From: Halorubrum ruber
GTDB lineage: Archaea > Halobacteriota > Halobacteria > Halobacteriales > Haloferacaceae
DNA length: 64,000 nucleotides
Assembly (NCBI RefSeq): GCF_018228765.1
Contig: NZ_CP073695.1
Span: 1,054,001 to 1,118,000 of the forward strand
Direction of reading: 5' to 3'
In this document: piece after piece, positions 1 through 64,000 of the stretch
Layout: each line of letters begins with the position of its first letter
Position numbering within the stretch: the stretch's first letter is position 1
The notes under the pieces: model-generated
What the model saw: the letters and a program-made list of their open reading frames with translations, nothing else
Told to the model about the DNA's origin: nothing
Database searches by the model: none
Program-made: the position numbers and the translations under genes

Positions 1-552
1 GTCCCATGAGACGGTCTTCCACTCGCCCGAGCCCCGCGGGCCGACCCGCTTCATCGGCTGCCGGACGCGGTAGCTGTCGAAGGCCGTCTGGATGCCCGCC
101 TGTCCCTTCAGGCAGATCCGGCCGCCCGAAAGCGACCAGCGGTCGGTGTCGACGTCGCCGCTCCCATCGACGTCGCCCATCGCCACGTCCTCCGGGTCGC
201 TGTCGTAGGGGACCTGCGAGAACGGTTGCGTGGTGAGGAACGAGTACGGGTTTCCGGCGAGCTTCCGGACGAGCGAGCTGTACTCGCCGGTGCCGCTCCC
301 GTCCGCGAGCCTGACCTTGATCGGACAGAACGTGTTACACTGGCCGCAGGTTGTGTGTATCACGTCGCTCGCGCCGTACTCGCCGTACTCGTCGCCGACG
401 TAGTGGTGTTCGTCGTCGGTCCACAGGTCGTCGACGTCCACGTCGACCGCGGCGTTGCTCGCCGCCGCGATAACTCCGATACTCCCGGCCGCCTTGACGA
501 AGTCGCGACGCGAAACCCCCGCGCCGCCCTCGCCCGAATCGTCGGAACTCAT
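1..552 (-). CDS. Molybdopterin oxidoreductase catalytic subunit, N-terminal part (PsrA/TtrA-like)
   Basis: Only the first 184 codons lie in the window; the gene runs off the left edge. The start is a twin-arginine signal (SRRDFVKAAGSIGV, about residues 14-27), so the mature enzyme should act outside the membrane. Next comes CGQCNTFC, the CxxCxxxC iron-sulfur motif of the DMSO-reductase superfamily, and later GGRICLKGQAGIQ. Its ATG overlaps the stop of the NrfD gene (ATGA), so it is the third gene of an operon ferredoxin-NrfD-catalytic subunit. The family reduces polysulfide, thiosulfate, tetrathionate, arsenate or related acceptors; the visible part does not tell which. The order B-C-A is seen directly. 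The respiratory role is inferred from the family. Confidence 0.85.
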   Translation of the reverse strand, partial: MSSDDSGEGGAGVSRRDFVKAAGSIGVIAAASNAAVDVDVDDLWTDDEHHYVGDEYGEYGASDVIHTTCGQCNTFCPIKVRLADGSGTGEYSSLVRKLAGNPYSFLTTQPFSQVPYDSDPEDVAMGDVDGSGDVDTDRWSLSGGRICLKGQAGIQTAFDSYRVRQPMKRVGPRGSGEWKTVSWD

Positions 553-1820
553 TCGTGGTCACCTCCGGAAAGCGGGGTCAACGGAAGCGTCTCCGCGCCC
601 AGCGTGTACAACAGCAGCCCGACGCCGATCATGCCGACGCTCGTTCCCCACTCGACGAGGGTCGGGAAGTACGACCCGTGAGGGAGCCCCTCCATCACGG
701 GCATGACCTGCGCCGGAACGACGATGTTGAACCGCACCGCGACGATTCCGACGACGACGCTCAGCCCGGCCAGAACCATCACCGAGGGCGAGCGCCGCCA
801 TGACCGCTTGCTCAGCAACACCATGGGGAATACCCAGCTGAAGCCGACCATGAACCACCAGAACGACCACGACATCGGGCCGTACATGATCACCTGCCAG
901 GTCTCGATCTCGTGGGGGTGGAGGCTGGCGATCGCGATGAACGTCTCGATGGCGGTCAGCGCGGCGTCGACGATAATGAAGCCGATCACCAGCTGTGCGA
1001 GCCGATCCAACAGGTCAGGGTCGACCGACTCGCCGTCGAACAGCCGGGTCCGAAGCACGTAGATCAGCATCACCAGGGCGGTCCCGCTGAGTAGCGCCGA
1101 GACGACGAATATCACCGGGAACAGTCCGCTGTTCCAGTACGGACGGGCCTTCGAGACGGCGAACAGCACGCCGGTGCCGCCGTGGACCATGAAGATCGCC
1201 AGCGGGATCCCGACGACGCCGGCCCGCTTGAGCCAGCGTCGGTCGAACGCCTGCGACGCCTCGCTCGTGTCGAGCCGGCCGAGCGCGAGCGCCGCGTAGA
1301 ACCGCCTTTTGAGCCCCGAAGTGCGCTCGGCGACCCGCGCAAGGTCGATCCGCATCGAGAAGTACAGCTCCGTGATCAAGATCCCGATGTAGGCCACGTA
1401 GGCGTGGACCTCCCACGAGAGCGCCGAGGTCAGCTGGCGCCAGAGGAACGGGAAGTACATCCGGTCCATCCGCCCGAGGTCGATCCAGACGAACAGCAGC
1501 GCCACCGCCATGCTGATGACGGCTGCGAACAGCGCCTCGCGGTCGATCCGGTGCATCCCCTCGACCTCGAAGACGTTCGCCATCGTGCTCACGAGGAAAG
1601 CGCCGGCCGAGAGGCCGACGAAGTAGATGTAGAACGCGACCCACGCGCCCCACGGGACGACGCTCGTGAGGTTCGTGCTCGCCATCCCCTCCGTGAGCCG
1701 AAAGTACGTCGCGTACGCGCCGACGGCGACGAGGACGCCGACGACCGCGTACCAGGCGACGCGCAGCCGGTCGTCCTCGAACCCCGGGTCGAACTCGACG
1801 TGTGGACTCTGTGTCGCCAT
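549..1820 (-). CDS. NrfD/PsrC-type polytopic membrane subunit
   Basis: A 423-residue protein with about ten hydrophobic segments, matching NrfD/PsrC quinol-interacting membrane anchors. In this family the subunit takes electrons from the quinone pool and passes them through the four-cluster ferredoxin to the molybdenum subunit. It starts 4 bp after the ferredoxin stop and its TGA overlaps the start of the catalytic subunit, so the three genes are probably cotranscribed and translationally coupled. The membrane segments are broken by soluble loops, for example KRRFYAALALGRLDTSEASQ around residues 170-190. Family identity is confident; the terminal acceptor is unknown. Confidence 0.88.
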   Translation of the reverse strand: MATQSPHVEFDPGFEDDRLRVAWYAVVGVLVAVGAYATYFRLTEGMASTNLTSVVPWGAWVAFYIYFVGLSAGAFLVSTMANVFEVEGMHRIDREALFAAVISMAVALLFVWIDLGRMDRMYFPFLWRQLTSALSWEVHAYVAYIGILITELYFSMRIDLARVAERTSGLKRRFYAALALGRLDTSEASQAFDRRWLKRAGVVGIPLAIFMVHGGTGVLFAVSKARPYWNSGLFPVIFVVSALLSGTALVMLIYVLRTRLFDGESVDPDLLDRLAQLVIGFIIVDAALTAIETFIAIASLHPHEIETWQVIMYGPMSWSFWWFMVGFSWVFPMVLLSKRSWRRSPSVMVLAGLSVVVGIVAVRFNIVVPAQVMPVMEGLPHGSYFPTLVEWGTSVGMIGVGLLLYTLGAETLPLTPLSGGDHE

Positions 1821-1824
1821 GGGT

Positions 1825-2868
1825 CTATTTGAGGTAGTAGACGTTGGGGTCGGTCCCCTCGTCTTCTTTCAGTTGGAACGCGCGCGACGAGTCGGCCATC
1901 TTCGCGACCTCGCTGTCGGGGTTCTCGAGATCGCCCATGTTCCGGGCGTCGCCGACGCACGTCTCGACGCAGGCCGGCTCCTCGCCGCGCTCTAACCGGT
2001 GCGTACAGAAGCTACACTTGCGGATGTTGCCGATCGGCGACTCGCCCTCCTCGCGCGGGCCGCGGTCAACGCCGTACTCCGGGCTCGTGACCTCGCCCGC
2101 CCCCTCGACCTCGTCGTCGTAGTTCTCGCCGAAGTCGAAGTACCGCGCGCCGTACGGGCAGGCGATGTTGCAGTACCGACAGCCGATACAGCGGTCGTAG
2201 TCGATGTTGACCACGCCGTCGTCCATCTTGTACGTCGCCGAGACGGGACACACCTGAACGCACGGCGGGTTGTCGCACTGCATGCACGGGCGCGGCACGT
2301 TCGTCCGCGTGACGTTCGGGAACTCGCCGTGTTCCTCCTCCATCACGACGTTGTACGAGACCCCGGGCGGGGTTCGGTTCTCGGACTTGCACGCGACCGT
2401 ACACGAGTCGCAGCCGACGCACTTCTGGAGGTCGATCACCATCCCCCACTTCTCGTCGCCCGCGCCGATCCCCCCGTCCGACTCGTCTCCCGCCTCGTCC
2501 TCGACCTGCGCCGTCTCCGTCGAGAACGTGTCCATTGACCCGACGGCACAGCTGAGCGACTCGGCCGTCTCGGTCGAGACCGTCTGGTCGCCCGAGTCGA
2601 CCGCCGGGTTCGGCGTCTCGCGGTACGCCTCGCCGAACTCCGCGGCGGCGGCCTCGTCGTACTTCTCCCAGTAATCGTCGCCGGTGATCTCGCCGCGAGC
2701 GACGCGCTGCGCGTCCTCGGCCATCGCGACGCCGAGGTCGGTGTCCGCCTCGACGTCCGCGAGCTCCTCCCGCGGGTCGGGCCGCTCCGCTTCCACCATC
2801 GCGTCGAGGTCGGCTTTCCCGACGTTCGGGATGCCGGGGAGGGTGTCCCCGTCGTCAGCGGTGCTCAT
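1825..2868 (-). CDS. Four-cluster ferredoxin subunit (PsrB/TtrB/DmsB-like)
   Basis: About 347 residues. The C-terminal two thirds carry four cysteine groups typical of electron-transfer subunits of molybdoenzymes: CVGCDSCTVAC, CMQCDNPPCVQVC, CIGCRYCNIAC and CSFCTH with a later CVETC. These would hold four [4Fe-4S] clusters linking the NrfD anchor to the catalytic subunit. The first roughly 140 residues are not ferredoxin-like: they are acidic, with an EDAQRVARGEITGDDYWEKY segment of unknown role, and have no signal of their own. Such subunits are normally carried out with the Tat-exported partner. I chose the ATG at 2868; a GTG three codons upstream (2877) is possible. First gene of the operon. 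Confidence 0.88.
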   Translation of the reverse strand: MSTADDGDTLPGIPNVGKADLDAMVEAERPDPREELADVEADTDLGVAMAEDAQRVARGEITGDDYWEKYDEAAAAEFGEAYRETPNPAVDSGDQTVSTETAESLSCAVGSMDTFSTETAQVEDEAGDESDGGIGAGDEKWGMVIDLQKCVGCDSCTVACKSENRTPPGVSYNVVMEEEHGEFPNVTRTNVPRPCMQCDNPPCVQVCPVSATYKMDDGVVNIDYDRCIGCRYCNIACPYGARYFDFGENYDDEVEGAGEVTSPEYGVDRGPREEGESPIGNIRKCSFCTHRLERGEEPACVETCVGDARNMGDLENPDSEVAKMADSSRAFQLKEDEGTDPNVYYLK

Positions 2869-2980
2869 CGCCACCACCCGTCGCCGGTCGTCTCGCCGAC
2901 GGGCGCTCGGTTCCGCGCCGGCCGGTTAGTCCTGGAGGTCATACGCGTGAACGTACGCAGACCCCGGTGGAAAGGGTGAT

Positions 2981-2995
2981 ACCAATACAGTTTGC
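2981..2995 (+). promoter_or_regulatory. Candidate regulator-binding site 1
   Basis: The sequence ACCAATACAGTTTGC shares 13 of 15 bases with site 2 (3034-3048), exactly 53 bp away, about five helical turns. Both sit between the molybdoenzyme operon and the divergent Bat-family regulator. The ACC-N7-TT-N-GG skeleton resembles, from memory, the haloarchaeal bop-type activator sequence recognised by Bat; this copy ends GC instead of GG. The duplicate is seen; function is inferred. Confidence 0.5.
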
Positions 2996-3033
2996 CCCGG
3001 CCGCTCTCCGAGGGAACACCCCATATTCCGGGT

Positions 3034-3048
3034 ACCAATACTGTTTGG
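3034..3048 (+). promoter_or_regulatory. Candidate regulator-binding site 2
   Basis: The sequence ACCAATACTGTTTGG fits ACC-N7-TT-N-GG completely and contains the imperfect dyad CCAA-N6-TTGG. It repeats site 1 with two mismatches at 53-bp spacing. The rest of this intergenic region (2869-3136) shows no other clear structure; a TATA-like TATTATC lies at 3106-3112 in front of the leader ORF. Confidence 0.5.
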
Positions 3049-3136
3049 ATCGGGGGATCGGTCGGCCGGATCGACCGTTTCGCGCCCCGCGACGGCGACC
3101 GCCGATATTATCACCGAGAACGGACACCCCCCGGAC

Positions 3137-3217
3137 ATGAACGCACCGTACCGAAGCGGACGAACGACCGGCGGGGCAGAGACGACGGTCCGCCGAGGGA
3201 GGGAACGGAGCGGATGA
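3137..3217 (+). CDS. Short leader ORF overlapping the Bat-like regulator start
   Basis: A 26-codon, arginine-rich ORF (begins MNAPYRSGRT) starts about 28 nt downstream of a TATTATC box, the usual spacing for a leaderless haloarchaeal transcript. Its TGA overlaps the regulator ATG as ATGA, so ribosomes reaching the regulator would have to read through it first. A second ORF with the same length and arrangement precedes the HalX regulator at 33637. The layout is seen; real translation and a control role are inferred. Confidence 0.4.
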   Translation: MNAPYRSGRTTGGAETTVRRGRERSG

Positions 3218-5055
3218 ACTGGATCATCGCGCTCTCGATCGGGCTTCGGCTGCTCGGCGTCGGCTACTCGGTCCTGCTGCTCGCGAGCACCCGCGATCGG
3301 CGGTTCGGCTTCCTGACGCTGCTTTTGACCTTCATGACGCTCCGGCAGCTGCTCACCGTCCGGACGGCGACCACGGGGGTCGAGGAGCTCCCCGGGCTCG
3401 TCGTGAGCGGGCTCACCCTCCTGACGGTGTACTACCTCTCCGAGTACGTCGACGAGGAGGACGCCGTCAAAGCGCGGCTAGAGCGGGCGAACGAGCGGCT
3501 TCGGGGCTTCCGGAAGGCCATCGAACACGCCGGGCACGCGATCTTCCTCACGGACCCGGAGGGCACCATCGAGTACGCGAACCCGGCCGTCGAAACGGTC
3601 ACGGGGTACGGACCGGACGAGGTGGTCGGCGAGAATCCCCGACTCTGGCAGTCGGGGAAACACGACGACGAGTTTTACGAGGGGCTCTGGGAGCAGATCG
3701 AGTCGGGGTCGGTGTGGGAGGGCGAGCTGACGAACCGCCGGAAGTCGGGGGAGCTCTGCTGGATCGACGCGACGATCGCGCCGATCACCGAGGACGGCGA
3801 GGTGGACCGCTACGTCGCGATCGAGCGCGACGTCACCGAACGGAAGGAACGCGAGCTGCGCATCGAGGACCAGAACGAGCGGTTGGCCCTCCTGAACAAC
3901 ACGAACGAGGTGCTGCGAGACGTCAACCGGGAGCTCGTCGCCGCGTCGACGAGAGCCGAGATCGAGGCCGCCGTCTGCGAGCAGTTCGCCTCCGCCGAGC
4001 TCTTCGACGTGGCCTGGACCGGCGGACGCGGGCTCGTCGACGGCACCGTCAGTCCGCGCTCGTGTTCGGGGGCCGACGTCGACGCGCTCGACGGCCACAT
4101 CGAGACGCTGTGCGCCACCGACCCGACGCCGATCGAGGCGGCGCTCGACGCCTCCCGTCCGGTGTTCACCGAGGTCGACGACGACGACCTCGCCGGATGT
4201 CCCGGTGAGTCGCACTGCGTCGTGGTGCCGCTCGCGTACCGCGGCGCGGAATACGGCGTACTCGTCGTGATGACCCGCAACGCCGACGCGTTCGACCTGA
4301 TCGAGCGCGACATCTTCGCAGAACTGGGCCGCACCGTCGCCGACGCGATCAGCGCCGTCGAGAGCAAGCGGACGCTCGCCGCGGACAGCGTCACCGAGCT
4401 GGAGTTCCAGCTGACCGGGATCGACGAGCCGCTGGCGACCATGGCGGCGGAGCTGGACTGTACGGTCGACGTCGAGCACGTCGGCGGCGGCGAAGACGAC
4501 CGCGTCCAGTACGTCACGGTCGCGGACGCCGAACCGGATGCCGTCTCCGAGTACGCCGCCGGCGCCGACGGCGTCGACGCGGCACAGCACGTCTACACCC
4601 ACGAGGGACGCTCGCTGTTCCGGTTCTCGCTCGGCGAGCGGTCGATCGTCGCGACGCTGGCGCAGTACGGCGCGGGCGTCGAGTCGCTCTCGGTCGCCGG
4701 GACGAGCGGGACGCTGGTCGCGCACGTCGCCAGCTCGAACGACATCCGCTCCGTCGTCGACGCACTTCAGACGGCGTACGACGGGCTGACGCTCGTCGCG
4801 CAGCGCGAGCGCGAGCGGGACGTCCAGACCGAGGCCGGGTTCCGGAAGCAGTTAGCGGGGGCGCTGACGGACCGACAGCGCGAGGCGGCGCGCACCGCGC
4901 ACTACGCCGGGTTCTTCGAGTGGCCCCGCGAGCACACGGGCGAGGAGGTTGCGTCGATGATGGACATCTCACAGACGACGTTCACACAGCACCTCCGGGC
5001 GGCCGAGAACAAGCTGTTCGCCGCGCTGTTCGACGACGCCGTCACGGTGTCGTAG
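3214..5055 (+). CDS. Membrane-anchored PAS-GAF-Bat family transcriptional regulator (HTH_10)
   Basis: A 613-residue protein. Residues 1-85 hold about three hydrophobic segments. A PAS domain follows (about 98-206, with FLTDPEGTIEYANPA and a closing RDVTERKERE), then a GAF-like domain (about 222-372), a Bat-type linker domain (about 390-540) and the HTH_10 helix-turn-helix (about 551-602, LTDRQREAARTAHYAGFFEW). Bat/DmsR-type proteins activate genes in response to oxygen, light or redox state. Its divergent position beside an anaerobic-respiration type operon suggests it controls that operon. An in-frame extension to 2992 is rejected: it crosses the intergenic sites and has poor coding character. 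The ATG at 3214 overlaps the stop of a 26-codon leader ORF. Confidence 0.85.
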   Translation: MNWIIALSIGLRLLGVGYSVLLLASTRDRRFGFLTLLLTFMTLRQLLTVRTATTGVEELPGLVVSGLTLLTVYYLSEYVDEEDAVKARLERANERLRGFRKAIEHAGHAIFLTDPEGTIEYANPAVETVTGYGPDEVVGENPRLWQSGKHDDEFYEGLWEQIESGSVWEGELTNRRKSGELCWIDATIAPITEDGEVDRYVAIERDVTERKERELRIEDQNERLALLNNTNEVLRDVNRELVAASTRAEIEAAVCEQFASAELFDVAWTGGRGLVDGTVSPRSCSGADVDALDGHIETLCATDPTPIEAALDASRPVFTEVDDDDLAGCPGESHCVVVPLAYRGAEYGVLVVMTRNADAFDLIERDIFAELGRTVADAISAVESKRTLAADSVTELEFQLTGIDEPLATMAAELDCTVDVEHVGGGEDDRVQYVTVADAEPDAVSEYAAGADGVDAAQHVYTHEGRSLFRFSLGERSIVATLAQYGAGVESLSVAGTSGTLVAHVASSNDIRSVVDALQTAYDGLTLVAQRERERDVQTEAGFRKQLAGALTDRQREAARTAHYAGFFEWPREHTGEEVASMMDISQTTFTQHLRAAENKLFAALFDDAVTVS

Positions 5056-5081
5056 CTGTCCGCGGGACCGGCTCCGGTCGG

Positions 5082-6245
5082 CTACGGCGTCAGCCGGTCG
5101 ACCGAGAGCCACTCCACGTCGGCGTCGAGGGTCGCGCCGGCGGCGCCGTCGCTGGAGCGCTCGCCGCCGACCGCGGTCAGCGCGAACGCCATCTCCTTGC
5201 GGACGCCGCCCGCGAGCCGCACGTCGAGCGAGAGCTCGCGCGGCGAGAACTCGTGGTCCGGCCCCACCACGCGCACGAGGTGCTCGGAGTGCGGGAGGTC
5301 GTCGACCGTCTCCACGTCGAGGTACGTCCGGAAGTCGGCGCCGAACTTGAAGCCGGTTTTCGGCACCGCGTCGGCCGCGCGGAGGCGCTTATAAACCGCG
5401 AGCCGGCGGTCGAACCGCTCGCCCTCCACGTCGCGGCCGCGGGCGACGACTCTGGCGGCGGCGTCACCGGCGTTCGCGTCCGCGTCCTCAGTTCTCTCGC
5501 CTTCCACCGACGCCGACAGCGACAGCCGGCCGTCTGCCGCGAGCGATGCGGCCTCGACGAGCGAGAGCTGGAGCGCGCCCTCCACGTCGGCGGCTCGCCC
5601 CGTGAGCGGCCGGCCGTAGAAGCCGCGCTCGTAGAGGTCCTCGGGGGCGTCCCAGACGACGACGCGATCGGCGAGGAGGACGCCGGTCAGGTCGCTCGGC
5701 GGCTCGTAGTCGGTCGCGCCCTCGATGCCGCCCGCTTCGGCCGCGAAGTAGGTGATGTCGGACTCCTCGTCGACGACCGCGAGGGTGCGCCCGGCCAGTT
5801 CCGCGGCCGCGACGGACTCGCGTTCGCCGACGACCTGTATCGGGTACTTCACGTTGCCCGTGTCGGGCGTTTCGCCGCGCTCGTAGGCGACGAAGTCGAC
5901 CGCGTCGCTCGGGGCGTCATCCCCGCCCGGCCACGGCTCGCGGGCGGGCGAGAGGTAGAAGCCCCGGTCGCGGAGGTCGGAGTAGACGAGGAAGCGCACC
6001 GCAAAGCGGTCGGCCGCGGCCGCGCTCGCGACGAAGAAGCGCTCGAAGCCGACGGGATCTGAATCATCGCTCAGCGTTATCCCGGAGAGGTCGCCGCGGA
6101 ACAGCAGGTGGGCGGCCTCGACCCGCGAGAGCGCGATCTCGTTCCCGTCGAGCGGCCGCCCGTACCCCCGGGCGTCGTAGAAGCGCTGGCGGGCGTCCCC
6201 GCCGACGCGGACCGCGTCGCCCCGCAGGTGTCCCGTCGGTTGCAT
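5082..6245 (-). CDS. endA: tRNA-intron lyase (splicing endonuclease), fused-repeat type
   Basis: A 387-residue protein made of two related halves, the large fused form of archaeal EndA that acts as a homodimer. It cuts both splice sites of pre-tRNA introns at bulge-helix-bulge structures, leaving 2',3'-cyclic phosphate ends. The catalytic triad is visible in the C-terminal half: Tyr about 308 (FRTYLDVE), His about 319 (PHSEHLVRV) and Lys about 350 (GGVRKEMAF). The N-terminal half keeps the fold (ALSRVEAAHLLFRGDL) but lacks the triad, as expected. The ATG at 6245 is preferred over a GTG at 6254. The ligase partner RtcB and archease lie 18 kb away in the same window. Confidence 0.93.
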   Translation of the reverse strand: MQPTGHLRGDAVRVGGDARQRFYDARGYGRPLDGNEIALSRVEAAHLLFRGDLSGITLSDDSDPVGFERFFVASAAAADRFAVRFLVYSDLRDRGFYLSPAREPWPGGDDAPSDAVDFVAYERGETPDTGNVKYPIQVVGERESVAAAELAGRTLAVVDEESDITYFAAEAGGIEGATDYEPPSDLTGVLLADRVVVWDAPEDLYERGFYGRPLTGRAADVEGALQLSLVEAASLAADGRLSLSASVEGERTEDADANAGDAAARVVARGRDVEGERFDRRLAVYKRLRAADAVPKTGFKFGADFRTYLDVETVDDLPHSEHLVRVVGPDHEFSPRELSLDVRLAGGVRKEMAFALTAVGGERSSDGAAGATLDADVEWLSVDRLTP

Positions 6246-6324
6246 ATCAGTCACCGCGGCCGGCCGAGGGAAGGGGGTTGCGGTCGATACGCGCTTGACT
6301 GTGGTCTGTCCGATCGGGACGGAA

Positions 6325-6778
6325 GTCGTTTATAAATGCGAGTTTCAAGCATTGCCGACGGCTGTTTATATGTGATTAGCAGCATATCGGCGGCGAACAC
6401 CGCCAAATCCCCAGCCGCTCACTTATAAATAATCGACTGCGGATCGACGACGGATACCTCCAAAGCCCCAGCCGGGAGGCGGGCGCACGCTCGCTGCGGT
6501 CCTCGGTCGCTCGCGCTGCTCGCTCCCTGTGGTCCTTGCGTCGTCATCAGAACGCCCCGCGTTCTGATTGGCTCACGAGAGCTTCGCTCTCGTGAACGCC
6601 TGCGCCCGCCTCCCGGCTGCCCCTTTGAGTCCCACCCGACCGCACCGCAACCGCGCCTCACGCCTCCCCAGCCTCGCGGCTCACGGCTCGCGGCTTCGCC
6701 GCTCGCGTTCGCCGCGTCCCTCGCGCGTGCTGGCTCGCGGCCGCCGAGGGCGGCCGCTCGCAGGCGCACGCCACCGCG
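6325..6778 (-). repeat. Dispersed structured repeat, copy A
   Basis: One of four full copies (others at 18180, 37349 and 52529) of an intergenic element. In element orientation: GCGGTGGCG start, a short GCGGCCGCC/GGCGGCCGC hairpin, the block CGAGGCTGGGGAGGCGTGAGG, the box GGGACTCAAAGGGGCAGC, a long stem with a roughly 110-nt apical region, then trailing units ending in TTTATAA. Here the stem arms are 6469-6487 and 6601-6619 (19 bp, perfect). They differ from copies B and D at two adjacent pairs, changed on both sides. The apical region holds two small perfect hairpins at about 6547-6569 and 6582-6602. It fills most of the gap between endA and cdc48. Arginine/proline-rich ORFs here are not genes. 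Confidence 0.85.
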
Positions 6779-6899
6779 GCCGCTATTTATAAGCAACTGT
6801 CACTACCCTCCCGACCGTTTTGGATCGATATCCGCGGCCGGGAACCCGCTCGCGACGGCGTCGGACAAGGATAAAGAGCCGCGGGCCGGAAGGGTGTGT

Positions 6900-9167
6900 A
6901 TGAACGACACCGCAGGGCTCCGGCTCACGGTGCGTGCCGCCGAGAAGCGGGACGCGGGCCGGGGCATCGCCAGGCTCCCCGAGTCGGCCCGCAAGCGGCT
7001 CGCCCTCCTCAGCGGCGACACGGTCGAGGTGCGCGGCGAGCGCACCGCGGTCGCGAAGGTGTGGCCGGGCGGCCCCGACGCCCCCGACGGCTCCGTCCTC
7101 ATCGACGCCGACACCCGTGCGAACGCCGGCGTGAAGGTCGGCGACACCGTGACCATCGCGCCCGTCGACGTTTCCGACGCCGACCGTGTGGCGCTTTCGG
7201 CGCCCGGCCGCCTCGCCGAGGTGGACGTGAGCCGCGAGGTGGTCGAGCGCGCGCTCTCCCGCGAGCTCCGCGACCGTCCCGTCACCGAGGGCGAGGCCGT
7301 CCACGTCGAGCGGCTCGGCGGCCTCCGGTTCGTGGTCGCCCGGACCGCGCCCGCGGGGACCGTCCGGATCACGGCGTCGACCGACGTGTCCGTCGAGTAC
7401 GAGGGCGACGCCGAACCGACGAGCGACGCTGGGTCCGCGGGCGACCGCGCCGACGCGCCGACGGACGCGGGAAGTGACCGAGCCGGAGGATCTGGGACCG
7501 CCTCGGGCTCGGGGACCGACCTCCCCGGCGACGACGCCCGGCCGAAGACCGGCGACGCCCCGCCCGCCGAACACACCGCGGGCGCGACCTACGAGGACAT
7601 CGGTGGGCTCGACGAGGAGCTCGAGCTGGTCCGGGAGACGATCGAACTCCCGCTCTCCGAGCCGGAGGTGTTCACCCGGCTCGGCATCGACCCGCCGAAG
7701 GGGGTCCTCCTCCACGGGCCGCCGGGGACCGGGAAGACGCTCATCGCCCGCGCCGTCGCCAACGAGGTCGACGCGACGTTCATCACGGTGGACGGCCCGG
7801 AGATCATGTCGAAGTACAAGGGGGAGTCGGAGGAGCGGCTCCGCGAGGTGTTCGAGCGCGCGAGCGACGACGCCCCGGCGATAATCTTCTTCGACGAGAT
7901 CGACTCGATCGCGGGGAAACGCGACGACGGCGGCGACGTGGAGAACCGGGTCGTCGGCCAGCTGCTCTCGCTGATGGACGGGCTTGACGCCCGCGGCGAC
8001 GTGATCGTCATCGGCGCGACGAACCGCGTCGACACCATCGACCCCGCGCTCCGCCGCGGCGGCCGGTTCGACCGCGAGATCGAGATCGGCGTCCCCGGCG
8101 AGGCGGGCCGCCGGCAGATCCTCGACGTCCACACGCGCCGGATGCCGCTGGCGGACGACGTCGACCTCGATCGGATCGCGAGCCGGACGCACGGGTTCGT
8201 CGGGGCCGACATCGAGGGGCTCGCGCAGGAGGCGGCGATGACGGCGCTCCGCCGCGCCCGCGAGTCGGACTCGCGCGCGCTCAACGACGTGACCGTCAGC
8301 AAGGCCGACTTCGAGGCCGCTCACGCGAGCGTCGAGCCGAGCGCGATGCGCGAGTACGTCGCCGAGCAGCCGACCACCGACTTCGCCGACGTCGGCGGCC
8401 TCGACGACGCCAAGGAGGAGCTCGAACGCGCCGTGACGTGGCCGCTCTCGTACGGGCCCCTCTTCGACGCGGCGGGCGCCGACCCCCCGACCGGCGTCCT
8501 GCTGTACGGCCCGCCCGGGACCGGGAAGACGCTGCTCGCGCGCGCCATCGCCGGCGAGAGCGGCGTCAACTACATCCAGGTCGCCGGCCCCGAGCTCCTC
8601 GACCGGTACGTCGGCGAGTCGGAGAAGGCGGTGCGCGAGCTGTTCGACCGCGCCCGGCAGGCGGCGCCCGCGATCATCTTCTTCGACGAGATCGACGCGG
8701 TCGCGACCGACCGCGACGCGGCCGGCGGCGACGGCTCCGGCGTGAGCGAGCGCGTCGTCTCCCAGCTGTTGACCGAGCTCGACCGCGCCAGCGACAACCC
8801 GAACCTCGTCGTCCTCGCGGCGACCAACCGGCGGGACGCGCTCGACCCCGCGCTGCTCCGCCCCGGGCGCTTGGAGACCCACGTCGAGGTCCCCGAACCG
8901 GACCGCGAGGCGCGCCGCAAGATCCTGGAGGTCCACACCCGCGAGAAGCCGCTGACCGACGAGGTCGACTTGGAACGGGTCGCAGACGAGACGGAGGGGT
9001 ACTCCGGCGCGGAGATCGCCTCACTGACCCGAGCGGCCGCGATGCGCGCCATCGAGCGCGTCGCCGACGAGCACGGCGAGGCCGCCAACGACCACGCCGA
9101 CGAGGTCGGGGTCACCGGCGAGGACTTCGACGCCGCGCTCGAATCGGTCCGCCCCGAGACCGCCTGA
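6900..9167 (+). CDS. cdc48: CDC48/VAT-type AAA+ ATPase
   Basis: A 755-residue protein with the p97/VAT layout: N-terminal double-psi barrel and CDC48_2 domains (about 6-160), an acidic low-complexity linker (about 170-225), then two AAA modules. Each module has Walker A GPPGTGKT (about residues 273 and 537) and Walker B IIFFDEID. The family unfolds or extracts proteins using ATP and can feed the proteasome. The second in-frame ATG (6900) fits an ATAAAGA box 29 nt upstream, so the transcript is probably leaderless. The linker is longer and more Gly/Asp/Ser-rich than in VAT. Haloarchaea often have several paralogs, so which one this is cannot be told. Confidence 0.93.
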   Translation: MNDTAGLRLTVRAAEKRDAGRGIARLPESARKRLALLSGDTVEVRGERTAVAKVWPGGPDAPDGSVLIDADTRANAGVKVGDTVTIAPVDVSDADRVALSAPGRLAEVDVSREVVERALSRELRDRPVTEGEAVHVERLGGLRFVVARTAPAGTVRITASTDVSVEYEGDAEPTSDAGSAGDRADAPTDAGSDRAGGSGTASGSGTDLPGDDARPKTGDAPPAEHTAGATYEDIGGLDEELELVRETIELPLSEPEVFTRLGIDPPKGVLLHGPPGTGKTLIARAVANEVDATFITVDGPEIMSKYKGESEERLREVFERASDDAPAIIFFDEIDSIAGKRDDGGDVENRVVGQLLSLMDGLDARGDVIVIGATNRVDTIDPALRRGGRFDREIEIGVPGEAGRRQILDVHTRRMPLADDVDLDRIASRTHGFVGADIEGLAQEAAMTALRRARESDSRALNDVTVSKADFEAAHASVEPSAMREYVAEQPTTDFADVGGLDDAKEELERAVTWPLSYGPLFDAAGADPPTGVLLYGPPGTGKTLLARAIAGESGVNYIQVAGPELLDRYVGESEKAVRELFDRARQAAPAIIFFDEIDAVATDRDAAGGDGSGVSERVVSQLLTELDRASDNPNLVVLAATNRRDALDPALLRPGRLETHVEVPEPDREARRKILEVHTREKPLTDEVDLERVADETEGYSGAEIASLTRAAAMRAIERVADEHGEAANDHADEVGVTGEDFDAALESVRPETA

Positions 9168-9210
9168 GGGCGGGGAAACGGATTGTCGCACGACCCCGTT
9201 CGACCCGCTC

Positions 9211-9732
9211 TCAGTCGTCTTCAGCGGTCGCGCCCGCTTCCGTTTCGTCTTCCTCGGACGCGCCCTCGCCGGCCTCTCCGCTCCCGTGACCGCCGTGCGC
9301 GTGGGCGTCGCCGAGCGCGCCGGCGCCGAACTCGTCGACGGGCGTGACGCTGTAATCGACCGTGAGCGTGTCCTTCGTCGCGCGGACCTTCCCCACGAAC
9401 GCCGATATCTCCTCTAACCCGCCCTCCAGTACGAACAGCTCCATACAGTACTGCGAGCCGACGTGGCTGTGGAAGTTCGAGGCGACGATCCCCTCGTCCT
9501 CGTGTCGCAGCCGCATCATCCGCTCTTCGACGTTCGTCGTCTCGTAGTTGAACAGGACCGTCACCACGGCCATCAGCGCGCGGTCCTCCAGCTTCGCGTC
9601 CTCGAACTCGCCGAGGAGGTTCCGCGAGGCCTCGCGGACGACCTCGCTGCGCCCGGTGTACCCGTGTTCGTCCGCGAAGCTGTCGATCCGTTCGAGTAAC
9701 TCCTCCGGCATGGAGACGCTGACGACTGTCAT
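9211..9732 (-). CDS. nikR: NikR-type nickel-responsive repressor with His-rich tail
   Basis: A 173-residue protein. The ribbon-helix-helix domain (about 1-45, [16 protein letters not shown]) is followed by the ACT-like nickel domain. The four nickel ligands of NikR can be placed: His in RLRHEDEG, HxH in NFHSHVG and Cys in SQYCMELF. The family represses nickel uptake genes when nickel is bound. An added C-terminal tail of about 40 residues carries [12 protein letters not shown] and then an acidic stretch, which is not part of standard NikR. No nickel genes are adjacent, so its target is probably elsewhere or its own promoter. It ends 30 bp before the PadR gene's 3' end in the same direction. 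Confidence 0.85.
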
Positions 9733-9757
9733 GTATTAACTCACGCCGGCAAAGTTG

Positions 9758-10126
9758 TTAATCCTTGAGGTCCGAGCGGTCGCGTTCCGCTTCCCGTTCG
9801 GGCTCGTCGCCACCCTCCGAACCGTCGACGACGTTCTCTCTTCCGCCGCCGCCCTCGATCCGCTCGCCGAGCCACGCGTAGTGGTCGAGCAGCGCCGCCT
9901 CGCCCGCGTCGGTGAGCGCGTACACGTCGGCGATTCCCTCGGTCCGTCGGTCGAGGTACCCGGCCTCGACGAGCGCGGAGAGGGTGCCGTAGAAGGAGCC
10001 GGGGTCGATCCGCTCGTCGTAGTGGGATTCGAGCCGGCTCTTCGCCGACTGCGCGCGCAGCTCCCCGTGGTCGTACAGCAGCGCGCAGAGGTCGCGACGA
10101 CGGCCGCTGTGGAACCACTTGGTCAT
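9758..10126 (-). CDS. PadR-family winged-helix regulator
   Basis: A 122-residue protein. Residues 1-85 form a PadR-like winged helix, with DPGSFYGTLSALVEAGYLDR as recognition helix and wing and DVYALTDAGEAALLDHY closing the fold. The last 35 residues are charged and low-complexity. PadR proteins are small ligand- or stress-responsive repressors; the target is unknown. I start at MTKWFHSGRR (10126) rather than at the upstream alanine-rich extension, which would overlap the HAD phosphatase gene in an unrelated frame. It lies between that gene and nikR, all on the same strand. Confidence 0.8.
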   Translation of the reverse strand: MTKWFHSGRRRDLCALLYDHGELRAQSAKSRLESHYDERIDPGSFYGTLSALVEAGYLDRRTEGIADVYALTDAGEAALLDHYAWLGERIEGGGGRENVVDGSEGGDEPEREAERDRSDLKD

Positions 10127-10160
10127 GGTCGGCGCCTCGCCCCGCGGGCTGATAAATTGC

Positions 10161-10877
10161 TCACGACGCGTCGACCGCGCCGTCGGAATCGACGCGCACG
10201 CCGCCGCGGCGGCCGGCATCGCTACCGTTGCCGCCGACCAGTTCGTCGAGGCGGCTCACGCGTCGGTCGCCGAGGACGCACCGCCCGCGCTCGTCGTGGC
10301 CGACGCGCTCGACGTGGACCGCGTCGAGGCCGGCGTTCCAGGCGGCCGCCACGTCGCTCTCGCCGTCACCGACGTAGTAGCCGCGGCCTCGGTTCGGGTC
10401 GACGCCGAGCACGCCCATCGCGGCCTCGATCGGGTCGGGCGCCGGCTTCCACCCCGTCTCGTCGGTACAGCAGACGACCGCGTCGAACCGGTCGTCGAGG
10501 TCGACGTGATCGAGGACCGGCTCCGCAAGGAACTCCTGGCAGTGGGTAACGAGCCCGGTCGGCCCGCCGACTTCGCTCACGCGGTCGAGCAGGCGCGCGG
10601 CGTCGTCGTGGAGGTACGTCGCCTCCGCGCGGGCGACGGGGTCCTCCACGGCGTGGAACGCCGGCCAGAACGCGTCGGGGTCGACGCCCATCCCGCGGAG
10701 GGTCTCGGCGCGAGAGCCGCCGAGCCCGTGCCAGAGGACGCGCGCCTCCCGGTCCGAGAACTCGCGGCCTAACCGGTCGCCGACGCGGTCGAACACCGCG
10801 CGGGTGTACTCCCACTCGGCGTCGACGAGCGTCCCGTCGAGGTCGAACAGGTGGAAATCGTAGTCGGCGACGGTCAT
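10161..10877 (-). CDS. HAD-superfamily hydrolase (phosphoglycolate phosphatase-like)
   Basis: A 238-residue protein with all four HAD motifs: FDLDGTLVD near the N-terminus (the first Asp is the nucleophile), the Thr of LVTHCQ, the Lys of TGWKPAPDP and the acidic YVGDGESD. The helical cap between motifs I and II resembles Gph/beta-phosphoglucomutase enzymes. It probably hydrolyses a small phosphorylated metabolite; the substrate cannot be read from the sequence. The last 25 residues are low-complexity Gly/Arg/Asp. No operon partner is evident beyond the downstream PadR gene 34 bp away. Confidence 0.85.
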   Translation of the reverse strand: MTVADYDFHLFDLDGTLVDAEWEYTRAVFDRVGDRLGREFSDREARVLWHGLGGSRAETLRGMGVDPDAFWPAFHAVEDPVARAEATYLHDDAARLLDRVSEVGGPTGLVTHCQEFLAEPVLDHVDLDDRFDAVVCCTDETGWKPAPDPIEAAMGVLGVDPNRGRGYYVGDGESDVAAAWNAGLDAVHVERVGHDERGRCVLGDRRVSRLDELVGGNGSDAGRRGGVRVDSDGAVDAS

Positions 10878-11050
10878 GGGAACGACCGTAGGCCGCCGGT
10901 CGGTAAGTGCGTTTTGGGGCCGGGCGACCGGGTGCCACGGAGGACGGATCGGACGAGGGCCACCGATCGGCCGACGGCAGCGGCGCGACCGCGCTCATTC
11001 GCGCCTCGGACGGTCGGTCGACACGACGCGGAGCCGACGGCCGAACACGG

Positions 11051-11773
11051 CTACTCGTCGGGCATCCATTCCGGTCGGGTCGCCGTCGCGGTTCCGAACT
11101 CGGAGACCTCGTATCTCGTCTGCCGGGTGAACCCGTCGTTTCCCCTCGTGACGTCGTACTCCGCGATGTACCCCTTCTCGGTAACGACGACGTGCCCGGT
11201 CGCGCTATCGGCCGGAACGCTGACGGGGTCTTCGATGCCGGTCACGTTGTACCTGACCGCCGTCTCCCCCTCGACGGTGACGGTCTCGGTCGCGTTCACG
11301 TCGAGCTCCGACAGGGGCCGTCGTACCCCCTCGTGCGAGCCGACGCGGGCCTGCGTCCAGTTTTCGTCGGGATTCCGGTGTATCTCTCCCGTCGTTCGGT
11401 CGTACTCGAACACGCCCTCGGCGCTGTAGTACGCGTGGATGTCCCCGCCGAACTCCGTGTCGACCCACCGGACTGAGACGGTGCCGGCGTCGGCGTCTAC
11501 CGTTCTCACTATTGTGCGGTTGCTGTCCTCGTCCGTGATGCGCAACCGACTCCGACGGGAGGTGTCGCTCACCGTCGCGTCGTGCGTTTCCAGTGCGACC
11601 GAGAGATCCGCAATTCCGTCCTGTGACCACCCTGACGGATACGAGAAGCTCTCGACCGTCGGTTCGGGAGTCGGTTCCTGTCGGTCCGTGGCAGGCAATC
11701 CGGAACAGCCGGCCAGGAGGACGACGACGACCAGCGTTACCGCGGGGAGGGCGTCTCGAAGCGGGTCGACCAT
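11051..11773 (-). CDS. Predicted haloarchaeal lipoprotein
   Basis: A 240-residue protein with a signal peptide (DALPAVTLVVVVLLAGCSG) ending in a lipobox, so it should be lipid-anchored on the outer face of the membrane. The rest is acidic, Thr/Ser-rich and beta-strand-like, with several N-x-T sequons. It has the layered look of haloarchaeal outer-surface lipoproteins that resemble LolA/LppX folds (a weak impression only). The start ATG at 11773 sits just before the signal; an upstream extension to 11893 overlaps the next gene and was rejected. I do not recognise a function. Confidence 0.75.
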   Translation of the reverse strand: MVDPLRDALPAVTLVVVVLLAGCSGLPATDRQEPTPEPTVESFSYPSGWSQDGIADLSVALETHDATVSDTSRRSRLRITDEDSNRTIVRTVDADAGTVSVRWVDTEFGGDIHAYYSAEGVFEYDRTTGEIHRNPDENWTQARVGSHEGVRRPLSELDVNATETVTVEGETAVRYNVTGIEDPVSVPADSATGHVVVTEKGYIAEYDVTRGNDGFTRQTRYEVSEFGTATATRPEWMPDE

Positions 11774-11908
11774 ACCGGGGGAAAAAACGGCGGCCGGGAA
11801 AATGCCTGTGGCCGCCGTGCCGGGACGAACGACGTTTTGGTGCCGGCGCGAGCGACGCGTTCGAGTATAACTCCGTCCCGAGTACGGGCGCATCCGACCG
11901 TGAGACGG

Positions 11909-12294
11909 TTACTCCCCCGGACGTGGACCGACGACCCGAGGTACTTGTGGAGGACCTCGTCGACGGAGTCGGCGTTGAAACGAGTCAGATCCGCGGCGAT
12001 CGCGTCCGTCAGCGCGTCGAGATAGGCTTGGTTGGTGCGGAGTTCCCGGAAGTCGGCGGCGACGACCTCGACGCTCGCGGCGGGAGCGACGCCCAGTCGC
12101 TCTTCCGCCAGCTTTCGGAACGACGGGTCGTCGCCGATCTCGCCGCGCCACAGGCGGTCGCGGAAGAAGAGCCAGCCGTCGGTCCCGGGCTCGCTCGCCG
12201 CGAGTTCCATCGTCGTCTCGAAGCGGTCCGGGTCGACGGTAGCGTCCGGCGGGTCGAGCCGGACGGCGACGCGGAAGACGTAGGCGGCCTCCAT
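11909..12294 (-). CDS. LWR-salt family protein, apparent frameshift at its 3' end
   Basis: The protein begins MEAAYVFRVAVRLDPP and carries FFRDRLWRGEIGDD, the LWR signature of a haloarchaeal family of about 125 residues with unknown function. As written, the frame reads past the usual end (LHKYLGSSVHVRG) for 55 more codons into the lipoprotein gene, ending at 11737. One extra G in the five-G run at 11914-11918 would give a TAA at 11909-11911 and a normal 128-residue protein. I annotate the corrected end. Divergent from uppS, 65 bp apart. Confidence 0.65.
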
Positions 12295-12359
12295 CTGCGG
12301 GCCGGAGGACCGGCCGGAGCATAAAAGTACATACCGCTCGGCCGTCTGAGTCAGGGAAG

Positions 12360-13355
12360 ATGCTGAACCGACTCCGCGGCCTCGTCGGACGCGCGTACCG
12401 ACGACACCTCCGCCGCGAGATCGACGACGTTCCCGACCACGTCGCCGTCATTCAGGACGGAAACCGTCGGTACGCCCGCGAGCAGGGCGACGACGCGCCC
12501 GAGGGCCACCGCGCCGGCGCGGACACCACCGAGCGCGTCCTCGACTGGTGTGCGGACCTCGGGGTCTCTGAGCTCACGCTCTACGCCTTCTCCACCGAGA
12601 ACTTCGAGCGCCCCGACGAGGAGCTGGAGCCCCTCTTCGACCTGCTGGAGCGCAAGCTGCGCGAGTTCGCCGACGCCGACCGCGTCCACGAGCAGGGCGT
12701 CCGCGTCCGGGCGATCGGCGACGTGCCCCGGCTCCCCCCGCGCGTCCGCGACGCGGTCGAGTACGCGGAGCGGCGCACCGCCGGCAACGACCGCTTCACG
12801 CTCAACGTCGCGCTGGCGTACGGCGGCCGAACCGAACTGCTCGACGCCGCCCGCGCCATCGCGCGCGACGTCGACGCCGGCGAGATGGCCCCCGACGACG
12901 TCGACGTCGAGACGGTCGAGGAGCGCCTCTACGACCGCCCGATCCGCGACGTGGACCTCATCGTCCGGACCGGCGGCGACGAGCGGACCTCGAACTTCCT
13001 CCCGTGGCACGCCAACGGCAACGAGGCCGCCGTCTACTTCTGTGCGCCCTACTGGCCGGAGTTCTCCGAGGCCGACTTCCTGCGCGCGATCCGCACTTAC
13101 GAGTCGCGAGAGGAGTCGTGGCAGCGCGCCCGGGCGGAGCGGGCCGCCGCGCTGGTGCGCGCGCTCGCCGAGGTGGAGTTCGCGGAGGCCCGGGCCGCGG
13201 CCGCCCGGCTCCGCGAGCGCGTCCCGCGGCTCGACGGCAGCGACCTCTCCGACGACGCCCTCGGCATCGCAGACCAGGACTCGGTCGGAACGAACGAGGA
13301 GGACACCCCGGAGCCGGCAAGCGCGACCGACCCGGCTCCGCCGGACGCCGACTGA
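12360..13355 (+). CDS. uppS: Cis-prenyltransferase (undecaprenyl diphosphate synthase family)
   Basis: A 331-residue protein of the cis-IPP transferase family. Motifs are HVAVIQDGNRRYA (catalytic Asp; the archaeal variant of MDGNGRWA), YAFSTENFERP and the C-terminal RTGGDERTSNFLPWH that binds magnesium diphosphate. It builds long cis-polyprenyl diphosphate, the precursor of the dolichyl-type carrier used for N-glycosylation and S-layer glycans. The last 70 residues are an acidic tail beyond the catalytic core. A TATA-like box (AAAAGTACAT) lies about 30 nt upstream. Stand-alone gene divergent from the LWR-salt gene. Confidence 0.92.
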   Translation: MLNRLRGLVGRAYRRHLRREIDDVPDHVAVIQDGNRRYAREQGDDAPEGHRAGADTTERVLDWCADLGVSELTLYAFSTENFERPDEELEPLFDLLERKLREFADADRVHEQGVRVRAIGDVPRLPPRVRDAVEYAERRTAGNDRFTLNVALAYGGRTELLDAARAIARDVDAGEMAPDDVDVETVEERLYDRPIRDVDLIVRTGGDERTSNFLPWHANGNEAAVYFCAPYWPEFSEADFLRAIRTYESREESWQRARAERAAALVRALAEVEFAEARAAAARLRERVPRLDGSDLSDDALGIADQDSVGTNEEDTPEPASATDPAPPDAD

Positions 13356-13377
13356 ACTGATTCCGACCGGGAGCCGA

Positions 13378-14478
13378 CTAGCACGCCCCCGGCGCGATCC
13401 CGTCCTCGTTCCGCGTCAACAGGTACAGCGCGAACGACGAGAGCCAGTGCGACCCCGCGTAGTCGTCGGTGAGAACGTCCGCGGCCCCCGCCTCGGCGTG
13501 CCGGCGCGCCGCGGCGTTGAGGGGCTCGCGAAGCCGGGTCGCAGCCGGGCCGTCTCGCCCGTCCAGCCCGTCGGCCAGTCCGGCGAGACACCACGCGCGG
13601 GAGACGTTGAGCCCGATCATGTGCATCGCGGCGCCGTCGCCCTCGTCGGGCTCGACGTCGACGGGCGCGAGCAGCGCGTCGTGCGGGGGTTCGGTGAGGT
13701 CGGGGAGGAAGTCGTCGAGCCACGCCGCGAAGGGGTCGGGGTCGAGGACGCGTCGCATGAGGTCCGCCTCCGTCAGGGCGGGCGAGAGGAAGTCCCAGCC
13801 GACCGGCTCCGCGCCGACGACCGCGGCGGTGTCGTTCGCGTAGAGGCGGCGAGCGGTCGCTTCCGTCTCCGATTCCAGATCGGCGTCGCCGACGACCCGC
13901 GCGTAGTCAAGGACGCCCGCGAGCGCGAACGCGGTATTGCCGTGGGTGCCGACGCGGTGCGCCCGGTCGATGCCGAGGAACGACTCGCGGGTCCCGCGGC
14001 GAACTCGCTGCTCCAGCGGGCGGAGGGTCTCGTGCCACGCGTCGGCGCGTGGGTCGTCCCACAGGGCGAGTTCGGCGGCGAGGCGCAGCAGCCACGACCA
14101 GCCGTACGGCTCCTCGAAGCCGGGGTTCTCGTCGAGGTAGTCGACCTCGCGAGCGACGTTCTCGGGGATCAGTCGCTCGTCGATGCCGGTTACGATCGCG
14201 GCCTCGTCCGGGTGATCCGGGGCGAGCCGCAGCGCGCGGACGAGCGCCCAGTGGCTGTGGACCGCGGAGTGCCAGTCGAAGCAGCCGTAGAACACGGGAT
14301 GGTCCTCCGTGGGGCGCGGGGGCGCTTCCGGCCCCTCAACGGTCCCCTGGTAGTGCGGGTACTCGGTCTCGACCCCGTCGAGCGGGTGGGCGGCCAGGGT
14401 CGTCGCGACGGCGTCGTCGAGCGCGTCCGCCCGCCCGGCGCGGAGGGCGTCCGGCGACAGTTCCTCGAAAGCGTTCAT
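13378..14478 (-). CDS. DUF2891 family protein
   Basis: A 366-residue protein that fits DUF2891: alpha-helical, with conserved FYGCFDWHSAVHSHWALVR near residue 65, GWSWLLRLAAELALW, and GSHWLSSFALYLL near the end. The pattern of aromatic and His residues in alternating helices suggests an alpha/alpha-toroid of the glycosidase type, but no catalytic role is established. The start is MNAFEELSP at 14478; the longer frame to 14619 would run into nob1. It ends 23 bp from the uppS stop in convergent orientation. Confidence 0.75.
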   Translation of the reverse strand: MNAFEELSPDALRAGRADALDDAVATTLAAHPLDGVETEYPHYQGTVEGPEAPPRPTEDHPVFYGCFDWHSAVHSHWALVRALRLAPDHPDEAAIVTGIDERLIPENVAREVDYLDENPGFEEPYGWSWLLRLAAELALWDDPRADAWHETLRPLEQRVRRGTRESFLGIDRAHRVGTHGNTAFALAGVLDYARVVGDADLESETEATARRLYANDTAAVVGAEPVGWDFLSPALTEADLMRRVLDPDPFAAWLDDFLPDLTEPPHDALLAPVDVEPDEGDGAAMHMIGLNVSRAWCLAGLADGLDGRDGPAATRLREPLNAAARRHAEAGAADVLTDDYAGSHWLSSFALYLLTRNEDGIAPGAC

Positions 14479-14573
14479 GCCGGAGGGTCTGCGGGGCGCC
14501 TGTTCAATCGGTCGGTGGCGTGCGAATTGCCCGCATGCGGGTTCGCGGTTCGCAGGAAGCGTCGAGGGCGCGG

Positions 14574-15032
14574 TCAGGCAGGGTTCTTCCGCGTCAGGTC
14601 GCTGCCGCAGATCGGACACCGCTCTTTGTTCTCGTCGAAGGTGCGGTTACAGCCGACGCACTGGAAGCGCCACTCGCGCTCCTCGGAGATGCCGTCGCGA
14701 GCGATGGCCTCGACCGGGAGGTCGAGCCGCTCGGCGACGTTCTGCATCGCGTAGTCGTCGGTGACGAGCGTCGCGTGAAGCTCCAAGGCGGTCGCGATGA
14801 GCCGGATGTCGGTGTCGGAAAGCTCCGCGGCGTCGCCCGACCCCTTCGCGGCGCGGCGGACCCGGTCGACCGCCTCCGGCGCCGGCACGTGGACGGTCAT
14901 CCCGGAGCCCTCCATCGCGTCGAAGCGGAGCGCCACCTCGCCGGTGAGTTCGTCGTGGACCGCCGGGATGGAGACCACGTCCTCGTCGGTCGTGTACTCG
15001 TGGATGAACGCGGACGAGTCGAGGACTTGCAT
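14574..15032 (-). CDS. nob1: rRNA maturation endonuclease Nob1
   Basis: A 152-residue protein. The N-terminal PIN domain (about 1-95) keeps the acidic metal-binding residues: Asp5 in LDSSAFIHE, then SDTDIRLIATA and VTDDYAMQN. A C-terminal zinc ribbon follows (FQCVGCNRTF and RCPICGSDL). Nob1 cuts the 3' end of 16S pre-rRNA (site D) late in small-subunit assembly. Its ATG overlaps the stop of the upstream PRC-barrel gene as ATGA, so the two are translationally coupled. In archaea this PRC-barrel neighbour is often linked to RNA-processing genes. Confidence 0.92.
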   Translation of the reverse strand: MQVLDSSAFIHEYTTDEDVVSIPAVHDELTGEVALRFDAMEGSGMTVHVPAPEAVDRVRRAAKGSGDAAELSDTDIRLIATALELHATLVTDDYAMQNVAERLDLPVEAIARDGISEEREWRFQCVGCNRTFDENKERCPICGSDLTRKNPA

Positions 15033-15277
15033 CAGCGGGCGACGACGATGTAGTCTTTCACCGCCTGGACGTTCGCGACCGGGACGCGGAGCCGCCCCAT
15101 CTCGTCGACGTCGAAGTCGACGCGTTCGGGCCTGAGTTGCTCGTGCGGGCTGACGAGGAGGTGGTTCAGCTCCCCGGACTCGAGGTTCATCGTGATGTTG
15201 TACAGGTCCCCGAGCTCCGTGCCGTCGGAGCTCATCACCGCCTTCCCGGACAGGTTCTCCGCGAGGATGTCGACCAT
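15032..15277 (-). CDS. PRC-barrel domain protein
   Basis: An 81-residue protein that is a single PRC-barrel domain: [20 protein letters not shown], then [16 protein letters not shown]. Stand-alone archaeal PRC-barrels are thought to act in RNA or ribosome metabolism by analogy with RimM. Direct coupling to nob1 (ATGA overlap) supports a role in small-subunit maturation, but this is inference. The start at [10 protein letters not shown] is chosen because the upstream frame is long, unlikely and runs opposite infB. Confidence 0.85.
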
Positions 15278-15320
15278 ACCCTCACGGTCCCGGGCGACGG
15301 TATTAAACGCCACGGGGCGT

Positions 15321-15425
15321 CGGACGGGTGACGGACGCGGCCGCGCGTTCGTCACCGGATGGACGACGGACGCGGGCGCGCCTTCGTCACCGGACGGGCG
15401 ACGGACACGGGCGCGCTCTCGACGT
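15321..15425 (+). repeat. 35-bp tandem repeat, three imperfect copies
   Basis: Three adjacent 35-bp units (15321-15355, 15356-15390, 15391-15425), each starting CGGAYGGRYGACGGACRCGG, with about 80-90% identity. They lie in the promoter-side gap between the PRC-barrel gene and infB. No spacers and no palindromes, so this is not a CRISPR array. Confidence 0.85.
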
Positions 15426-15506
15426 TCCGGTTCGTCGCAGCATTTTGAAAGGCTTAACTGACGCCCGGGCGGAACAGTCGATATAACCTTCTCGGGGCGA
15501 TCACAT

Positions 15507-17300
15507 ATGACCGACCACACACACGCGGACACCCTGCGAACCCCCATCGTCGCCGTGCTGGGCCACGTCGACCACGGCAAGACGAGCCTGCTCGACACGA
15601 TCCGCGGCTCCGCCGTCAGCGAGGGCGAGGCCGGCGCGATCACCCAACACATCGGGGCGACGGACATCCCGCTCGACACCATCTCCGGGATGGCGGGCGA
15701 GCTGATCGACCCGTCGGACTTCGATTTACCCGGACTCCTCTTTATTGACACGCCGGGGCACCACTCCTTCTCGACGCTGCGCGCCCGCGGCGGCGCCCTC
15801 GCCGACATCGCGGTGCTGGTCGTCGACGTGAACGACGGCTTCCAGCCGCAGACGGAGGAGGCGATCGACATCCTCCGCCGGACGGGGACCCCCTTCGTCG
15901 TCGCCGCCAACAAGGTGGACACGACGCCCGGCTGGAACCCGCAGGACGGCGAGCCGATCCAGCGAAGCATGGAGGCGCAGTCCGAGCGCGCGAAGTCGAT
16001 GCTCGACGAGAACCTCTACGAGATCATCGGTCAGCTCTCCGACGCCGGCTTCTCCGCCGATCTCTACTGGCGCGTCCAAGACTTCCAGAAGAACATCGGC
16101 GTCGTCCCGCTGTCGGCGCTCACCGGCGAGGGCGTCCCGGACCTCCTCACCGTCCTGATGGGCCTCTCCCAGCGGTTCATGAAAGAGGAGATGGCGATCG
16201 ACGTCACGGGGCCCGGCGAGGGGACGGTCCTCGAAGTGAAAGACGAGCGCGGCTTCGGCGCCACCGTCGACACCGTCGTCTACGACGGCGTGATCCGCAA
16301 CGGCGACACCGTCGTCGTCGGCGGGCAGGACGAGCCGATCGTCACCGAGATCCGCGCGCTGCTCCGCCCGCGGCCGCTCGCGGAGATCCGGACCGAGAAG
16401 GAGTTCGAGAAGGTCGGCGAGATCGGGGCCGCGGCCGGCGTGAAGATCGCCGCGCCCGACCTCGACCAGGCGATGGCGGGCGCGCCGGTCCGCGTCGTCC
16501 GCGACCGTACCGTCGACCGGGTCGTCGAGGAGGTAAAAGCCGAGCTCGCCGAGATCGAGGTCGAGACGGCCGACAACGGCGTCGTCGTCAAGGCGGACAC
16601 CCTCGGCTCCTTAGAGGCGATGGCGAACGCGCTCCGCGAGGCCGAGGTCCCCATCCTGCGCGCGGAGGTCGGCGACATCGCGCCGCGCGACATCGCGGTC
16701 GCGGAGACCGCGAATCAGGACGAGCACAAGGCCATCCTCGGCTTCAACGTTGACCTCCTCCAGAACGCGGAGTCGGACCTGGAGAACGCGGACGTGAAGC
16801 TGTTCAAAAACGAGGTCATCTACCAGCTGGTCGAGGACTACGAGCGCTACGTCGAGGAGAAGCAGCGCGCGCAACAGGAGACGGTGCTGGACAAGGTGGT
16901 TCGCCCCGCCCGCTTCCGTATCCTCCCCGACCACACGTTCCGGCAGAACGACCCCGCCGTCGTCGGCGTCGAGGTCATCTCCGGCACGCTCCAGAACAAC
17001 CGCAACGTCGGCTTCTTCGAGGGCAACGAGTTCGAGCGCGTCGGCGGCCTCTCGGGGATTCAAAAGCAGGGCGACGACGTCGACGAGGCGCGCTCCGGCG
17101 AGCGCGTCAGCATCGCCATCGACGGGCCGACGGTCGGCCGCGACATCGAGGAGGGCGACACGCTCTGGACCGAGGTGCCCGAGAAGCACGCGAAGATCCT
17201 CGAACAGGAGTTAAAAGAGGAGATCACCGCCGACGAGCGCGAGGCGCTCCAAGGCTACTTGGAGACGCGACGCAAGCGGGACCCGTTCTGGGGCAAGTGA
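15507..17300 (+). CDS. infB: Translation initiation factor aIF5B (archaeal IF-2)
   Basis: A 597-residue translational GTPase. G-domain motifs are GHVDHGKTS (G1, about residues 19-27), IDTPGHHSF (G3) and NKVD (G4), followed by domains II, III and IV typical of aIF5B. The factor promotes joining of ribosomal subunits and placement of initiator tRNA. No intein interrupts the G domain. A GATATAACC box 27 nt upstream of the ATG indicates a leaderless transcript. Three 35-bp tandem repeats lie 80 bp upstream. Length matches archaeal relatives. Confidence 0.95.
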
Positions 17301-17336
17301 CGACCGCGTTCGCCGCGAACCGACTCTCCGCGTCGT

Positions 17337-17480
17337 TCACGTCCCCGGCGGCGTCCTGACGTGGTGGCCGCAGTTCGGACACTGCCCCTCGTTTAAGAAC
17401 TCCGTCGGGCCGGTGCCGGTCGCCGCGTTGTAGCTGAAGCTGTGCCCGCAGTTCGGACAGGTCTCGGAGCGTCGGACCAT
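17337..17480 (-). CDS. Small double-CPxCG zinc-ribbon protein
   Basis: A 47-residue ORF beginning MVRRSETCPNCGHSFSYN and containing a second CPNCGHH, so it has two CPxCG knuckles for one structural zinc. Spacing and size match the small zinc-finger proteins found in haloarchaea, many of which are expressed but of unknown role. It ends 37 bp from the infB stop (convergent) and starts 50 bp from the end of the next minus-strand gene. The cysteine pairs with ordinary GC-rich codon use support real coding. Confidence 0.8.
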   Translation of the reverse strand: MVRRSETCPNCGHSFSYNAATGTGPTEFLNEGQCPNCGHHVRTPPGT

Positions 17481-17529
17481 GCGGTTCGATAGCGTCCCCC
17501 GTCACTTCAAGATCAGCCGACGTCGGCGG

Positions 17530-18141
17530 TCACCCGTACAACAGAATGACCACGGCGACGAACGCTAACTCGCCGCCGACGAGCAGCGCGGCGAGCAGCC
17601 ACGTTCGGTAGGTCCACAGCCAGTCGCGAGCGTCCGCGAACCGGTTCTCGCCGGCCGCCGCCGACTCGCCCCCGTACGCCGCGTCGACCCGCCAGCCCGT
17701 TTCCGGGTCGTACGTCGCTGGCACGCGGGTCCCGACGAGCTCGTCGACGTCGAGCGGCGAGACGCCCGCGGCCTCTAAGAACTCGAGGAACTCCTCGGAC
17801 TCCTGAAGCGACCCGTCCCGGGGCGCGTCGAACCGCTCGGTGTGGGTGGCGTCGCCGTGCGGCGGGCGCATCTCGACGGCGACGCGGTCGCCGACGGAGC
17901 GCACCCGGGTGACGATCAGCGCGTTCTCCTCGTCGTTGAGATACGCCTCGCGGAGGCGGCGCTTCACCTCCTCGTCGACGCCGGCGTCGAGGTCGTCGGG
18001 GAGAGCTTCGGCGTCGCCGGGGGACGAGTCAGCGTCGACGTCGTCGGCGCTTTCGCGGTCGGCGGTCGTCGAGACGCGCTCGTCGCCGCCGGATCGGTCC
18101 GCCATCGATCCGAGGTTGGCGACGCGCTCTGATAAGGTCAT
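17530..18141 (-). CDS. Hypothetical protein with C-terminal membrane anchor
   Basis: A 203-residue protein. The first 45 residues are acidic and probably disordered. The middle (about 50-150) is a soluble alpha/beta region (EVKRRLREAYLNDEENALIV, then FLEFLEAAGVSPLDVDELVG). A single hydrophobic segment closes the protein (TWLLAALLVGGELAFVAVVILLYG). It is probably tail-anchored with its bulk in the cytoplasm. I do not recognise the family. The start may instead be the ATG at 18105. Repeat copy B begins about 40 bp upstream. Confidence 0.65.
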   Translation of the reverse strand: MTLSERVANLGSMADRSGGDERVSTTADRESADDVDADSSPGDAEALPDDLDAGVDEEVKRRLREAYLNDEENALIVTRVRSVGDRVAVEMRPPHGDATHTERFDAPRDGSLQESEEFLEFLEAAGVSPLDVDELVGTRVPATYDPETGWRVDAAYGGESAAAGENRFADARDWLWTYRTWLLAALLVGGELAFVAVVILLYG

Positions 18142-18179
18142 GGCCCTCCCCGAACGCCATACGTGACCGGTGGCGCTGC

Positions 18180-18594
18180 GAACGACTTTACGACCGCGCT
18201 TGGCGGAGCCCCAGCCGCTCGGCCGTACGAAGGTGGGCCTTATAAATCGGCGATCGACACGAACGCCGCCGAAGCCCCAGCCGCTCGGCTGTATGACAAC
18301 GTTCCCTATAAACCAGCGATCGACACGAACACGACCGCCGAAGCCCCAGCCGGGAGGGCGGCGCACGCTCGCTGCGCGCTTCAGTCGCTCACTACGTTCG
18401 CTCCTTCCAGTGCTTACGTCGCCTGCGCCGCCCTCCCGGCTGCCCCTTCGAGTCCCACCCCGCACAGCCCCGCGCCTCACGCCTCCCCAGCCTCGTCGCT
18501 GGCGGTCTTCGCTTCGCTCGACCGCCACCGACTCCCTCGCGCGGTGCCGTTCGCGGCCGCCGCAGGCGGCCGCTCACGGGCACGCGCCACCGCA
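18180..18594 (-). repeat. Dispersed structured repeat, copy B
   Basis: Second full copy of the element described at 6325. The stem arms are 18347-18365 and 18424-18442, a perfect 19-bp pairing of CAGCCGGGAGGGCGGCGCA with its complement, identical to copy D and compensated relative to A. The loop is shorter (58 nt). Three trailing units carry GGCTGGGGCTTCGGCGG and TTTATA-like ends. It fills the 470-bp gap between the hypothetical gene (start 18141) and pelA (end 18613). No other gene is seen in this gap. Confidence 0.85.
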
Positions 18595-18612
18595 TTTCGA
18601 CTAGTCAGCCGT

Positions 18613-19680
18613 TCACTGGAGTCGGTAGCGGAGGATCGCGGCGATGCCGCCGAGGTTCGAGAGCTGCTCGCCGGGGGCGAACTCCGAGGAGAAGACGACC
18701 ACGTCGCCGCCCTGTTGTTCGACCGACTCGATCACCTCGTTGACGTCGATCTCCCAGTCGCCGTCGCCCTGGCGCTCCGTGCGGAGGCGCTCGTCGACGA
18801 CGAGCAGCGTCTCGACCGCGCCGAACTCGGCGGCCTCGGCGGTGTCGTCCGGGCCGTACGTCGCCTTCTCTTCCTTGGCGATGTTCTCCGTCAGCTCGTC
18901 GATGAGGCTCGCCTCCTTCGAGATGCGGGTCTCTTTTTGAACCTCGTCGACTGCGCCGCGCTTCAGCACCTCGTGGACGCCGCGGTCGCCCGCGGCGGAG
19001 GTGTCGACCGTGGTGATCCGGTCCGAGAGGTCCCGGTACTCCTCGTCGATGTAATCGCGCGCGTCCTGCTTGGTGAACCCCGGCCCGGCCAGGATCACCG
19101 CGTCGGCGTCGAGGTGCGCGAGCGCCTCGCCCAGCTCCGCGAACAGCTCCTCGCGCGGCCGCGAGAACTCGCCTTTGCCGGTCGGCTTCGTGAACGATGC
19201 GTACTCCTCGGTGCCGTACTGCTGGACCGTGTGGACGTACGCCGCGCCCTCCTCGACGGTCGCGATGGCCACGTCGGGGTTCTCCGCGGCCTCGGTCGCC
19301 TCCTCCAACCGCTCGGTCTGGTCCGGCTTGAAGTGTTTCTCGACGGTTATCTCGTCGTGCTCCTCGACGTTGAGCGTGTGGTGGGCGTTGAGCTGGTCCT
19401 CCCGCGAGCAGCCGACGATTATCCCGGAGACGCGGAGGCGGTTGGCGAACCGCGCGAACTCGACGTCCTCGACCTCCAGCGTGACGAAGATGTGCTCGCG
19501 CTGCCCGCCGGTGTCCCGCATCTGGTCGTCGTTCCGCTGAATCCGTCGGGTGGTGTCGCCCTCGACGAGGTCCCCGGGCTCGAGGACGTGCGCGAGGTGC
19601 CAGAGGTCGTCGACGTTCTCGGGGACCAGCGTGAGCCGTTCCCGGCCCTCCTCGCCGTACCCCCGCTCGGAGATTCGCAT
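18613..19680 (-). CDS. pelA: mRNA surveillance protein pelota
   Basis: A 355-residue protein of the Pelota/Dom34 family: an N-terminal Sm-like domain (about 1-130, with [24 protein letters not shown]), a central eRF1 domain 2-like part and a C-terminal eRF1 domain 3-like part ([14 protein letters not shown]). It binds stalled ribosomes with an EF-1A-type GTPase or ABCE1 and splits them. The central domain lacks the GGQ motif of release factors, as expected. The start [12 protein letters not shown] is at 19680. The upstream DUF4013 gene ends 25 bp before it on the same strand, so cotranscription is possible. Confidence 0.93.
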
Positions 19681-19705
19681 GCCCGGGCGTTCGCTCGCGG
19701 CCGTA

Positions 19706-20875
19706 TCAACGCTTGCCTTCCGCGTCGGCGAGCGACGGCCCCCACTCGAAGCCGCCGGCCGGGTCGCCGTCCGATTCGGCGCCGCCGGCATCGTCCGCGT
19801 CGTCCGCATCGCCCGCGTCGTCTCCGCCGGCGGCGCCAGCCTCGTCGACGGGAACGCCGCGACCGACCTGAACCGCGGCCGGCGGCTCGCTCCGCATCGG
19901 CCGCCCGCCGTCGCCCGACACGACGGGGGCCGGAGGGTCGTTGCGCGCGCGACCGATCTCCCGGTCACGGTCGGCGGCACGGCCCACGCCCGCGCCGCGA
20001 TTCGAGCCCTCACGGGGAGTCGCGTCCGCGCGGCGACCCGTTCGGCTCTCGGTATGCGCGGCGTCGCGGTGCGTCCGGACCGCCGGCCGCGCCGCGGCGT
20101 CCCGATTCAAACCCTCACGCAGCGCGGCCGCCGCTCCCCGTCCGTAGAGCCCGTGCGCGACGACGCGGGCGAGGAAGGCGAGCGCGACGCCGACGATCAG
20201 GGGCACCGTCGGCGCCGCGACGGCGTAGCCGACCGCGAGCGCCCCGACCGCGAGCGTCCACCCGGTGGCGTACGAGCCCGTCGCGGCGACGCCGGCCACC
20301 GTCCGCGGGTTCAGGCCGTCCCTGAGCCGCCCGGACGCGGCGAACGCTGCGAGGGCTGCGGGGCGGACGTACGCAAAGGCGAGGAGGTACGCGCCGACGA
20401 GCGCGGCGACGAGACCGACGGCGACGACCGCGACGGCGACCGGGCTGTTCGGACCGAGCGCCGACTCGACGGCGGTCGCGGTCGACCCCGGATCGACGGG
20501 GCCGGCGACGAGCGCGGCGACGGCGCCGCCGGCGACCGCGAGACCGCCCGCGAGCGGGGCGAGCAGCGCCGCCGACAGCAGCGCCGACTTGAGGCCGTCC
20601 CTGACCAGCTCTCCCCAGGCGACGAGCGACGGCGCGCCGGCTCCGTCTCCGGACTGGATCGCGCTCCGCGTCACGCGGACAAAGTAGCCGCGCGCGACGA
20701 GCGACGGCGCGAACGCGACCGGGGCCGCGACGGCGATGGCCGGGCTGACGAAGAGGACGCCGACGAGCCACAGCGCCGTGAGGATCCACCCCAGCAGGGT
20801 CACGGACCCGCCGACGAGGACGACGCCCGCGGTGTCGTCGGTTCGCGTCAGCGCCGTCGCGGCCGCGGTGAGCAT
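19706..20875 (-). CDS. DUF4013-type polytopic membrane protein with acidic tail
   Basis: A 389-residue protein. The first roughly 240 residues hold six or seven hydrophobic segments of Ala/Val/Gly type and match, by impression, the haloarchaeal DUF4013 membrane family. From about residue 255 on, the protein is soluble and low-complexity (Arg/Asp/Gly, [20 protein letters not shown]). The function is unknown. The start is ATG at 20875; a GTG four codons earlier is possible. It may share a transcript with pelA, 25 bp downstream. Confidence 0.65.
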
Positions 20876-21109
20876 GTGACTCGACACAGGGACGGGAGCC
20901 GCATAAATGATACCCGGGCCCGAGCGTTTATATCACTCCACGGATTATTGCCAGTCGGCCGCGCGGGACAATCGTGTGCCTCTGACAACCCAACCGCGGC
21001 CGCCACTCGGCGGTCGCCCCCCGTCCGCGGCTTTCGATCGATTACCCTTCCAGCGACCGCTCGGTCGCGTGCCGGTACCGATTTATCCCGCCCCGCCGAC
21101 GGATCGGGT

Positions 21110-21514
21110 ATGACCGGCGACGAGCGGACGGCCGATCTGGAGCCGGAACTCAGGAGCTACGGCGTCAGCGTCGAGTCCATCGACGGGGGCGACCCGCTGG
21201 AGCTGACGTACATGACCGCGTTCCCCGGCCGCGAGATCCACCGCGGCGAGATCGGGCGCGCGCTCAACGCGCTCATCGAGCAGGCCGAGGCCGACGAGTG
21301 GGACCCCGTCCGCGTCGAAGGGACGGTCGTGCGGGCCCCCGGCGACGTCCTCGGCACGTGGCGCGCCGAGGCCGAGTGGTTCGAGGCGCTCGCGAGCTAC
21401 GAGATCTCCGAGACGGAGTTCTCGACCCGCGTGCTGGACACCGTCAGCCACGAGACCGAGGGCGGCGACGAGGACGACGACAGATCCGACACCGACGCGG
21501 AGGCCGACCGGTGA
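21110..21514 (+). CDS. Conserved haloarchaeal hypothetical protein
   Basis: A 134-residue protein with an alpha/beta body (LEPELRSYGVSVESIDG, LELTYMTAFPG, EWFEALASYEISETEFSTRVL) and an acidic tail. A box ATTTATCCC lies 29 nt upstream of the ATG, so it is probably leaderless. Its stop overlaps the GTG start of the next gene (GTGA), so the two form an operon. It has no motif I can tie to a function. The 230 bp upstream (20876-21109) hold a GTTTATATC box near 20928 and nothing else I can name. Confidence 0.65.
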   Translation: MTGDERTADLEPELRSYGVSVESIDGGDPLELTYMTAFPGREIHRGEIGRALNALIEQAEADEWDPVRVEGTVVRAPGDVLGTWRAEAEWFEALASYEISETEFSTRVLDTVSHETEGGDEDDDRSDTDAEADR

Positions 21515-22445
21515 CCCGCCGCGATCCGGTCAACCGCGCGCAGCGCCGGCTCTCGCGCCCGGCCCGCGAGCGGTTCGCCACCCGCGCGGTCGCGTTCGAT
21601 GTCGACGGCGCGACCTGCCGCGGGACGCTGTACCTACCCGGCGGCGACGCGGACGACCCCCCGGTCGTCGTGATGGCGCCCGGGCTCGGCGCGGAGCGGA
21701 CCTTCGGCTACCCCGCCGTCGCGGAGCGGTTCGCCGACGCCGGCTACGCCGCCCTCCTCTTCGATCACCCGGAGTTCGGCGCCTCCGACGGCGACTCGCA
21801 GGCGGTCGACCTCGACCGCCAGCGCGCGGCGTACGAGGGCGCGATCGATCGCGCGGACCGCGTCGACGATGTCGGCGACGACCTCGTGTTGTGGGGGGCG
21901 TCGCTGTCGGCCGGGCACGTCCTCACGCTCGCCGCGGAGCGCCGCGACGTCGACGCGGTCGTCGGGCTCGTCCCGATGCTCGACGGCCGAGCGATCGCCC
22001 TGCGACGCGGCGGGCGGTACCTCCTTCGCTCCGGCGTGACGGGGCTCCGCGACCTGTTCGGCCACCGGATCGGTCGCGGCCGCACCGTCCCCATCGTCGG
22101 CGGGACCGAGGAATGCGCGGCGATCACCGAGCCGGGGACGAAGCGGGAGTATATCGACCTCGTCGACCGCGAGTCGGCGTGGCGCAACGAGACGCCGGCG
22201 CGGTCGCTGCTGGGACTCGTCGGCTACCGGCCCGTGACGCGGCTCGACGAGATCGACGCGCCGACGCTGCTGTTGGCCGGCACCGACGACGAGATCGTCG
22301 ACGCCGACTCGGTCGCGGCCGCCGGCGAGCGGCTCTCCCGGGGACCGTCGTCACCATGCCCGCGGACCACTTCTCGGTGTTCGGCGAGGACTTCGAGGGC
22401 GCGGTCGGACACCAGCTCTCGTTCCTGCGCGACGCGCTCGACTAG
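21511..22445 (+). CDS. Alpha/beta hydrolase (dienelactone hydrolase-like), apparent frameshift near 22340
   Basis: The frame starts with GTG overlapping the previous stop. It shows an alpha/beta-hydrolase fold: VVVMAPGLGAERTFGYPAVAE, YAALLFDHPEFGASDGD and the nucleophile elbow LWGASLSAGH (Ser in G-x-S-x-x). The acidic position is in LLAGTDDEIVD. After AAGERLSRG the frame is lost in the CCCGGGG run at 22337-22343. One added base restores GTVVTMPADHFSVFGEDFEG, with the catalytic His, and a stop at 22443-22445 (311 residues). Without it the protein would lack its catalytic His. Sequencing error is likelier than decay, because the rest is intact. Confidence 0.7.
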
Positions 22446-22525
22446 GCGGCCGCTCGGAGTCGCTCTCGGCCGCGGAGCGGTCGACCGCGCGACCGCTTAA
22501 GTGAGTTCGCCTCGCACTCGCGAGC

Positions 22526-22837
22526 ATGACAGCCATCGCGATGCTGAGCGTCGCGCCGGTGATCGAGGGGAGCATGGCCGAGGAGGTGGCGACGGCCGTC
22601 GCCGCGCTCGACGACTTCGACGTGAGCTACGAGACGAACCCGATGGGGACCGTCATCGAGGCCGAGGACGCGGAGACGCTGTTCGCGGCCGCGGCGGCCG
22701 CCCACGAGGCCGTCGACGGCGACCGGGTCTCGACGGTCTTAAAAATCGACGACAAGCGGGCGAGCGACGGGACCGCCGCGGAGAAGGTCGACGCCGTCGA
22801 GGAGCACCTCGGTCGAGAGGCGAAGCGAGAGCGGTGA
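22526..22837 (+). CDS. MTH1187/YkoF-type thiamine-binding protein
   Basis: A 103-residue protein of the UPF0045/MTH1187 family: AMLSVAPVIEGSMAEEVATAV, then SYETNPMGTVIEAE and VLKIDDKR. Family members form small beta-alpha-beta dimers or tetramers that bind thiamine or related pyrimidines. The gene stands alone. The ATG at 22526 follows CCGCTTAAGTG about 30 nt upstream. A 22-bp tandem repeat begins over the last codons of the gene. Confidence 0.85.
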   Translation: MTAIAMLSVAPVIEGSMAEEVATAVAALDDFDVSYETNPMGTVIEAEDAETLFAAAAAAHEAVDGDRVSTVLKIDDKRASDGTAAEKVDAVEEHLGREAKRER

Positions 22838-22897
22838 CGGAGCGACGAGGTGGCGGTGACGGGGCGGCGAGGTGGCGCTGACGGAGCGGCGCGGCAC
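22832..22897 (+). repeat. 22-bp tandem repeat, three copies
   Basis: Units CGGTGACGGAGCGACGAGG + TGG at 22832-22853, a close copy at 22854-22875 and a third, more diverged, at 22876-22897. It begins in the last codons of the thiamine-binding gene and continues toward the stop of the convergent Tat-secreted protein. Confidence 0.75.
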
Positions 22898-22914
22898 CGC
22901 CTCGACGCTCCCCG

Positions 22915-23616
22915 CTACGCGGTGTCGATCCCGACCGACCCGCCCGCAGTCGCGTCGCCGTCGGGGTTCTCGACCGCGACGTCGACGGTCGTCGTCCGCA
23001 CGACGGCCACCTCCTCGCCGCCGCCGGCGATGTCCGCGCGGAACACGACGTCGAGCGTCGTCGTCGCCGTCTCACCGCCGCCGATATCGGGCGCGCTCAG
23101 CGACTCGCTCGTCACGGCGTCGCCGTGCTCCGTCGCGTCCGCGCGCTCGAACCGCGCGGTGAGAGCGCCGTCGACGGCGTCGAAGTCGGGAGGCGCGTCG
23201 GGCTTGGATTCAGATCGGTCGCTCTCCGGCCTCCCGACCGACGCGACATCCCCGGGCGTCGCGTCCGGGTCGGCGGCCGTCAGGGTCTCCCGATACACCT
23301 CGTCGACGCCGTCGTCGCTCCCGACGGCGAGCGTGAGCGTCACGCGCTCGACGCCCTCGGAGAAGTCGGTCCACGAAACCTCGAGGGCCGGCGAGAGGTA
23401 CACCGACTCGATCCGACCGTCGTTGCTCGTGACCGTCGGCGCGTCGCCCGCCTCGAAGGCGGCCGGGTCGCCGTCGACCGCGGCCGCCGGTCGGCTCGAC
23501 GCGGTGAGGAGGCCGAGGCCGGTGAGGCCGCCGACCGCGACGGCCGCGGTTCCGCCGAGAAGCGTTCGTCTGGTCGGCCCTCCGTGCGCGTCGCCGTCCC
23601 GCGAGTGGCTCGACAT
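22915..23616 (-). CDS. Tat-exported hypothetical protein
   Basis: A 233-residue protein with a twin-arginine signal (PTRRTLLGGTAAVAVGGLTG, residues 14-33) that ends around AAAVDG. The mature part is acidic, Thr/Val-rich and beta-strand-like, so it is probably a secreted Ig-like or jelly-roll domain. No catalytic motif is visible. The start is at MSSHSRDGD. It lies 67 bp upstream of the rtcB stop on the same strand. I do not recognise the family. Confidence 0.65.
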   Translation of the reverse strand: MSSHSRDGDAHGGPTRRTLLGGTAAVAVGGLTGLGLLTASSRPAAAVDGDPAAFEAGDAPTVTSNDGRIESVYLSPALEVSWTDFSEGVERVTLTLAVGSDDGVDEVYRETLTAADPDATPGDVASVGRPESDRSESKPDAPPDFDAVDGALTARFERADATEHGDAVTSESLSAPDIGGGETATTTLDVVFRADIAGGGEEVAVVRTTTVDVAVENPDGDATAGGSVGIDTA

Positions 23617-23683
23617 CTCGGCGCGGAGTGGCCGCGGTATGGGTGATAAGGATGTGGAGAACGGTCCCCGCGGGCGACTCGAG

Positions 23684-25192
23684 CTACCCCTTGATGTTAC
23701 AGACGGGGAACGTCCGGGCGACCTTGTCCCCGATGCCGAGCTCGTCGCTGACGCGGATCACCTCGTCGATGTCCTTGTACACGCCGGGGGCCTCCTCGGC
23801 GATGGTGGCGCCGGACTGGGCCTTCACGTAGATCCGCTGGCCGTCCTCGAGGTCGTCCTGAACGTCGCCGCCCCAGAACTCCTGTTTCGCCTGCGTCCGG
23901 CTCATCAGGCGGCCGGCGCCGTGGGCGGTCGAGCCGAACGACACCGACATCGACTCCTCGCCGCCGCGGAGGACGTACGAGCCGGCGCCCATGCTGCCGG
24001 GGATGATGACGGGTTGGCCGACGTCGCGGTAGGTCTCGGGCACGTCCGCGTTGCCGGCGGGGAACGCGCGCGTCGCGCCCTTGCGGTGGACGTACAGCTC
24101 GCGCTCCGCGCGGTCGACCGCCTCGTCGCCGACGGCGGGGCGCCCCTCGGCGTCGACGCCGACCTCGTGGGTCTCCTTCTTCGCGATGTTGTGCGCCACG
24201 TCGTACAGCAGTTCCATCCCGAGGTTGTCGATCGGGTCGGCGTCGAACACCTCGCCGAACGTCTCGCGGGCCTGGTGGGTGATCAGCTGGCGGTTCACCC
24301 ACGCGAAGTTGATGCACGCGCCCATCGCGCCGTAGTACTCCTCGGCTAACTCGGAGCCGGCGGGCGCGGCCGCCAGCTCCTTGTCGGGCAGCTCGTCGAG
24401 CAGGTCGCCGTGTTCCTTCTCGATCCGCCGGAGGTAGTCGTTACAGGTCTGGTGGCCGAGCCCGCGGCTTCCGCAGTGAATCAGGACGACGATCCCGTCC
24501 TCTTCTAAGCCGTACGCCTCCGCCACGTCATCGCGGAACACGTCGGTGACGCGCTGGACCTCGAGGAAGTGGTTCCCCGAGCCGAGCGACCCCAGCTGGT
24601 TGCGCCCGCGGTCCATCGCCTTCTGGGAGACGTACTCCGGGCGCGCGTCGGGGCGGCGTCCCTCGTCCTCGCAGCGCGCGAGGTCGCTCTCGATCCCGTA
24701 CCCCTCCTCGACGGCCCACTCGACGCCGCGCTCGAGCGCGCCCTCGATGGCGTCCGCGGTGCCGTCGATCACGCCGCCGCCGCCGAGCCCGGAGGGGACC
24801 GCCTCGAACAGCGCGTCGACGAGCTCCTCCTCGCGGCCGCGCACGTCGTCGTAGGCGAGGTTCGTTCTTAACATTCTTACGCCACAATTTATGTCGTAAC
24901 CAACTGCTCCAGGAGAGATACAGCCGGTTTTCGCGTCGATCGCGCCGACGCCGCCGACGGGGAAGCCGTACCCCTGGTGGCCGTCGGGCATACAGAGCGC
25001 GGGCTCGACGATGCCGGGCAGGTGCGTGGCGTTCTTCAGCTGCTGGAGCGAGTCGTCGTCGCCGATCTCTTCCAGTAGGTTCTCGCTGGCGAGGACCCGC
25101 GCGGGGACGTTCATGTCGCCCTCGCGGGGGATCTCCCAGACGTGCTCGCGCACCTTCTCCAACCGGATCCCGTCGAACTCGCGCGTGGTCAT
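23684..25192 (-). CDS. rtcB: RNA-splicing ligase RtcB
   Basis: A 502-residue protein that seals tRNA exons by joining 2',3'-cyclic phosphate and 5'-OH ends with GTP and manganese. Metal and guanylate residues are visible: Asp100 and Cys103 in GYDINCGVR, later His residues in GSGNHFLEVQ, IHCGSRGLGHQ and MGAGSYVLRG, and the guanylylated His in STAHGAGR. It works on the products of EndA and needs archease, encoded 0.7 kb away on the same strand. Oddity: codons for residues about 91-110 are AT-rich (ATA AAT TGT, GTA AGA ATG TTA AGA), unlike the rest of the gene. They are centred on the site that carries an intein in some archaea. The frame is intact and no intein is present. Confidence 0.95.
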   Translation of the reverse strand: MTTREFDGIRLEKVREHVWEIPREGDMNVPARVLASENLLEEIGDDDSLQQLKNATHLPGIVEPALCMPDGHQGYGFPVGGVGAIDAKTGCISPGAVGYDINCGVRMLRTNLAYDDVRGREEELVDALFEAVPSGLGGGGVIDGTADAIEGALERGVEWAVEEGYGIESDLARCEDEGRRPDARPEYVSQKAMDRGRNQLGSLGSGNHFLEVQRVTDVFRDDVAEAYGLEEDGIVVLIHCGSRGLGHQTCNDYLRRIEKEHGDLLDELPDKELAAAPAGSELAEEYYGAMGACINFAWVNRQLITHQARETFGEVFDADPIDNLGMELLYDVAHNIAKKETHEVGVDAEGRPAVGDEAVDRAERELYVHRKGATRAFPAGNADVPETYRDVGQPVIIPGSMGAGSYVLRGGEESMSVSFGSTAHGAGRLMSRTQAKQEFWGGDVQDDLEDGQRIYVKAQSGATIAEEAPGVYKDIDEVIRVSDELGIGDKVARTFPVCNIKG

Positions 25193-25276
25193 GCGTCGGG
25201 GTTCGACGCGGGAGGGGAAGGGCGTTGCGTCAGCGGTCGGCGGCCCGAGGCTCCTCCGAGACCCCCCGGCCGCGCC

Positions 25277-25819
25277 CTATCGGTCGACCGGGTCGATCGG
25301 GAGCCAGCCGACCGCGCCCTCAGCGAGGGTGAACGCGGCGAAGGCGCGGCCGAGGACGACGCCGTAGACGAGGTGCGCGACCGCGATGACGACGCCAAAC
25401 TCGAAGCTGGCGGTGAGCCCCGGCACCGGAAGCGTCGGCACGGGCAGCGAGGTGGCGCCCTCGATCGCGATCGCGGCCGGCAACAGGAGCCCGCCGGTGA
25501 TCACGCCCAGCAGCGCGGAGTGGATGACGCCGAGCGAGAGGCAGCCGCCGACGTCCCCCCGGAGCTCCGCGAAGAACGGGCGGTCGAAGACGGCGACGAA
25601 CAGCCCGCCGAACAGGGTGCTGTTGAACAGGTGGACGAGCCACCCGACGAGGGCCGTCTCGACGCCGATCAGCGCGCCGATCGTCGGCATGAGCCCGAGG
25701 CCGAAGTGTAACACGGTGCCCATCGCCGCGCCCGCGACGAGTCCCGAGCCCGCCCCCGCGCCCCAGCGCCGACCCGCGCCCGCCGGTTCGCTCCCCTCGC
25801 TCCGATCTGAGTGTGACAT
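25277..25819 (-). CDS. Hypothetical four-helix membrane protein
   Basis: A 180-residue protein with about four hydrophobic segments (GSGLVAGAAMGTVLHFGLGL, ALVGWLVHLFNSTLFGGLFVAV, LGVIHSALLGVITGGLLLPA, FGVVIAVAHLVYGVVLGRAF). It resembles the haloarchaeal histidine- and glycine-rich small membrane proteins of unknown role. Placement between rtcB and archease, on the same strand, may be accidental. An AT-rich stretch (ATAAATATAACGGTTTATC) at about 25838-25856 is probably its promoter. Confidence 0.6.
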   Translation of the reverse strand: MSHSDRSEGSEPAGAGRRWGAGAGSGLVAGAAMGTVLHFGLGLMPTIGALIGVETALVGWLVHLFNSTLFGGLFVAVFDRPFFAELRGDVGGCLSLGVIHSALLGVITGGLLLPAAIAIEGATSLPVPTLPVPGLTASFEFGVVIAVAHLVYGVVLGRAFAAFTLAEGAVGWLPIDPVDR

Positions 25820-25886
25820 ACGCTACCAACGCACTCGATAAATATAACGGTTTATCATAAACGCCGTTCGGACGGCCGTCGCGGCC

Positions 25887-26333
25887 TCACACGTCGAAGA
25901 CGACGTACGCGTACCACTCGTCTCCCCTCCGTTCGAGCGCCATCTCCGAGTACGTGACCGCCTTGACCTCCCGAGCGGCCACCGCGTCCAGCGGGACGCC
26001 GCGCGCGCTGGCGGTGAGCCGCCACTCGTCCGGGTTCGCGTCCCCCGTTCCGCCGCCGTCGTCGCCCGGTTCGACGACCGTACACCGGTGGTCGGCCGGG
26101 AGAACGAGCCGCACGTCGCGCTCGTAGATCAGGCGGTCGAGGTAGTCGAACAGCAGGGCCTCGCGGCTCTCGGCGGCGACCTCGAGTTCGAACCGGTCGC
26201 CCCCCGTCTCCGGCACCGACTCCGCGCTGGCGGCCGCGAGTCCGTTCGCGACCGCCGCGAACAGCGCCGAGAGGGTGTCGGCCGTCGCCTCGACGGCGAC
26301 GTCGGCCGTGTGGTCGCGGAGCTCGTAGCTCAT
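25887..26333 (-). CDS. Archease (RtcB activator)
   Basis: A 148-residue protein of the archease family: MSYELRDHTADVAVEATADTL at the N-terminus (the conserved acidic HTAD), LFDYLDRLIYERDV in the middle and VKAVTYSEMALER near the end. Archease helps load guanylate and recycle RtcB, making the ligase multiple-turnover. Location one gene from rtcB supports this role. Its ATG overlaps the stop of the upstream DUF502 gene (ATGA). Residues about 95-110 are a Gly/Asp insertion in a loop. Confidence 0.92.
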   Translation of the reverse strand: MSYELRDHTADVAVEATADTLSALFAAVANGLAAASAESVPETGGDRFELEVAAESREALLFDYLDRLIYERDVRLVLPADHRCTVVEPGDDGGGTGDANPDEWRLTASARGVPLDAVAAREVKAVTYSEMALERRGDEWYAYVVFDV

Positions 26334-27142
26334 CGCTCGCCGGTCCCCTCGTGGGTCCGGTCGCGGGACCCCTCCGCGCTCTCCGATCGCTCGTCGGTCT
26401 GGAACCGGGCGTCGATGGTCCGCTCCGGGGCCCCGGCGCGCAGGTCCTCCGAGTCGACGTCGTCGAGGTCGGCGGCGACCTCCTCCAAGGCGACGCCGCT
26501 CGTGACGAGCGCGCGGATCCCCTCGTCGACGGTCAGCTCGACGTCGACGATCCGGCGCTCCGGGACGAAGACGACGTGGCCCCCCATCACCGGGTTCGGC
26601 GCCATCGGCATGAACAGCGTCCGCATCCCCTCGCCCTCGCTGTCCGCGTGGTCCGCGATGGCGGCCGGCGTCTCGCTGGTGACGAACGCGAGCGTGTACG
26701 CCTCCGCCGTCGGGAACTCCACGAGGACGACCTCGCGGAAGTTCCCGCCGTCCGACTCCAGCATGGCGTCGCTCATCTGCCGGAACCCTTGGTAGACGGA
26801 GCCGACGCCGGGAACGCGTTCGACGGCGTAGTCGACGTAGTTGACGGCCTGCTCACCGTACCGCGAGGACTCGACGGCCGCGCCGATGAGGAGGATCGCG
26901 GCCACGAACACGACCGGCGTCGCGATCTCGATCGCGAGTTCGCGGGAGACGGCGCCAATCACCGGCAGCCCGGTCCCCGGCGACACGGCGATGATCGCAG
27001 ACGAGAAGGCGTCGAGGTAGTCGTACACCGCGTTGAACGCGAACGCGAGGACGGCCAGCGTGATGACGGCGGGAACGATGACGGCGATACCGGTCAGGAA
27101 GGCTCGTCGGAGCAGCTCGACTCCCGACGACTCGTCGGTCAT
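26330..27142 (-). CDS. DUF502 family membrane protein
   Basis: A 270-residue protein. Two strong membrane helices lie near the N-terminus (RRAFLTGIAVIVPAVITLAV and IEIATPVVFVAAILLIGAAV). A conserved soluble part follows, with VDYAVERVPGVGSVYQGFRQM and RTLFMPMAPNPVMGGHVVFVP, the hallmark of DUF502. The function of this family is unsettled. The tail of about 50 residues is acidic. It is coupled to archease through an ATGA overlap. I use ATG at 27142; a GTG five codons upstream exists. Confidence 0.8.
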   Translation of the reverse strand: MTDESSGVELLRRAFLTGIAVIVPAVITLAVLAFAFNAVYDYLDAFSSAIIAVSPGTGLPVIGAVSRELAIEIATPVVFVAAILLIGAAVESSRYGEQAVNYVDYAVERVPGVGSVYQGFRQMSDAMLESDGGNFREVVLVEFPTAEAYTLAFVTSETPAAIADHADSEGEGMRTLFMPMAPNPVMGGHVVFVPERRIVDVELTVDEGIRALVTSGVALEEVAADLDDVDSEDLRAGAPERTIDARFQTDERSESAEGSRDRTHEGTGER

Positions 27143-27176
27143 TGCTCGTTTTAACACGCGACCGCGACAAAATCGT

Positions 27177-27264
27177 TTCCGTCGCGGTCGCGGCGTTCCG
27201 TCGCGGTCGCGGCGCGGACTGACGCCGACTCGTCGAGAGCAGGTTTATCGGTCGGACTGCTCTC
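27177..27264 (+). repeat. 19-bp perfect tandem duplication and 8-bp hairpin in a divergent promoter region
   Basis: TTCCGTCGCGGTCGCGGCG occurs twice without gap (27177-27195, 27196-27214). GAGAGCAG at 27235-27242 pairs with CTGCTCTC at 27257-27264, with GTTTATC in the loop. The region separates the DUF502 gene from the GNAT gene. Confidence 0.7.
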
Positions 27265-27339
27265 GCTGGCGGCGCAGCCGCCCGCAACGGTCCCCGCTGG
27301 CGGTGGAGTTATATTCCGCCCGCGTGTTAGGTCTCCCCA

Positions 27340-27813
27340 GTGAGCGTCAACGTCGAGAAGCGGACCGACCCGCCCGGCGAGTCCGACTACGCGACCGCCG
27401 CGTGGGAGCTCAAAGAGCGAATTCGGTCCGGTGAGGGGGTCCTCCGACAGCGACGCGGCTTCTTCGTCGACGCGTACCGCCGGTCGACCGCGCACCTGCT
27501 CGTCGAGAACGACCGGCTCGTCGCCTTCGCCTCCGTCCGGCGCGACGGCTACATCCTCTTTCTCGCCGTTCACCCCGATCACCGCGGCCGCGGCCACGCG
27601 GAGCGGCTGGTCGCCGACATCGCGGAGAACCACCGGTCGGTCACCTGCCACGCCCGCACGACGAACCGGCAGGCGCTCGGGTTCTACGAACACCTCGGCT
27701 TCGAAGTGATCCGCCGCATCGACGACTACTACGAGGACGGCGGCGACGCCTACTACCTCAAGCTCGGCGGCGAGTCGCTCCGCGAGCGGCTCTCCGGGTT
27801 CGTCGGCGGGTAG
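27340..27813 (+). CDS. GNAT-family N-acetyltransferase
   Basis: A 157-residue protein with a GNAT fold. The acetyl-CoA site is LFLAVHPDHRGRGHAERLVADI (the R/Q-x-x-G-x-G/A signature) and the C-terminal part is ATTNRQALGFYEHLGFEVI-like. The fold is closest to RimI-like enzymes, but the substrate (protein N-terminus, amino acid or small amine) cannot be told. The GTG start at 27340 is supported by an AGTTATATTCC box 29 nt upstream. It ends 84 bp before hmgA on the same strand. Confidence 0.82.
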   Translation: MSVNVEKRTDPPGESDYATAAWELKERIRSGEGVLRQRRGFFVDAYRRSTAHLLVENDRLVAFASVRRDGYILFLAVHPDHRGRGHAERLVADIAENHRSVTCHARTTNRQALGFYEHLGFEVIRRIDDYYEDGGDAYYLKLGGESLRERLSGFVGG

Positions 27814-27896
27814 GCGGTCGCTTTCCCCACGCAGTGCGCGGCCTCAGGAGCCATCGAACCGACAGTAATTAGCGCCCGCCGCGAGGAGAACGCGGC

Positions 27897-29120
27897 ATGT
27901 CGCAACCGACTCCCGCGGACCTCGCGACCCGGGTCCGCGACGGCGACCTCCGCTTCCACGAGCTGGAAGACCACGCCGACGCCGACGCCGCGGCCGCCGC
28001 GCGCCGGCTGCTCGTCGCGGAGGCGACCGACGCCGACCTCGACCCGCTCGGCGAGTACGCGTTCGACGCCGACGCGGTCCACGGCTCGAATATCGAGAAC
28101 ACGCTCGGCGGCGTCCAAGTCCCCGTCGGCGTCGCTGGTCCGGTGACGATCGACGGCGGCGCGGGCTCGGGCGAGCGGTACTTGCCACTCGCGACGACCG
28201 AGGGCGCCCTTGTCGCGTCGATCAACCGCGGCTGCTCCGTGATCGAGGGCGCCGGGGGCGCGACGGCTCGGGTGACGAAGAGCGGGATGACCCGCGCGCC
28301 CGTCTTCCGGGTCGCGGGCGTCGCCGAGGCCGAGGCGCTCGTCGACTGGGTCCGCGACCACGAACCCGCGCTCGCCGAGGCCGCGGAGTCGACGACGAGC
28401 CACGGCGAGCTGCTCGACGTGACCCCGTACGTCGTCGGGAACAACGTCTTCTGCCGGTTCCGCTACGACACGAAGGACGCGATGGGGATGAACATGGCCA
28501 CCATCGCGACGCGGGAGGCCTGCGACGTGATCGAGGCGGAGACGGACGCCTCGCTGGTCGCCTTATCGGGGAACCTCTGTTCCGACAAGAAGCCCGCCGC
28601 GATCAACGCGGTCGAAGGGCGCGGGCGCTCGGTCGTCGCGGACGCGACGGTCCCGCGCGAGGTCGTCGAGGACCGCCTCCACACGACGCCGGAGGCGATC
28701 GCGGAGATCAACACGCGGAAGAACCTCGTCGGCTCCGCGAAGGCGGGCGCGCTCGGCTTCAACGCCCACGTCGCCAACGCGGTCGCGGCGATGTTCCTCG
28801 CCACCGGACAGGACGAGGCGCAGGTCGTCGAGGGGGCGAACGCGATCACGACCGCCGAGACGACCGCCGACGGCGACCTCTACGTCTCCGTCTCGCTGGC
28901 GAGCCTCGAAGTGGGGACCGTCGGCGGCGGGACGAAGCTGCCGACCCAGCAGGCGAGCTTAGAGATACTCGGCGTCGCCGGCGGCGGCGACCCCGCCGGG
29001 AGCAACGCCGACGCGCTCGCGGAGTCCATCGCGGTCTGCGCGCTCGCCGGCGAACTCTCGCTGCTCGCGGCGCTCGGGTCGCGACACCTCTCGTCGGCGC
29101 ACGAGGAGCTGGGACGGTAG
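27897..29120 (+). CDS. hmgA: HMG-CoA reductase
   Basis: A 407-residue class I enzyme that reduces HMG-CoA to mevalonate with NADPH, the entry step to archaeal isoprenoid lipids. Motifs are IENTLGGVQVPVGVAGP (catalytic Glu), LCSDKKPAAINAVEGRGRSV (Lys), GQDEAQVV (Asp) and a C-terminal SRHLSSAHEEL carrying the catalytic His. Length matches other haloarchaeal HMGRs, the target of mevinolin. A TAATTAGC box lies about 28 nt upstream of the ATG, so the transcript is probably leaderless. The gene is complete. Confidence 0.96.
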   Translation: MSQPTPADLATRVRDGDLRFHELEDHADADAAAAARRLLVAEATDADLDPLGEYAFDADAVHGSNIENTLGGVQVPVGVAGPVTIDGGAGSGERYLPLATTEGALVASINRGCSVIEGAGGATARVTKSGMTRAPVFRVAGVAEAEALVDWVRDHEPALAEAAESTTSHGELLDVTPYVVGNNVFCRFRYDTKDAMGMNMATIATREACDVIEAETDASLVALSGNLCSDKKPAAINAVEGRGRSVVADATVPREVVEDRLHTTPEAIAEINTRKNLVGSAKAGALGFNAHVANAVAAMFLATGQDEAQVVEGANAITTAETTADGDLYVSVSLASLEVGTVGGGTKLPTQQASLEILGVAGGGDPAGSNADALAESIAVCALAGELSLLAALGSRHLSSAHEELGR

Positions 29121-29155
29121 AGACCCGACGCCGCGCGGAACCCCCGCGCTCCCCC

Positions 29156-29473
29156 TCAGTCCGACCAGCGCGGGCAGTCCTCGCGGAGCGCCTCGCGCCC
29201 CCTGTCGGTGATCCGATAGACGGCCTCGCCGGAGACGCGCTCGACGAGCCCGGCGTCCGCCAGCGCGGTCAGTCGGGACTCCGCGTGGTCGTCGTAGAGC
29301 CCCGTGTTCCCGGCGACGAACGCCTGGTAGTCGGCGCCGACGTCGGCGAGGTAGGAGAGCAGCCGCTCGTCGGAGCGCGTGAGCGACGGACGGTCGGGGT
29401 CGAGCGCCTCGCCGTCGCCCGCCTCGGAACGCTCCGCCGAACGGTCGGCCGGCTGTGCGTCTGGTGCGGGCAT
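29156..29473 (-). CDS. Small winged-helix protein
   Basis: A 105-residue protein. The first 35 residues are acidic and disordered. The rest fits a winged helix of the haloarchaeal phage-repressor-like type: SDERLLSYLADVGADYQAFVA, then RLTALADAGLVERVSGEAVYRITDRGREAL. It is probably a DNA-binding regulator with unknown target. I start at MPAPDAQPADR (29473); the longer frame to 29569 is less likely. It is convergent with hmgA, 35 bp apart. Confidence 0.72.
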   Translation of the reverse strand: MPAPDAQPADRSAERSEAGDGEALDPDRPSLTRSDERLLSYLADVGADYQAFVAGNTGLYDDHAESRLTALADAGLVERVSGEAVYRITDRGREALREDCPRWSD

Positions 29474-29598
29474 CTCACACGTGGTGACGTGTACCACGAT
29501 AAAGGGGACACCGGCGGTTCCCATCCGCTGGGAGTCGCCGTCGATCGGCGGAACGTGTTCGGGATCCAATCGGTCCGCTCCGCGTTGCCCCTCCCGGT

Positions 29599-31077
29599 TC
29601 AGTCGTCGGCGTCGGCGGGGGGCGTCGCGGTCGCGTCGCCGCGGCTTCCCTCGCCGGAGGAGCGCTCTGAGAGCAATGGCGTCCCGTCGGCGCGCGGGCC
29701 CAGCCGGGGGCCGTGCGGGCCGTCATCGGGGTCGATCCGGCGCCGCTTGCGGTAGTCGGTCGAGCGCTCGACGGGCGTCCGCCCGATCGCCGTGATCATC
29801 TCGACGTAGTCGCCGAACGAGCGGTACTCGCCGTACTCGCCGCCCGCGCGGCTGGTGATCTCCTCCGAGAGGATGGTGCCCATGAAGTCGTCGGCGCCGC
29901 AGTTGAGCAGCTTGAGCCCGTGGGCGTCGCCCGACTTCACCCACGAGGCCTGGACGTGGTCGACGTTGTCCAAGAAGAGCCGCGCGACCGCGACTACGAG
30001 TTCGTCCTCGTCGCGCGAGGGGCCGGAGTCGACGACGCCGCGGCGGTACAGCGGGGTGTTCTGGTGGATGAAGGAGAGCGGGACGAACTCCGTGATCGCG
30101 CCCGTGCGGTCCTGGAGGTCGCGGATCACCTTCAGGTGTTTGGCCCTGTGGGCGACCGTCTCGACGTGGCCGTACATCATCGTCGAGGTGACATCGAGGC
30201 CCGCGGCGGCCGCGCCCTCCATCGCCGCCACCCAGTCGTCGGTGCGGATCTTCCCCGGGCAGATCACGTCGCGGACCTCGTCGACGAGAATCTCGGCGGC
30301 GGTGCCCGGCGCGGAGTCGAGCCCGGCCTCGGCAAGCTCGCGGTAGACGGCCTCGTACTCCCAGTCGGTGCCGCGTTTGGCGTGGTACGCCTCCTCCGGC
30401 GTCATCGAGTGGAGGTGGACGCCGCCGACCGACATCGCGTCCATCTGCTCGACGTACGTGCCCGGGTCGGTCGCGTACGCCTCCGGCGGCTTGTAGTTCA
30501 CCTCGCTCGCGGGGTCGTCGTGGGCCGCGAGGATCTCGTGGTGTTCCTCGTTCAGCGCGAACGCTGGGTGGAGCCCCGAGACGGAGCAGACCTCGTAAAT
30601 TCCCATATCGAGGGCGTCTTCGACGACCGCGCGCGACTCGGCCGGGGTCTTGGTGAAGCCGGCGTGCTCGACGTCGCTGTCGGCCTCGAACGCGTGCGCG
30701 GAGTCCTTGAAGTTACAGAACAGGCAGCCCGTGTTGCAGGCCGTGGTGACGTTGTTGTTCAGGTTGGCGACGAAGGTGACCTCGTCTCCGACCTCCTCGG
30801 CCCTGCGCCGGTCCGCGGCCTCTAACACCGCCTCCTTGCGGACCGAGTCGATCCCCGCGCGCTCCGTGCCGGTGGCGAGCAGTTCGGTCGCGTCGTCGAC
30901 CGTCAGCCGGGCGCCGTCGCGGGCCTTCGCGAGCGCGTTCTCGAACGACTGGTCGGTCGCGGGCGCCGCGAAGTCGAACTCGTTCGCGCCGCCCCCGCTG
31001 TCGCCGTTCCCGCCGCCGTTCGATCCGTCCGCGCCGGAACTCCCCCCGAACTCATCCCCTAACGCTCCCGGTTCCAC
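29599..31077 (-). CDS. cofH: CofH subunit of FO synthase (radical SAM)
   Basis: A 492-residue protein. The radical-SAM motif CNTGCLFC (Cys114, Cys118, Cys121) is the CxxxCxxC that binds the [4Fe-4S] cluster. Later blocks VCSVSGLHPAFAL, GGVHLHSMTPEEAYHAKRGTDWEYEA and PVERSTDYRKRR are typical of CofH. With CofG it joins tyrosine and the pyrimidine ribityl-amine to make 7,8-didemethyl-8-hydroxy-5-deazariboflavin, the core of F420. The N-terminal 40 residues (Gly/Asn/Ser) and C-terminal 45 residues are extra and probably disordered. Start is GTG. cofG is not in the window. Confidence 0.92.
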   Translation of the reverse strand: MEPGALGDEFGGSSGADGSNGGGNGDSGGGANEFDFAAPATDQSFENALAKARDGARLTVDDATELLATGTERAGIDSVRKEAVLEAADRRRAEEVGDEVTFVANLNNNVTTACNTGCLFCNFKDSAHAFEADSDVEHAGFTKTPAESRAVVEDALDMGIYEVCSVSGLHPAFALNEEHHEILAAHDDPASEVNYKPPEAYATDPGTYVEQMDAMSVGGVHLHSMTPEEAYHAKRGTDWEYEAVYRELAEAGLDSAPGTAAEILVDEVRDVICPGKIRTDDWVAAMEGAAAAGLDVTSTMMYGHVETVAHRAKHLKVIRDLQDRTGAITEFVPLSFIHQNTPLYRRGVVDSGPSRDEDELVVAVARLFLDNVDHVQASWVKSGDAHGLKLLNCGADDFMGTILSEEITSRAGGEYGEYRSFGDYVEMITAIGRTPVERSTDYRKRRRIDPDDGPHGPRLGPRADGTPLLSERSSGEGSRGDATATPPADADD

Positions 31078-31185
31078 CCTGATAAACGGGCGGGTCGCGA
31101 CACCGATCGAGTCGGACAGACGACGCCGATCGCGAACGTCCGTTTATAAACAGAGCCGAGCGCCGCGACGTTCACTTATAACCAA

Positions 31186-31221
31186 CTGCGGCGGCGCGCG
31201 CCTCCGAGCGGCCGCCACCGG
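31186..31221 (+). repeat. Truncated fifth copy of the dispersed structured repeat
   Basis: This 36-bp stretch matches the first 36 bp of copy D (52529 on) at about 32 of 36 positions, including CGAGCGGCCGCCACCGG, and stops abruptly. As in copies A and D, a TTATA-like box precedes it (CTTATAACC at 31174-31182). The insertion at 31239 starts 17 bp further on. The gap 31078-31185 holds only TTTATAAACAG and this box. Confidence 0.6.
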
Positions 31222-31238
31222 TCAGTTGTGAATTAGTT

Positions 31239-32130
31239 GGCTCTGTTGAAACCCTATTCTTCAAATATAAATTGGGATGAAAAACCCGGTCGCTGAATGG
31301 TGCGAATGTACCGCTGATATTTCTACCAAGTTGCGTTGATATTCATAACGGCGTGCTGAATACAAGGCGCATATGTAACAGAATTTGAACTACGCTGACA
31401 AGATTTGTCTGAAGAAAGTTTATTTATGTACACCGTCCGTTGGCTTAGAAACAGTATGGTAGATATATTATCTATCATATTATCTGTGATTGCAATTTTA
31501 CTATCATTGATCGCTATACGTCGTCAAAATCTGCCTTCTCAATATCAGCTAGAGCGACGTATACGCGAACGATTTGCTGAGAAATCATCTGATATGAAGA
31601 TTAAACAGGGTCCAATTCGGTATGATATCGAATCAATAGATGTCTGTATTAGCGAGAAGTGGACGAACACCTTCAGAAAATATTCACGAGGGAACGTATA
31701 TGGAAAATCAAAAATATCAATCGTAGTAAATGGAATCCTTGTTAAAAAGTCCGAGTCCGGTGACAGAGAAGTAAGGTTAGTTGATGACTGCTCAATGTTG
31801 AAGATCCCAAGTGAATCAGCAGAAATTACAAATATAGAGAACAGAAATCCATTTGCGATCGAGATTACGGTAAATTCCGTTGATTCAGAATTCGTGTTTG
31901 ATAAAGTTGCTGACATACTTAGAACCGAGCTTCCTCAATATGTCGAACCGAATGACAACGTAGCGTATGGATGACCTGCCCCAAGTGAAGTGTGATAAAT
32001 TCACATTCTGTATCTTACACGGCGTTTCTACTAGACTTCTGAAAGTAGCCAATGGGCGCGGTATATGAGTACGCTGTACTGACCACACCCCGGTCAGAAT
32101 ATATCACTTCCTAAGGATTTCAACAGGGCC
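31239..32130. mobile_element. 892-bp AT-rich insertion with IS6-like inverted ends and 8-bp target duplication
   Basis: The left end reads GGCTCTGTTGAAACCCT and the right end, reverse-complemented, GGCCCTGTTGAAATCCT: 15 of 17 bases match. Immediately outside are AATTAGTT (31231-31238) and AATTAGGT (32131-32138), matching 7 of 8, as expected for a target-site duplication of IS6-family length. The interior is far more AT-rich than its surroundings and holds one ORF (31456-31974) but no transposase. It therefore looks like a mobile insertion cassette moved by a transposase from elsewhere. The parts are seen; mobility is inferred. IS6-like naming rests on remembered end sequences. Confidence 0.75.
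31456..31974 (+). CDS. Passenger gene of the insertion: membrane-anchored protein of unknown function
   Basis: A 172-residue protein in AT-rich codons. One N-terminal membrane helix (MVDILSIILSVIAILLSLIAI) is followed by a basic stretch and a soluble, beta-strand-rich domain (VCISEKWTNTFRKYSR, KISIVVNGILVKKSESG, IENRNPFAIEITVNSV). Unlike its neighbours it is not strongly acidic. The start at 31456 lies 30 nt below a TTTATTTA box at 31419; starts at 31426 (ATG) or 31405 (TTG) are possible but fall in or before that box. I do not recognise the family. It is the only coding content of the insertion, so it is the candidate cargo. Confidence 0.7.
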   Translation: MVDILSIILSVIAILLSLIAIRRQNLPSQYQLERRIRERFAEKSSDMKIKQGPIRYDIESIDVCISEKWTNTFRKYSRGNVYGKSKISIVVNGILVKKSESGDREVRLVDDCSMLKIPSESAEITNIENRNPFAIEITVNSVDSEFVFDKVADILRTELPQYVEPNDNVAYG

Positions 32131-32225
32131 AATTAGGTATAAACGAACCGCTGAACCCCCCCGCGTGACATCTCCGAACCGGCACCGCCTCGAAACGGCC
32201 GGCTGCCGACCCCGCGGTCGTCGCC

Positions 32226-33449
32226 TCAGTACTGGTAGTTGATGACCTGCTCGTCCTCTTTGTCCGCGTCCTGAAGCTTGTCGCGGGCCTGCTCGAAGTC
32301 CGCCTGCGAGACCTCGGTACGGCCGTCGCGGATGGCGAACATCCCGGCCTCGGTCGCCAGCGAGGCGATGTCGGCGCCGCTGTACCCGTCGAGGTCGCGG
32401 GCGACGGCGCTGAGGTCGACGCCGTCAGCGACGTTCATCTCCTCGGTGTGGATCTCCAGGATGCGCTCGCGGCCGTCCGGGCCGGGCTCGGGCACCTCGA
32501 TGAGGCGGTCGAACCGACCGGGGCGTAAGATTGCCTCGTCGAGCATGTCGAAGCGGTTGGTCGCGGCCATGATCCGGACCTCGCCGCGGTCGTCGAAGCC
32601 GTCCATCTCGGAGAGCAGCTGCATCATCGTCCGCTGGACCTCGGCGTCGCCCGAGGTCTTCGAGTCCGTGCGCTTCGAGGCGACGGCGTCGATCTCGTCG
32701 ATGAAGATGACGGCGGGCTCGCGCTCGGCGGCGAGCTCGAACAGGTCGCGGACGAGCCGCGCGCCCTCGCCGATGAACTTCCGGACGAGCTCCGAGCCGG
32801 CCATCTTGATGAACGTCGCGTCCGACTCGTTGGCGACGGCCTTCGCGAGCATCGTCTTTCCGGTGCCCGGCGGGCCGTGGAGCAGGACGCCGCTCGGCGG
32901 CTCGACGCCGACCGTCTCGAACTGCTCGGGGTTCTCGAGGGGGTCCTCGACGGCCTCGCGGACCTCCCGGATCTGGTCGTCGATGCCGCCGATGTCGGCG
33001 TACTCGACGTCCGGCGACTCGGTGACCTCCATCGCCTGCGCCCGGGAGTCGGTCTCGTCGTCGAGCACCTGCTGGACCGCGAAGGAGTCGTTGATCGCGA
33101 CGCGGTCGCCGGGGCGGAGGTCCTCGTCGAGCCGCGAGGCGGCCTGCGTGAGCACCTCCTGGTTGTTGCCGTGCTGTTTGATGACGACGCCGTCGTCGGT
33201 GATCTCCTCGACCGACGCGATGTACAGCGAGGAGGTCTTCAGCACCTCGTTCTCGCGTTTCAGCTGCTCGACGTCGTCTTTCAGCTCGCCGCGGCGCCCC
33301 TCGGCGTCCGCGAGCCGGTCTTCCAGTTCCTCGTTCACCTGAACGATCCGCCGGTAGTGCTGGCGGATCGCCTCCAGCCGCTCCGCGTCGCTCATCTCGG
33401 GGTCGAGCTCCAACCGCGGGCGGTCGGGCAGTGAGGGGCTGTGAGACAT
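32226..33449 (-). CDS. pan: Proteasome-activating nucleotidase (PAN)
   Basis: A 407-residue AAA+ ATPase: an N-terminal coiled coil (about 20-75, QVNEELEDRLADAEGRRGEL), an OB domain (about 78-135), then the AAA module with GPPGTGKT (Walker A), IIFIDEID-type Walker B (VIFIDEIDAVASKR), an arginine finger (LRPGRFDRLIEV) and a C-terminal four-helix part. PAN hexamers unfold substrates and thread them into the 20S proteasome. The C-terminus ends NYQY, with Tyr at positions -1 and -3 rather than penultimate, so the usual HbYX docking motif is not matched exactly. Single gene, start MSHSPSLPDRP. Confidence 0.94.
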   Translation of the reverse strand: MSHSPSLPDRPRLELDPEMSDAERLEAIRQHYRRIVQVNEELEDRLADAEGRRGELKDDVEQLKRENEVLKTSSLYIASVEEITDDGVVIKQHGNNQEVLTQAASRLDEDLRPGDRVAINDSFAVQQVLDDETDSRAQAMEVTESPDVEYADIGGIDDQIREVREAVEDPLENPEQFETVGVEPPSGVLLHGPPGTGKTMLAKAVANESDATFIKMAGSELVRKFIGEGARLVRDLFELAAEREPAVIFIDEIDAVASKRTDSKTSGDAEVQRTMMQLLSEMDGFDDRGEVRIMAATNRFDMLDEAILRPGRFDRLIEVPEPGPDGRERILEIHTEEMNVADGVDLSAVARDLDGYSGADIASLATEAGMFAIRDGRTEVSQADFEQARDKLQDADKEDEQVINYQY

Positions 33450-33636
33450 TTGTTGTTCCCGGATAAGATGCGGGCGTAAATGTGCCTTTGGGTCACGGAG
33501 AGCGCGTCGGATCGGCGCGACGAGCGCGCGACCGACGACGCCCGGAGTTCCGCCCGGTCGACCCGCCTGGACGATCGGTATCAGTATCGATAACCGGATG
33601 TCAACGTTTTAACGCGGAGCGAACGAAACCGCTCGT

Positions 33637-33717
33637 ATGGACGCACGAACGGCGGGCGGACGCGCCGGTCCGGCGCTCGCAAACCGCGAGACCCGGCCGG
33701 GGAGGCGCCGCCGATGA
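33637..33717 (+). CDS. Short leader ORF overlapping the HalX response regulator start
   Basis: A 26-codon ORF (begins MDARTAGGRAG and ends in four Arg codons) starts 27 nt below a GTTTTAAC box at 33607-33614. Its TGA overlaps the regulator ATG as ATGA. Length, arginine-richness and overlap are the same as for the leader ORF at 3137. The arrangement is seen; translation and control function are inferred. The rest of 33450-33636 shows no gene. Confidence 0.4.
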   Translation: MDARTAGGRAGPALANRETRPGRRRR

Positions 33718-34271
33718 CCGGAACCTCGGACGCGACCGTCCTCGCGGTCGACGACGAGCCGGACCTCGCGGAACTGTACCGGGTGTACCTCGATCCGGCC
33801 TACGACGTGCGGATCGCCACCGGCGGCGAGGAGGCGCTCGACGCGATGGACGACGATGTCGACGTCGTCCTCTTGGACCGCCGGATGCCCGACATGTCCG
33901 GCCACGAGGTGCTGAACGCGATCCGCGGCGAGGGGTACGACGCCCGCGTGGCGATGCTGACCGCGGTCGAGCCCGACGTCGACATCGTCGACATGCCGTT
34001 CGACGACTACAAGACGAAGCCGGTCACCAAGGAGGACCTGCTCACGCTCGTCGAGGTGCTGCTCCACCGCGCCGCGTTCGACGAGCGGAGCCAGGAGTTC
34101 TTCGCGCTCGCCTCGAAGAAGGCGGCGCTGGAGGCCGCGGGCACGACCGGCACCGAGGAGTACGAGGAGCTCGTCGAGCGGATGGAGTCCGTCCGGCTCG
34201 AGGTCGACGACACGCTCGACCGCCTCTCCGCGCGGGACGCGTTCGTCGAGGTCCCGGGCGAAGTGCCGTAG
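33714..34271 (+). CDS. Response regulator with HalX domain
   Basis: A 185-residue protein. The receiver domain (about 5-115) has the acidic pair VDDEPD, the phospho-acceptor Asp in VVLLDRRMPDMSG, the Thr of MLTAVEP and the Lys of KTKPVTK. The C-terminal HalX domain (about 120-180, FALASKKAALEAAG, then EELVERMESVRLEVDDTLD) is a helical unit found in haloarchaeal regulators such as HoxA-like proteins. No histidine kinase gene is nearby, so it is an orphan. There is no DNA-binding domain of the usual kind. Preceded by a coupled 26-codon ORF. Confidence 0.88.
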   Translation: MTGTSDATVLAVDDEPDLAELYRVYLDPAYDVRIATGGEEALDAMDDDVDVVLLDRRMPDMSGHEVLNAIRGEGYDARVAMLTAVEPDVDIVDMPFDDYKTKPVTKEDLLTLVEVLLHRAAFDERSQEFFALASKKAALEAAGTTGTEEYEELVERMESVRLEVDDTLDRLSARDAFVEVPGEVP

Positions 34272-34294
34272 ACGGAACCGTTCTCTCCCCCCGG

Positions 34295-34579
34295 TTACTC
34301 GATCTCCAACTCGCCGTCGGCGCCCTCCCCGCCGCCGTCCTCGTCCCACTCCAGTTCGAACTCGACGCTCAGCTCGCCCGGGCCGTCCGCGGGCCCCTCG
34401 CGCTCGGCCTTCACCTCGAACGTCGGTCGCGCGGGCGGATCGAGCGTCGTCGACTCGTCGCCGCGTGTGAGCGTGATCGCGTTCCCGTCGTCCAGCGAGT
34501 CCGCGACCGTCCGCAGGTACGCGGCGATCTCCTCTCGGCTCCGGCTGCTCTCCGACTTGAACAGGATTTCTTCGGGCAT
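34295..34579 (-). CDS. Amphi-Trp domain protein
   Basis: A 94-residue protein: EEILFKSESSRSREEIAAYLRTVADSL forms the N-terminal helix, then short strands (ITLTRGDESTTLDPP, PTFEVKAEREG, ELSVEFELEW). The arrangement fits the amphi-Trp domain, an amphipathic beta-structure common in haloarchaea and of unknown function. An acidic tail closes the protein. A TTTAAGTTT box at about 34601-34608 fits a leaderless start at 34579. Convergent with the HalX gene, 23 bp apart. Confidence 0.78.
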   Translation of the reverse strand: MPEEILFKSESSRSREEIAAYLRTVADSLDDGNAITLTRGDESTTLDPPARPTFEVKAEREGPADGPGELSVEFELEWDEDGGGEGADGELEIE

Positions 34580-34673
34580 ACATGGTCGTACGCCGCCTCG
34601 AAACTTAAAGACCGACGCAGGCGGTCCCCTGATCCCCCGATCGTTTTGTGCCGCCCGACCGAACGTTCACCCC

Positions 34674-35069
34674 GTGCCACTCCCCGACTCGCTCCGTACG
34701 GTCGTCGCCGTCGCCGTGTACTGGACGGCGATCGCGCTCGGCGGGAGCGTCCTCCTCCCGGACCCGACGAGCCCGCTCGTCGCGGTCCCGATACTCGGCG
34801 GCGGCGCGGTCGTCGCGCACGCAGCGCGCACCGATCGGCTGGTTCCGCTCGGCTACGCCGTGGGAACGATGTGGCTCGCCGTGCTGGCGCTGTCGATCGG
34901 CACCGGCGTCGTCGACGTCGTCGCCCCGCCGGCGGGGGAGATCGCGCCGCTCGCGGACTACCCGGGAATCGCCGCGGTCGGCACGGTCGGACTGATTGCC
35001 GTCCTCGTCGCCGCGTACGGCGCGTTCGTCCGTCGGAGCGCCGAGCGCGACGCGGGCGAGCCGGCGTGA
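34674..35069 (+). CDS. Small four-helix membrane protein, hypothetical
   Basis: A 131-residue protein with about four hydrophobic segments: RTVVAVAVYWTAIALGGSVL, LVAVPILGGGAVVAHAA, LGYAVGTMWLAVLALSIGT and IAAVGTVGLIAVLVAAYGAF. A GTG start at 34674 gives a compact protein; the frame is open further upstream but overlaps the amphi-Trp gene region. No family is recognised. It is convergent with the aminopeptidase gene, 31 bp apart. Confidence 0.55.
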   Translation: MPLPDSLRTVVAVAVYWTAIALGGSVLLPDPTSPLVAVPILGGGAVVAHAARTDRLVPLGYAVGTMWLAVLALSIGTGVVDVVAPPAGEIAPLADYPGIAAVGTVGLIAVLVAAYGAFVRRSAERDAGEPA

Positions 35070-35100
35070 AACTGACTGCCGACCCGAAATCGCGACCGCC

Positions 35101-36180
35101 CTAGAACTCGTCCTCGAAGACGAACGTCCCGTTCCGCTGGACGACCTCGCCGTCGACCTCGATGACGGAGTCCTCGCTCATGTCGACGATCATGTCGACG
35201 TGCTCGGCGGACTCGTTGACCTCGTTGTCCCCGCCGACCGTCTCCGGGTACGCGGAGCCGACCGCCATGTGAACGGTGTCGCCCATCTTCTCGTCGAACA
35301 GCATGTTGTAGGTGAACCGGTCGATCTGGCGGTTCATCCCGATACCCAGCTCGCCGAGGTGCCGCGAGCCCTCGTCGGTGTCGAGGATGCCGGAGAGGAG
35401 ATCCTCGTTGCGCTCGGCGGAGTGAGAGACGACCTCGCCGTCCTCGAACCGGAGCCGGACCCCGTCGATCTCGCGGCCGTAGCGGTAGAGGGGGAGATCG
35501 AAGTGTACCTCGCCGTCGACGCCGTCTCGGGTGGGTGCCGTGAACACCTCGCCGCCGGGGAGGTTCGCCTCGCCGTAGTCGTTGAGCGTCGAGTTGCCCG
35601 ACACGTCGAGCGTGAGGTCGGTCTCCTCGCCCGACTTGATCCGGACCTCGTCGGCGTCGTCGAGAATCTCGACCATGTTCGACTGGAACTCGCGCTGTTC
35701 GTCCCAGTCCAGCGAGACGGCGTCCCACACGAAGTTCTCGTACGCCTCGGTGCTCATCCCGGCGAGCTGGGCGTGGCTCGCGGTCGGGTACTGCGTGAGA
35801 CACCACGTCTTCGAGAGGCGCGTGCGCTTGACCTCCTCCATCGCGCGGTTGTAGGCCGCGTTGGTCTCGGGGTCGACGTCGGCGTCCTCGGTGGCGTTCG
35901 CGCCGCCGCGCGCGATGACGAAGACATCGGCCTCCTCGTAGAGCGCGCGCCGGTGGCTCGGCTCGGTGAACTCCTCCGAGGAGCGCTTGAACGCGCGCTG
36001 GGCGCGCTTCGAGTAGTTGAGGTAGACGGGGTTCGCCCCGCGGTCGCCGCAGACCTCGTGAAGCGCGACGGCGAGGTCCTCGGCCTCCTTGGGCATCTGG
36101 ATGACCACGTCGTCGCCCGACTCGATGCCGGTGGCATGGTCGGCGATGATCTCCGCGTGTTCGCGTACGCGTGCGTCCAT
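35101..36180 (-). CDS. M29-family aminopeptidase (AmpS/PepS-like)
   Basis: A 359-residue protein of the M29 thermophilic-aminopeptidase family. The N-terminal part binds substrate (EIIADHATGIESGDDVVIQM). The C-terminal part has the metal ligands spread over SAERNEDLLSG, GELGIGMNRQIDRFTYNMLFDEKMGDTVHMAVGSAYPE-type blocks and HVDMIVDMS. The conserved GxxNxxI, DEKxxxTVHxAxGxxYP pattern is the hallmark of the family. It probably trims peptides released by the proteasome. The start is MDARVREHAE at 36180; the longer frame to 36369 is rejected because it enters the M48 promoter region. Confidence 0.85.
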   Translation of the reverse strand: MDARVREHAEIIADHATGIESGDDVVIQMPKEAEDLAVALHEVCGDRGANPVYLNYSKRAQRAFKRSSEEFTEPSHRRALYEEADVFVIARGGANATEDADVDPETNAAYNRAMEEVKRTRLSKTWCLTQYPTASHAQLAGMSTEAYENFVWDAVSLDWDEQREFQSNMVEILDDADEVRIKSGEETDLTLDVSGNSTLNDYGEANLPGGEVFTAPTRDGVDGEVHFDLPLYRYGREIDGVRLRFEDGEVVSHSAERNEDLLSGILDTDEGSRHLGELGIGMNRQIDRFTYNMLFDEKMGDTVHMAVGSAYPETVGGDNEVNESAEHVDMIVDMSEDSVIEVDGEVVQRNGTFVFEDEF

Positions 36181-36331
36181 GAGCACCGGTTTCGGGGCCG
36201 GGGAATTACCGCTTTTCCTTCCGGCGGCCCGGGTGGGGAAGCGAGGGGCGGGGACCGCGGGAGCGCTGCGCCGACTGCCGGAGTCGAGCCCGGCCGCAAC
36301 GCGTTTGCCCCGCCGTCGCGTAGTTCCGGAC

Positions 36332-37318
36332 ATGTCTCGGCTCGCGTTCCGCGCGGCCGCGGCGGTCATCGGCGTCGCCCTGCTCGCCGTCTACCTGACC
36401 GCGGCGCTGTTCGTCGCCGACCTGCTGCGCGCGGCCTGGGCTGCCCGGCCCGACCTCCCGGTCCTCCTCGCGCTGCTGGCCGCCGGCGCGCTCGGATCGG
36501 CGTACCTCAGCTACCGGCTCGGCACCGCGCAGATCCTCGCGAACTTAGAGGGCGACCGCGTCCCGCGAAAGCGGGCGCCGGACCTCCACCGTCGGATCGA
36601 TTCGCTCGCGGCGCGGATGGCGGTCGCGCGCCCCGATCTGTACGTCACCGACGCCCGCGCGCCCAACGCCTTCGCCGTCGGGGGCGGGAGCGACGGCGGC
36701 GCGCTGGTGATCGACCGGTCGCTGTTCCGGCTGCTCTCGCCCCGTGAAATCGAGGCGATCCTCGCGCACGAGTTAGCGCATTTAGAAGGGAACGACGGGT
36801 TCGCGATAGCGATGGCCGACGGGGTCGGGCGCGCCCTCGTCGGGGTCGCCACCGTGGTTGCGCTGCCGGCGCTGCTCGCGCTGTCGGGGCTCGCCGCCGC
36901 CTCGGCGTGGATCCGCGGTCGACCGGGTGACCGGTCCGGCCCGTTCGCACGACTCCACCGCGGGCTCGCCGGCGCGCTGTTCGGCGGGTTCGTCCTCGCG
37001 ACGCTCGTCTCCCGGTCGCGGTCGCGCAGGCGAGAGTTCGCGGCCGACGACCGCGCGGCCGAGGTAACCGGCGACCCCGCCGCGCTCGCGCGGGCGCTTC
37101 GGCGGATCGAGCGCGCGACGGAGCCGACGTGGCCGTTCGCGCCGTTCTCGACCCACAGGCGAACCGACGAGCCAGCCGAGCGCTGGCTGTCGACGCACCC
37201 CTCGACCGACGAGCGCGTCGAGCGCCTGCGGGAGATGGCCGAGTCGCAGGGCCCGACGCGGCGGATTCCGGCGGGGCCGTCGCGGGCGACCGTCGGGAGA
37301 GGGCGGTCCCGGCGGTGA
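36332..37318 (+). CDS. M48-family membrane zinc metalloprotease (HtpX-like)
   Basis: A 328-residue protein. Two N-terminal membrane helices come first (FRAAAAVIGVALLAVYLTAAL and LPVLLALLAAGALGSAYLSY). The zinc motif HELAH (about residue 146, in ILAHELAHLEGNDG) follows and the third ligand Glu is in RREFAADDRA. Two further hydrophobic segments lie between them (about 165-235). HtpX-type proteases degrade misfolded membrane proteins, with the active site in the cytoplasm. The last 40 residues are basic, unusual in this proteome. Repeat copy C starts 31 bp after the stop. Confidence 0.9.
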   Translation: MSRLAFRAAAAVIGVALLAVYLTAALFVADLLRAAWAARPDLPVLLALLAAGALGSAYLSYRLGTAQILANLEGDRVPRKRAPDLHRRIDSLAARMAVARPDLYVTDARAPNAFAVGGGSDGGALVIDRSLFRLLSPREIEAILAHELAHLEGNDGFAIAMADGVGRALVGVATVVALPALLALSGLAAASAWIRGRPGDRSGPFARLHRGLAGALFGGFVLATLVSRSRSRRREFAADDRAAEVTGDPAALARALRRIERATEPTWPFAPFSTHRRTDEPAERWLSTHPSTDERVERLREMAESQGPTRRIPAGPSRATVGRGRSRR

Positions 37319-37348
37319 ACGCTGTGAGACACGGGATTCGGACAATAC

Positions 37349-37875
37349 TGCGGTGGCGCGTGCCTGCGAGCGGCCGCCCTCGGCGGCCGCGAGGCAGCAC
37401 CGCGCGAGGTCGCCGGCGCGTAGCGCCGGCTGCCAGAGAATCTTCGATTCTCGCTGGACGCGGTGAGTGAGGGATGACCGCAGGGAGTCCCGACCGAACC
37501 GCGAGGCTGGGGAGGCGTGAGGTGCCGTGCGGTCGCGGTCGGGTGGGACTCAAAGGGGCAGCTGCGAGGAGGAAGCACGGCGACGCAAGCACTGGAAGGA
37601 GCGAGCGTAGCGAGCGACTGAAGCGCGCAGCGAGCCGCGCGAGTCCTCGCGGCTGGGGCTTTGGCGGTGTTCTCCGCCGATCTACAGTCACCGTTTATAA
37701 GCGAGCGGCTGGGGCTTTGGCGGTGTTCTCCGCCGATCTACAGTCACCGTTTATAAGCGAGCGGCTGGGGCTTTGGCGGTGTTCTCCGCCGATCTGCCAG
37801 CAGGTATTTATGACTGAGTGGCTGGGGCGTTAGCGGTGCCCGTCGTCGATCTATTGGTAGTCATTTATAAACGAG
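37349..37875 (+). repeat. Dispersed structured repeat, copy C, with tandem 56-bp trailing units
   Basis: Longest copy. It begins TGCGGTGGCGCGTGCC and has the GCGGCCGCC/GGCGGCCGC hairpin, two extra hairpins (GCCGGCGC/GCGCCGGC and GAGAATC/GATTCTC), the shared blocks and the box GGGACTCAAAGGGGCAGC. The stem arms are different in sequence, CAGCTGCGAGGA (37559-37570) and TCCTCGCGGCTG (37644-37655), yet still pair, with one G-U. Four trailing units follow, starting at 37651, 37707, 37763 and 37820. Units 1 and 2 are identical over 56 bp and each ends in TTTATAA. It lies between two convergent genes, so it is not an ordinary promoter. Nothing else is seen in 37319-37921. Confidence 0.87.
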
Positions 37876-37921
37876 AATTCGGAGATCCGGCTGTCCCCGA
37901 CATCGATCCGCCAGCGACGAT

Positions 37922-39229
37922 TTACAACCCGTACTGTTCGCGCGTTACATCGTCGAGCCCGGATTCCTCCAGCACGTCCGACGGGACGAGCATGTCGAGC
38001 TGGACGACGCCGGGGAGCCGCCCGATCTGGACGCCGCCGGTGAACGTACACCGGCCGCGGACCTCGCCCTCGCTCATGCCGAGCAGCGTCCCGGCGCGGT
38101 CGAAGGCGTTCTGGGTCGCGTCGTTGACGGTCGCGCCGGAGCCGATCACCTGGATCGGGGCGGCGTCGGTGTCGACGTCGACGCCGTGCTCGGCGCCGAG
38201 GTCGTCGCCCGCCGCGGCCTCCTCGTCGCTGTACGGCGCGCTGATGAACGGGAGGTCCTCCTCGTTCGGGAGCAGGACGGGCCCGTCGAGGTCGACGTCC
38301 TCGATCACTTCCACGTCCATCGTCACCGTCCCGCTCACGTCGGTGGTGTGTAAGGAGAGCTCGCCGTCGCCCTGGTTCGCGTGGAGGTCGCCGACGTAGA
38401 TCCCGCCGCCGTCGACGACGACCGGGCAGATCAGCGTCGCACCCGCGCGGACTTCCGGCACGTCCATGTGGCCGTCGGTCCGCTGCTCCAAGTCTTCCTC
38501 CGTCTCGACGCCGTAGTCGTGGTCGGCGCCGATGAGGTTCTGTCCGAAGTCGCCCGCGTTGTGCGAGTCGGGCATCGTCACCGGCGGCGTGGTGCCGATG
38601 TTGCCGATGAACGGACGGAGCCGGCCGAGCGTGCCGGGCATCCCGTCGGGCTCGTACAGCAGGATCGGGTGCTGCCGGGCGTTCTCGGGGATGTCCATCA
38701 CCTCGTCGGCGTCGAGCGCGAGCTCGTGAGCGCCGTCCTTGTCGAGCGTGATTCCCACAGCGTTCTCGTGGTCGAACGCGACGGTGTAGCCGTACTCGAA
38801 GCCGAACGAGGAGGCGTTCGCGCCGCACTCGGCACAGCGGATCGCGTCCTCGCCGGTGCCCTCGACGACGGAGTCGGGCCACGTCGTCCCACACTCCGGA
38901 CAGCGGTGGTCGACGAAGGGGTCGTCGCCGAACGCCTCCTCGCGCTCCGCCATCGACCCCGTGCTCGTCGCCATGCTCGTTACCTCCACGTCGCGGATGT
39001 GGATCGCGACGGCGTCGCCTACCTCGGCGCCCTCGACGCGGATCGGTCGCGTCACCTCGTGGCCGCCCCGGAACGAGGGCGTCACCATCGGCCCCCAACA
39101 GCCCGGCGGGGTGTACGTCTTCACCGTGCCGCCGTCCGCGACCGTGCCGGCCCACTCCTGATCCGGCCCGACCAGCCCGAGCGTGTACTGGTCGACGTAC
39201 AGCTCCTCTTGAACGCCTTGCTGTGACAT
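37922..39229 (-). CDS. Acetamidase/formamidase family amidohydrolase
   Basis: A 435-residue protein of the FmdA/AmdA family: SFRGGHEVTRPIRVEGAEVGD, TPPVTMPDSHNAGDFGQNLIG and ICPVVVDGGGIYVGDLHANQGDGEL are the conserved blocks. It hydrolyses formamide, acetamide or a related short amide to ammonia and acid. Around residues 105-140 there is a zinc-ribbon-like insertion (CPECG, then CAECG) that I would not expect in this family. The gene is alone, with no transporter or urease-type genes beside it. Start is MSQQGVQEELYVD. Confidence 0.88.
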   Translation of the reverse strand: MSQQGVQEELYVDQYTLGLVGPDQEWAGTVADGGTVKTYTPPGCWGPMVTPSFRGGHEVTRPIRVEGAEVGDAVAIHIRDVEVTSMATSTGSMAEREEAFGDDPFVDHRCPECGTTWPDSVVEGTGEDAIRCAECGANASSFGFEYGYTVAFDHENAVGITLDKDGAHELALDADEVMDIPENARQHPILLYEPDGMPGTLGRLRPFIGNIGTTPPVTMPDSHNAGDFGQNLIGADHDYGVETEEDLEQRTDGHMDVPEVRAGATLICPVVVDGGGIYVGDLHANQGDGELSLHTTDVSGTVTMDVEVIEDVDLDGPVLLPNEEDLPFISAPYSDEEAAAGDDLGAEHGVDVDTDAAPIQVIGSGATVNDATQNAFDRAGTLLGMSEGEVRGRCTFTGGVQIGRLPGVVQLDMLVPSDVLEESGLDDVTREQYGL

Positions 39230-39292
39230 ACCGTGTCAACGTACGACGCTGACCGAAATAACCCTACTGCTCGCGGAGGGGAGGCGGGGGTA

Positions 39293-39345
39293 GTTGCGAC
39301 CGTTGCGGCCGTTGCGGCCGTTGCCGCCGTTCCGCCGTTGCGGCT
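39293..39345 (+). repeat. 9-bp tandem repeat, six copies
   Basis: Six adjacent units close to GTTGCGGCC (one of them 8 bp) in the gap between the acetamidase start and the channel gene stop. No coding sense is apparent. Confidence 0.75.
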
Positions 39346-39394
39346 GCGAGACCGAGTCGATTCGACGCCCACGCGACCCAACGCCGCGCGCCCC

Positions 39395-42300
39395 TCACCA
39401 CGCGACCCGGCGGCCCAGCACGAAGACGACGAGCGCGACGAGGAGCGCGCCGAGGAACGCCTCGAGCCCGGCGAGCGCGCGCGCTGTCGACCCGACCGGC
39501 TGGACGTCGCCGTAGCCGAGCGTAGTGAACGTCACCATGCTGAAGTACATGTTCTTCCCGAGGACGACCGCTCCCTCCGGCGAGAAGAGGTTCGAGAGGC
39601 CGCCGATCCCCTGCGTCGTGAGCTCGCTGCTGCCGGTCGTGCCCTGCGTCGTCGTGGTGTACAACACGCCCCAGATGAACACCGTCACCGCGGAGACGTA
39701 CACGACCCGCCAGAGCCGCTCGCCGTACCCGCACGTCTGGTGGAGCACCTTGTTCCCGATCCACTTGCCGAGCGCCTTCGTGCGGTTGGCCGGCGACACC
39801 GCCTCCTCCCGGGTGAAGGCGGCGCGCCAGTTCTTCCGCCGGCGGTACACCATCTCCTTGATGAAGAACTCGGCCGCCGCCTTGCGGTCGCCGAAGTCGC
39901 TCGCGCAGTTCTTCGCCTTCAGGTACGTGTTCTCCAGCCTCGCGGGCGTGAACTCCGTCTCGGTCTCCGACCGGTCGGCCGCCTCCGAGGCGGCGAAGGT
40001 GTGGATCTCCCAGTTGTTGCGCGCGAGGTACGTCTTGTGCGCGGTGAAGTCGAAGCCGTGGAAGTCGGTGTTGCAGAACCGGAAGTGGTTGAAGAGGCCG
40101 TGCGTACAGTGCTCGTCGTCGAGCGTGACCTCCCGGACCTCCGCGTGCGTACAGTCGTAGAAGGCGTCGCCCTGCTCCGGTTGGCCGAGCGTCCCGCCGC
40201 GGACGACCGCGTCGCTCAGGTCGACGAGGGTCTCGGACTCGGCGGGCCGCGGGCGGAAGGCGACCGAGTGTTCGAACTCCGCCTCGGTGAACGCGGCGTC
40301 GCGGGCGAACGTCGTGTGCGTGAAGTTCGCGTAGAGGAACGACGCCTTGTCGAAGTCCGCCTTCCCTCGGAACGTCGCCGCCTCGAAGCTGGCGTCGTCG
40401 TTGTGCATGTTCGCGCTCCCCTCGAACTCCGCCGACCGGAACGTCGCGTCGCCGCCGAACTCGGCGTCGGCGAACGTGCTGTCCTTCTCGAAGCGGAGCT
40501 CGTCGAAGTGCGCCTCGCCGCCGAAGCGGCAGCTGGAGAAGTCCGACTCCTCGAGGAACCGGGAGCGCGAGAAGACGGCCGAAGCGCCGAACTCAGCGTT
40601 CCGGAAGGTGCCGTCGTCCTCGAAGACGGTGCGCTCGAACAGCGCCGTCCCCCCGAACTCCGCGCCGGAGAAGTCCGCGACGCGGAACTCGGCGAGCTTG
40701 AAGTCGGCGCTGTCCGCGAACGTCGCGGCCTCGAAGTTCGCGTCGGTGACCGTGTGGGCACCGCCCTGGAACTCGACGCCGCGAAACGTCGCCCCCTCCT
40801 CGAACGTCGACTCGGCGAAGCTCGCGTCGCTCTCGAACCGCGCCTCGTCGGCGGTGACGCCGGACTCGAACGCGATACCGTCGAACGAGACCGGCTCGGT
40901 GAACCGGGTGTACGACAGGTCGACCGACTCCGCACAGACCGCGTCTTCGAAGCGAGCGCGGCCGAACAGCGACTCCCGGAACGACACCGGTCCCCGGAAG
41001 CGCGCGTCGTCGAAGCCGGCCTGACCGAACTCGATCTCGCGGAAGTCGGCCTCGCCGTCGAAGACGGCGCCAGAGAACGCGGCGTCGTCGTCCTCGTGGT
41101 AGTCGCCGACGAACTCGACGCCGAGGAACGAGGCGGCGTCGCGGAACGCCGCGTCCTCGAACGTCGCGTCGTCGTCGAACCGCGCCTCGGCGAACGTTGC
41201 CTCACCGCGGAACGCCGCGTCGCGGAAGTCACCCTCGCCAGCGAAGTGGGTCGCCTCGAAGTTCGCGGGGCGCTCGAACGCCGCGCCCTCGAAGTTGGCG
41301 TACTCGAACTCCGCGCAGTAGAAGTCGGCCTCGTCGGCGAAGGCGGCGTCGGCGAACGTCACGTCGTCGTCGCGGACGTTGTCGCCGCCGTCGAACTCCG
41401 CGCCGCGAAAGCTGGCCGCGCCGGCGAACGTCGCCCGCTCGAAGGCGGCGTCGTCGTCGAACCGGCACTCGTCGAAGCTCGCTCGGTCGTCGAAGGCCGC
41501 GTCGGAGAACGCGAGGTCGTCGTCGAAGCGCGACTCGTCGAAGACGGCCTCTCCGCCGAACGCGGCGCCGGAGAAGTCGCTGTAGCCGAATCGGGCGCTG
41601 AGGAAGTCGACCTCGCCGCCGAACACCGCGTCCGCGAACGAGAGGTCGTCGTCGTCGACGTTGTCGCCCCCCTCGAACTCCGCGCCGCGGAACGTCGCGT
41701 CGCCGTCGACCGCGACGCCCGCGAAGCTCGCGTCGCTTTTGAACCGCGCCTCGTCACAGGAGAGCGACGCCAGCGTCGCGTCCTCGAAGCCGGCCTCCTC
41801 GGTGAAACGCGCCTCGTCGAAGACGAGGTCGGCGGCCGCCGTCAGCCGCGCGAAGTCGGCGAAGCCGACGACCGCGCGCCGGAACGTCGCATCCGCCTCG
41901 AACGTCGCGTCCGCGAACGAGAGGTCGTCGTCTTCGAGGTTGTCCCGGCCGCGGAACTCCGCGCCCGCGAACGTCGCCGGCGCCTCGAACAGCGCCCCCG
42001 AGAACGCGGTGTCGCCGTCGAACCGGACTTCCGCGAACTCGGCGTCGCCGCCGAACGTCGCCCGGTCGAAGGCGGCGTCCCCGTCGAAGACGGCGGACGC
42101 GAACGTCGCGCCCCGCTCGAACGTCGCGTCCGCGAACTCGGCGTCGCCGCCGAACGTCGCCCGGTCGAACGCCGCGTCGTCGCGGAACTCGCAGCCGACG
42201 AAGTCCGCGTACCGGAAGGCGGCCTCCGTGAACGAGACGGGCGCGTCGAAGCGGACGTCCCCGAAGCACGCATCGTCGTCCAAGAGGTTCGCGTCGCCGC

Positions 42301-42922
42301 GGAACTCGGCGCCGTCGAACGCCGCCGAATCGCGGAACCGCGCCTCGCGCAGCGAGGTGTCGCCGTTGAACCGGCCCTCCCGGACGTCGACCGGCCCCTC
42401 GAACGTGGCGCCGGCGAGGTCGACGTCGCCCTCGAAGACGGCGCCGGTGAGCGTCGTCTCGCCGCGGACGACGGCCCCGGAGAGGTCGACCGGCGCGTCG
42501 AACTCCGACTCCGTCCAGTCGATGGCACCGATCTCCGCGCCCGAGAGGTCGATTCGCCCCTCGAACTCCGACGCGGTCAGATCCAGCGTGCCGGTCACCG
42601 TCGCACCCCTGAGATCGAGGGGATGTTTGTCGGCGGCCTCGACGATCTCGTGGCGGATCGAGAGGTCGTCGAGAGTGGCGCCGAGCAGGCGTTTCGCGTC
42701 CTTCCCGCGTTCGCCGGCCACGTCCCGGAGGCGCTCGGCGACCGCGTCTGCGTCGACGCCGAGGTCGTCGCGGGCGTTGCTCGACAGGTGGAACACGCAG
42801 CGGTCGGCCTCCGGGTGGGCGTCGTGCGGGCAGCGCCACTCCTCGTCAATCTCCGCGGTGGCGTCCGCCGTCGCCGCGCCGATCTCCTCGGGATCGAGTC
42901 GAAACGTACACCGGCTCGTCAT
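39395..42922 (-). CDS. Giant pentapeptide-repeat protein with C-terminal two-helix potassium channel
   Basis: A 1175-residue protein. Residues 5-45 hold a Cys/His cluster (Cys5, Cys31, His33, His36, Cys42, His45), a likely zinc site. From about 100 to 930 it is built of five-residue repeats of the A-x-F-x-x kind (for example ATFGGDAEFADATFERG), which should fold into a long right-handed quadrilateral beta-helix. The C-terminus is a membrane pore: helix 1 about 1068-1088, filter TTLGYGD about 1133-1139, helix 2 about 1150-1172. The filter matches potassium channels. The fusion suggests a channel gated or clustered by a long cytoplasmic beta-helix. A large open frame on the other strand is an artefact of codon structure. 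Function is inferred from domains only. Confidence 0.85.
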   Translation of the reverse strand: MTSRCTFRLDPEEIGAATADATAEIDEEWRCPHDAHPEADRCVFHLSSNARDDLGVDADAVAERLRDVAGERGKDAKRLLGATLDDLSIRHEIVEAADKHPLDLRGATVTGTLDLTASEFEGRIDLSGAEIGAIDWTESEFDAPVDLSGAVVRGETTLTGAVFEGDVDLAGATFEGPVDVREGRFNGDTSLREARFRDSAAFDGAEFRGDANLLDDDACFGDVRFDAPVSFTEAAFRYADFVGCEFRDDAAFDRATFGGDAEFADATFERGATFASAVFDGDAAFDRATFGGDAEFAEVRFDGDTAFSGALFEAPATFAGAEFRGRDNLEDDDLSFADATFEADATFRRAVVGFADFARLTAAADLVFDEARFTEEAGFEDATLASLSCDEARFKSDASFAGVAVDGDATFRGAEFEGGDNVDDDDLSFADAVFGGEVDFLSARFGYSDFSGAAFGGEAVFDESRFDDDLAFSDAAFDDRASFDECRFDDDAAFERATFAGAASFRGAEFDGGDNVRDDDVTFADAAFADEADFYCAEFEYANFEGAAFERPANFEATHFAGEGDFRDAAFRGEATFAEARFDDDATFEDAAFRDAASFLGVEFVGDYHEDDDAAFSGAVFDGEADFREIEFGQAGFDDARFRGPVSFRESLFGRARFEDAVCAESVDLSYTRFTEPVSFDGIAFESGVTADEARFESDASFAESTFEEGATFRGVEFQGGAHTVTDANFEAATFADSADFKLAEFRVADFSGAEFGGTALFERTVFEDDGTFRNAEFGASAVFSRSRFLEESDFSSCRFGGEAHFDELRFEKDSTFADAEFGGDATFRSAEFEGSANMHNDDASFEAATFRGKADFDKASFLYANFTHTTFARDAAFTEAEFEHSVAFRPRPAESETLVDLSDAVVRGGTLGQPEQGDAFYDCTHAEVREVTLDDEHCTHGLFNHFRFCNTDFHGFDFTAHKTYLARNNWEIHTFAASEAADRSETETEFTPARLENTYLKAKNCASDFGDRKAAAEFFIKEMVYRRRKNWRAAFTREEAVSPANRTKALGKWIGNKVLHQTCGYGERLWRVVYVSAVTVFIWGVLYTTTTQGTTGSSELTTQGIGGLSNLFSPEGAVVLGKNMYFSMVTFTTLGYGDVQPVGSTARALAGLEAFLGALLVALVVFVLGRRVAW

Positions 42923-43047
42923 CGATAGGTTGACAGGTCATCGTGACGACAGTGACTTTAATTTTGGTACTCGGCCGCACGTTTGCCGGCTGATATCCAG
43001 AGATAACATCCCAAAATACACCACAGAGAGAGACTACGAGCCGACAA

Positions 43048-43185
43048 ATGGGAGTCACCGATTCTCTCCTGTGTAAGATTCTCGGGGCAAGGTGGGAATG
43101 CGATCGGTGTGGTGAGCGGTATCGAAATGAGCCGAACCAGTGTGACAACTGCGGGAACACGATTTATAACAGAATTAATACCTGA
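43048..43185 (+). CDS. Zinc-ribbon micro-protein
   Basis: A 45-residue ORF (begins MGVTDSLLCKILGARWECDR) with two knuckles, CDRCG and CDNCG, separated by 10 residues, a rubredoxin-like zinc ribbon. Codon use is less GC-rich than its neighbours, and the surrounding 42929-43375 region is AT-richer too. An AAAATA box lies about 33 nt upstream of the ATG. It lies between the channel gene (divergent) and the CARF-like regulator (same strand). Proteins of this size are usually missed by automatic annotation. Its partner is unknown. Confidence 0.7.
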   Translation: MGVTDSLLCKILGARWECDRCGERYRNEPNQCDNCGNTIYNRINT

Positions 43186-43375
43186 TCACGATGGCTGGAG
43201 CCACACCGCGATTGTGGACACGAGATGTCTTCTAGAGGAGAATTTCACGACGATCGTAGCCTGGTACCCCCCGTTGCTGAAGCCCATCGAGCCACTGGAC
43301 AGCGGTGTGATCGGTGCTCTGTTGAACGATAAGGGAACTGGTTCTTTTTATAAACAGCACCGTTACGTCCCGCGT

Positions 43376-44350
43376 ATGCAGACCCACGTCGTGCCCGTCG
43401 GGTTCGACTACGACCGGATGATCGCCCCGCTCATCCGGGACCAGTTCGACGTCGACCGGGTGATTCTGCTGGAGGGGACGGTCGGCAGCGAGGCCAACGT
43501 CGAGTACTCGCGAAACATCGCGCGCAAGTTGGAGCAGGACTTCACGAACCTGCTCGGCGCGGAGACGGTCCGCGAGCAGTTGGACGACGTGTACGACTAC
43601 GACGCCGCCTTCGAGCGCGCCTTCGACCTGATCAACGCGGAGTTGGACCGAGACGACGGAGTCGCCGATTCGAACGAGCGCGAGGTCTGGGTGAACCTCT
43701 GTTCGATGCCCCGCCCCGTCTCCTTCGCGTTCGCGACCGCGGCCCACTCGATCATGGTCGAGCGGCAGGCGGACCGCGACCGCATCCACACCTACTACAC
43801 GGCCCCCGAGAAGTACTTGGAGACAGAGCTCGCGGAGGAGCTGCGCGCGACGCGCGATCTCCTGCGCGACCTCGACGAGGGGAGCGACGCCGACGCACCG
43901 GACGAAGCGGTCACCGACGCGGGCGTCGAACCCGACCGCGTCGCCGACCGGCTGGCGAGCACCACGGACCTCCTCGCGGAGTTCGACGAGCGCGGCACCA
44001 CCATCGGCGCGAAGAAAATCGGCGACAGCCACGTGATCGAGCTCCCCGTCGCCTCCTTCCAGAACGTCAAGCCGTTCGAGGAGCTGGTCCTGTTCACGCT
44101 CGGCGAACACGGCGAGTTCGAGTCAGTGTCGGAGCTGGCCGAGACGCTCGCGGCCGAACTCAACGAGGAGTACACGGACTCGTTCCGCTCGAAGGTCATT
44201 TATAACGTCGACCGGCTCGGACCCGGCGGCAAGGGGTATATCGAGCGCGAGGAGCACGGGAAGTCCCACCGGACGAGCCTCTCGCGGACCGGCCAGTTGT
44301 GGGTCCGCGCGCACGCCGACGAGGACCGAGACTACCGAGATCTGGCGTGA
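43376..44350 (+). CDS. DUF6293/HFX_2341-type CARF-like winged-helix regulator
   Basis: A 324-residue protein. The N-terminal half (about 1-150) starts with a Rossmann-like strand and loop (HVVPVGFDYDRMIAPLIRDQ, VDRVILLEGTVGSEANVEYS) and has VNLCSMPRPVSFAFATAAHS in its middle; the layout is like CARF domains of Csa3-type regulators. The C-terminal half has a winged helix (HGEFESVSELAETLAAELNE, then GKGYIEREEHGKSHRTSLSRTG). Such proteins may sense a cyclic nucleotide and switch transcription, but the ligand is unknown and no CRISPR locus is nearby. The start is ATG at 43376, 29 nt below a TTTTTATAAA box; the longer frame to 43109 is rejected. Confidence 0.78.
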   Translation: MQTHVVPVGFDYDRMIAPLIRDQFDVDRVILLEGTVGSEANVEYSRNIARKLEQDFTNLLGAETVREQLDDVYDYDAAFERAFDLINAELDRDDGVADSNEREVWVNLCSMPRPVSFAFATAAHSIMVERQADRDRIHTYYTAPEKYLETELAEELRATRDLLRDLDEGSDADAPDEAVTDAGVEPDRVADRLASTTDLLAEFDERGTTIGAKKIGDSHVIELPVASFQNVKPFEELVLFTLGEHGEFESVSELAETLAAELNEEYTDSFRSKVIYNVDRLGPGGKGYIEREEHGKSHRTSLSRTGQLWVRAHADEDRDYRDLA

Positions 44351-44439
44351 GTCCACTGGGGCGAATCGGTCGTTTATCATATCCGCGCCGGCGATCGGCT
44401 TCGTAACCCCTTACCGCGCTCGCCGTCGATTCGCCGTCA

Positions 44440-44985
44440 ATGAACACCATCCACGTCGCCGGCGGCGTCGGGGTCGCCGACACGGCGATGGCCTCCTACG
44501 ACGCCGCGCTCGCGGACGCGAACCTCCACAACTACAACCTCGTCGCGGTCTCCTCCGTCGTCCCCGCGGCGGCGACCGTCGAGGCGGTGTCGGAGGTCCC
44601 GGACCTGGGCCCCGCCGGCAACCGGCTCACCGTCGTCGAGGCGCGCCGGACGATCGGCCCGGGCGACGCGGTCGACTTCCGCGAGGGCGGGCGCTCGGGG
44701 GCCGAGGGCGCCGAGTCGAAGCGCGCGCCCCGCCGACACCCTGACGCGGTCGCGGGGCTCGGGTGGGCGACCGGCCCGGGCCCGGGGCTCTTCTACGAGG
44801 TGACCGGGGAGGACGCCGACGACGTCCGCGAGCGGATCGAGGCGGGGCTCGACAGCGGCGCCGACCTCCGTGACTGGGAGCTCCCGGCCCGCGAGACGCA
44901 CGTCGAGAGGGTCGCGGCCGAGCCGGACCGGTACGCGACCGCGGTCGTGATCGCCGCATACGGGGAGTCTGAGCCGATCCTGTAA
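44440..44985 (+). CDS. pdaD: Pyruvoyl-dependent arginine decarboxylase
   Basis: A 181-residue proenzyme that makes agmatine from arginine, the first step of archaeal polyamine and agmatidine supply. The self-cleavage site is VAVSSVVP: cleavage between Ser38 and Ser39 turns Ser39 into the pyruvoyl group. Later blocks GPGPGLFYEVTG and YATAVVIAAYGE match the family. Agmatine is needed to modify tRNA-Ile2 in archaea. The gene is complete and stands alone between the CARF-like regulator and DUF5811. Confidence 0.93.
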   Translation: MNTIHVAGGVGVADTAMASYDAALADANLHNYNLVAVSSVVPAAATVEAVSEVPDLGPAGNRLTVVEARRTIGPGDAVDFREGGRSGAEGAESKRAPRRHPDAVAGLGWATGPGPGLFYEVTGEDADDVRERIEAGLDSGADLRDWELPARETHVERVAAEPDRYATAVVIAAYGESEPIL

Positions 44986-45076
44986 CGGGGACGGACGGTC
45001 CGGCGACGCCCCGGAGCCCCGGTCGCCGCCGCCGACGCCTTTTTGACTCGGCTCCGCGTACGAGACGTAGCTTCGA

Positions 45077-45453
45077 ATGAACGGCAACAACCCGTACGCC
45101 GGGGCGCCGGGTGTGACGGACGCGGGCTCGCCCGCCGCCGTCGACCTCTCTCCGGACCAGGAAAAACAGCTCCGGCGCGCGGTCGCCGGAATCGTATCGC
45201 GCACGGAATCGTATCTCCCCGACAGCTACGCCGTCGGCTCCGAGCTCTCCGTCGGCGCCGAGGGCCCGCAGGCGACCGTCGCGGTGAACCCCCGGCCGGC
45301 CACCCGGTTTCGGCCGGCTTCACCCCCGACCCGGAGGACTTGGACGCCGGCATCGCCGAGTCCGACACCGACGAGGTCGCCCGCGGCCTCGCCGCCAGCG
45401 CGGCGGTCCAAGTGATGGACGCCGTCGGCGACATCACGCCGACCGCGAAGTAG
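45077..45453 (+). CDS. DUF5811 family protein, apparent frameshift near 45290
   Basis: The first 70 codons (MNGNNPYAGAPGVTDAGSPA, then DLSPDQEKQLRRAVAGIV) match a conserved haloarchaeal family of unknown function. At the five-C run 45289-45293 the frame slips. One added C restores VAVNPPAGHPVSAGFTPDPE and DVMDAVGDI-like C-terminal coding with a TAG at 45451-45453, giving 125 residues. As written, the frame ends at 45415 in a low-complexity tail. The coding character on both sides argues for a sequencing error. The stop abuts the stop of the convergent AspA-like gene. Confidence 0.68.
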
Positions 45454-46395
45454 TTACTCCGCTCGTTCCGACCGGTCCGCGCTGTTCTCGCCGGTCTCCC
45501 CGCTCTCGTCAGCGCCCCGACGCTCGTCGCGCGAGTACACTCGCAGGTCGCCCTCGCCCGGCGGCTTCAGCACGCCTGTGACGCGGCCGTACATGCCGAA
45601 GATGTCGTCGTACCCGTTCTCGCTCGCGAGGATCGGGACCACGCCCGACTCCTCGACGCGATGGGTGTACACGTCGTCCTCGGCGAACACCGCGCCCGCC
45701 GGGATCGCCTCGAAGTTCGCGAAGTGGACGTGCGGCTCTCCGCCCCCCTTCGGCACCTCCTCGCTGCCCTTCACCACGGTCGTCTCCGAGAACGTCGGCG
45801 GCTCGTCCGCCAGCGCGCCGTGGACGCGGAGGAAGGCGAGGCAGGCCTCGTAGCCGAATTCGACGGCCTCCTCGCTTCCCTGTCGGCCGACCTCGATCGA
45901 GACGGTGTGCGGGATCGTGGAGTCGAGCGTCGTCGACCGCAGGCCGCTCGCGTCGACGACGTGGTCGACGGGGAGCCCGGTGACGGTGCGCCGGACCGAC
46001 GCCGTGAGGTCGCTGAAGATGGCGAACGGCGGGGGCGCGCTGTGCGAGGTGTGGAGCGCGAGGACCGCGTCGAACCCCTCCAGCGCGGCGGCGAGCCGCG
46101 GCGCGAGCGCGCGCTCGTACTCCTCGCTGTCGGCGTCGCCCGGGAACGACCGGTTCAGGTCCGCGTCCGTGTAGCGCGTCTCGGCCTCGATCGCCGGCTC
46201 GTTGGCGAGAATGAGCCGGACGAGCCCCTCGGACCCCGTGCCGCCGTCGATCCCGCCTCCGTCGGACGGGTCGAGCGGGGGGAGTTCCGCCGCGAGCCGT
46301 TCCACGATCCGCACGCCGGCGGGCTCGTCGCCGTGGATCCCGCCGACGATCGCGACGCGGGCCGACCCCGCCGACTCGCGGTCGATCGTTTGCAT
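45454..46395 (-). CDS. Succinylglutamate desuccinylase/aspartoacylase family protein
   Basis: A 313-residue protein of the AstE/AspA (M14-like) zinc family. Zinc-binding is in VGGIHGDEPAG (His and Glu near residue 21) and in LHTSHSAPPP, and the substrate arginine block is DLNRSFPGD. The catalytic Glu is probably in TVSIEVGRQGSEE. It removes an acyl group from an N-acyl amino acid; the substrate is open. The C-terminal part is a beta domain followed by an acidic tail of about 30 residues. The start is MQTIDRESAG at 46395. Confidence 0.82.
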   Translation of the reverse strand: MQTIDRESAGSARVAIVGGIHGDEPAGVRIVERLAAELPPLDPSDGGGIDGGTGSEGLVRLILANEPAIEAETRYTDADLNRSFPGDADSEEYERALAPRLAAALEGFDAVLALHTSHSAPPPFAIFSDLTASVRRTVTGLPVDHVVDASGLRSTTLDSTIPHTVSIEVGRQGSEEAVEFGYEACLAFLRVHGALADEPPTFSETTVVKGSEEVPKGGGEPHVHFANFEAIPAGAVFAEDDVYTHRVEESGVVPILASENGYDDIFGMYGRVTGVLKPPGEGDLRVYSRDERRGADESGETGENSADRSERAE

Positions 46396-46474
46396 ACCGT
46401 CTTTACGTCGCCGTCCGCCCATAAATCGTCGCGATCCGCGGTCGGCGGGGAGCGTCACCGATCGAGGCGCGGCG

Positions 46475-48190
46475 TCATCGATCGAACCGCTCCGCGAGCG
46501 CGGTCCGGTACCGTCGCGCCAGCCGCCGCGCGACGAAGCGGTCGCGGGGGTCCACGCCGATGAGCCGGAGCGAGGCCGCGTACGCCGCGAGCCCGACCGC
46601 GCTCCCCGCGAGGACCGCCGCCGGACCGGCGAGGGCCGCGCGGACGCCGTACATGACGGCCGCGGCGACGCCCCCCGCCGCGAGCGGGGTGAGGAAGGTC
46701 CGGTCGAACGGCCACAGCCCCTCGAAGTGCCGGAGGAGGACGACCTGGATCCCGTTCTGTACCGCGATGGCGAGCGACGTGCCGAGCGCGGCGCCGACGA
46801 GCCCGTACCGGACCACGAACGCGTAGGTCAGCCCGACGTTGAGGACCGCGAGCAGCCAGTCGAGCGCCATCCGCGCGTACTGGTGGTCGGTCATCATCAG
46901 GAGCCAGCCGGTGGCGCCGACCGCGCTCCCGACGAAGACGCCGCCGAGGTAGACGACCAGGGGGAGGTAGCCGTCGACGTACGCCTCGCCGAACAGCCCC
47001 AGTATCTCGCGGCCGTACACCGCCAGCACGGCGAGAATCGGGACGACGGCGGTGACGATCTGTCGCGTGACGGAGCCGTACACCGCGTTGAGCGTCGCCG
47101 TCCGGTCGTTCGCGTACAGCTCCGAAGCGACCGGCGGGAGGAGTTGGTTGAAAGAGAGGAGCGGGATCCACGCGACCGCGATCACCACGAGGACGACGTT
47201 GTACACGCCGGCCGCGGTCGCCGTCAGCAGCGCGCCGACAAGCAGTACGTCGACGCGGTTCTGGAACACCTTCCCGAGGCTGCTCATCGCCACCGGCGCC
47301 GCGTGGTCGTAGAAGCGGCGCGCCTCCGCGCGGGCGCCCCGGAGCGTCGGCCGAACGCCGGTGACGGACGCGGAGAGGGGGACCGCGGCCGCCGCGAGGA
47401 CCCCGGTCGCGGCGACGATCGCGCCGGCGACGCCGACGACGGAGTAGCCGAGCGCCAGCGCGCCGACGGCGCCGACGAGCCTGACGCCCGGCCGCAACAG
47501 CTTGTTGAACAGGATCTCGCCGCGGGCCGACCCGACCGCGCGGAAGAGCGCGGACGCGACCATCACGACGCCGAGGAGGCCGACGAGTCCGCCGAACGCG
47601 CGCATCGTTCCCGCGAACGCCGGCTCCGTGACGGTGCGGGCGTTTATCACCGGCGCCGCGAGCCAGACGCCGGCCGCGATCGCGAGCCCGAACCCGAGCG
47701 TCGTCGCGTACGCGAGGCCGGCGACCGCGCCCTGTCGGTCCGGGTCCGCCCCGTACTCCGGGAGGTACCGCTGGATCGCTGGGACGCTGCCGAACGTCAC
47801 GAGTCTGGACAGCAGCTGGGCGATCCGCCACGCCAGCGCGTACACGCCGTAGGCGGTCGGGCCGAGCCCGCGGGTCAGCGCGAACTCGGTCGCCGCGATG
47901 AGCGCGCGCTGGCCGGCGACCCCGCCCGAGGTGAGCACCGCGCCGTGCGCGATCGTCTCCAGCGCCTCGCGCTCGTCGTCCGGGATCGCGTCGCCCGCGT
48001 CGCCCTCGCTGCCGGGGCGGGCGTCGCGCTCGCCGTCGCAGCGCTCGCCGCCCTCGCGGCCCTCGGCGTCCGAATCGTCTCCCTCCTCGTCGCGTTCGTG
48101 CTCCACGGTCGTCTCCGTCGGTCGGTCGGGGTCCCGCCGAAAAAGCGACCCGCTTTGCGGCCGCCCTAAATGAATATAATTATCGTTCAC
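46475..48190 (-). CDS. Polysaccharide/lipid-linked glycan flippase (MOP superfamily)
   Basis: A 571-residue protein. After an acidic, disordered N-terminus of about 80 residues it has 12-14 hydrophobic segments of the Wzx/PST type (ATEFALTRGLGPTAYGVYALAW is the typical first block; NRVDVLLVGALLTATAAGVYNVV the mid block). Family members flip lipid-linked oligosaccharides across the membrane. No glycosyltransferases are adjacent, so its glycan partner genes are elsewhere. The start is uncertain: the ATG at 48190 gives MNDNYIHLGRPQ; a GTG about 30 codons in is also possible. Divergent from the FAD oxidoreductase, 36 bp apart. Confidence 0.82.
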   Translation of the reverse strand: MNDNYIHLGRPQSGSLFRRDPDRPTETTVEHERDEEGDDSDAEGREGGERCDGERDARPGSEGDAGDAIPDDEREALETIAHGAVLTSGGVAGQRALIAATEFALTRGLGPTAYGVYALAWRIAQLLSRLVTFGSVPAIQRYLPEYGADPDRQGAVAGLAYATTLGFGLAIAAGVWLAAPVINARTVTEPAFAGTMRAFGGLVGLLGVVMVASALFRAVGSARGEILFNKLLRPGVRLVGAVGALALGYSVVGVAGAIVAATGVLAAAAVPLSASVTGVRPTLRGARAEARRFYDHAAPVAMSSLGKVFQNRVDVLLVGALLTATAAGVYNVVLVVIAVAWIPLLSFNQLLPPVASELYANDRTATLNAVYGSVTRQIVTAVVPILAVLAVYGREILGLFGEAYVDGYLPLVVYLGGVFVGSAVGATGWLLMMTDHQYARMALDWLLAVLNVGLTYAFVVRYGLVGAALGTSLAIAVQNGIQVVLLRHFEGLWPFDRTFLTPLAAGGVAAAVMYGVRAALAGPAAVLAGSAVGLAAYAASLRLIGVDPRDRFVARRLARRYRTALAERFDR

Positions 48191-48226
48191 GATGGATTTA
48201 TCACCCTCATCCCGCCCACTCTCCCC

Positions 48227-51200
48227 ATGGACGGAGGAGAAGTCGCCGGCGACGGCGGCCCGGGAGAACCGAGCGGGGACGCCGAGAGCGACCGGACACG
48301 GCGGGTAGCGTCAGACGACGAGATCGCCGCGGACGGCGGGGTCGCCGCGGGCGGGCCTACCGGGCCGGATCAGTCGGGCGTCTCCGCCGCCGCGCTGGGC
48401 CACGACCGGCCAGACGTCGAGGTGTACCGGTCGCTCGCGGCCGACCTGCGCGACGCGGTCGCGGGCGGCGTCGAGTTCGACGAGTACGCGCAGGTGCTGT
48501 ACGCGACCGACGGGAGCGTCTATCAGGCCCGACCGGCTGGCGTGGTGTACCCTCACGGGGTCGACGACGTGCGGGCGGCGATGCGGGTCGCGGCCGACCA
48601 CGGCGTCCCGGTCCTCCCGCGCGGCGCGGGGTCGTCGCTCGCGGGACAGACGGTCGGTCCCGGCTGCGTCGTCCTCGACTGCTCGCGACACATGGACTCG
48701 ATCCTGTCGGTTGACCCCGACGCGCGCCGCGCCACGGTCCAGCCCGGCGTCGTCCAGGACGACCTCGACGACCGGCTCGCCGAGGACGGCCTGAAGTTCG
48801 CGCCCGACCCCGCGTCCTCGGCGCGCGCGACCGTCGGCGGCGGCATCGGCAACAACTCCACCGGCGCCCACTCCGTGCGGTACGGGATCACCGACGCCTA
48901 CACCGAGGAGCTCCGGGTGGTGCTGGCGGACGGCTCGCTCATCCACACCCGTGAGGTCGTCCTCGACTCCCCCGAGTACGAGGCGATCGTCGCGGGCGAG
49001 GCGGGCGGCGAGCGCGAGGCCGCGCTGTACGAGACGGTCCGCGCGCTCGTCGAGGAGAACGCCGACGAGATCGAGAACCGCTACCCGACGCTCAAGCGGT
49101 CGGTCTCAGGCTATAACCTCCACAAGGCGATCTACGAGAACGACGACGGCGAGGAGGTGATCAACCTCTCGAAGCTGTTCGTCGGCGCCGAGGGGACGCT
49201 GGGCGTCGTCGTCGAGGCCACCCTCTCGCTCGTCACCCGCCCCGAGGAGACCGCGCTGGCGCTGTACTCCTTCGACACGCTCGACGCGGCGATGCGGGCG
49301 GTCCCCGAGGCGCTCGAACTCCCGGTGAGCGCGGTCGAGCTGATGGACGACGCGGTCGTCGAGCTGGCGGCGGGGTCACCGGAGTACGCCGAGTACGCGG
49401 AGCCGATCCCGGACCGGGCCGCGGCCGCGCTCATGTTAGAGTGGGACTCGGAGCTGGTCGACGAGTTCGAGGCGGCGGTCGCCGAAGCGAACGACCGCTT
49501 CCTCGGCGACGGCGACCGCGACGCGTTCGACGTCATCGAGGCGTACGACGAGGGGACCCAGGAGGACCTCTGGAACCTCCGGAAGGCGGCGATCCCCCTC
49601 CTGATGAGCATGGACGGCGACGCGAAGCCGTACCCGTTCATCGAGGACGCGTCGGTGCCGCCCGCTGAGCTCGCCGACTACGTTGCCGCCTTCGAGGAGG
49701 TGCTCGACGACCACGGCACCTCGGCCGCGTACTTCGCGCACGCCGGGGTCGGCACCCTTCACATCCGGCCGATCCTCTCGCTGAAGGAGTCCGAGGACGT
49801 CGAGACGATGCACGACATCGCCGACGACGTCACCGACCTCGTCTTGGAGCACCACGGCGCCTTCTCCGGCGAACACGGCGACGGGCTCGCGCGCACGGAG
49901 TTCAACCCGAAGATGTACGGCGAGGAGCTCTGGACGGCGTTCCAGGAGCTGAAGTCCGCGTTCGACCCCGAGTGGCGGATGAACCCCGGGAAGGTCGTCT
50001 ACGTCGACGGCGAGACCGCGGCCGAGCGCGGCTACCCCGAGGCCGCCGCCGACACCGACATGCGCGAGAACCTCCGGTACGGGCCGACGTATCAGTCGGT
50101 CGAGCCGCAGACGGCGTTGGACTTTTCCGACGAGGGCGGGTTCTCCGAGCTCGTCGAGCTGTGTAACGGCTGCGGCACCTGTCGCGAGACCGACTCCGGG
50201 ACGATGTGTCCGACCTATCGGGCCTCGGGCGAAGAGATCCAGACGACCCGCGGGCGGGCGAACATGCTCCGGGCCGCGATAAGCGGCGAGCTCGACGACG
50301 AGGAGATCCACTCCGACCGGTTCCAGGCTGAGGTGCTCGACCTCTGCGTCGGCTGTAAGGGGTGTCAGAGCGACTGCCCGACCGGCGTCGACCTCGCGAA
50401 GCTGAAGGCGGAGGTGAAACACGACCACCACGAGCGGGAGGGGGCGGGGATGCGCGAGCGGCTCTTCCGCGACATCGACCGGCTCTCGGCGCTCGGGAGC
50501 AAGCTCGCGCCGCTGTCGAACGCGGCGGCGAAGGTCCCGGGGGCCCGGAAGGCGATGGACGCGCTCGCGGGGATCGCCCCGAGCGCGCGCTGCCGACGTT
50601 CCGGTCGACGAGCTTCGAAGAGTGGTTCGCGGATCGCGGCGGCCCGGCGGTCGACGAGCGGGACGCGGTCGACACCGTTGCGCTGTTCCCCGACACCTAC
50701 ACCAACTACAGCTACCCGACGGCCGGGAAGGCGGCGGTGCGCGTGCTGGAGGCCGCGGACGTCCGCGTCGAGGTCCCCGACGACCTCGCCCCCTCCGGAC
50801 GGGCCGCCTTCTCGACCGGGTTCCTCGACGCGGCTCGGGAGCGCGCGGCCGACAACGTCGCGGCGCTCGCGCCCCGAGTCCGGGAGGGGCAGTCGGTCCT
50901 CTTCGTCGAGCCCTCCGACGCGGTGATGTTCCAGGACGAGTATCTGGACTTACTCGACGGTGCGGACGCCGAGGCAGTGTCTGCGGCCGCGGCGGGCGTC
51001 TGCGAGTACCTCGACGCCCGTCGGGCCGACGAGCGGCTGTCGTTCGACGCGCCCGCGGAGACGCTCACCTACCACGGGCACTGCAACCAGAAGGCGACGA
51101 ACAAGGACCACCACGCCGTCGGCGTCCTCCGACGAGCCGGCTACGGCGTCGACCCGCTCGACTCCTCCTGTTGCGGCATGGCGGGCTCGTTCGGCTACGA

Positions 51201-51381
51201 GAGCGAGCACTACGACCTCTCGAAGGCGATCGGACGGATCCTCTTCGGGCAGGTCGACGACAGCGACGGCGACGCGGTGACGGCGCCCGGCGCCTCCTGC
51301 CGCTCGCAGCTCGGCGACCGCGAAGGGGCCGAGACGCCGCCGCACCCGATAGAGAAGTTGGCGGCGGCGCTCGACGAGTGA
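48227..51381 (+). CDS. GlcD-type FAD-linked oxidase fused to Fe-S reductase, apparent frameshift near 50580
   Basis: About 1051 residues once one base is added to the four-C run at 50577-50580. The N-terminal half is an FAD_binding_4 domain (GVDDVRAAMRVAADHGVPVLPRG, RGAGSSLAGQT, GNNSTGAHSVRYG) with the FAD-oxidase C domain. Two four-Cys clusters follow (CNGCGTCRETDSGTMC and CVGCKGCQSDC) and the tail holds CCG motifs (NQKATNKDHHAVG, SSCCGMAGSFGYE). It oxidises a 2-hydroxy acid such as glycolate, lactate or 2-hydroxyglutarate and passes electrons onward. The ATG at 48227 lies about 28 nt below GATTTATC. As written, the first frame continues to 50926 with nonsense. Confidence 0.8.
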
Positions 51382-51447
51382 GGGCGGCGGGCGAGGCGCC
51401 CCGCTGTCGCCGCGCTCTCGCCTCACTCTCGCCGCGCCCCGCTCACC

Positions 51448-52434
51448 TCACCAGCGCTGGTGGACGTACTCGCGCACGTGGGCGTCGTACACGTCGCTCG
51501 CCGCCTCGCGCTCGGCGTCGGAGAGCGGGGGCGCCTCGCTCGCGGCCGCGTTCGCTCGGACGTGCTCGGGCGTGGTCGACCCGGGAATCACCGTCGAGAC
51601 GGCGTCGTGGTCGAGGATCCACCGGAGCGCGAACTCGGGTAGCGGGCGGTCGTCCGGCAGGCGCTCGTCGAGTTCGTCGACCGCATCGAGGCCCGCCTCG
51701 AAGGGGACGCCCGCGAACGTCTCGCCCACGTCGAAGGCGTCGCCCTCGCGGTTGTAGTTGCGGTGGTCGTCTTCGGGGAACTCCTCATCGCGCGAGAGCG
51801 CCCCCGTCAGGAGTCCGGACGCGAGCGGCACCCGGCAGATCACGCCCACGTCGCGCGCGGCGGCCTCGTCGAGGAACAGCTCTGCGGGACGCTGTCGGAA
51901 CGGGTTGAAGATGATCTGGACGGTCTCGACGCCGGGGTACTCGATCGCCTTCAGTCCCTCCTCGACGCGCTCGACGCTGACGCCGTAGTTCGCGATCCGA
52001 CCCTCGTCTTCGAGCGTCGCCAGCGCGTCGAACGTCTCCGGCCGGTAGTACACGTCCGTCGGCGGGCAGTGGAGTTGGACCAGGTCCAGCGTGTCCATCT
52101 CGAGGTTCTCCCGCGAGCGGTCGACGAACCGCCGGAGGTTCTCTTCCGTGTAGCCGTCCGCCTCGTGCGGGTCGAGCCGGCGCCCGGCCTTCGTCGCGAC
52201 GGTGACGTCGTCGCTCGCGATCTCCTCGGCCAGAACCTCGCCGACGATCCGCTCGGAGCGACCGTCGCCGTACACGTCCGCGGTGTCGAAGAAGTCGATC
52301 CCGGCGTCGCGGGCGGCCTCGACCGCCGCGACCGCCTCGTTCTCCGTGACCTCGCCCCAGTCGCCGCCGATCTGCCAGGCGCCGTAGCCGACCTCGCTGA
52401 CCTCGCCCACGCCGCCGAGTTCGCGGTGGTTCAT
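51448..52434 (-). CDS. Aldo/keto reductase
   Basis: A 328-residue (beta/alpha)8 oxidoreductase. The catalytic tetrad is in place: Asp and Tyr in FFDTADVYGDG, Lys in VATKAGRR and His in LVQLHCPP. The NADPH-binding end is STVIPGSTTPEHVRANAAA. The substrate is unknown; many haloarchaeal members act on sugar aldehydes. Gene is complete; the start MNHRELGGVGEVSEVG is standard for the family. Repeat copy D starts 95 bp upstream of the start codon. Confidence 0.9.
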   Translation of the reverse strand: MNHRELGGVGEVSEVGYGAWQIGGDWGEVTENEAVAAVEAARDAGIDFFDTADVYGDGRSERIVGEVLAEEIASDDVTVATKAGRRLDPHEADGYTEENLRRFVDRSRENLEMDTLDLVQLHCPPTDVYYRPETFDALATLEDEGRIANYGVSVERVEEGLKAIEYPGVETVQIIFNPFRQRPAELFLDEAAARDVGVICRVPLASGLLTGALSRDEEFPEDDHRNYNREGDAFDVGETFAGVPFEAGLDAVDELDERLPDDRPLPEFALRWILDHDAVSTVIPGSTTPEHVRANAAASEAPPLSDAEREAASDVYDAHVREYVHQRW

Positions 52435-52528
52435 GTCGCCCGGACGTTACCCGGGCGAACGCAAGGGCGTTCCGGAGGCGGCGTCGTGCGATCGGGGTGA
52501 CTTGGCCGACCAACGCTCATAAATAGAG

Positions 52529-52880
52529 CTGCGGTGGCGCGTGCCTGCGAGCGGCCGCCACCGGCGGCCGCGAGGAGCACGCGCGAGGGAGTCGCGAACG
52601 CCCGAAGGGCGTGAGCGACGAGGCTGGGGAGGCGTGAGGCTGCGGTGCTGTGCGGGACGGGACTCAAAGGGGCAGCCGGGAGGGCGGCGCAGGCGACGCA
52701 AGCACCACAGCGAAGGAGCGAACGAAGTGAGCGACTGAGCGAGGAGCGCAGCGAGCGTGCGCCGCCCTCCCGGCTGGGGCTTTGGCGGTGTTCGCCGCAG
52801 ATCTACCAGCAATCATTTATATATAAGCGACTGGGGGTTTAAAAGCGTCTGCCGTCGATTCGCCGAGGACTATTTATAAA
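52529..52880 (+). repeat. Dispersed structured repeat, copy D
   Basis: Fourth full copy. It begins CTGCGGTGGCGCGTGCC, with CATAAATAG at 52518-52526 directly before it. The stem arms are 52673-52691 and 52758-52776, again CAGCCGGGAGGGCGGCGCA with its exact complement and a 66-nt loop. An extra hairpin ACGCCC-GAA-GGGCGT lies upstream. Two trailing units follow (52772 and about 52828), both with TTTATA ends. The last overlaps the stop codon of the aminotransferase gene (52874-52876). No other gene is present in 52435-52873. Confidence 0.86.
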
Positions 52881-53962
52881 ACATCGGCGAGCGCGTCCAT
52901 CGTCTCCTCGACGCGCTCGACGCGCGCGTTGTGGCCCATGTGTCCGACGCGGAGGATGTCCTCGGCGCCGTCACCGAGTCCCGTCGCGAGGATCACGTCG
53001 TACTCCTCGCGCAGTCGCTCCTGAAGCGCCTCGGCCCGCCCGGGCACCTCGAAGGCGGTCACCGTCGGCGAACTCCGTTCGGGGCTCGGCACGGTCTCCA
53101 GCCCCAGCTCCGCGCCGCGCTCGCGACACCGCCGTGCGGCCGCCGCGTGTCGCTCCCGGACCGCGTCGAGCCCCTCGTCGAGCAGGAGCCCGAGGGCCTC
53201 GTCGAGCGCGACGACCTCGGTCGTCAGGTGGGTGTACGGGAACCCGTCGCTCACGTCGCGGAACGGGAGGAAGTTCGCGTACAGTTCGTGCGGGTCGCGC
53301 GCCTCCATCGCGGCCCACGCGCGATCGCTCACCGCGGCGGTCGCGAGCCCCGGCGGCGCGCTGAAACACTTCTGGGAGGCGCCGAGACACACGTCGATCC
53401 GGTCGGTCGGCACCGAGACCCCGCCGAGCGAGGAGACCGCGTCGACGACGGTGAGGATCTCGGAATCCGCGGCCGCGTCAATCCGGTCGAGCGCGGCCTC
53501 GACATCGTTGAGCGTCCCCGTGGGCGTCTCGCAGTGGACCATCGTCGCGAGGTCGAAGTCGGCGCCGTCGGCCGTCAGCGCCTCGTCGAGCGCGTCGAGC
53601 GGGAGCGGCTCGTCGTGATCTGCCGCGACGAGGGTCGCGTCGCCGCCGTACGACTCGACGAAGTCGGCGAACCCCTCGCCGTAGAGCCCGTTCGAGAGAC
53701 AGAGGACCTCGGTGCCCGGCTCGACCAGCGAGGCGACCGCGGCCTCTAACCCCAGAATTCCCTCCCCGCCGAGGGCGACCACGTCGCGCCCGCCTTCGGC
53801 GGCCGGGACGCTCGGGTCGACGCCGTACACCGTCGCGAGCCGGCCCGTGAGTCGGTCGTATATTTCCCGAAACCGCGGGTCCACGTCGGGGTTGATCAGC
53901 TCGCGGGACATCGCGTCGCGCACCGGTTCGGGGACCGCGGTCGGTCCCGGCGTCATGAGCAT
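52874..53962 (-). CDS. Class V aminotransferase (alanine-glyoxylate/serine-pyruvate type)
   Basis: A 362-residue PLP enzyme: LMTPGPTAVPEPVRDAM, then GEGILGLEAAVASLVEPG, the PLP-phosphate block VHCETPTGTLNDV, VVDAVSSLGGV and the Schiff-base Lys in LGASQKCFSAPPG. The family interconverts glyoxylate, glycine, serine, alanine and pyruvate. The start is ATG at 53962; a GGTATATAAAC box at about 53982-53992 fits a leaderless transcript. Its stop codon lies inside the last trailing unit of repeat copy D. Confidence 0.9.
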   Translation of the reverse strand: MLMTPGPTAVPEPVRDAMSRELINPDVDPRFREIYDRLTGRLATVYGVDPSVPAAEGGRDVVALGGEGILGLEAAVASLVEPGTEVLCLSNGLYGEGFADFVESYGGDATLVAADHDEPLPLDALDEALTADGADFDLATMVHCETPTGTLNDVEAALDRIDAAADSEILTVVDAVSSLGGVSVPTDRIDVCLGASQKCFSAPPGLATAAVSDRAWAAMEARDPHELYANFLPFRDVSDGFPYTHLTTEVVALDEALGLLLDEGLDAVRERHAAAARRCRERGAELGLETVPSPERSSPTVTAFEVPGRAEALQERLREEYDVILATGLGDGAEDILRVGHMGHNARVERVEETMDALADVL

Positions 53963-54101
53963 ACGCCTCGGTTCGACCGGCGGTATATAAACGAACCGCG
54001 AAAGCGGCCGTCGAGGCGCCACAGGAGGTCGCTGCGCGGGAGTCGACCGCGGTCGCGGCGCCGACACACTCATATATTTCTGTCGCCTGCGATCCAATAC
54101 G

Positions 54102-54701
54102 ATGATGCTTCCGACCCACGTGCTGGCGGGGATGCTGCTCGCGGCCCCGCTGGTGCGCGCGGCGCCGGAGCTGGCGCCCGTCGGGTTCGCCGCCGGCTTC
54201 CTCGGCGGGCTCCTCCCCGACCTCGACATGTACACCGGCCACCGACGGACGCTCCACTACCCCGTCTACTACTCCGTCTTCGCCGCCCCCGCGCTCCTCG
54301 CGGCCGTGGTGGCCCCGTCGGTACTCTCGGTCGGAATCGCGCTGTTCCTCCTCGGCGCGGCGCTCCACAGCGTCGCCGACATGTACGGGGGCGGCTTAGA
54401 GCTCAGACCGTGGGAAGGGAACTCCGACCGCGCGGTGTACGACCACCACCGAGAGCGGTGGATACCCCCGCGGCGCGGCGTGCGGTACGACGGCGCGGCC
54501 GAGGACCTCGCGCTCTCACTCGGGCTGGCCGTTCCGCTCCTGCTCCTCGTCGACGGCCCCCTCCGAGAGGTCGTGGTCGGGACCCTGGCCGTCGCGGTCG
54601 TGTACACCGTTCTCCGCCGTCGACTCGCGGAGATCGCGGCGGCCGTGATCCCGCTGCTCCCGGCGGCGTTCGACCCGTACCTCCCCGACCGGTATCGGTG
54701 A
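54102..54701 (+). CDS. Membrane-bound metal-dependent hydrolase (YdjM-like)
   Basis: A 199-residue protein with about four membrane segments and the conserved pattern of the YdjM/DUF457 family: MLPTHVLAGMLLAAP (His), GGLLPDLDMYTGHRR (Asp pair and His) and LHSVADMYGGG. The family binds a metal ion, but its substrate is unknown. The first ATG (54102) follows a CATATATTT box by 29 nt. Divergent from the aminotransferase, 139 bp apart. The C-terminal 35 residues form another hydrophobic segment. Confidence 0.8.
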   Translation: MMLPTHVLAGMLLAAPLVRAAPELAPVGFAAGFLGGLLPDLDMYTGHRRTLHYPVYYSVFAAPALLAAVVAPSVLSVGIALFLLGAALHSVADMYGGGLELRPWEGNSDRAVYDHHRERWIPPRRGVRYDGAAEDLALSLGLAVPLLLLVDGPLREVVVGTLAVAVVYTVLRRRLAEIAAAVIPLLPAAFDPYLPDRYR

Positions 54702-54818
54702 GGTCGCGGCCGACGAGCTGCCCTCGACCGTCGGACCGACGCGCTTACTTTTCCCGCCTCGTTTGACCAAATAACAGCCCGCGCCGGCGGCCGTCGGTCC
54801 CGGCGCGCCGAACCCACC

Positions 54819-55847
54819 ATGCAACAGTACCTCGACCTCGTCGACGAGGCGCTCTCGACCGGCACGTACAAGCCGAACCGAACCGGCGTCGACACCATCG
54901 CGACGTTCAGCGGACAGTACACCGTCGACCTCGCGGAGGGCTTCCCCCTCCTGACCACGAAGAAGATGGACGGCTACCGGTGGAACTCCCTCATCCACGA
55001 GGTGCTGTGGTACCTCTCCGGCGAGGAGCACATCCGGAACCTCCGCGAGGAGACGAAGATCTGGGACGCCTGGGCCGACGAGGATGGGAAGCTTGACACC
55101 GCCTACGGTCGGTTCTGGCGCCGCTACCCGGTTCCTGAGCGAGCCGCCGAACTCCCCGGCGAGACGTGGCCAGACGACGCGGACCGCTGGGTCACCGTCG
55201 AGGAGGACGAAGACGGGACGACGCGACGCACCTTCGACCAGATTCAGTACGTCCTCGACACCCTCGAAGAGAACCCCCACTCCCGGCGGATGGTCGTGAA
55301 CGCGTGGCACCCGGCGAATGCCGCCGTCTCCACGCTGCCGCCGTGCCACTACACCTTCGTCGTGAACGTCCAGGACGGCCGGCTCAACCTCCACCTCACG
55401 CAGCGCTCCGGCGACATCGCGCTCGGCGTCCCGTTCAACATCGCGGCGTACGCGCTGCTCGCGAACGCCTTGGCCCAGCGGACCGGCTTCGAAGTTGGCG
55501 AGTTCGGCCACACCGTCGTCGACGCGCACGTCTACTGCGGCCGCGGCGACCGCGGGAAGTGGTACGCCAACAACCTCCGCTACGTTCAGGAGCGCCTCGG
55601 CAACGTCGAGACCAAGGACGACTACCTCGACGTAAAGAGCTGGGTCGAGCGCACCGCCCCCGACGAGCCGAACGGCCAGGAGGGGTACGACCACGTGCCC
55701 GGCCTGCTCGAACAGCTTTCGCGGACGCCCCGCGACCGCCCGCGCATCGAGGTCGCGGACAAGCCGCTCGACGAGCTGACGTACGAGGACGTCGAAGTCG
55801 TCGACTACGACTCCGCGGACGGCATCTCGTTCGCGGTCGCGGAGTGA
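54819..55847 (+). CDS. thyA: Thymidylate synthase
   Basis: A 342-residue ThyA that methylates dUMP to dTMP with methylene-tetrahydrofolate. The catalytic Cys176 is in STLPPCHYTF. Other motifs are the dUMP phosphate-binding RTGVDTIATFSGQ near the N-terminus, QRSGDIALGVPFNIAAYALL and the GDxHVY-type VDAHVYCG. It is longer than the bacterial enzyme because of acidic insertions (about 92-130 and 245-265), as usual in halophiles. Its TGA overlaps the folA ATG (TGATG). Start MQQYLDLVDEALS. Confidence 0.96.
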   Translation: MQQYLDLVDEALSTGTYKPNRTGVDTIATFSGQYTVDLAEGFPLLTTKKMDGYRWNSLIHEVLWYLSGEEHIRNLREETKIWDAWADEDGKLDTAYGRFWRRYPVPERAAELPGETWPDDADRWVTVEEDEDGTTRRTFDQIQYVLDTLEENPHSRRMVVNAWHPANAAVSTLPPCHYTFVVNVQDGRLNLHLTQRSGDIALGVPFNIAAYALLANALAQRTGFEVGEFGHTVVDAHVYCGRGDRGKWYANNLRYVQERLGNVETKDDYLDVKSWVERTAPDEPNGQEGYDHVPGLLEQLSRTPRDRPRIEVADKPLDELTYEDVEVVDYDSADGISFAVAE

Positions 55848-56395
55848 TGGCGGACGCCGACACCCCCGAGCCTGACGGGGACGCCGACCCGGACCTCGTC
55901 CTCGTCGCCGCCGTCGCGGAGAACGGCGTGATCGGCGACGGCGACCGGATGCCGTGGCACTACCCCGCGGACCTGACGCACTTCAAGCGACTGACGACCG
56001 GCCACCCGGTGATCGTCGGCCGGAAGACGTACGAGCGCATCGCCGACCGGATCGGCGGCCCGCTCCCCGACCGGACGAGCGTCGTGTTGACGACTCGCCC
56101 CATCGACGACGCTGACCTCTCCGAGGGCGCGGTCGTCGCGGGCGACCCCGAGACCGCGCTCGAACGCGCGGCCGCGGACGCCGCGGACCGCGGCGTCGAT
56201 GCCGTCTACGTCATCGGGGGCGCGACGGTGTACGAGGCGTACCTCGACCGCGCCGACCGGATGGTCCTCACCGAGATCCCGGAGCGACCCGAGGGCGACA
56301 CGCGGTTCCCGGAGTGGGACCCCGAGGCGTGGACTGAGCGCGAGCGCGAGACCGACGGCGACCTCGCGTTCGTCACCTACGAGCGGCGCGAGTGA
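55847..56395 (+). CDS. folA: Dihydrofolate reductase
   Basis: A 182-residue DHFR that regenerates tetrahydrofolate used up by ThyA. Motifs are LVAAVAENGVIGDGDRMPWH with the active-site acid in PADLTHFKRLT, GRKTYERI and VIGGATVYEAYL (the NADPH glycine pair). An acidic N-terminal tail of about 16 residues precedes the core. The overlap with thyA gives translational coupling of the two steps of the dTMP cycle. Haloarchaea can have one or two DHFRs; this one has the thyA-linked position. Confidence 0.94.
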   Translation: MADADTPEPDGDADPDLVLVAAVAENGVIGDGDRMPWHYPADLTHFKRLTTGHPVIVGRKTYERIADRIGGPLPDRTSVVLTTRPIDDADLSEGAVVAGDPETALERAAADAADRGVDAVYVIGGATVYEAYLDRADRMVLTEIPERPEGDTRFPEWDPEAWTERERETDGDLAFVTYERRE

Positions 56396-56456
56396 CCGCG
56401 GCCGGAGCGGGACCGGACGCCGGGGCGCGCCCCTCCGCTCGCTCCGAGCCCGCGAC

Positions 56457-56873
56457 TCACTCTATGAATCGCGACTCCACGTCGCCAGACGGCATCATAC
56501 ATCGGTCCTTCTTCCCGAACCACCGGTACCGGTTGTCGGCGACGAAGTCGTACACGCGGTCGCGGACCGCCTTGGGCACGTAGCGGAACGGCGAGAGGAG
56601 CCGGTAGCGGCCGCCGAGCCCCGCCGCAATCCGGATGATCGCCGACGACTTCACGTAGCTCTCGCCGTCCTCGATCAGGACGATCGAGTCCAGCTCCTCG
56701 TCCGCGAGGTCGTGTTCGGCCAAGAGGGTCCGCCCCACGTCGGACTGAAGCGAGGCGAACCGGTACTTGCCCTCCGGGTCGCGGGGGAAGATGAACTGTA
56801 CGAACCCGCTACAGAGGTTACAGACGCCGTCGAAGAGAACGACTGCGGCGTCCTCCGGGATGTCCTCGTCCAT
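56457..56873 (-). CDS. DCC-family thiol-disulfide oxidoreductase (DUF393)
   Basis: A 138-residue protein. The DCC signature is DGVCNLCSGFVQF (CxxC), followed by FASLQSDVGRTLLAEHDLA and KSSAIIRIAAGLGGRYRLL. It has a thioredoxin-like fold. In many genomes these proteins sit beside or are fused with HTTM membrane proteins, as here (divergent HTTM gene, 147 bp away), which suggests a shared redox or modification role. A GTG just before the ATG is an alternative start. Confidence 0.85.
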   Translation of the reverse strand: MDEDIPEDAAVVLFDGVCNLCSGFVQFIFPRDPEGKYRFASLQSDVGRTLLAEHDLADEELDSIVLIEDGESYVKSSAIIRIAAGLGGRYRLLSPFRYVPKAVRDRVYDFVADNRYRWFGKKDRCMMPSGDVESRFIE

Positions 56874-57020
56874 CACCTGTCGGACGTACGCGGCCGTCGC
56901 AGTTCAGGATTCCGGTGGGGCCGACGCTCGTCCCGCGGACGCCCGAGATGGAGGCGGCCCCGTCGCACGGAAAACTTATATCGGTCCCTCGGTGTCTCCA
57001 ACAAGTTGGATCAAAAGAGC

Positions 57021-58685
57021 ATGGCTGGAAACCCCTCCGCCTCGACCGTCCGGTCGCGGCTCACCGCCGCCGTTCGACGGCTCGCGGCCGCGGTCGCCGC
57101 GCGAGTCTCGGTCGACCTGCGGGCGCTCGCCGCGTTCCGGATCGGGCTCGGAGCCCTGGTGATCGCCGACCTGCTCCTCCGCTCGCGCTCGTTGACCGCC
57201 TTCTACACCGATTACGGCGTGCTACCGCGCCGCGCGTTCTTCTCGGACTACTCGGGGAACTACTCGCTACACGCGCTCTCCGGCGAACCGTGGGCCGTCG
57301 GCCTGCTGTTCGCGCTGGCCGGCGCCTTCGCCCTCGCGCTGGTCGTCGGGTACCGAACGCGGCTCGTGACGCTCGTCTCGTGGGTGCTGCTGGTCTCGCT
57401 ACACGCCCGGAACCCGATGGTGTTGAACTCGGGCGACACCCTCCTTCGGCTGCTGCTCTTCTGGAGCGTCTTCCTCCCGCTCGGCGCCCGCTGGTCGCTC
57501 GACGCCGTCAGGCGAGCGGACCGGGGAGCCGGCGCGGCGTCCGCCGCCGACTCCGCGCCGGGCGATACCGACGGGGACCCCCCGACGCCGGGACCGGCGG
57601 GGGGCGCCGTGGCGAGCGTCGCCACGATGGCGGTCCTGCTGCAGATACTGGTGATGTACCTGACGAACTCCGTCCACAAGTACGCGAGCGACGTCTGGAT
57701 GAGCGGGGAGGCGGTCGCGTACGTCATGCAGGCCGACCAGTTCACCTACCTCCTCGGCAACTACCTCGCCGAGTTCACCGGACTCCTGCGGATGTTCACG
57801 CTCCTGTGGGTCGCCCTGCTGTTCGCGTCGCCGCTGTTGCTCCTGCTCACGGGGATTCCGCGCGCCGCCCTCGCCTCGATGTTCGTTGGGATGCACCTCG
57901 GGATGGCGGTCACGATACGGGTCGGCCTCTTCCCGATCGTCGTCGTCGTCGGCTTCCTTCCGTTCCTCCAGACGCCCGTCTGGGACGCCCTGGAGCGCGG
58001 CGTCGACCGACTGGGCTGGTCGGCGGCGCTCGCTCGCTGGCGAGACCGCTTCGAATCCCTGGCGAGGACGGCCCTCTCGGCCGGCGCGTCGCTCCCCCGA
58101 CCGGCGCCGTCGGAGCGTATCGGTGACTTCCGCGGTAGCGACCTCGCCGCGGGTCTCTCCCGCGGACGCGTCCTCTTCTCGACGGTCCTGCCGTACGTCT
58201 TCCTCGTGTTGATCCTCCTGTCGAGCGCGGCGTCGGTCGGCTACGCCGAGGTTCCGGAGCCCGCCGGCGACGCCTTGGACGCCGCCGAGATGGACCAGTC
58301 GTGGCAGATGTTCGCGCCAGACCCGATCCGCACGACGCGGTGGTACGTCGCGGCGGGCACGCTCGAGGACGGCACCCAACGGGACGTGTTCCGCGACGCC
58401 CCGGTCACCTTCGACAGGCCGGCGCGCGCGGAGACCACCTATCCGACCTCGCGCTGGCGGAAGTACCTGAAGAACGTCTACGGCGCCGACAACGAGAACC
58501 ACCGCTCGTACCTCGCGAACTACCTCTGCGGGGAGTGGAACCGCACCCACGAGACGGCCGTCGAGAACGTGACCGTCTACCAGTCGTACGAGCGAACGAA
58601 CCCCTACAACGGGACGGTCGAGGCCGCGGACCGGTTCGAGCTGATCGAGTACGACTGCTCGGGCGAGCTCGTCCAGAACGCGTGA
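57021..58685 (+). CDS. HTTM-domain membrane protein (gamma-carboxylase-like)
   Basis: A 554-residue protein with about ten hydrophobic segments. The first part matches HTTM: LRALAAFRIGLGALVIADLLL, then YTDYGVLPRRAFFSDY, RNPMVLNSGDTLLRLLLFWSVFLPLG and the late STVLPYVFLVLILLSSA. HTTM is the membrane half of vitamin-K-dependent gamma-carboxylase; archaeal members have unknown activity. The last 130 residues are extracytoplasmic (SWQMFAPDPIRTTRWYVAAG, NVTVYQSYERTNPYNG). The ATG at 57021 follows ACTTATATC by about 45 nt. The neighbour is a DCC oxidoreductase. Confidence 0.85.
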   Translation: MAGNPSASTVRSRLTAAVRRLAAAVAARVSVDLRALAAFRIGLGALVIADLLLRSRSLTAFYTDYGVLPRRAFFSDYSGNYSLHALSGEPWAVGLLFALAGAFALALVVGYRTRLVTLVSWVLLVSLHARNPMVLNSGDTLLRLLLFWSVFLPLGARWSLDAVRRADRGAGAASAADSAPGDTDGDPPTPGPAGGAVASVATMAVLLQILVMYLTNSVHKYASDVWMSGEAVAYVMQADQFTYLLGNYLAEFTGLLRMFTLLWVALLFASPLLLLLTGIPRAALASMFVGMHLGMAVTIRVGLFPIVVVVGFLPFLQTPVWDALERGVDRLGWSAALARWRDRFESLARTALSAGASLPRPAPSERIGDFRGSDLAAGLSRGRVLFSTVLPYVFLVLILLSSAASVGYAEVPEPAGDALDAAEMDQSWQMFAPDPIRTTRWYVAAGTLEDGTQRDVFRDAPVTFDRPARAETTYPTSRWRKYLKNVYGADNENHRSYLANYLCGEWNRTHETAVENVTVYQSYERTNPYNGTVEAADRFELIEYDCSGELVQNA

Positions 58686-58772
58686 CCGCCGCGCGGTCGC
58701 GGTTCGCTAACCGCCGTCGTGGGCTCTCGCTGCCGTAAGCTACCGCTCCGGTCCGCTACCGCTGCCGTGAGC

Positions 58773-59654
58773 TCACTCCTCGAGAACGGTCGACCCGCGC
58801 CCGATCCGGGTCTGGTACGCCCGCGCCTCGATCCCGGCGTCGGCGAAGGCGTCGAGCATCCCGGCGGCGACGTCGCGGCGGTCGCGCTCGCGGCAGGCCG
58901 CGATCACCGCGGGGCCGGCGCCGCTGACGGTGACGCCGGTTGCGCCCGCGTCGAAGGCGCGCTCGCGGACGTCGTCGTAGCCGGTGATCAGGCGGGCGCG
59001 CTCGGGCGTGACCACGGGGTCGCTCATGCCGAGGCCGACGAGGTCGGGGTCCGAGCGGCACATGCCGATCGCGAGCGTCGCGGCGTTGCCGACGGTCTCG
59101 ACTAACTCCTCCATCGAGGCGGTCTCCGGGACGACCCGGCGCGCGTCGCGGGTCGAGACCGCCACGTCGGGGAGACAGACGACCAGCGGGATCGCGGCGT
59201 CGACCGACCGGGTTCCCTCCGCGGTCGTCACGGTGAACCCGCCGAGGATCGAGGGGGCGACGTTGTCGGCGTGCGCGACCCCGGAGACGACGGCCTCGCC
59301 CTCGGCGGCGATCGGGACCAGCTCCTCCCGGGAGCGCCCGCGGTCGTACAGCCGGTTGAGCGCGACCGCGGCGCCCGCGGCGCTCGCGGCCGAGGAGCCG
59401 AGCCCGGAGGCCGGGCGCACGCCCTTGTCGATGTGGATGCGCGCGGGCGCGTCGAGCGCCTCGACGACGGCACCGACGGTGTTCTTCTCGGGGTCCTCCG
59501 GGATGTACTGCGCGCCGACGCCCGTGACCTCGATCGTCGTCTCGGCCGCCTTCTCGACGGTGACGACGTCCGCCGGCCGCGAGAGGGCCGCCCCGAACAC
59601 GTCGAAGCCGCTCCCGAGGTTCGCGCTCGTCGCGGGGGCCCGTACCGTTACCAT
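58773..59654 (-). CDS. thrB: Homoserine kinase
   Basis: A 293-residue GHMP kinase. It starts VTVRAPATSANLGSGFDVFG and has the ATP loop RPASGLGSSAASAAGAAVAL, the C-terminal TVSGAGPAVIAAC and HADNVAPSILGG in the middle. It phosphorylates homoserine for threonine synthesis. The start is ATG at 59654; the longer frame to 60077 runs over the neighbouring gene and is a shadow. No other threonine genes are nearby. Confidence 0.94.
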   Translation of the reverse strand: MVTVRAPATSANLGSGFDVFGAALSRPADVVTVEKAAETTIEVTGVGAQYIPEDPEKNTVGAVVEALDAPARIHIDKGVRPASGLGSSAASAAGAAVALNRLYDRGRSREELVPIAAEGEAVVSGVAHADNVAPSILGGFTVTTAEGTRSVDAAIPLVVCLPDVAVSTRDARRVVPETASMEELVETVGNAATLAIGMCRSDPDLVGLGMSDPVVTPERARLITGYDDVRERAFDAGATGVTVSGAGPAVIAACRERDRRDVAAGMLDAFADAGIEARAYQTRIGRGSTVLEE

Positions 59655-59797
59655 GGCGGGGAGTGTCTCCCGGGGGGCAAAAAGGAGCGGGATCGAACAG
59701 AACGACGGCGGGGCCGTTCGCGGTCTGCGAAAGAGAAGGAGAGGGGACGCGTCGAGGCGGTTCGGTCGAGCGCTCCGTTCGGCGACGTTCGGCCGCG

Positions 59798-60046
59798 TCA
59801 GCGGGCCATCGTCCACAGCAGCGTGCCGACCAAGACGAGCGGGATGCCGAGGAGAATGAAGGTCGGCGGCATCGTCGTGTACGGCGCCATCAGGAAGACG
59901 ACCCCGAAGACGGCCAGAATCGACGCGATGACCTTCTGTGACTTCAGCGGCGCTGCCCCCAGGAGCGACACGAGGAGCCCGAACAGGACGATGTGCCCGA
60001 GGTGGTAGTTGAGCAGGAACGTGTCGATGACCAGCGGCGAGAGCAT
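59798..60046 (-). CDS. Small two/three-helix membrane protein
   Basis: An 82-residue protein with three hydrophobic stretches (HIVLFGLLVSLLGAAPL, VIASILAVFGVVFLMAPY, FILLGIPLVLVGTLLWTMA) joined by short loops. It has the look of conserved haloarchaeal hypothetical membrane proteins. No function is known to me. It is divergent from the DUF389 gene. The stretch 59655-59797 between it and thrB shows nothing identifiable. Confidence 0.7.
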   Translation of the reverse strand: MLSPLVIDTFLLNYHLGHIVLFGLLVSLLGAAPLKSQKVIASILAVFGVVFLMAPYTTMPPTFILLGIPLVLVGTLLWTMAR

Positions 60047-60154
60047 TCTTGGCTGGAGGTGCGAGCGATTCGCGCATTAAAGTTCCGTTTCTCGTGGCCG
60101 GCGCCCGCCGATCGCGTGCCGATCTTATAAGAGCCGTCGGTGCGACCGGGGACC

Positions 60155-61447
60155 GTGCGACTCGTTCAGGTCATGATTCCGGCGGGCAAGCGGGCGGCGG
60201 TCGTCCGCGCGCTCGACGACGAGGGGGTCGACTACGTCGTCACCGACGAGACGAGCGGCCGGGAGTACACCGCAGTCGCGACGTTCCCGCTCCCGACCGC
60301 CGCGGTCGAGCCGGTCCTCGACCGGCTGCGAGAGGCGGGGATCGACGAGAGTACCTACACCGTCATCGTCGCGGCCGAGACTGTCATCTCGCGGCGGTTC
60401 GAGGCGCTCGAAGAGGAGTACGAGGAGGAGGCCGAACACGGCGGCGACCGCATCTCGCGGGAGGAGCTCCAGGCGAAGGCGGAGGGGCTCGCCTCCGGAC
60501 TGGGGACGTACGTGCTGATGACCGTTATCTCGGCGGTGATAGCCACGGCGGGGCTGCTGCTCGACTCGCCGGCGACCGTGGTCGGGTCGATGGTGATCGC
60601 GCCCCTCATCGGCCCCGCGATGTCGGCGGCGGTCGGCACCGTCGTCGACGACGATGCGCTGTTCCGGCGGGGCGTACGGATGCAGATACTGGGCGTCGTC
60701 GTCGCGATTCTCGCGGCGACGCTGTTCGCGTTCGCGCTGCGCGCTCTCGCCTTGGTCCCGCCCGGGCTCGACCCGCTCGAACTCGCGGAGGTGTCCGAGC
60801 GGCTCGCGCCCAACGTGTTGGTGCTCATCGTGGCCATCGGTGCCGGCGTCGCCGGGATCGTCTCGCTGATGACCGGCGTTTCGGCGACGCTCGTGGGCGT
60901 GATGATCGCCGTGGCGCTCATCCCGCCAGCGGCCGCCGTCGGGATCGGGATCGCCTTTTGGATCCCGCAACTCGTACTCGGCGCGGGCGTGATCGTCGCG
61001 GTGAACGTCCTCTCGATCAATCTCTCGGCGCTGATCGTGTTGTGGTACGAGGGGTACCGACCGCGACACTGGTTCCGCGAGGACGACGCCCGTTCGGCGG
61101 TGTTGAAGCGGGCGGTCATCCTCGTCCTCGCCATCGCGGTGCTGTCGGTGTTCCTCGGCGGGGTCACCTACGAGTCGTACGCCGTCTCGACGACCGAGGC
61201 GGACATCAGAACGGCCGTCGGCGACGAGCTGGCCGCGCTCGACTCGAACGTGGAGCTGCTGGAGCTGGACATCGAGCGGACCGGAACGATCCCCCCGCTC
61301 GAAACGGAGCGCGTCGACGTGATCGTCGGCGCGCCGCCGGGGAGCGACCTCGCCGGGCTCGCCGACGCGCTCGACGATCGAGTTGAGGCGACGATCGGCA
61401 GCGACGTACGGATCGAAGTCCGCATCGTCACCGTCGAACGGGCGTGA
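60155..61447 (+). CDS. DUF389/TIGR00341 membrane protein
   Basis: A 430-residue protein. The soluble N-terminal domain (about 1-95; VRLVQVMIPAGKRAAVVRAL) resembles ACT-like sensory domains. The DUF389 membrane part has six to seven helices (GTYVLMTVISAVIATAGLLL, VVGSMVIAPLIGPAMSAAVG, ATLVGVMIAVALIPPAAAVG). A soluble C-terminal domain closes it. The family is widespread and not understood. The GTG start is supported by a TCTTATAAG box 28 nt upstream. It is followed closely by the FNT-USP gene, 65 bp away. Confidence 0.85.
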   Translation: MRLVQVMIPAGKRAAVVRALDDEGVDYVVTDETSGREYTAVATFPLPTAAVEPVLDRLREAGIDESTYTVIVAAETVISRRFEALEEEYEEEAEHGGDRISREELQAKAEGLASGLGTYVLMTVISAVIATAGLLLDSPATVVGSMVIAPLIGPAMSAAVGTVVDDDALFRRGVRMQILGVVVAILAATLFAFALRALALVPPGLDPLELAEVSERLAPNVLVLIVAIGAGVAGIVSLMTGVSATLVGVMIAVALIPPAAAVGIGIAFWIPQLVLGAGVIVAVNVLSINLSALIVLWYEGYRPRHWFREDDARSAVLKRAVILVLAIAVLSVFLGGVTYESYAVSTTEADIRTAVGDELAALDSNVELLELDIERTGTIPPLETERVDVIVGAPPGSDLAGLADALDDRVEATIGSDVRIEVRIVTVERA

Positions 61448-61512
61448 GGTCGATCAGGACCGGGTGACCGGAAGAGCAAGTGACTTTTATCGGGCCGTCG
61501 TGGGCTCCGCCA

Positions 61513-63689
61513 GTGACGGACTCAGAGCAACCCGACGACGATTCCATGCGGGAGGTCGTCGAGCGGTCCCGGAGCGGCGCGCCCGCGGTCGGCGAGGCCG
61601 TCCGGGACCGGTTCTCCTCGGACGAGGTGTTCCAGCGGATCATCGCGGCCGCGGACGAGGAGGTGACCTCGGGGAGCCGAGAGCTGTTCTTCAGCGGGCT
61701 CGCCGCCGGGCTGGCGATCACGATCACGTTCATGCTGTACGCGTCGCTGACGGCGGCGACCGACTCCCACCCCATCCTGAGCGTCATGCTGTACCCGCTC
61801 GGGTTCATCTACATCATCATCGGCGGCTACCAGCTGTACACCGAGAACACGCTGCCGCCGGTGGCGCTGACGCTCGAGCGGCTCGCGAGCCTCCCCACGC
61901 TCCTCCGCCACTGGACGATCGTGCTCGCGGGCAACTTCGTCGGCGGCGGGATCGGCGCGCTCGTGCTGTCGTACGGCGGCGTGTTCACGGGCGACACCGT
62001 CGACGCGGCGCTGTACATCTCCGAGGGGGGTTCAGCGTCGGCACCGTGCCGCTGTTCTTCAAGGCCGCGATGGCGGGGCTGATCGTCGCCGGCGTCGTCT
62101 GGGTCGGCTTCGCCTCCACCGACTCCGTGAGCCGGATGCTCGTCGTCTACCTCGCGTTCCTCGCGATCCCGCTCGGCGACCTGTTCCACGTGGTCGTCTC
62201 CTTCACCGAGGTGCTCTACCTGTTCTTCGAGTATAACATCCCGCTGTACGGCGCCGAGATCAGCCTCTACTCCGGGATCGTCGGCTTCGTGATCCCGGTG
62301 TTACTCGGGAACACCATCGGCGGGGTCGTCTTAGTCACGCTCGTCAACTACTTCCAGACCAGCGAGGAGCGCCTCGAAGAGGCGCGCTTCGAGGGCGTCA
62401 GCCGCCGCCTGACGGTCCCCGAGTGGGTGTTCGGCCGCGCGGCCGGTCGCTCGTACGTCCCCATCTTGGACGCCACCGAGGCGACGCTGTTCGCGGGCGA
62501 GGGATACCGGATCATGGTGCCGATCACGAATCCCCGGACGGACGGCCCCATCGTCGAGCTGGCTGCGCGGCTCGCGAGCAGCCACGAGGACGGCGTCGTC
62601 CACATCGTCCACGTCGTTCAGGCGCCCGAGCGCATGTCGCTGTCCTCCGGTGACGCCGGACGGCGGATCGCGGACGTCTCCGCGGAGGGGATGGCGAACC
62701 TCCGGTCGACCGCGACGGACTACGACGTCGACGTGTCGACCTCAACGGTCGTCTCGCACCGCTCGTTCGAGGAGGTGTTCAACATGGCCCGCCGGACCCG
62801 TCCGGACGCGGTGCTGATGGGCTGGGGCGACGACCAGCTGTGGAGCGCCGCCCGCGCCGAGCGGCCCATCGACGAGCTGACCAACCAGCTCCCCTGCGAC
62901 TTCCTCATCCTCAACGAGCACGAGCTGGACACCTCGCGGATCCTCATCCCGACCTCCGGCGGGCCGGACTCGGACCTGAGCGCGGAGGTGGCGAAGGTGC
63001 TCGCCGACACCGTCGGCGCCGAGGTGACGCTGCTCCACGTGGTCGACGGGCCCGAGAACAGGGGACGGGGGGAGGCGTTCCTCGCCAACTGGGCCGAGGA
63101 ACACGGCCTCGAGGACGCTGAGTTCGTGGTCGACGACGGCGGCGACGTGGAGACCGGCATCTGCGACGCGGCCGCCGACAAGACGCTCGTCATCATCGGC
63201 GCCACGGAGAAGGGGCTGCTCTCGCGGCTCGTCTCGAACTCGCTGCACCTCGACGTGATCCACGACGTCGACGCGTCGGTGCTGCTCACCGAACGCCCCA
63301 GCAGCCGGTCGCTGCGCGAGCGGCTGTTCGGCTCCGGCCGCCGCGCCACCGACATGTCGGGCGGCGTCGAGCGCGACCCCGAAGAGTCGGAGGGCACGAA
63401 CGTGCGCTCCGTCGAGGACGGTCAGCTCGCCGTCGACGACGGCAACGGCGACGGCGACGGACCCGACACCGACGGCGGCTCCGCCGACGCCGCGGACGCG
63501 GCCGTCAACGACGCGCTCGACGAGCGGGAGGAGGCGGCCGACAGCGGGCACTCCCCCGAGGACGAACAGCCGCACCTCGACGACACGTACGTCGTGGACC
63601 ACGACGACGCGGACGAGGAGGCCGCCGAGGAGGCGGCCGACGACGACGCGGCCGCCGAGCGGGACGACGAGGCCGACGACGGCCGATAG
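61513..63689 (+). CDS. Formate/nitrite-type transporter fused to two universal-stress domains, apparent frameshift near 62030
   Basis: About 725 residues after adding one G to the six-G run at 62025-62030. The FNT domain spans about 45-290 with six helices (ELFFSGLAAGLAITITFMLY, HWTIVLAGNFVGGGIGALVL, VPLFFKAAMAGLIVAGVVWV). Two USP modules follow (about 335-475 and 480-615: YRIMVPITNPRTDGPIVELA, then SRILIPTSGGPDSDLSAEVA). An acidic tail of 110 residues (low-complexity Asp/Glu/Ala) ends it. FNT proteins carry formate, nitrite or similar small anions. USP domains bind ATP and may regulate the pore. GTG start, 28 nt below ACTTTTATC. As written, the first frame stops at 62082. Confidence 0.8.
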
Positions 63690-63749
63690 GCAAAACGGCT
63701 CTTTGTGTTATCTGCGGCTTATACGTCGTCGGGAAGCGAACGGTCGCGT

Positions 63750-64000
63750 ATGAACAGGCGACTGACGGCACTCATCGGCATCGCGGCGCTCGTCGCGCTG
63801 GCCGGCTGTACGGGGTTCGCGGGCACCGCCACCCCGACCGGCGGCGACGAGGCGCAACTGGAGCGGAGCATCGAAGTGACGGCCGCGGGCGAGGCGACGT
63901 CGGCGCCCGACCGCGCCACCCTCCGCGTCGGGGTCACCGCGACCGGCGACGACGCCGCGGACGTGCGCGACGAGCTGGCCGCCGGCGAGGAGGAGCTCCG
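63750..64000 (+). CDS. SIMPL-domain (DUF541) lipoprotein, N-terminal part
   Basis: The gene runs off the right edge; 83 codons are seen. A signal peptide with a lipobox (TALIGIAALVALAGCTG) is followed by EVTAAGEATSAPDRATLRVGVTATG, the opening of a SIMPL domain. These proteins lie outside the cell membrane, anchored by lipid; their function in archaea is unknown. The start at 63750 is about 30 nt below GCTTATACG. Nothing can be said of the C-terminal part. Confidence 0.8.
   Translation, partial: MNRRLTALIGIAALVALAGCTGFAGTATPTGGDEAQLERSIEVTAAGEATSAPDRATLRVGVTATGDDAADVRDELAAGEEEL

Follow-up and report, generated by a model that had tools for sequence, protein, structure and literature searches.

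Insertion sequences (ISs) with a modular layout have been described in the Bacillus cereus group, where IS231 elements of the IS4 family carry a variable passenger between the left end and the transposase and are accompanied by cassettes, known as MIC231. At the time of that account, no other IS family had shown such modularity (PMC2266710). Passengers are also known from transporter ISs (tISs), which are IS copies that carry genes unrelated to transposition (PMC3129680). In haloarchaea, an ISH2-type MITE of Haloquadratum and Halobacterium is transposase-free and contains a short, non-transposase open reading frame (ORF) that is expressed (PMC3119063). A small surface/transmembrane protein, Hlac_3088 of Halorubrum lacusprofundi, has been described as the passenger of a haloarchaeal transposon (PMC10544981), and resembles the cargo of the element analysed here in type. 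Lastly, the records of ISHla2 (Halorubrum lacusprofundi) and ISHxa2 (Halopiger xanaduensis) contain hypothetical genes directly after the transposase, and these ISs share their transposase type and right-hand block with the family described below.

An insertion between two genes

The window, which is the whole 64-kb stretch of Halorubrum DNA that was analysed, contains an 892-bp insertion at 31239–32130. Its terminal inverted repeats, GGCTCTGTTGAAACCCT (31239–31255) and GGCCCTGTTGAAATCCT (32114–32130, reverse complemented), are identical at 15 of 17 positions. They are bordered by octamers that represent the left and right target-site duplication (TSD), AATTAGTT (31231–31238) and AATTAGGT (32131–32138), which agree at 7 of 8 positions. 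GC content, measured in 300-bp windows, is 35–41% inside the element versus approximately 70% in its flanks. The first-pass annotation had proposed a mobile insertion cassette, with transposon ends and a target duplication around a passenger but no transposase. It had also pointed to the matching ends and octamers and to an AT-rich island holding a membrane-anchored protein gene, all of which were located as claimed.

Within the element, the left end (LE) is a 65-bp block on the plus strand (31239–31303), and the same block is found in ISs and cassettes. The right end (RE) is a 58-bp block of the cassette type on the minus strand (32073–32130), recognised by nhmmer (63 bits) and by alignment. 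The outer 17 bp of each block form the terminal inverted repeat. A boundary motif, GTGGTCAGTACAG, lies on the minus strand at 32074–32086. The longest plausible gene of the interior encodes a 172-aa protein on the plus strand (31456–31974; alternative starts at 31405, TTG, and 31426, ATG), with a predicted N-terminal membrane helix. A possible TATA-like element for this gene, TTTATTTAT, can be read on the plus strand at 31419–31427, about 30 nt before the ATG at 31456. The insertion is intergenic, lying upstream of a minus-strand gene that starts at 31077 and downstream of a gene that ends at 32226. Judging from their sequences, we take these neighbours to be a cofactor-F420-type gene and a PAN-type ATPase gene, respectively. 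A search of Rfam gave no match.

The repeat pattern alone is weak evidence for an insertion. When inverted repeats matching at 15 or more of 17 positions, TSDs matching at 7 or more of 8, and a spacing of 300–2000 bp were required, the window contained exactly one match. Three such matches in total turned up in a set of five order-1 Markov sequences, each 64 kb long, so the pattern is only mildly unusual. The insertion is nevertheless considered real on two grounds: homologous blocks of 58–65 bp corresponding to both ends are present in many copies elsewhere in the genome, and an empty site exists in a genome of the same genus (G010). There, the flanks are contiguous (TGTGAATTACTCATAAACG) and a single octamer, AATTACTC, is present, as opposed to the filled arrangement TGTGAATTAGTT[892 bp]AATTAGGTATAAACG of the window. 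G010 is the sole informative relative in this respect, since in other relatives that have both flank genes these stand apart, for example by 12.5 kb in G048. The region was not seen as ancestral sequence in any of the relatives compared, and the element contains no remnant of a decayed IS. Thus the proposed cassette, the precise empty site expected of it, and the absence of the two conditions that would have spoken against it are all borne out.

Shared ends and a parent insertion sequence

In the single 3.02-Mb contig that carries the element, many places share only the outer blocks of the cassette, and 15 copies with paired LE and RE passed the filter. At each such place, a 65-bp LE and an approximately 58-bp RE are about 0.3–1.15 kb apart. 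Across 84,980 genomes, exact matching of the LE detected 76 loci, which belong to Halorubrum and to 12 further genera of haloarchaea: Halorussus, Halopenitus, Natrinema, Haloplanus, Halohasta, Haloterrigena, Haloferax, Halonotius, Halobellus, Halostagnicola, Natronorubrum, and Natronoglomus. The first-pass annotation had anticipated transposase-free pairs of these ends 0.7–1.5 kb apart, together with an IS that shares them. Such pairs indeed occur at dozens of haloarchaeal loci, with spacings of 0.28–1.15 kb, and the IS is of the ISHla2/ISHxa2 type. Pairing of LEs and REs resolved 92 elements with 62 interior clusters. The exact pattern of cassette ends was absent from the viral contigs searched, and RNAalifold gave no compensatory change in support of conserved hairpins in the ends.

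One interior cluster has 12 members of approximately 580–830 bp, ten of them in this genome, which are GC-rich and apparently non-coding. The window LE is 95–97% identical over 63–67 bp to that of three 650-bp copies in the same genome. Such GC-rich, apparently non-coding copies of about 590–660 bp with the same ends (L039, L043, L046, L050–L054, and L058) have an interior segment whose orientation with respect to the ends can be either way round, which looks like the outcome of inversion through recombining internal repeats. With their short, apparently non-coding interiors, the GC-rich 650-bp copies of this genome fit the description of a MITE. The window element does not, as its interior holds a gene that has relatives elsewhere. 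At four loci (L140, L171, L173, and L215), several cassettes are clustered within a few kb, and some of these share an end or have two tandem LEs 90–150 bp apart. At another (L091 350–1849, G008:C62), an ORF, which we presume to be erythromycin-esterase-like, lies just inside an LE, and a matching RE was not found in the stretch examined.

The parent of the family is an IS5-family IS of the ISHla2/ISHxa2 type, these being the names given to it in plasmid records. Complete elements of 1.2–2.0 kb between paired ends encode a 273-aa IS5-family transposase (NF033579, 216 bits against a cut-off of 140), and several copies have perfect 8/8 TSDs and differing cargo. A duplication of 8 bp is, we assume, suggestive of the ISH1 subgroup of IS5. 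The order of the complete IS is RE, transposase, a variable passenger gene, and the 65-bp LE. In the plasmid records, the block from RE through transposase is conserved over approximately 888 bp and is followed by unrelated DNA up to the LE. The same IS occupies the same site in G039 and in Halorubrum sp. GN11_10-6_MGM (L147). A search of this genome for IS1595 (PF12762) as a potential parent was empty.

ISs and cassettes also share a boundary motif of 12 bp, CGGTCA(A/G)TACAG, which has a background of 0.32 per kb in interiors. It directly follows the transposase stop in 11 of 15 IS copies, and lies 44–47 bp from the right terminus in 65 of the 74 transposase-less cassettes. Cargo begins at this motif in both forms, and conservation has sharp edges. 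Because the motif follows the stop in the IS and lies within the RE in cassettes, the latter look like ISs from which the transposase has been cleanly removed, perhaps in a single ancestral deletion or else through repeated exchange. Further, the same Tat-lipoprotein is carried as cargo with a transposase (L148) and without (L185). Cassette L185 (1–643) and IS L148 (1–589) are 79.6% identical, and the similarity on the IS side ends a single base short of the stop codon of the transposase.

Cassettes have evidently been mobile. TSDs matching at 7 or more of 8 positions flank 34 of the 74 cassettes and 7 of the 18 ISs, compared with 45 of 20,000 mismatched pairs; perfect TSDs flank 25 cassettes and 7 ISs. 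A single transposase-less cassette was found at two sites in two species (L212 and L147), with interiors 98.0% identical and TSDs that are different but both perfect (AGTCTACT and TGTTGGGT). This indicates that cassettes move as a unit without a transposase of their own. At L040 (605–1625; genome 426.9–427.9 kb), a cassette of 462 bp that carries a zinc-ribbon-like ORF and has the TSD TTGCGATC interrupts a transposase gene of the IS6 type.

The window element has the terminal inverted repeats of an IS (in the 65-bp LE and the outer RE), a TSD of the 8-bp class, a passenger in place of a transposase, and an empty counterpart, and an IS5-type DDE transposase is encoded between the same ends elsewhere. 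It is therefore most probably a mobile insertion cassette, that is, a non-autonomous derivative of an ISHla2/ISHxa2-type IS5 element (probability about 0.88). An autonomous copy, either resident or plasmid-borne, would supply IS5 transposase in trans, which would recognise LE and RE, move the cassette, and generate the 8-bp duplication. The transposase may later have been lost from this genome. The cognate gene is present in 47 of 52 genomes of the genus but was not found in the window's genome at any score, a meaningful result since the same query matched those 47. Because its cognate transposase is not detectable there, the window cassette looks like a stranded former passenger, and mobilisation of this copy in trans would be historical at best.

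Cargo proteins and a possible link to defence

The passenger stretch contains a different ORF in nearly every IS copy, most often one for a small membrane protein, and cassettes too nearly all differ from one another in cargo. Across the family, a transmembrane stretch is predicted in 45 of 62 cargos. The corresponding figures are 90 of 652 in windows from the flanks and 6 of 31 for small genes annotated on plasmids. These counts used the longest ORF per interior, chosen without preference for membrane proteins, and a simple hydropathy measure. Cargo is therefore strongly enriched in membrane proteins, with an effect size that should be read as approximate. Only about 8 of the 62 cargos match Pfam, among them Mrr, HNH, DUF5615/PIN, HalOD1, and, weakly, HEPN. 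In one IS (L236 1449–3056), the passenger region has a small ORF followed by one for a DUF5615/PIN toxin-like protein, and the two are possibly a toxin–antitoxin pair. A weak-ended element (L101 2096–3526) carries a protein with HEAT repeats and an Mrr restriction-endonuclease domain.

The 172-aa protein of the window cassette matches none of the families of Pfam, NCBIfam, PADLOC or PHROGs. No close homologue was found in 170 genomes of its taxonomic family, and searches of viral contigs, phages and plasmids did not recover the cargo either. A profile search of 391 genomes recovered remote relatives in eight others, of which seven are full-length anchored proteins and the eighth (L266) is doubtful. 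None of the relatives checked is surrounded by cassette ends. A single-sequence AlphaFold model of the cargo has a mean pLDDT of 44. A search of solved structures returned weak, unrelated matches only.

The neighbourhoods of some relatives give a hint of a link to defence, but no more than this. One lies in an AT-rich dip, with a C5-methyltransferase gene on one side and the gene of a type II restriction enzyme on the other (L264 166–3360, G008:C62), a second adjoins an Eco57I-like methyltransferase (L265), and a third has HepT-like and type IIG pieces in its vicinity (L261). They lend indirect support to the suggestion, made in the first-pass annotation, of a defence, toxin or fitness gene. 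The cargo could be a membrane-anchored accessory of restriction–modification or anti-virus systems, with the IS acting as an anti-virus shuttle, a proposal that is compatible with the element being a mobile insertion cassette. Mrr, HNH nucleases, PIN/DUF5615 toxin-like and HEPN-like proteins among the other cargos are in keeping with this, as is the role in virus exclusion proposed for the surface protein carried by a haloarchaeal transposon (PMC10544981). However, the relatives are very remote (15–24% identity), the majority of cargos are small, anonymous membrane proteins without a defence match, and the window cassette has housekeeping genes on both sides. A defence role is possible but rather unlikely. 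In more general terms, the product of the cargo may be a small, membrane-anchored protein working at the envelope or alongside restriction systems, and such genes might be kept or spread by virtue of being occasionally useful.

A segment at L254 (1478–2013, G039:C134) is 95.7% identical to the interior of the cassette at L256. It lacks both LE and RE, and similarity stops close to where each of these would border the interior. It is a possible donor site, or a possible case of cargo exchange.

Alternative origins and comparison with known systems

A rather unlikely proposal on the origin of the cassettes is that they form a self-contained lineage moved by an unsampled IS5 sister with a cassette-type RE, and not by ISHla2-type copies. 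The 58-bp cassette RE matches the IS RE over approximately 35 bp only; beyond this point the two types differ (nhmmer 50–68 versus 22–31 bits), and given this difference the true helper could be such a sister IS. Set against this, the LE and the outer 17–20 bp of the RE are the same in both forms, the boundary motif is shared, and one cargo has been found in both.

Alternatively, the element might be a decayed autonomous transposon, its ORF being a leftover or a chance frame. This would suit an element that is single-copy in its genome and has mismatches in both its TSD and its terminal repeats. Nevertheless, the element has no similarity to transposases, 65 of the 74 cassettes have a clean deletion at the same point, and the ORF has remote full-length relatives that are free-standing genes in other haloarchaea, so that decay is highly improbable. 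Membership of the IS6 family, with an archaeal IS6 transposase as helper, was suggested by the 8-bp TSD, by window ends that we take to resemble those of IS6100/IS240 (GGCTCTGTTGCAAA), and by an IS6-type transposase (PF13610, DDE_Tnp_IS240) inside one family copy (L096), but it is refuted, since IS6 loci of the genus (L109–L138) do not have these ends in the right positions, L096 is an IS6 element nested in a 650-bp copy, and the transposase gene that does lie between these ends, flanked by 8/8 TSDs, is of the IS5 family.

As a mobile insertion cassette, the element has its closest parallel in IS231/MIC231, with constant ends, a variable passenger beside the transposase, and transposase-less cassettes, movement in trans being a feature of the IS231 system. 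That system is bacterial, belongs to the IS4 family, and has TSDs of 10–12 bp, whereas the elements described here are archaeal, belong to IS5, duplicate 8 bp, and carry mostly tiny membrane cargo. The window element differs from ISHla2 and ISHxa2 in having no transposase, and the records of these ISs annotate the transposase alone, not the ends, cassettes or swapping of cargo. The ISH2-type MITE has one conserved ORF in about 520 bp, in contrast to the unrelated cargos found here within one set of ends. Similarly, the passenger of a tIS is usually fixed for each IS, while in this IS5 family it changes from copy to copy.

The layout of terminal inverted repeats, TSD and DDE transposase points away from an integron gene cassette. 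There may still be a likeness in role, if the space between the 12-bp motif and the 65-bp LE is a cargo bay whose contents are actively exchanged. The family would then constitute a haloarchaeal gene-cassette system, maintaining a mobile repertoire of small proteins for envelope and defence, shared throughout the Halobacteria, in a role comparable to that of integron cassettes, a suggestion that is tentative and on present odds doubtful.

Two ends and one motif now provide a searchable carrier for dozens of orphan small haloarchaeal membrane proteins, which normally escape annotation, and both the route of gene capture and the excess of membrane proteins become testable. No account of a cargo-swapping IS that is archaeal or belongs to the IS5 family was found in the open-access literature. 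Within the searchable literature, this would be the first clear modular IS in archaea and in the IS5 family, with cargo that varies per copy and many transposase-free cassettes. Mobile insertion cassettes and passenger-bearing ISs are already known; what appears to be new is an archaeal population of IS5 elements that swap their cargo.
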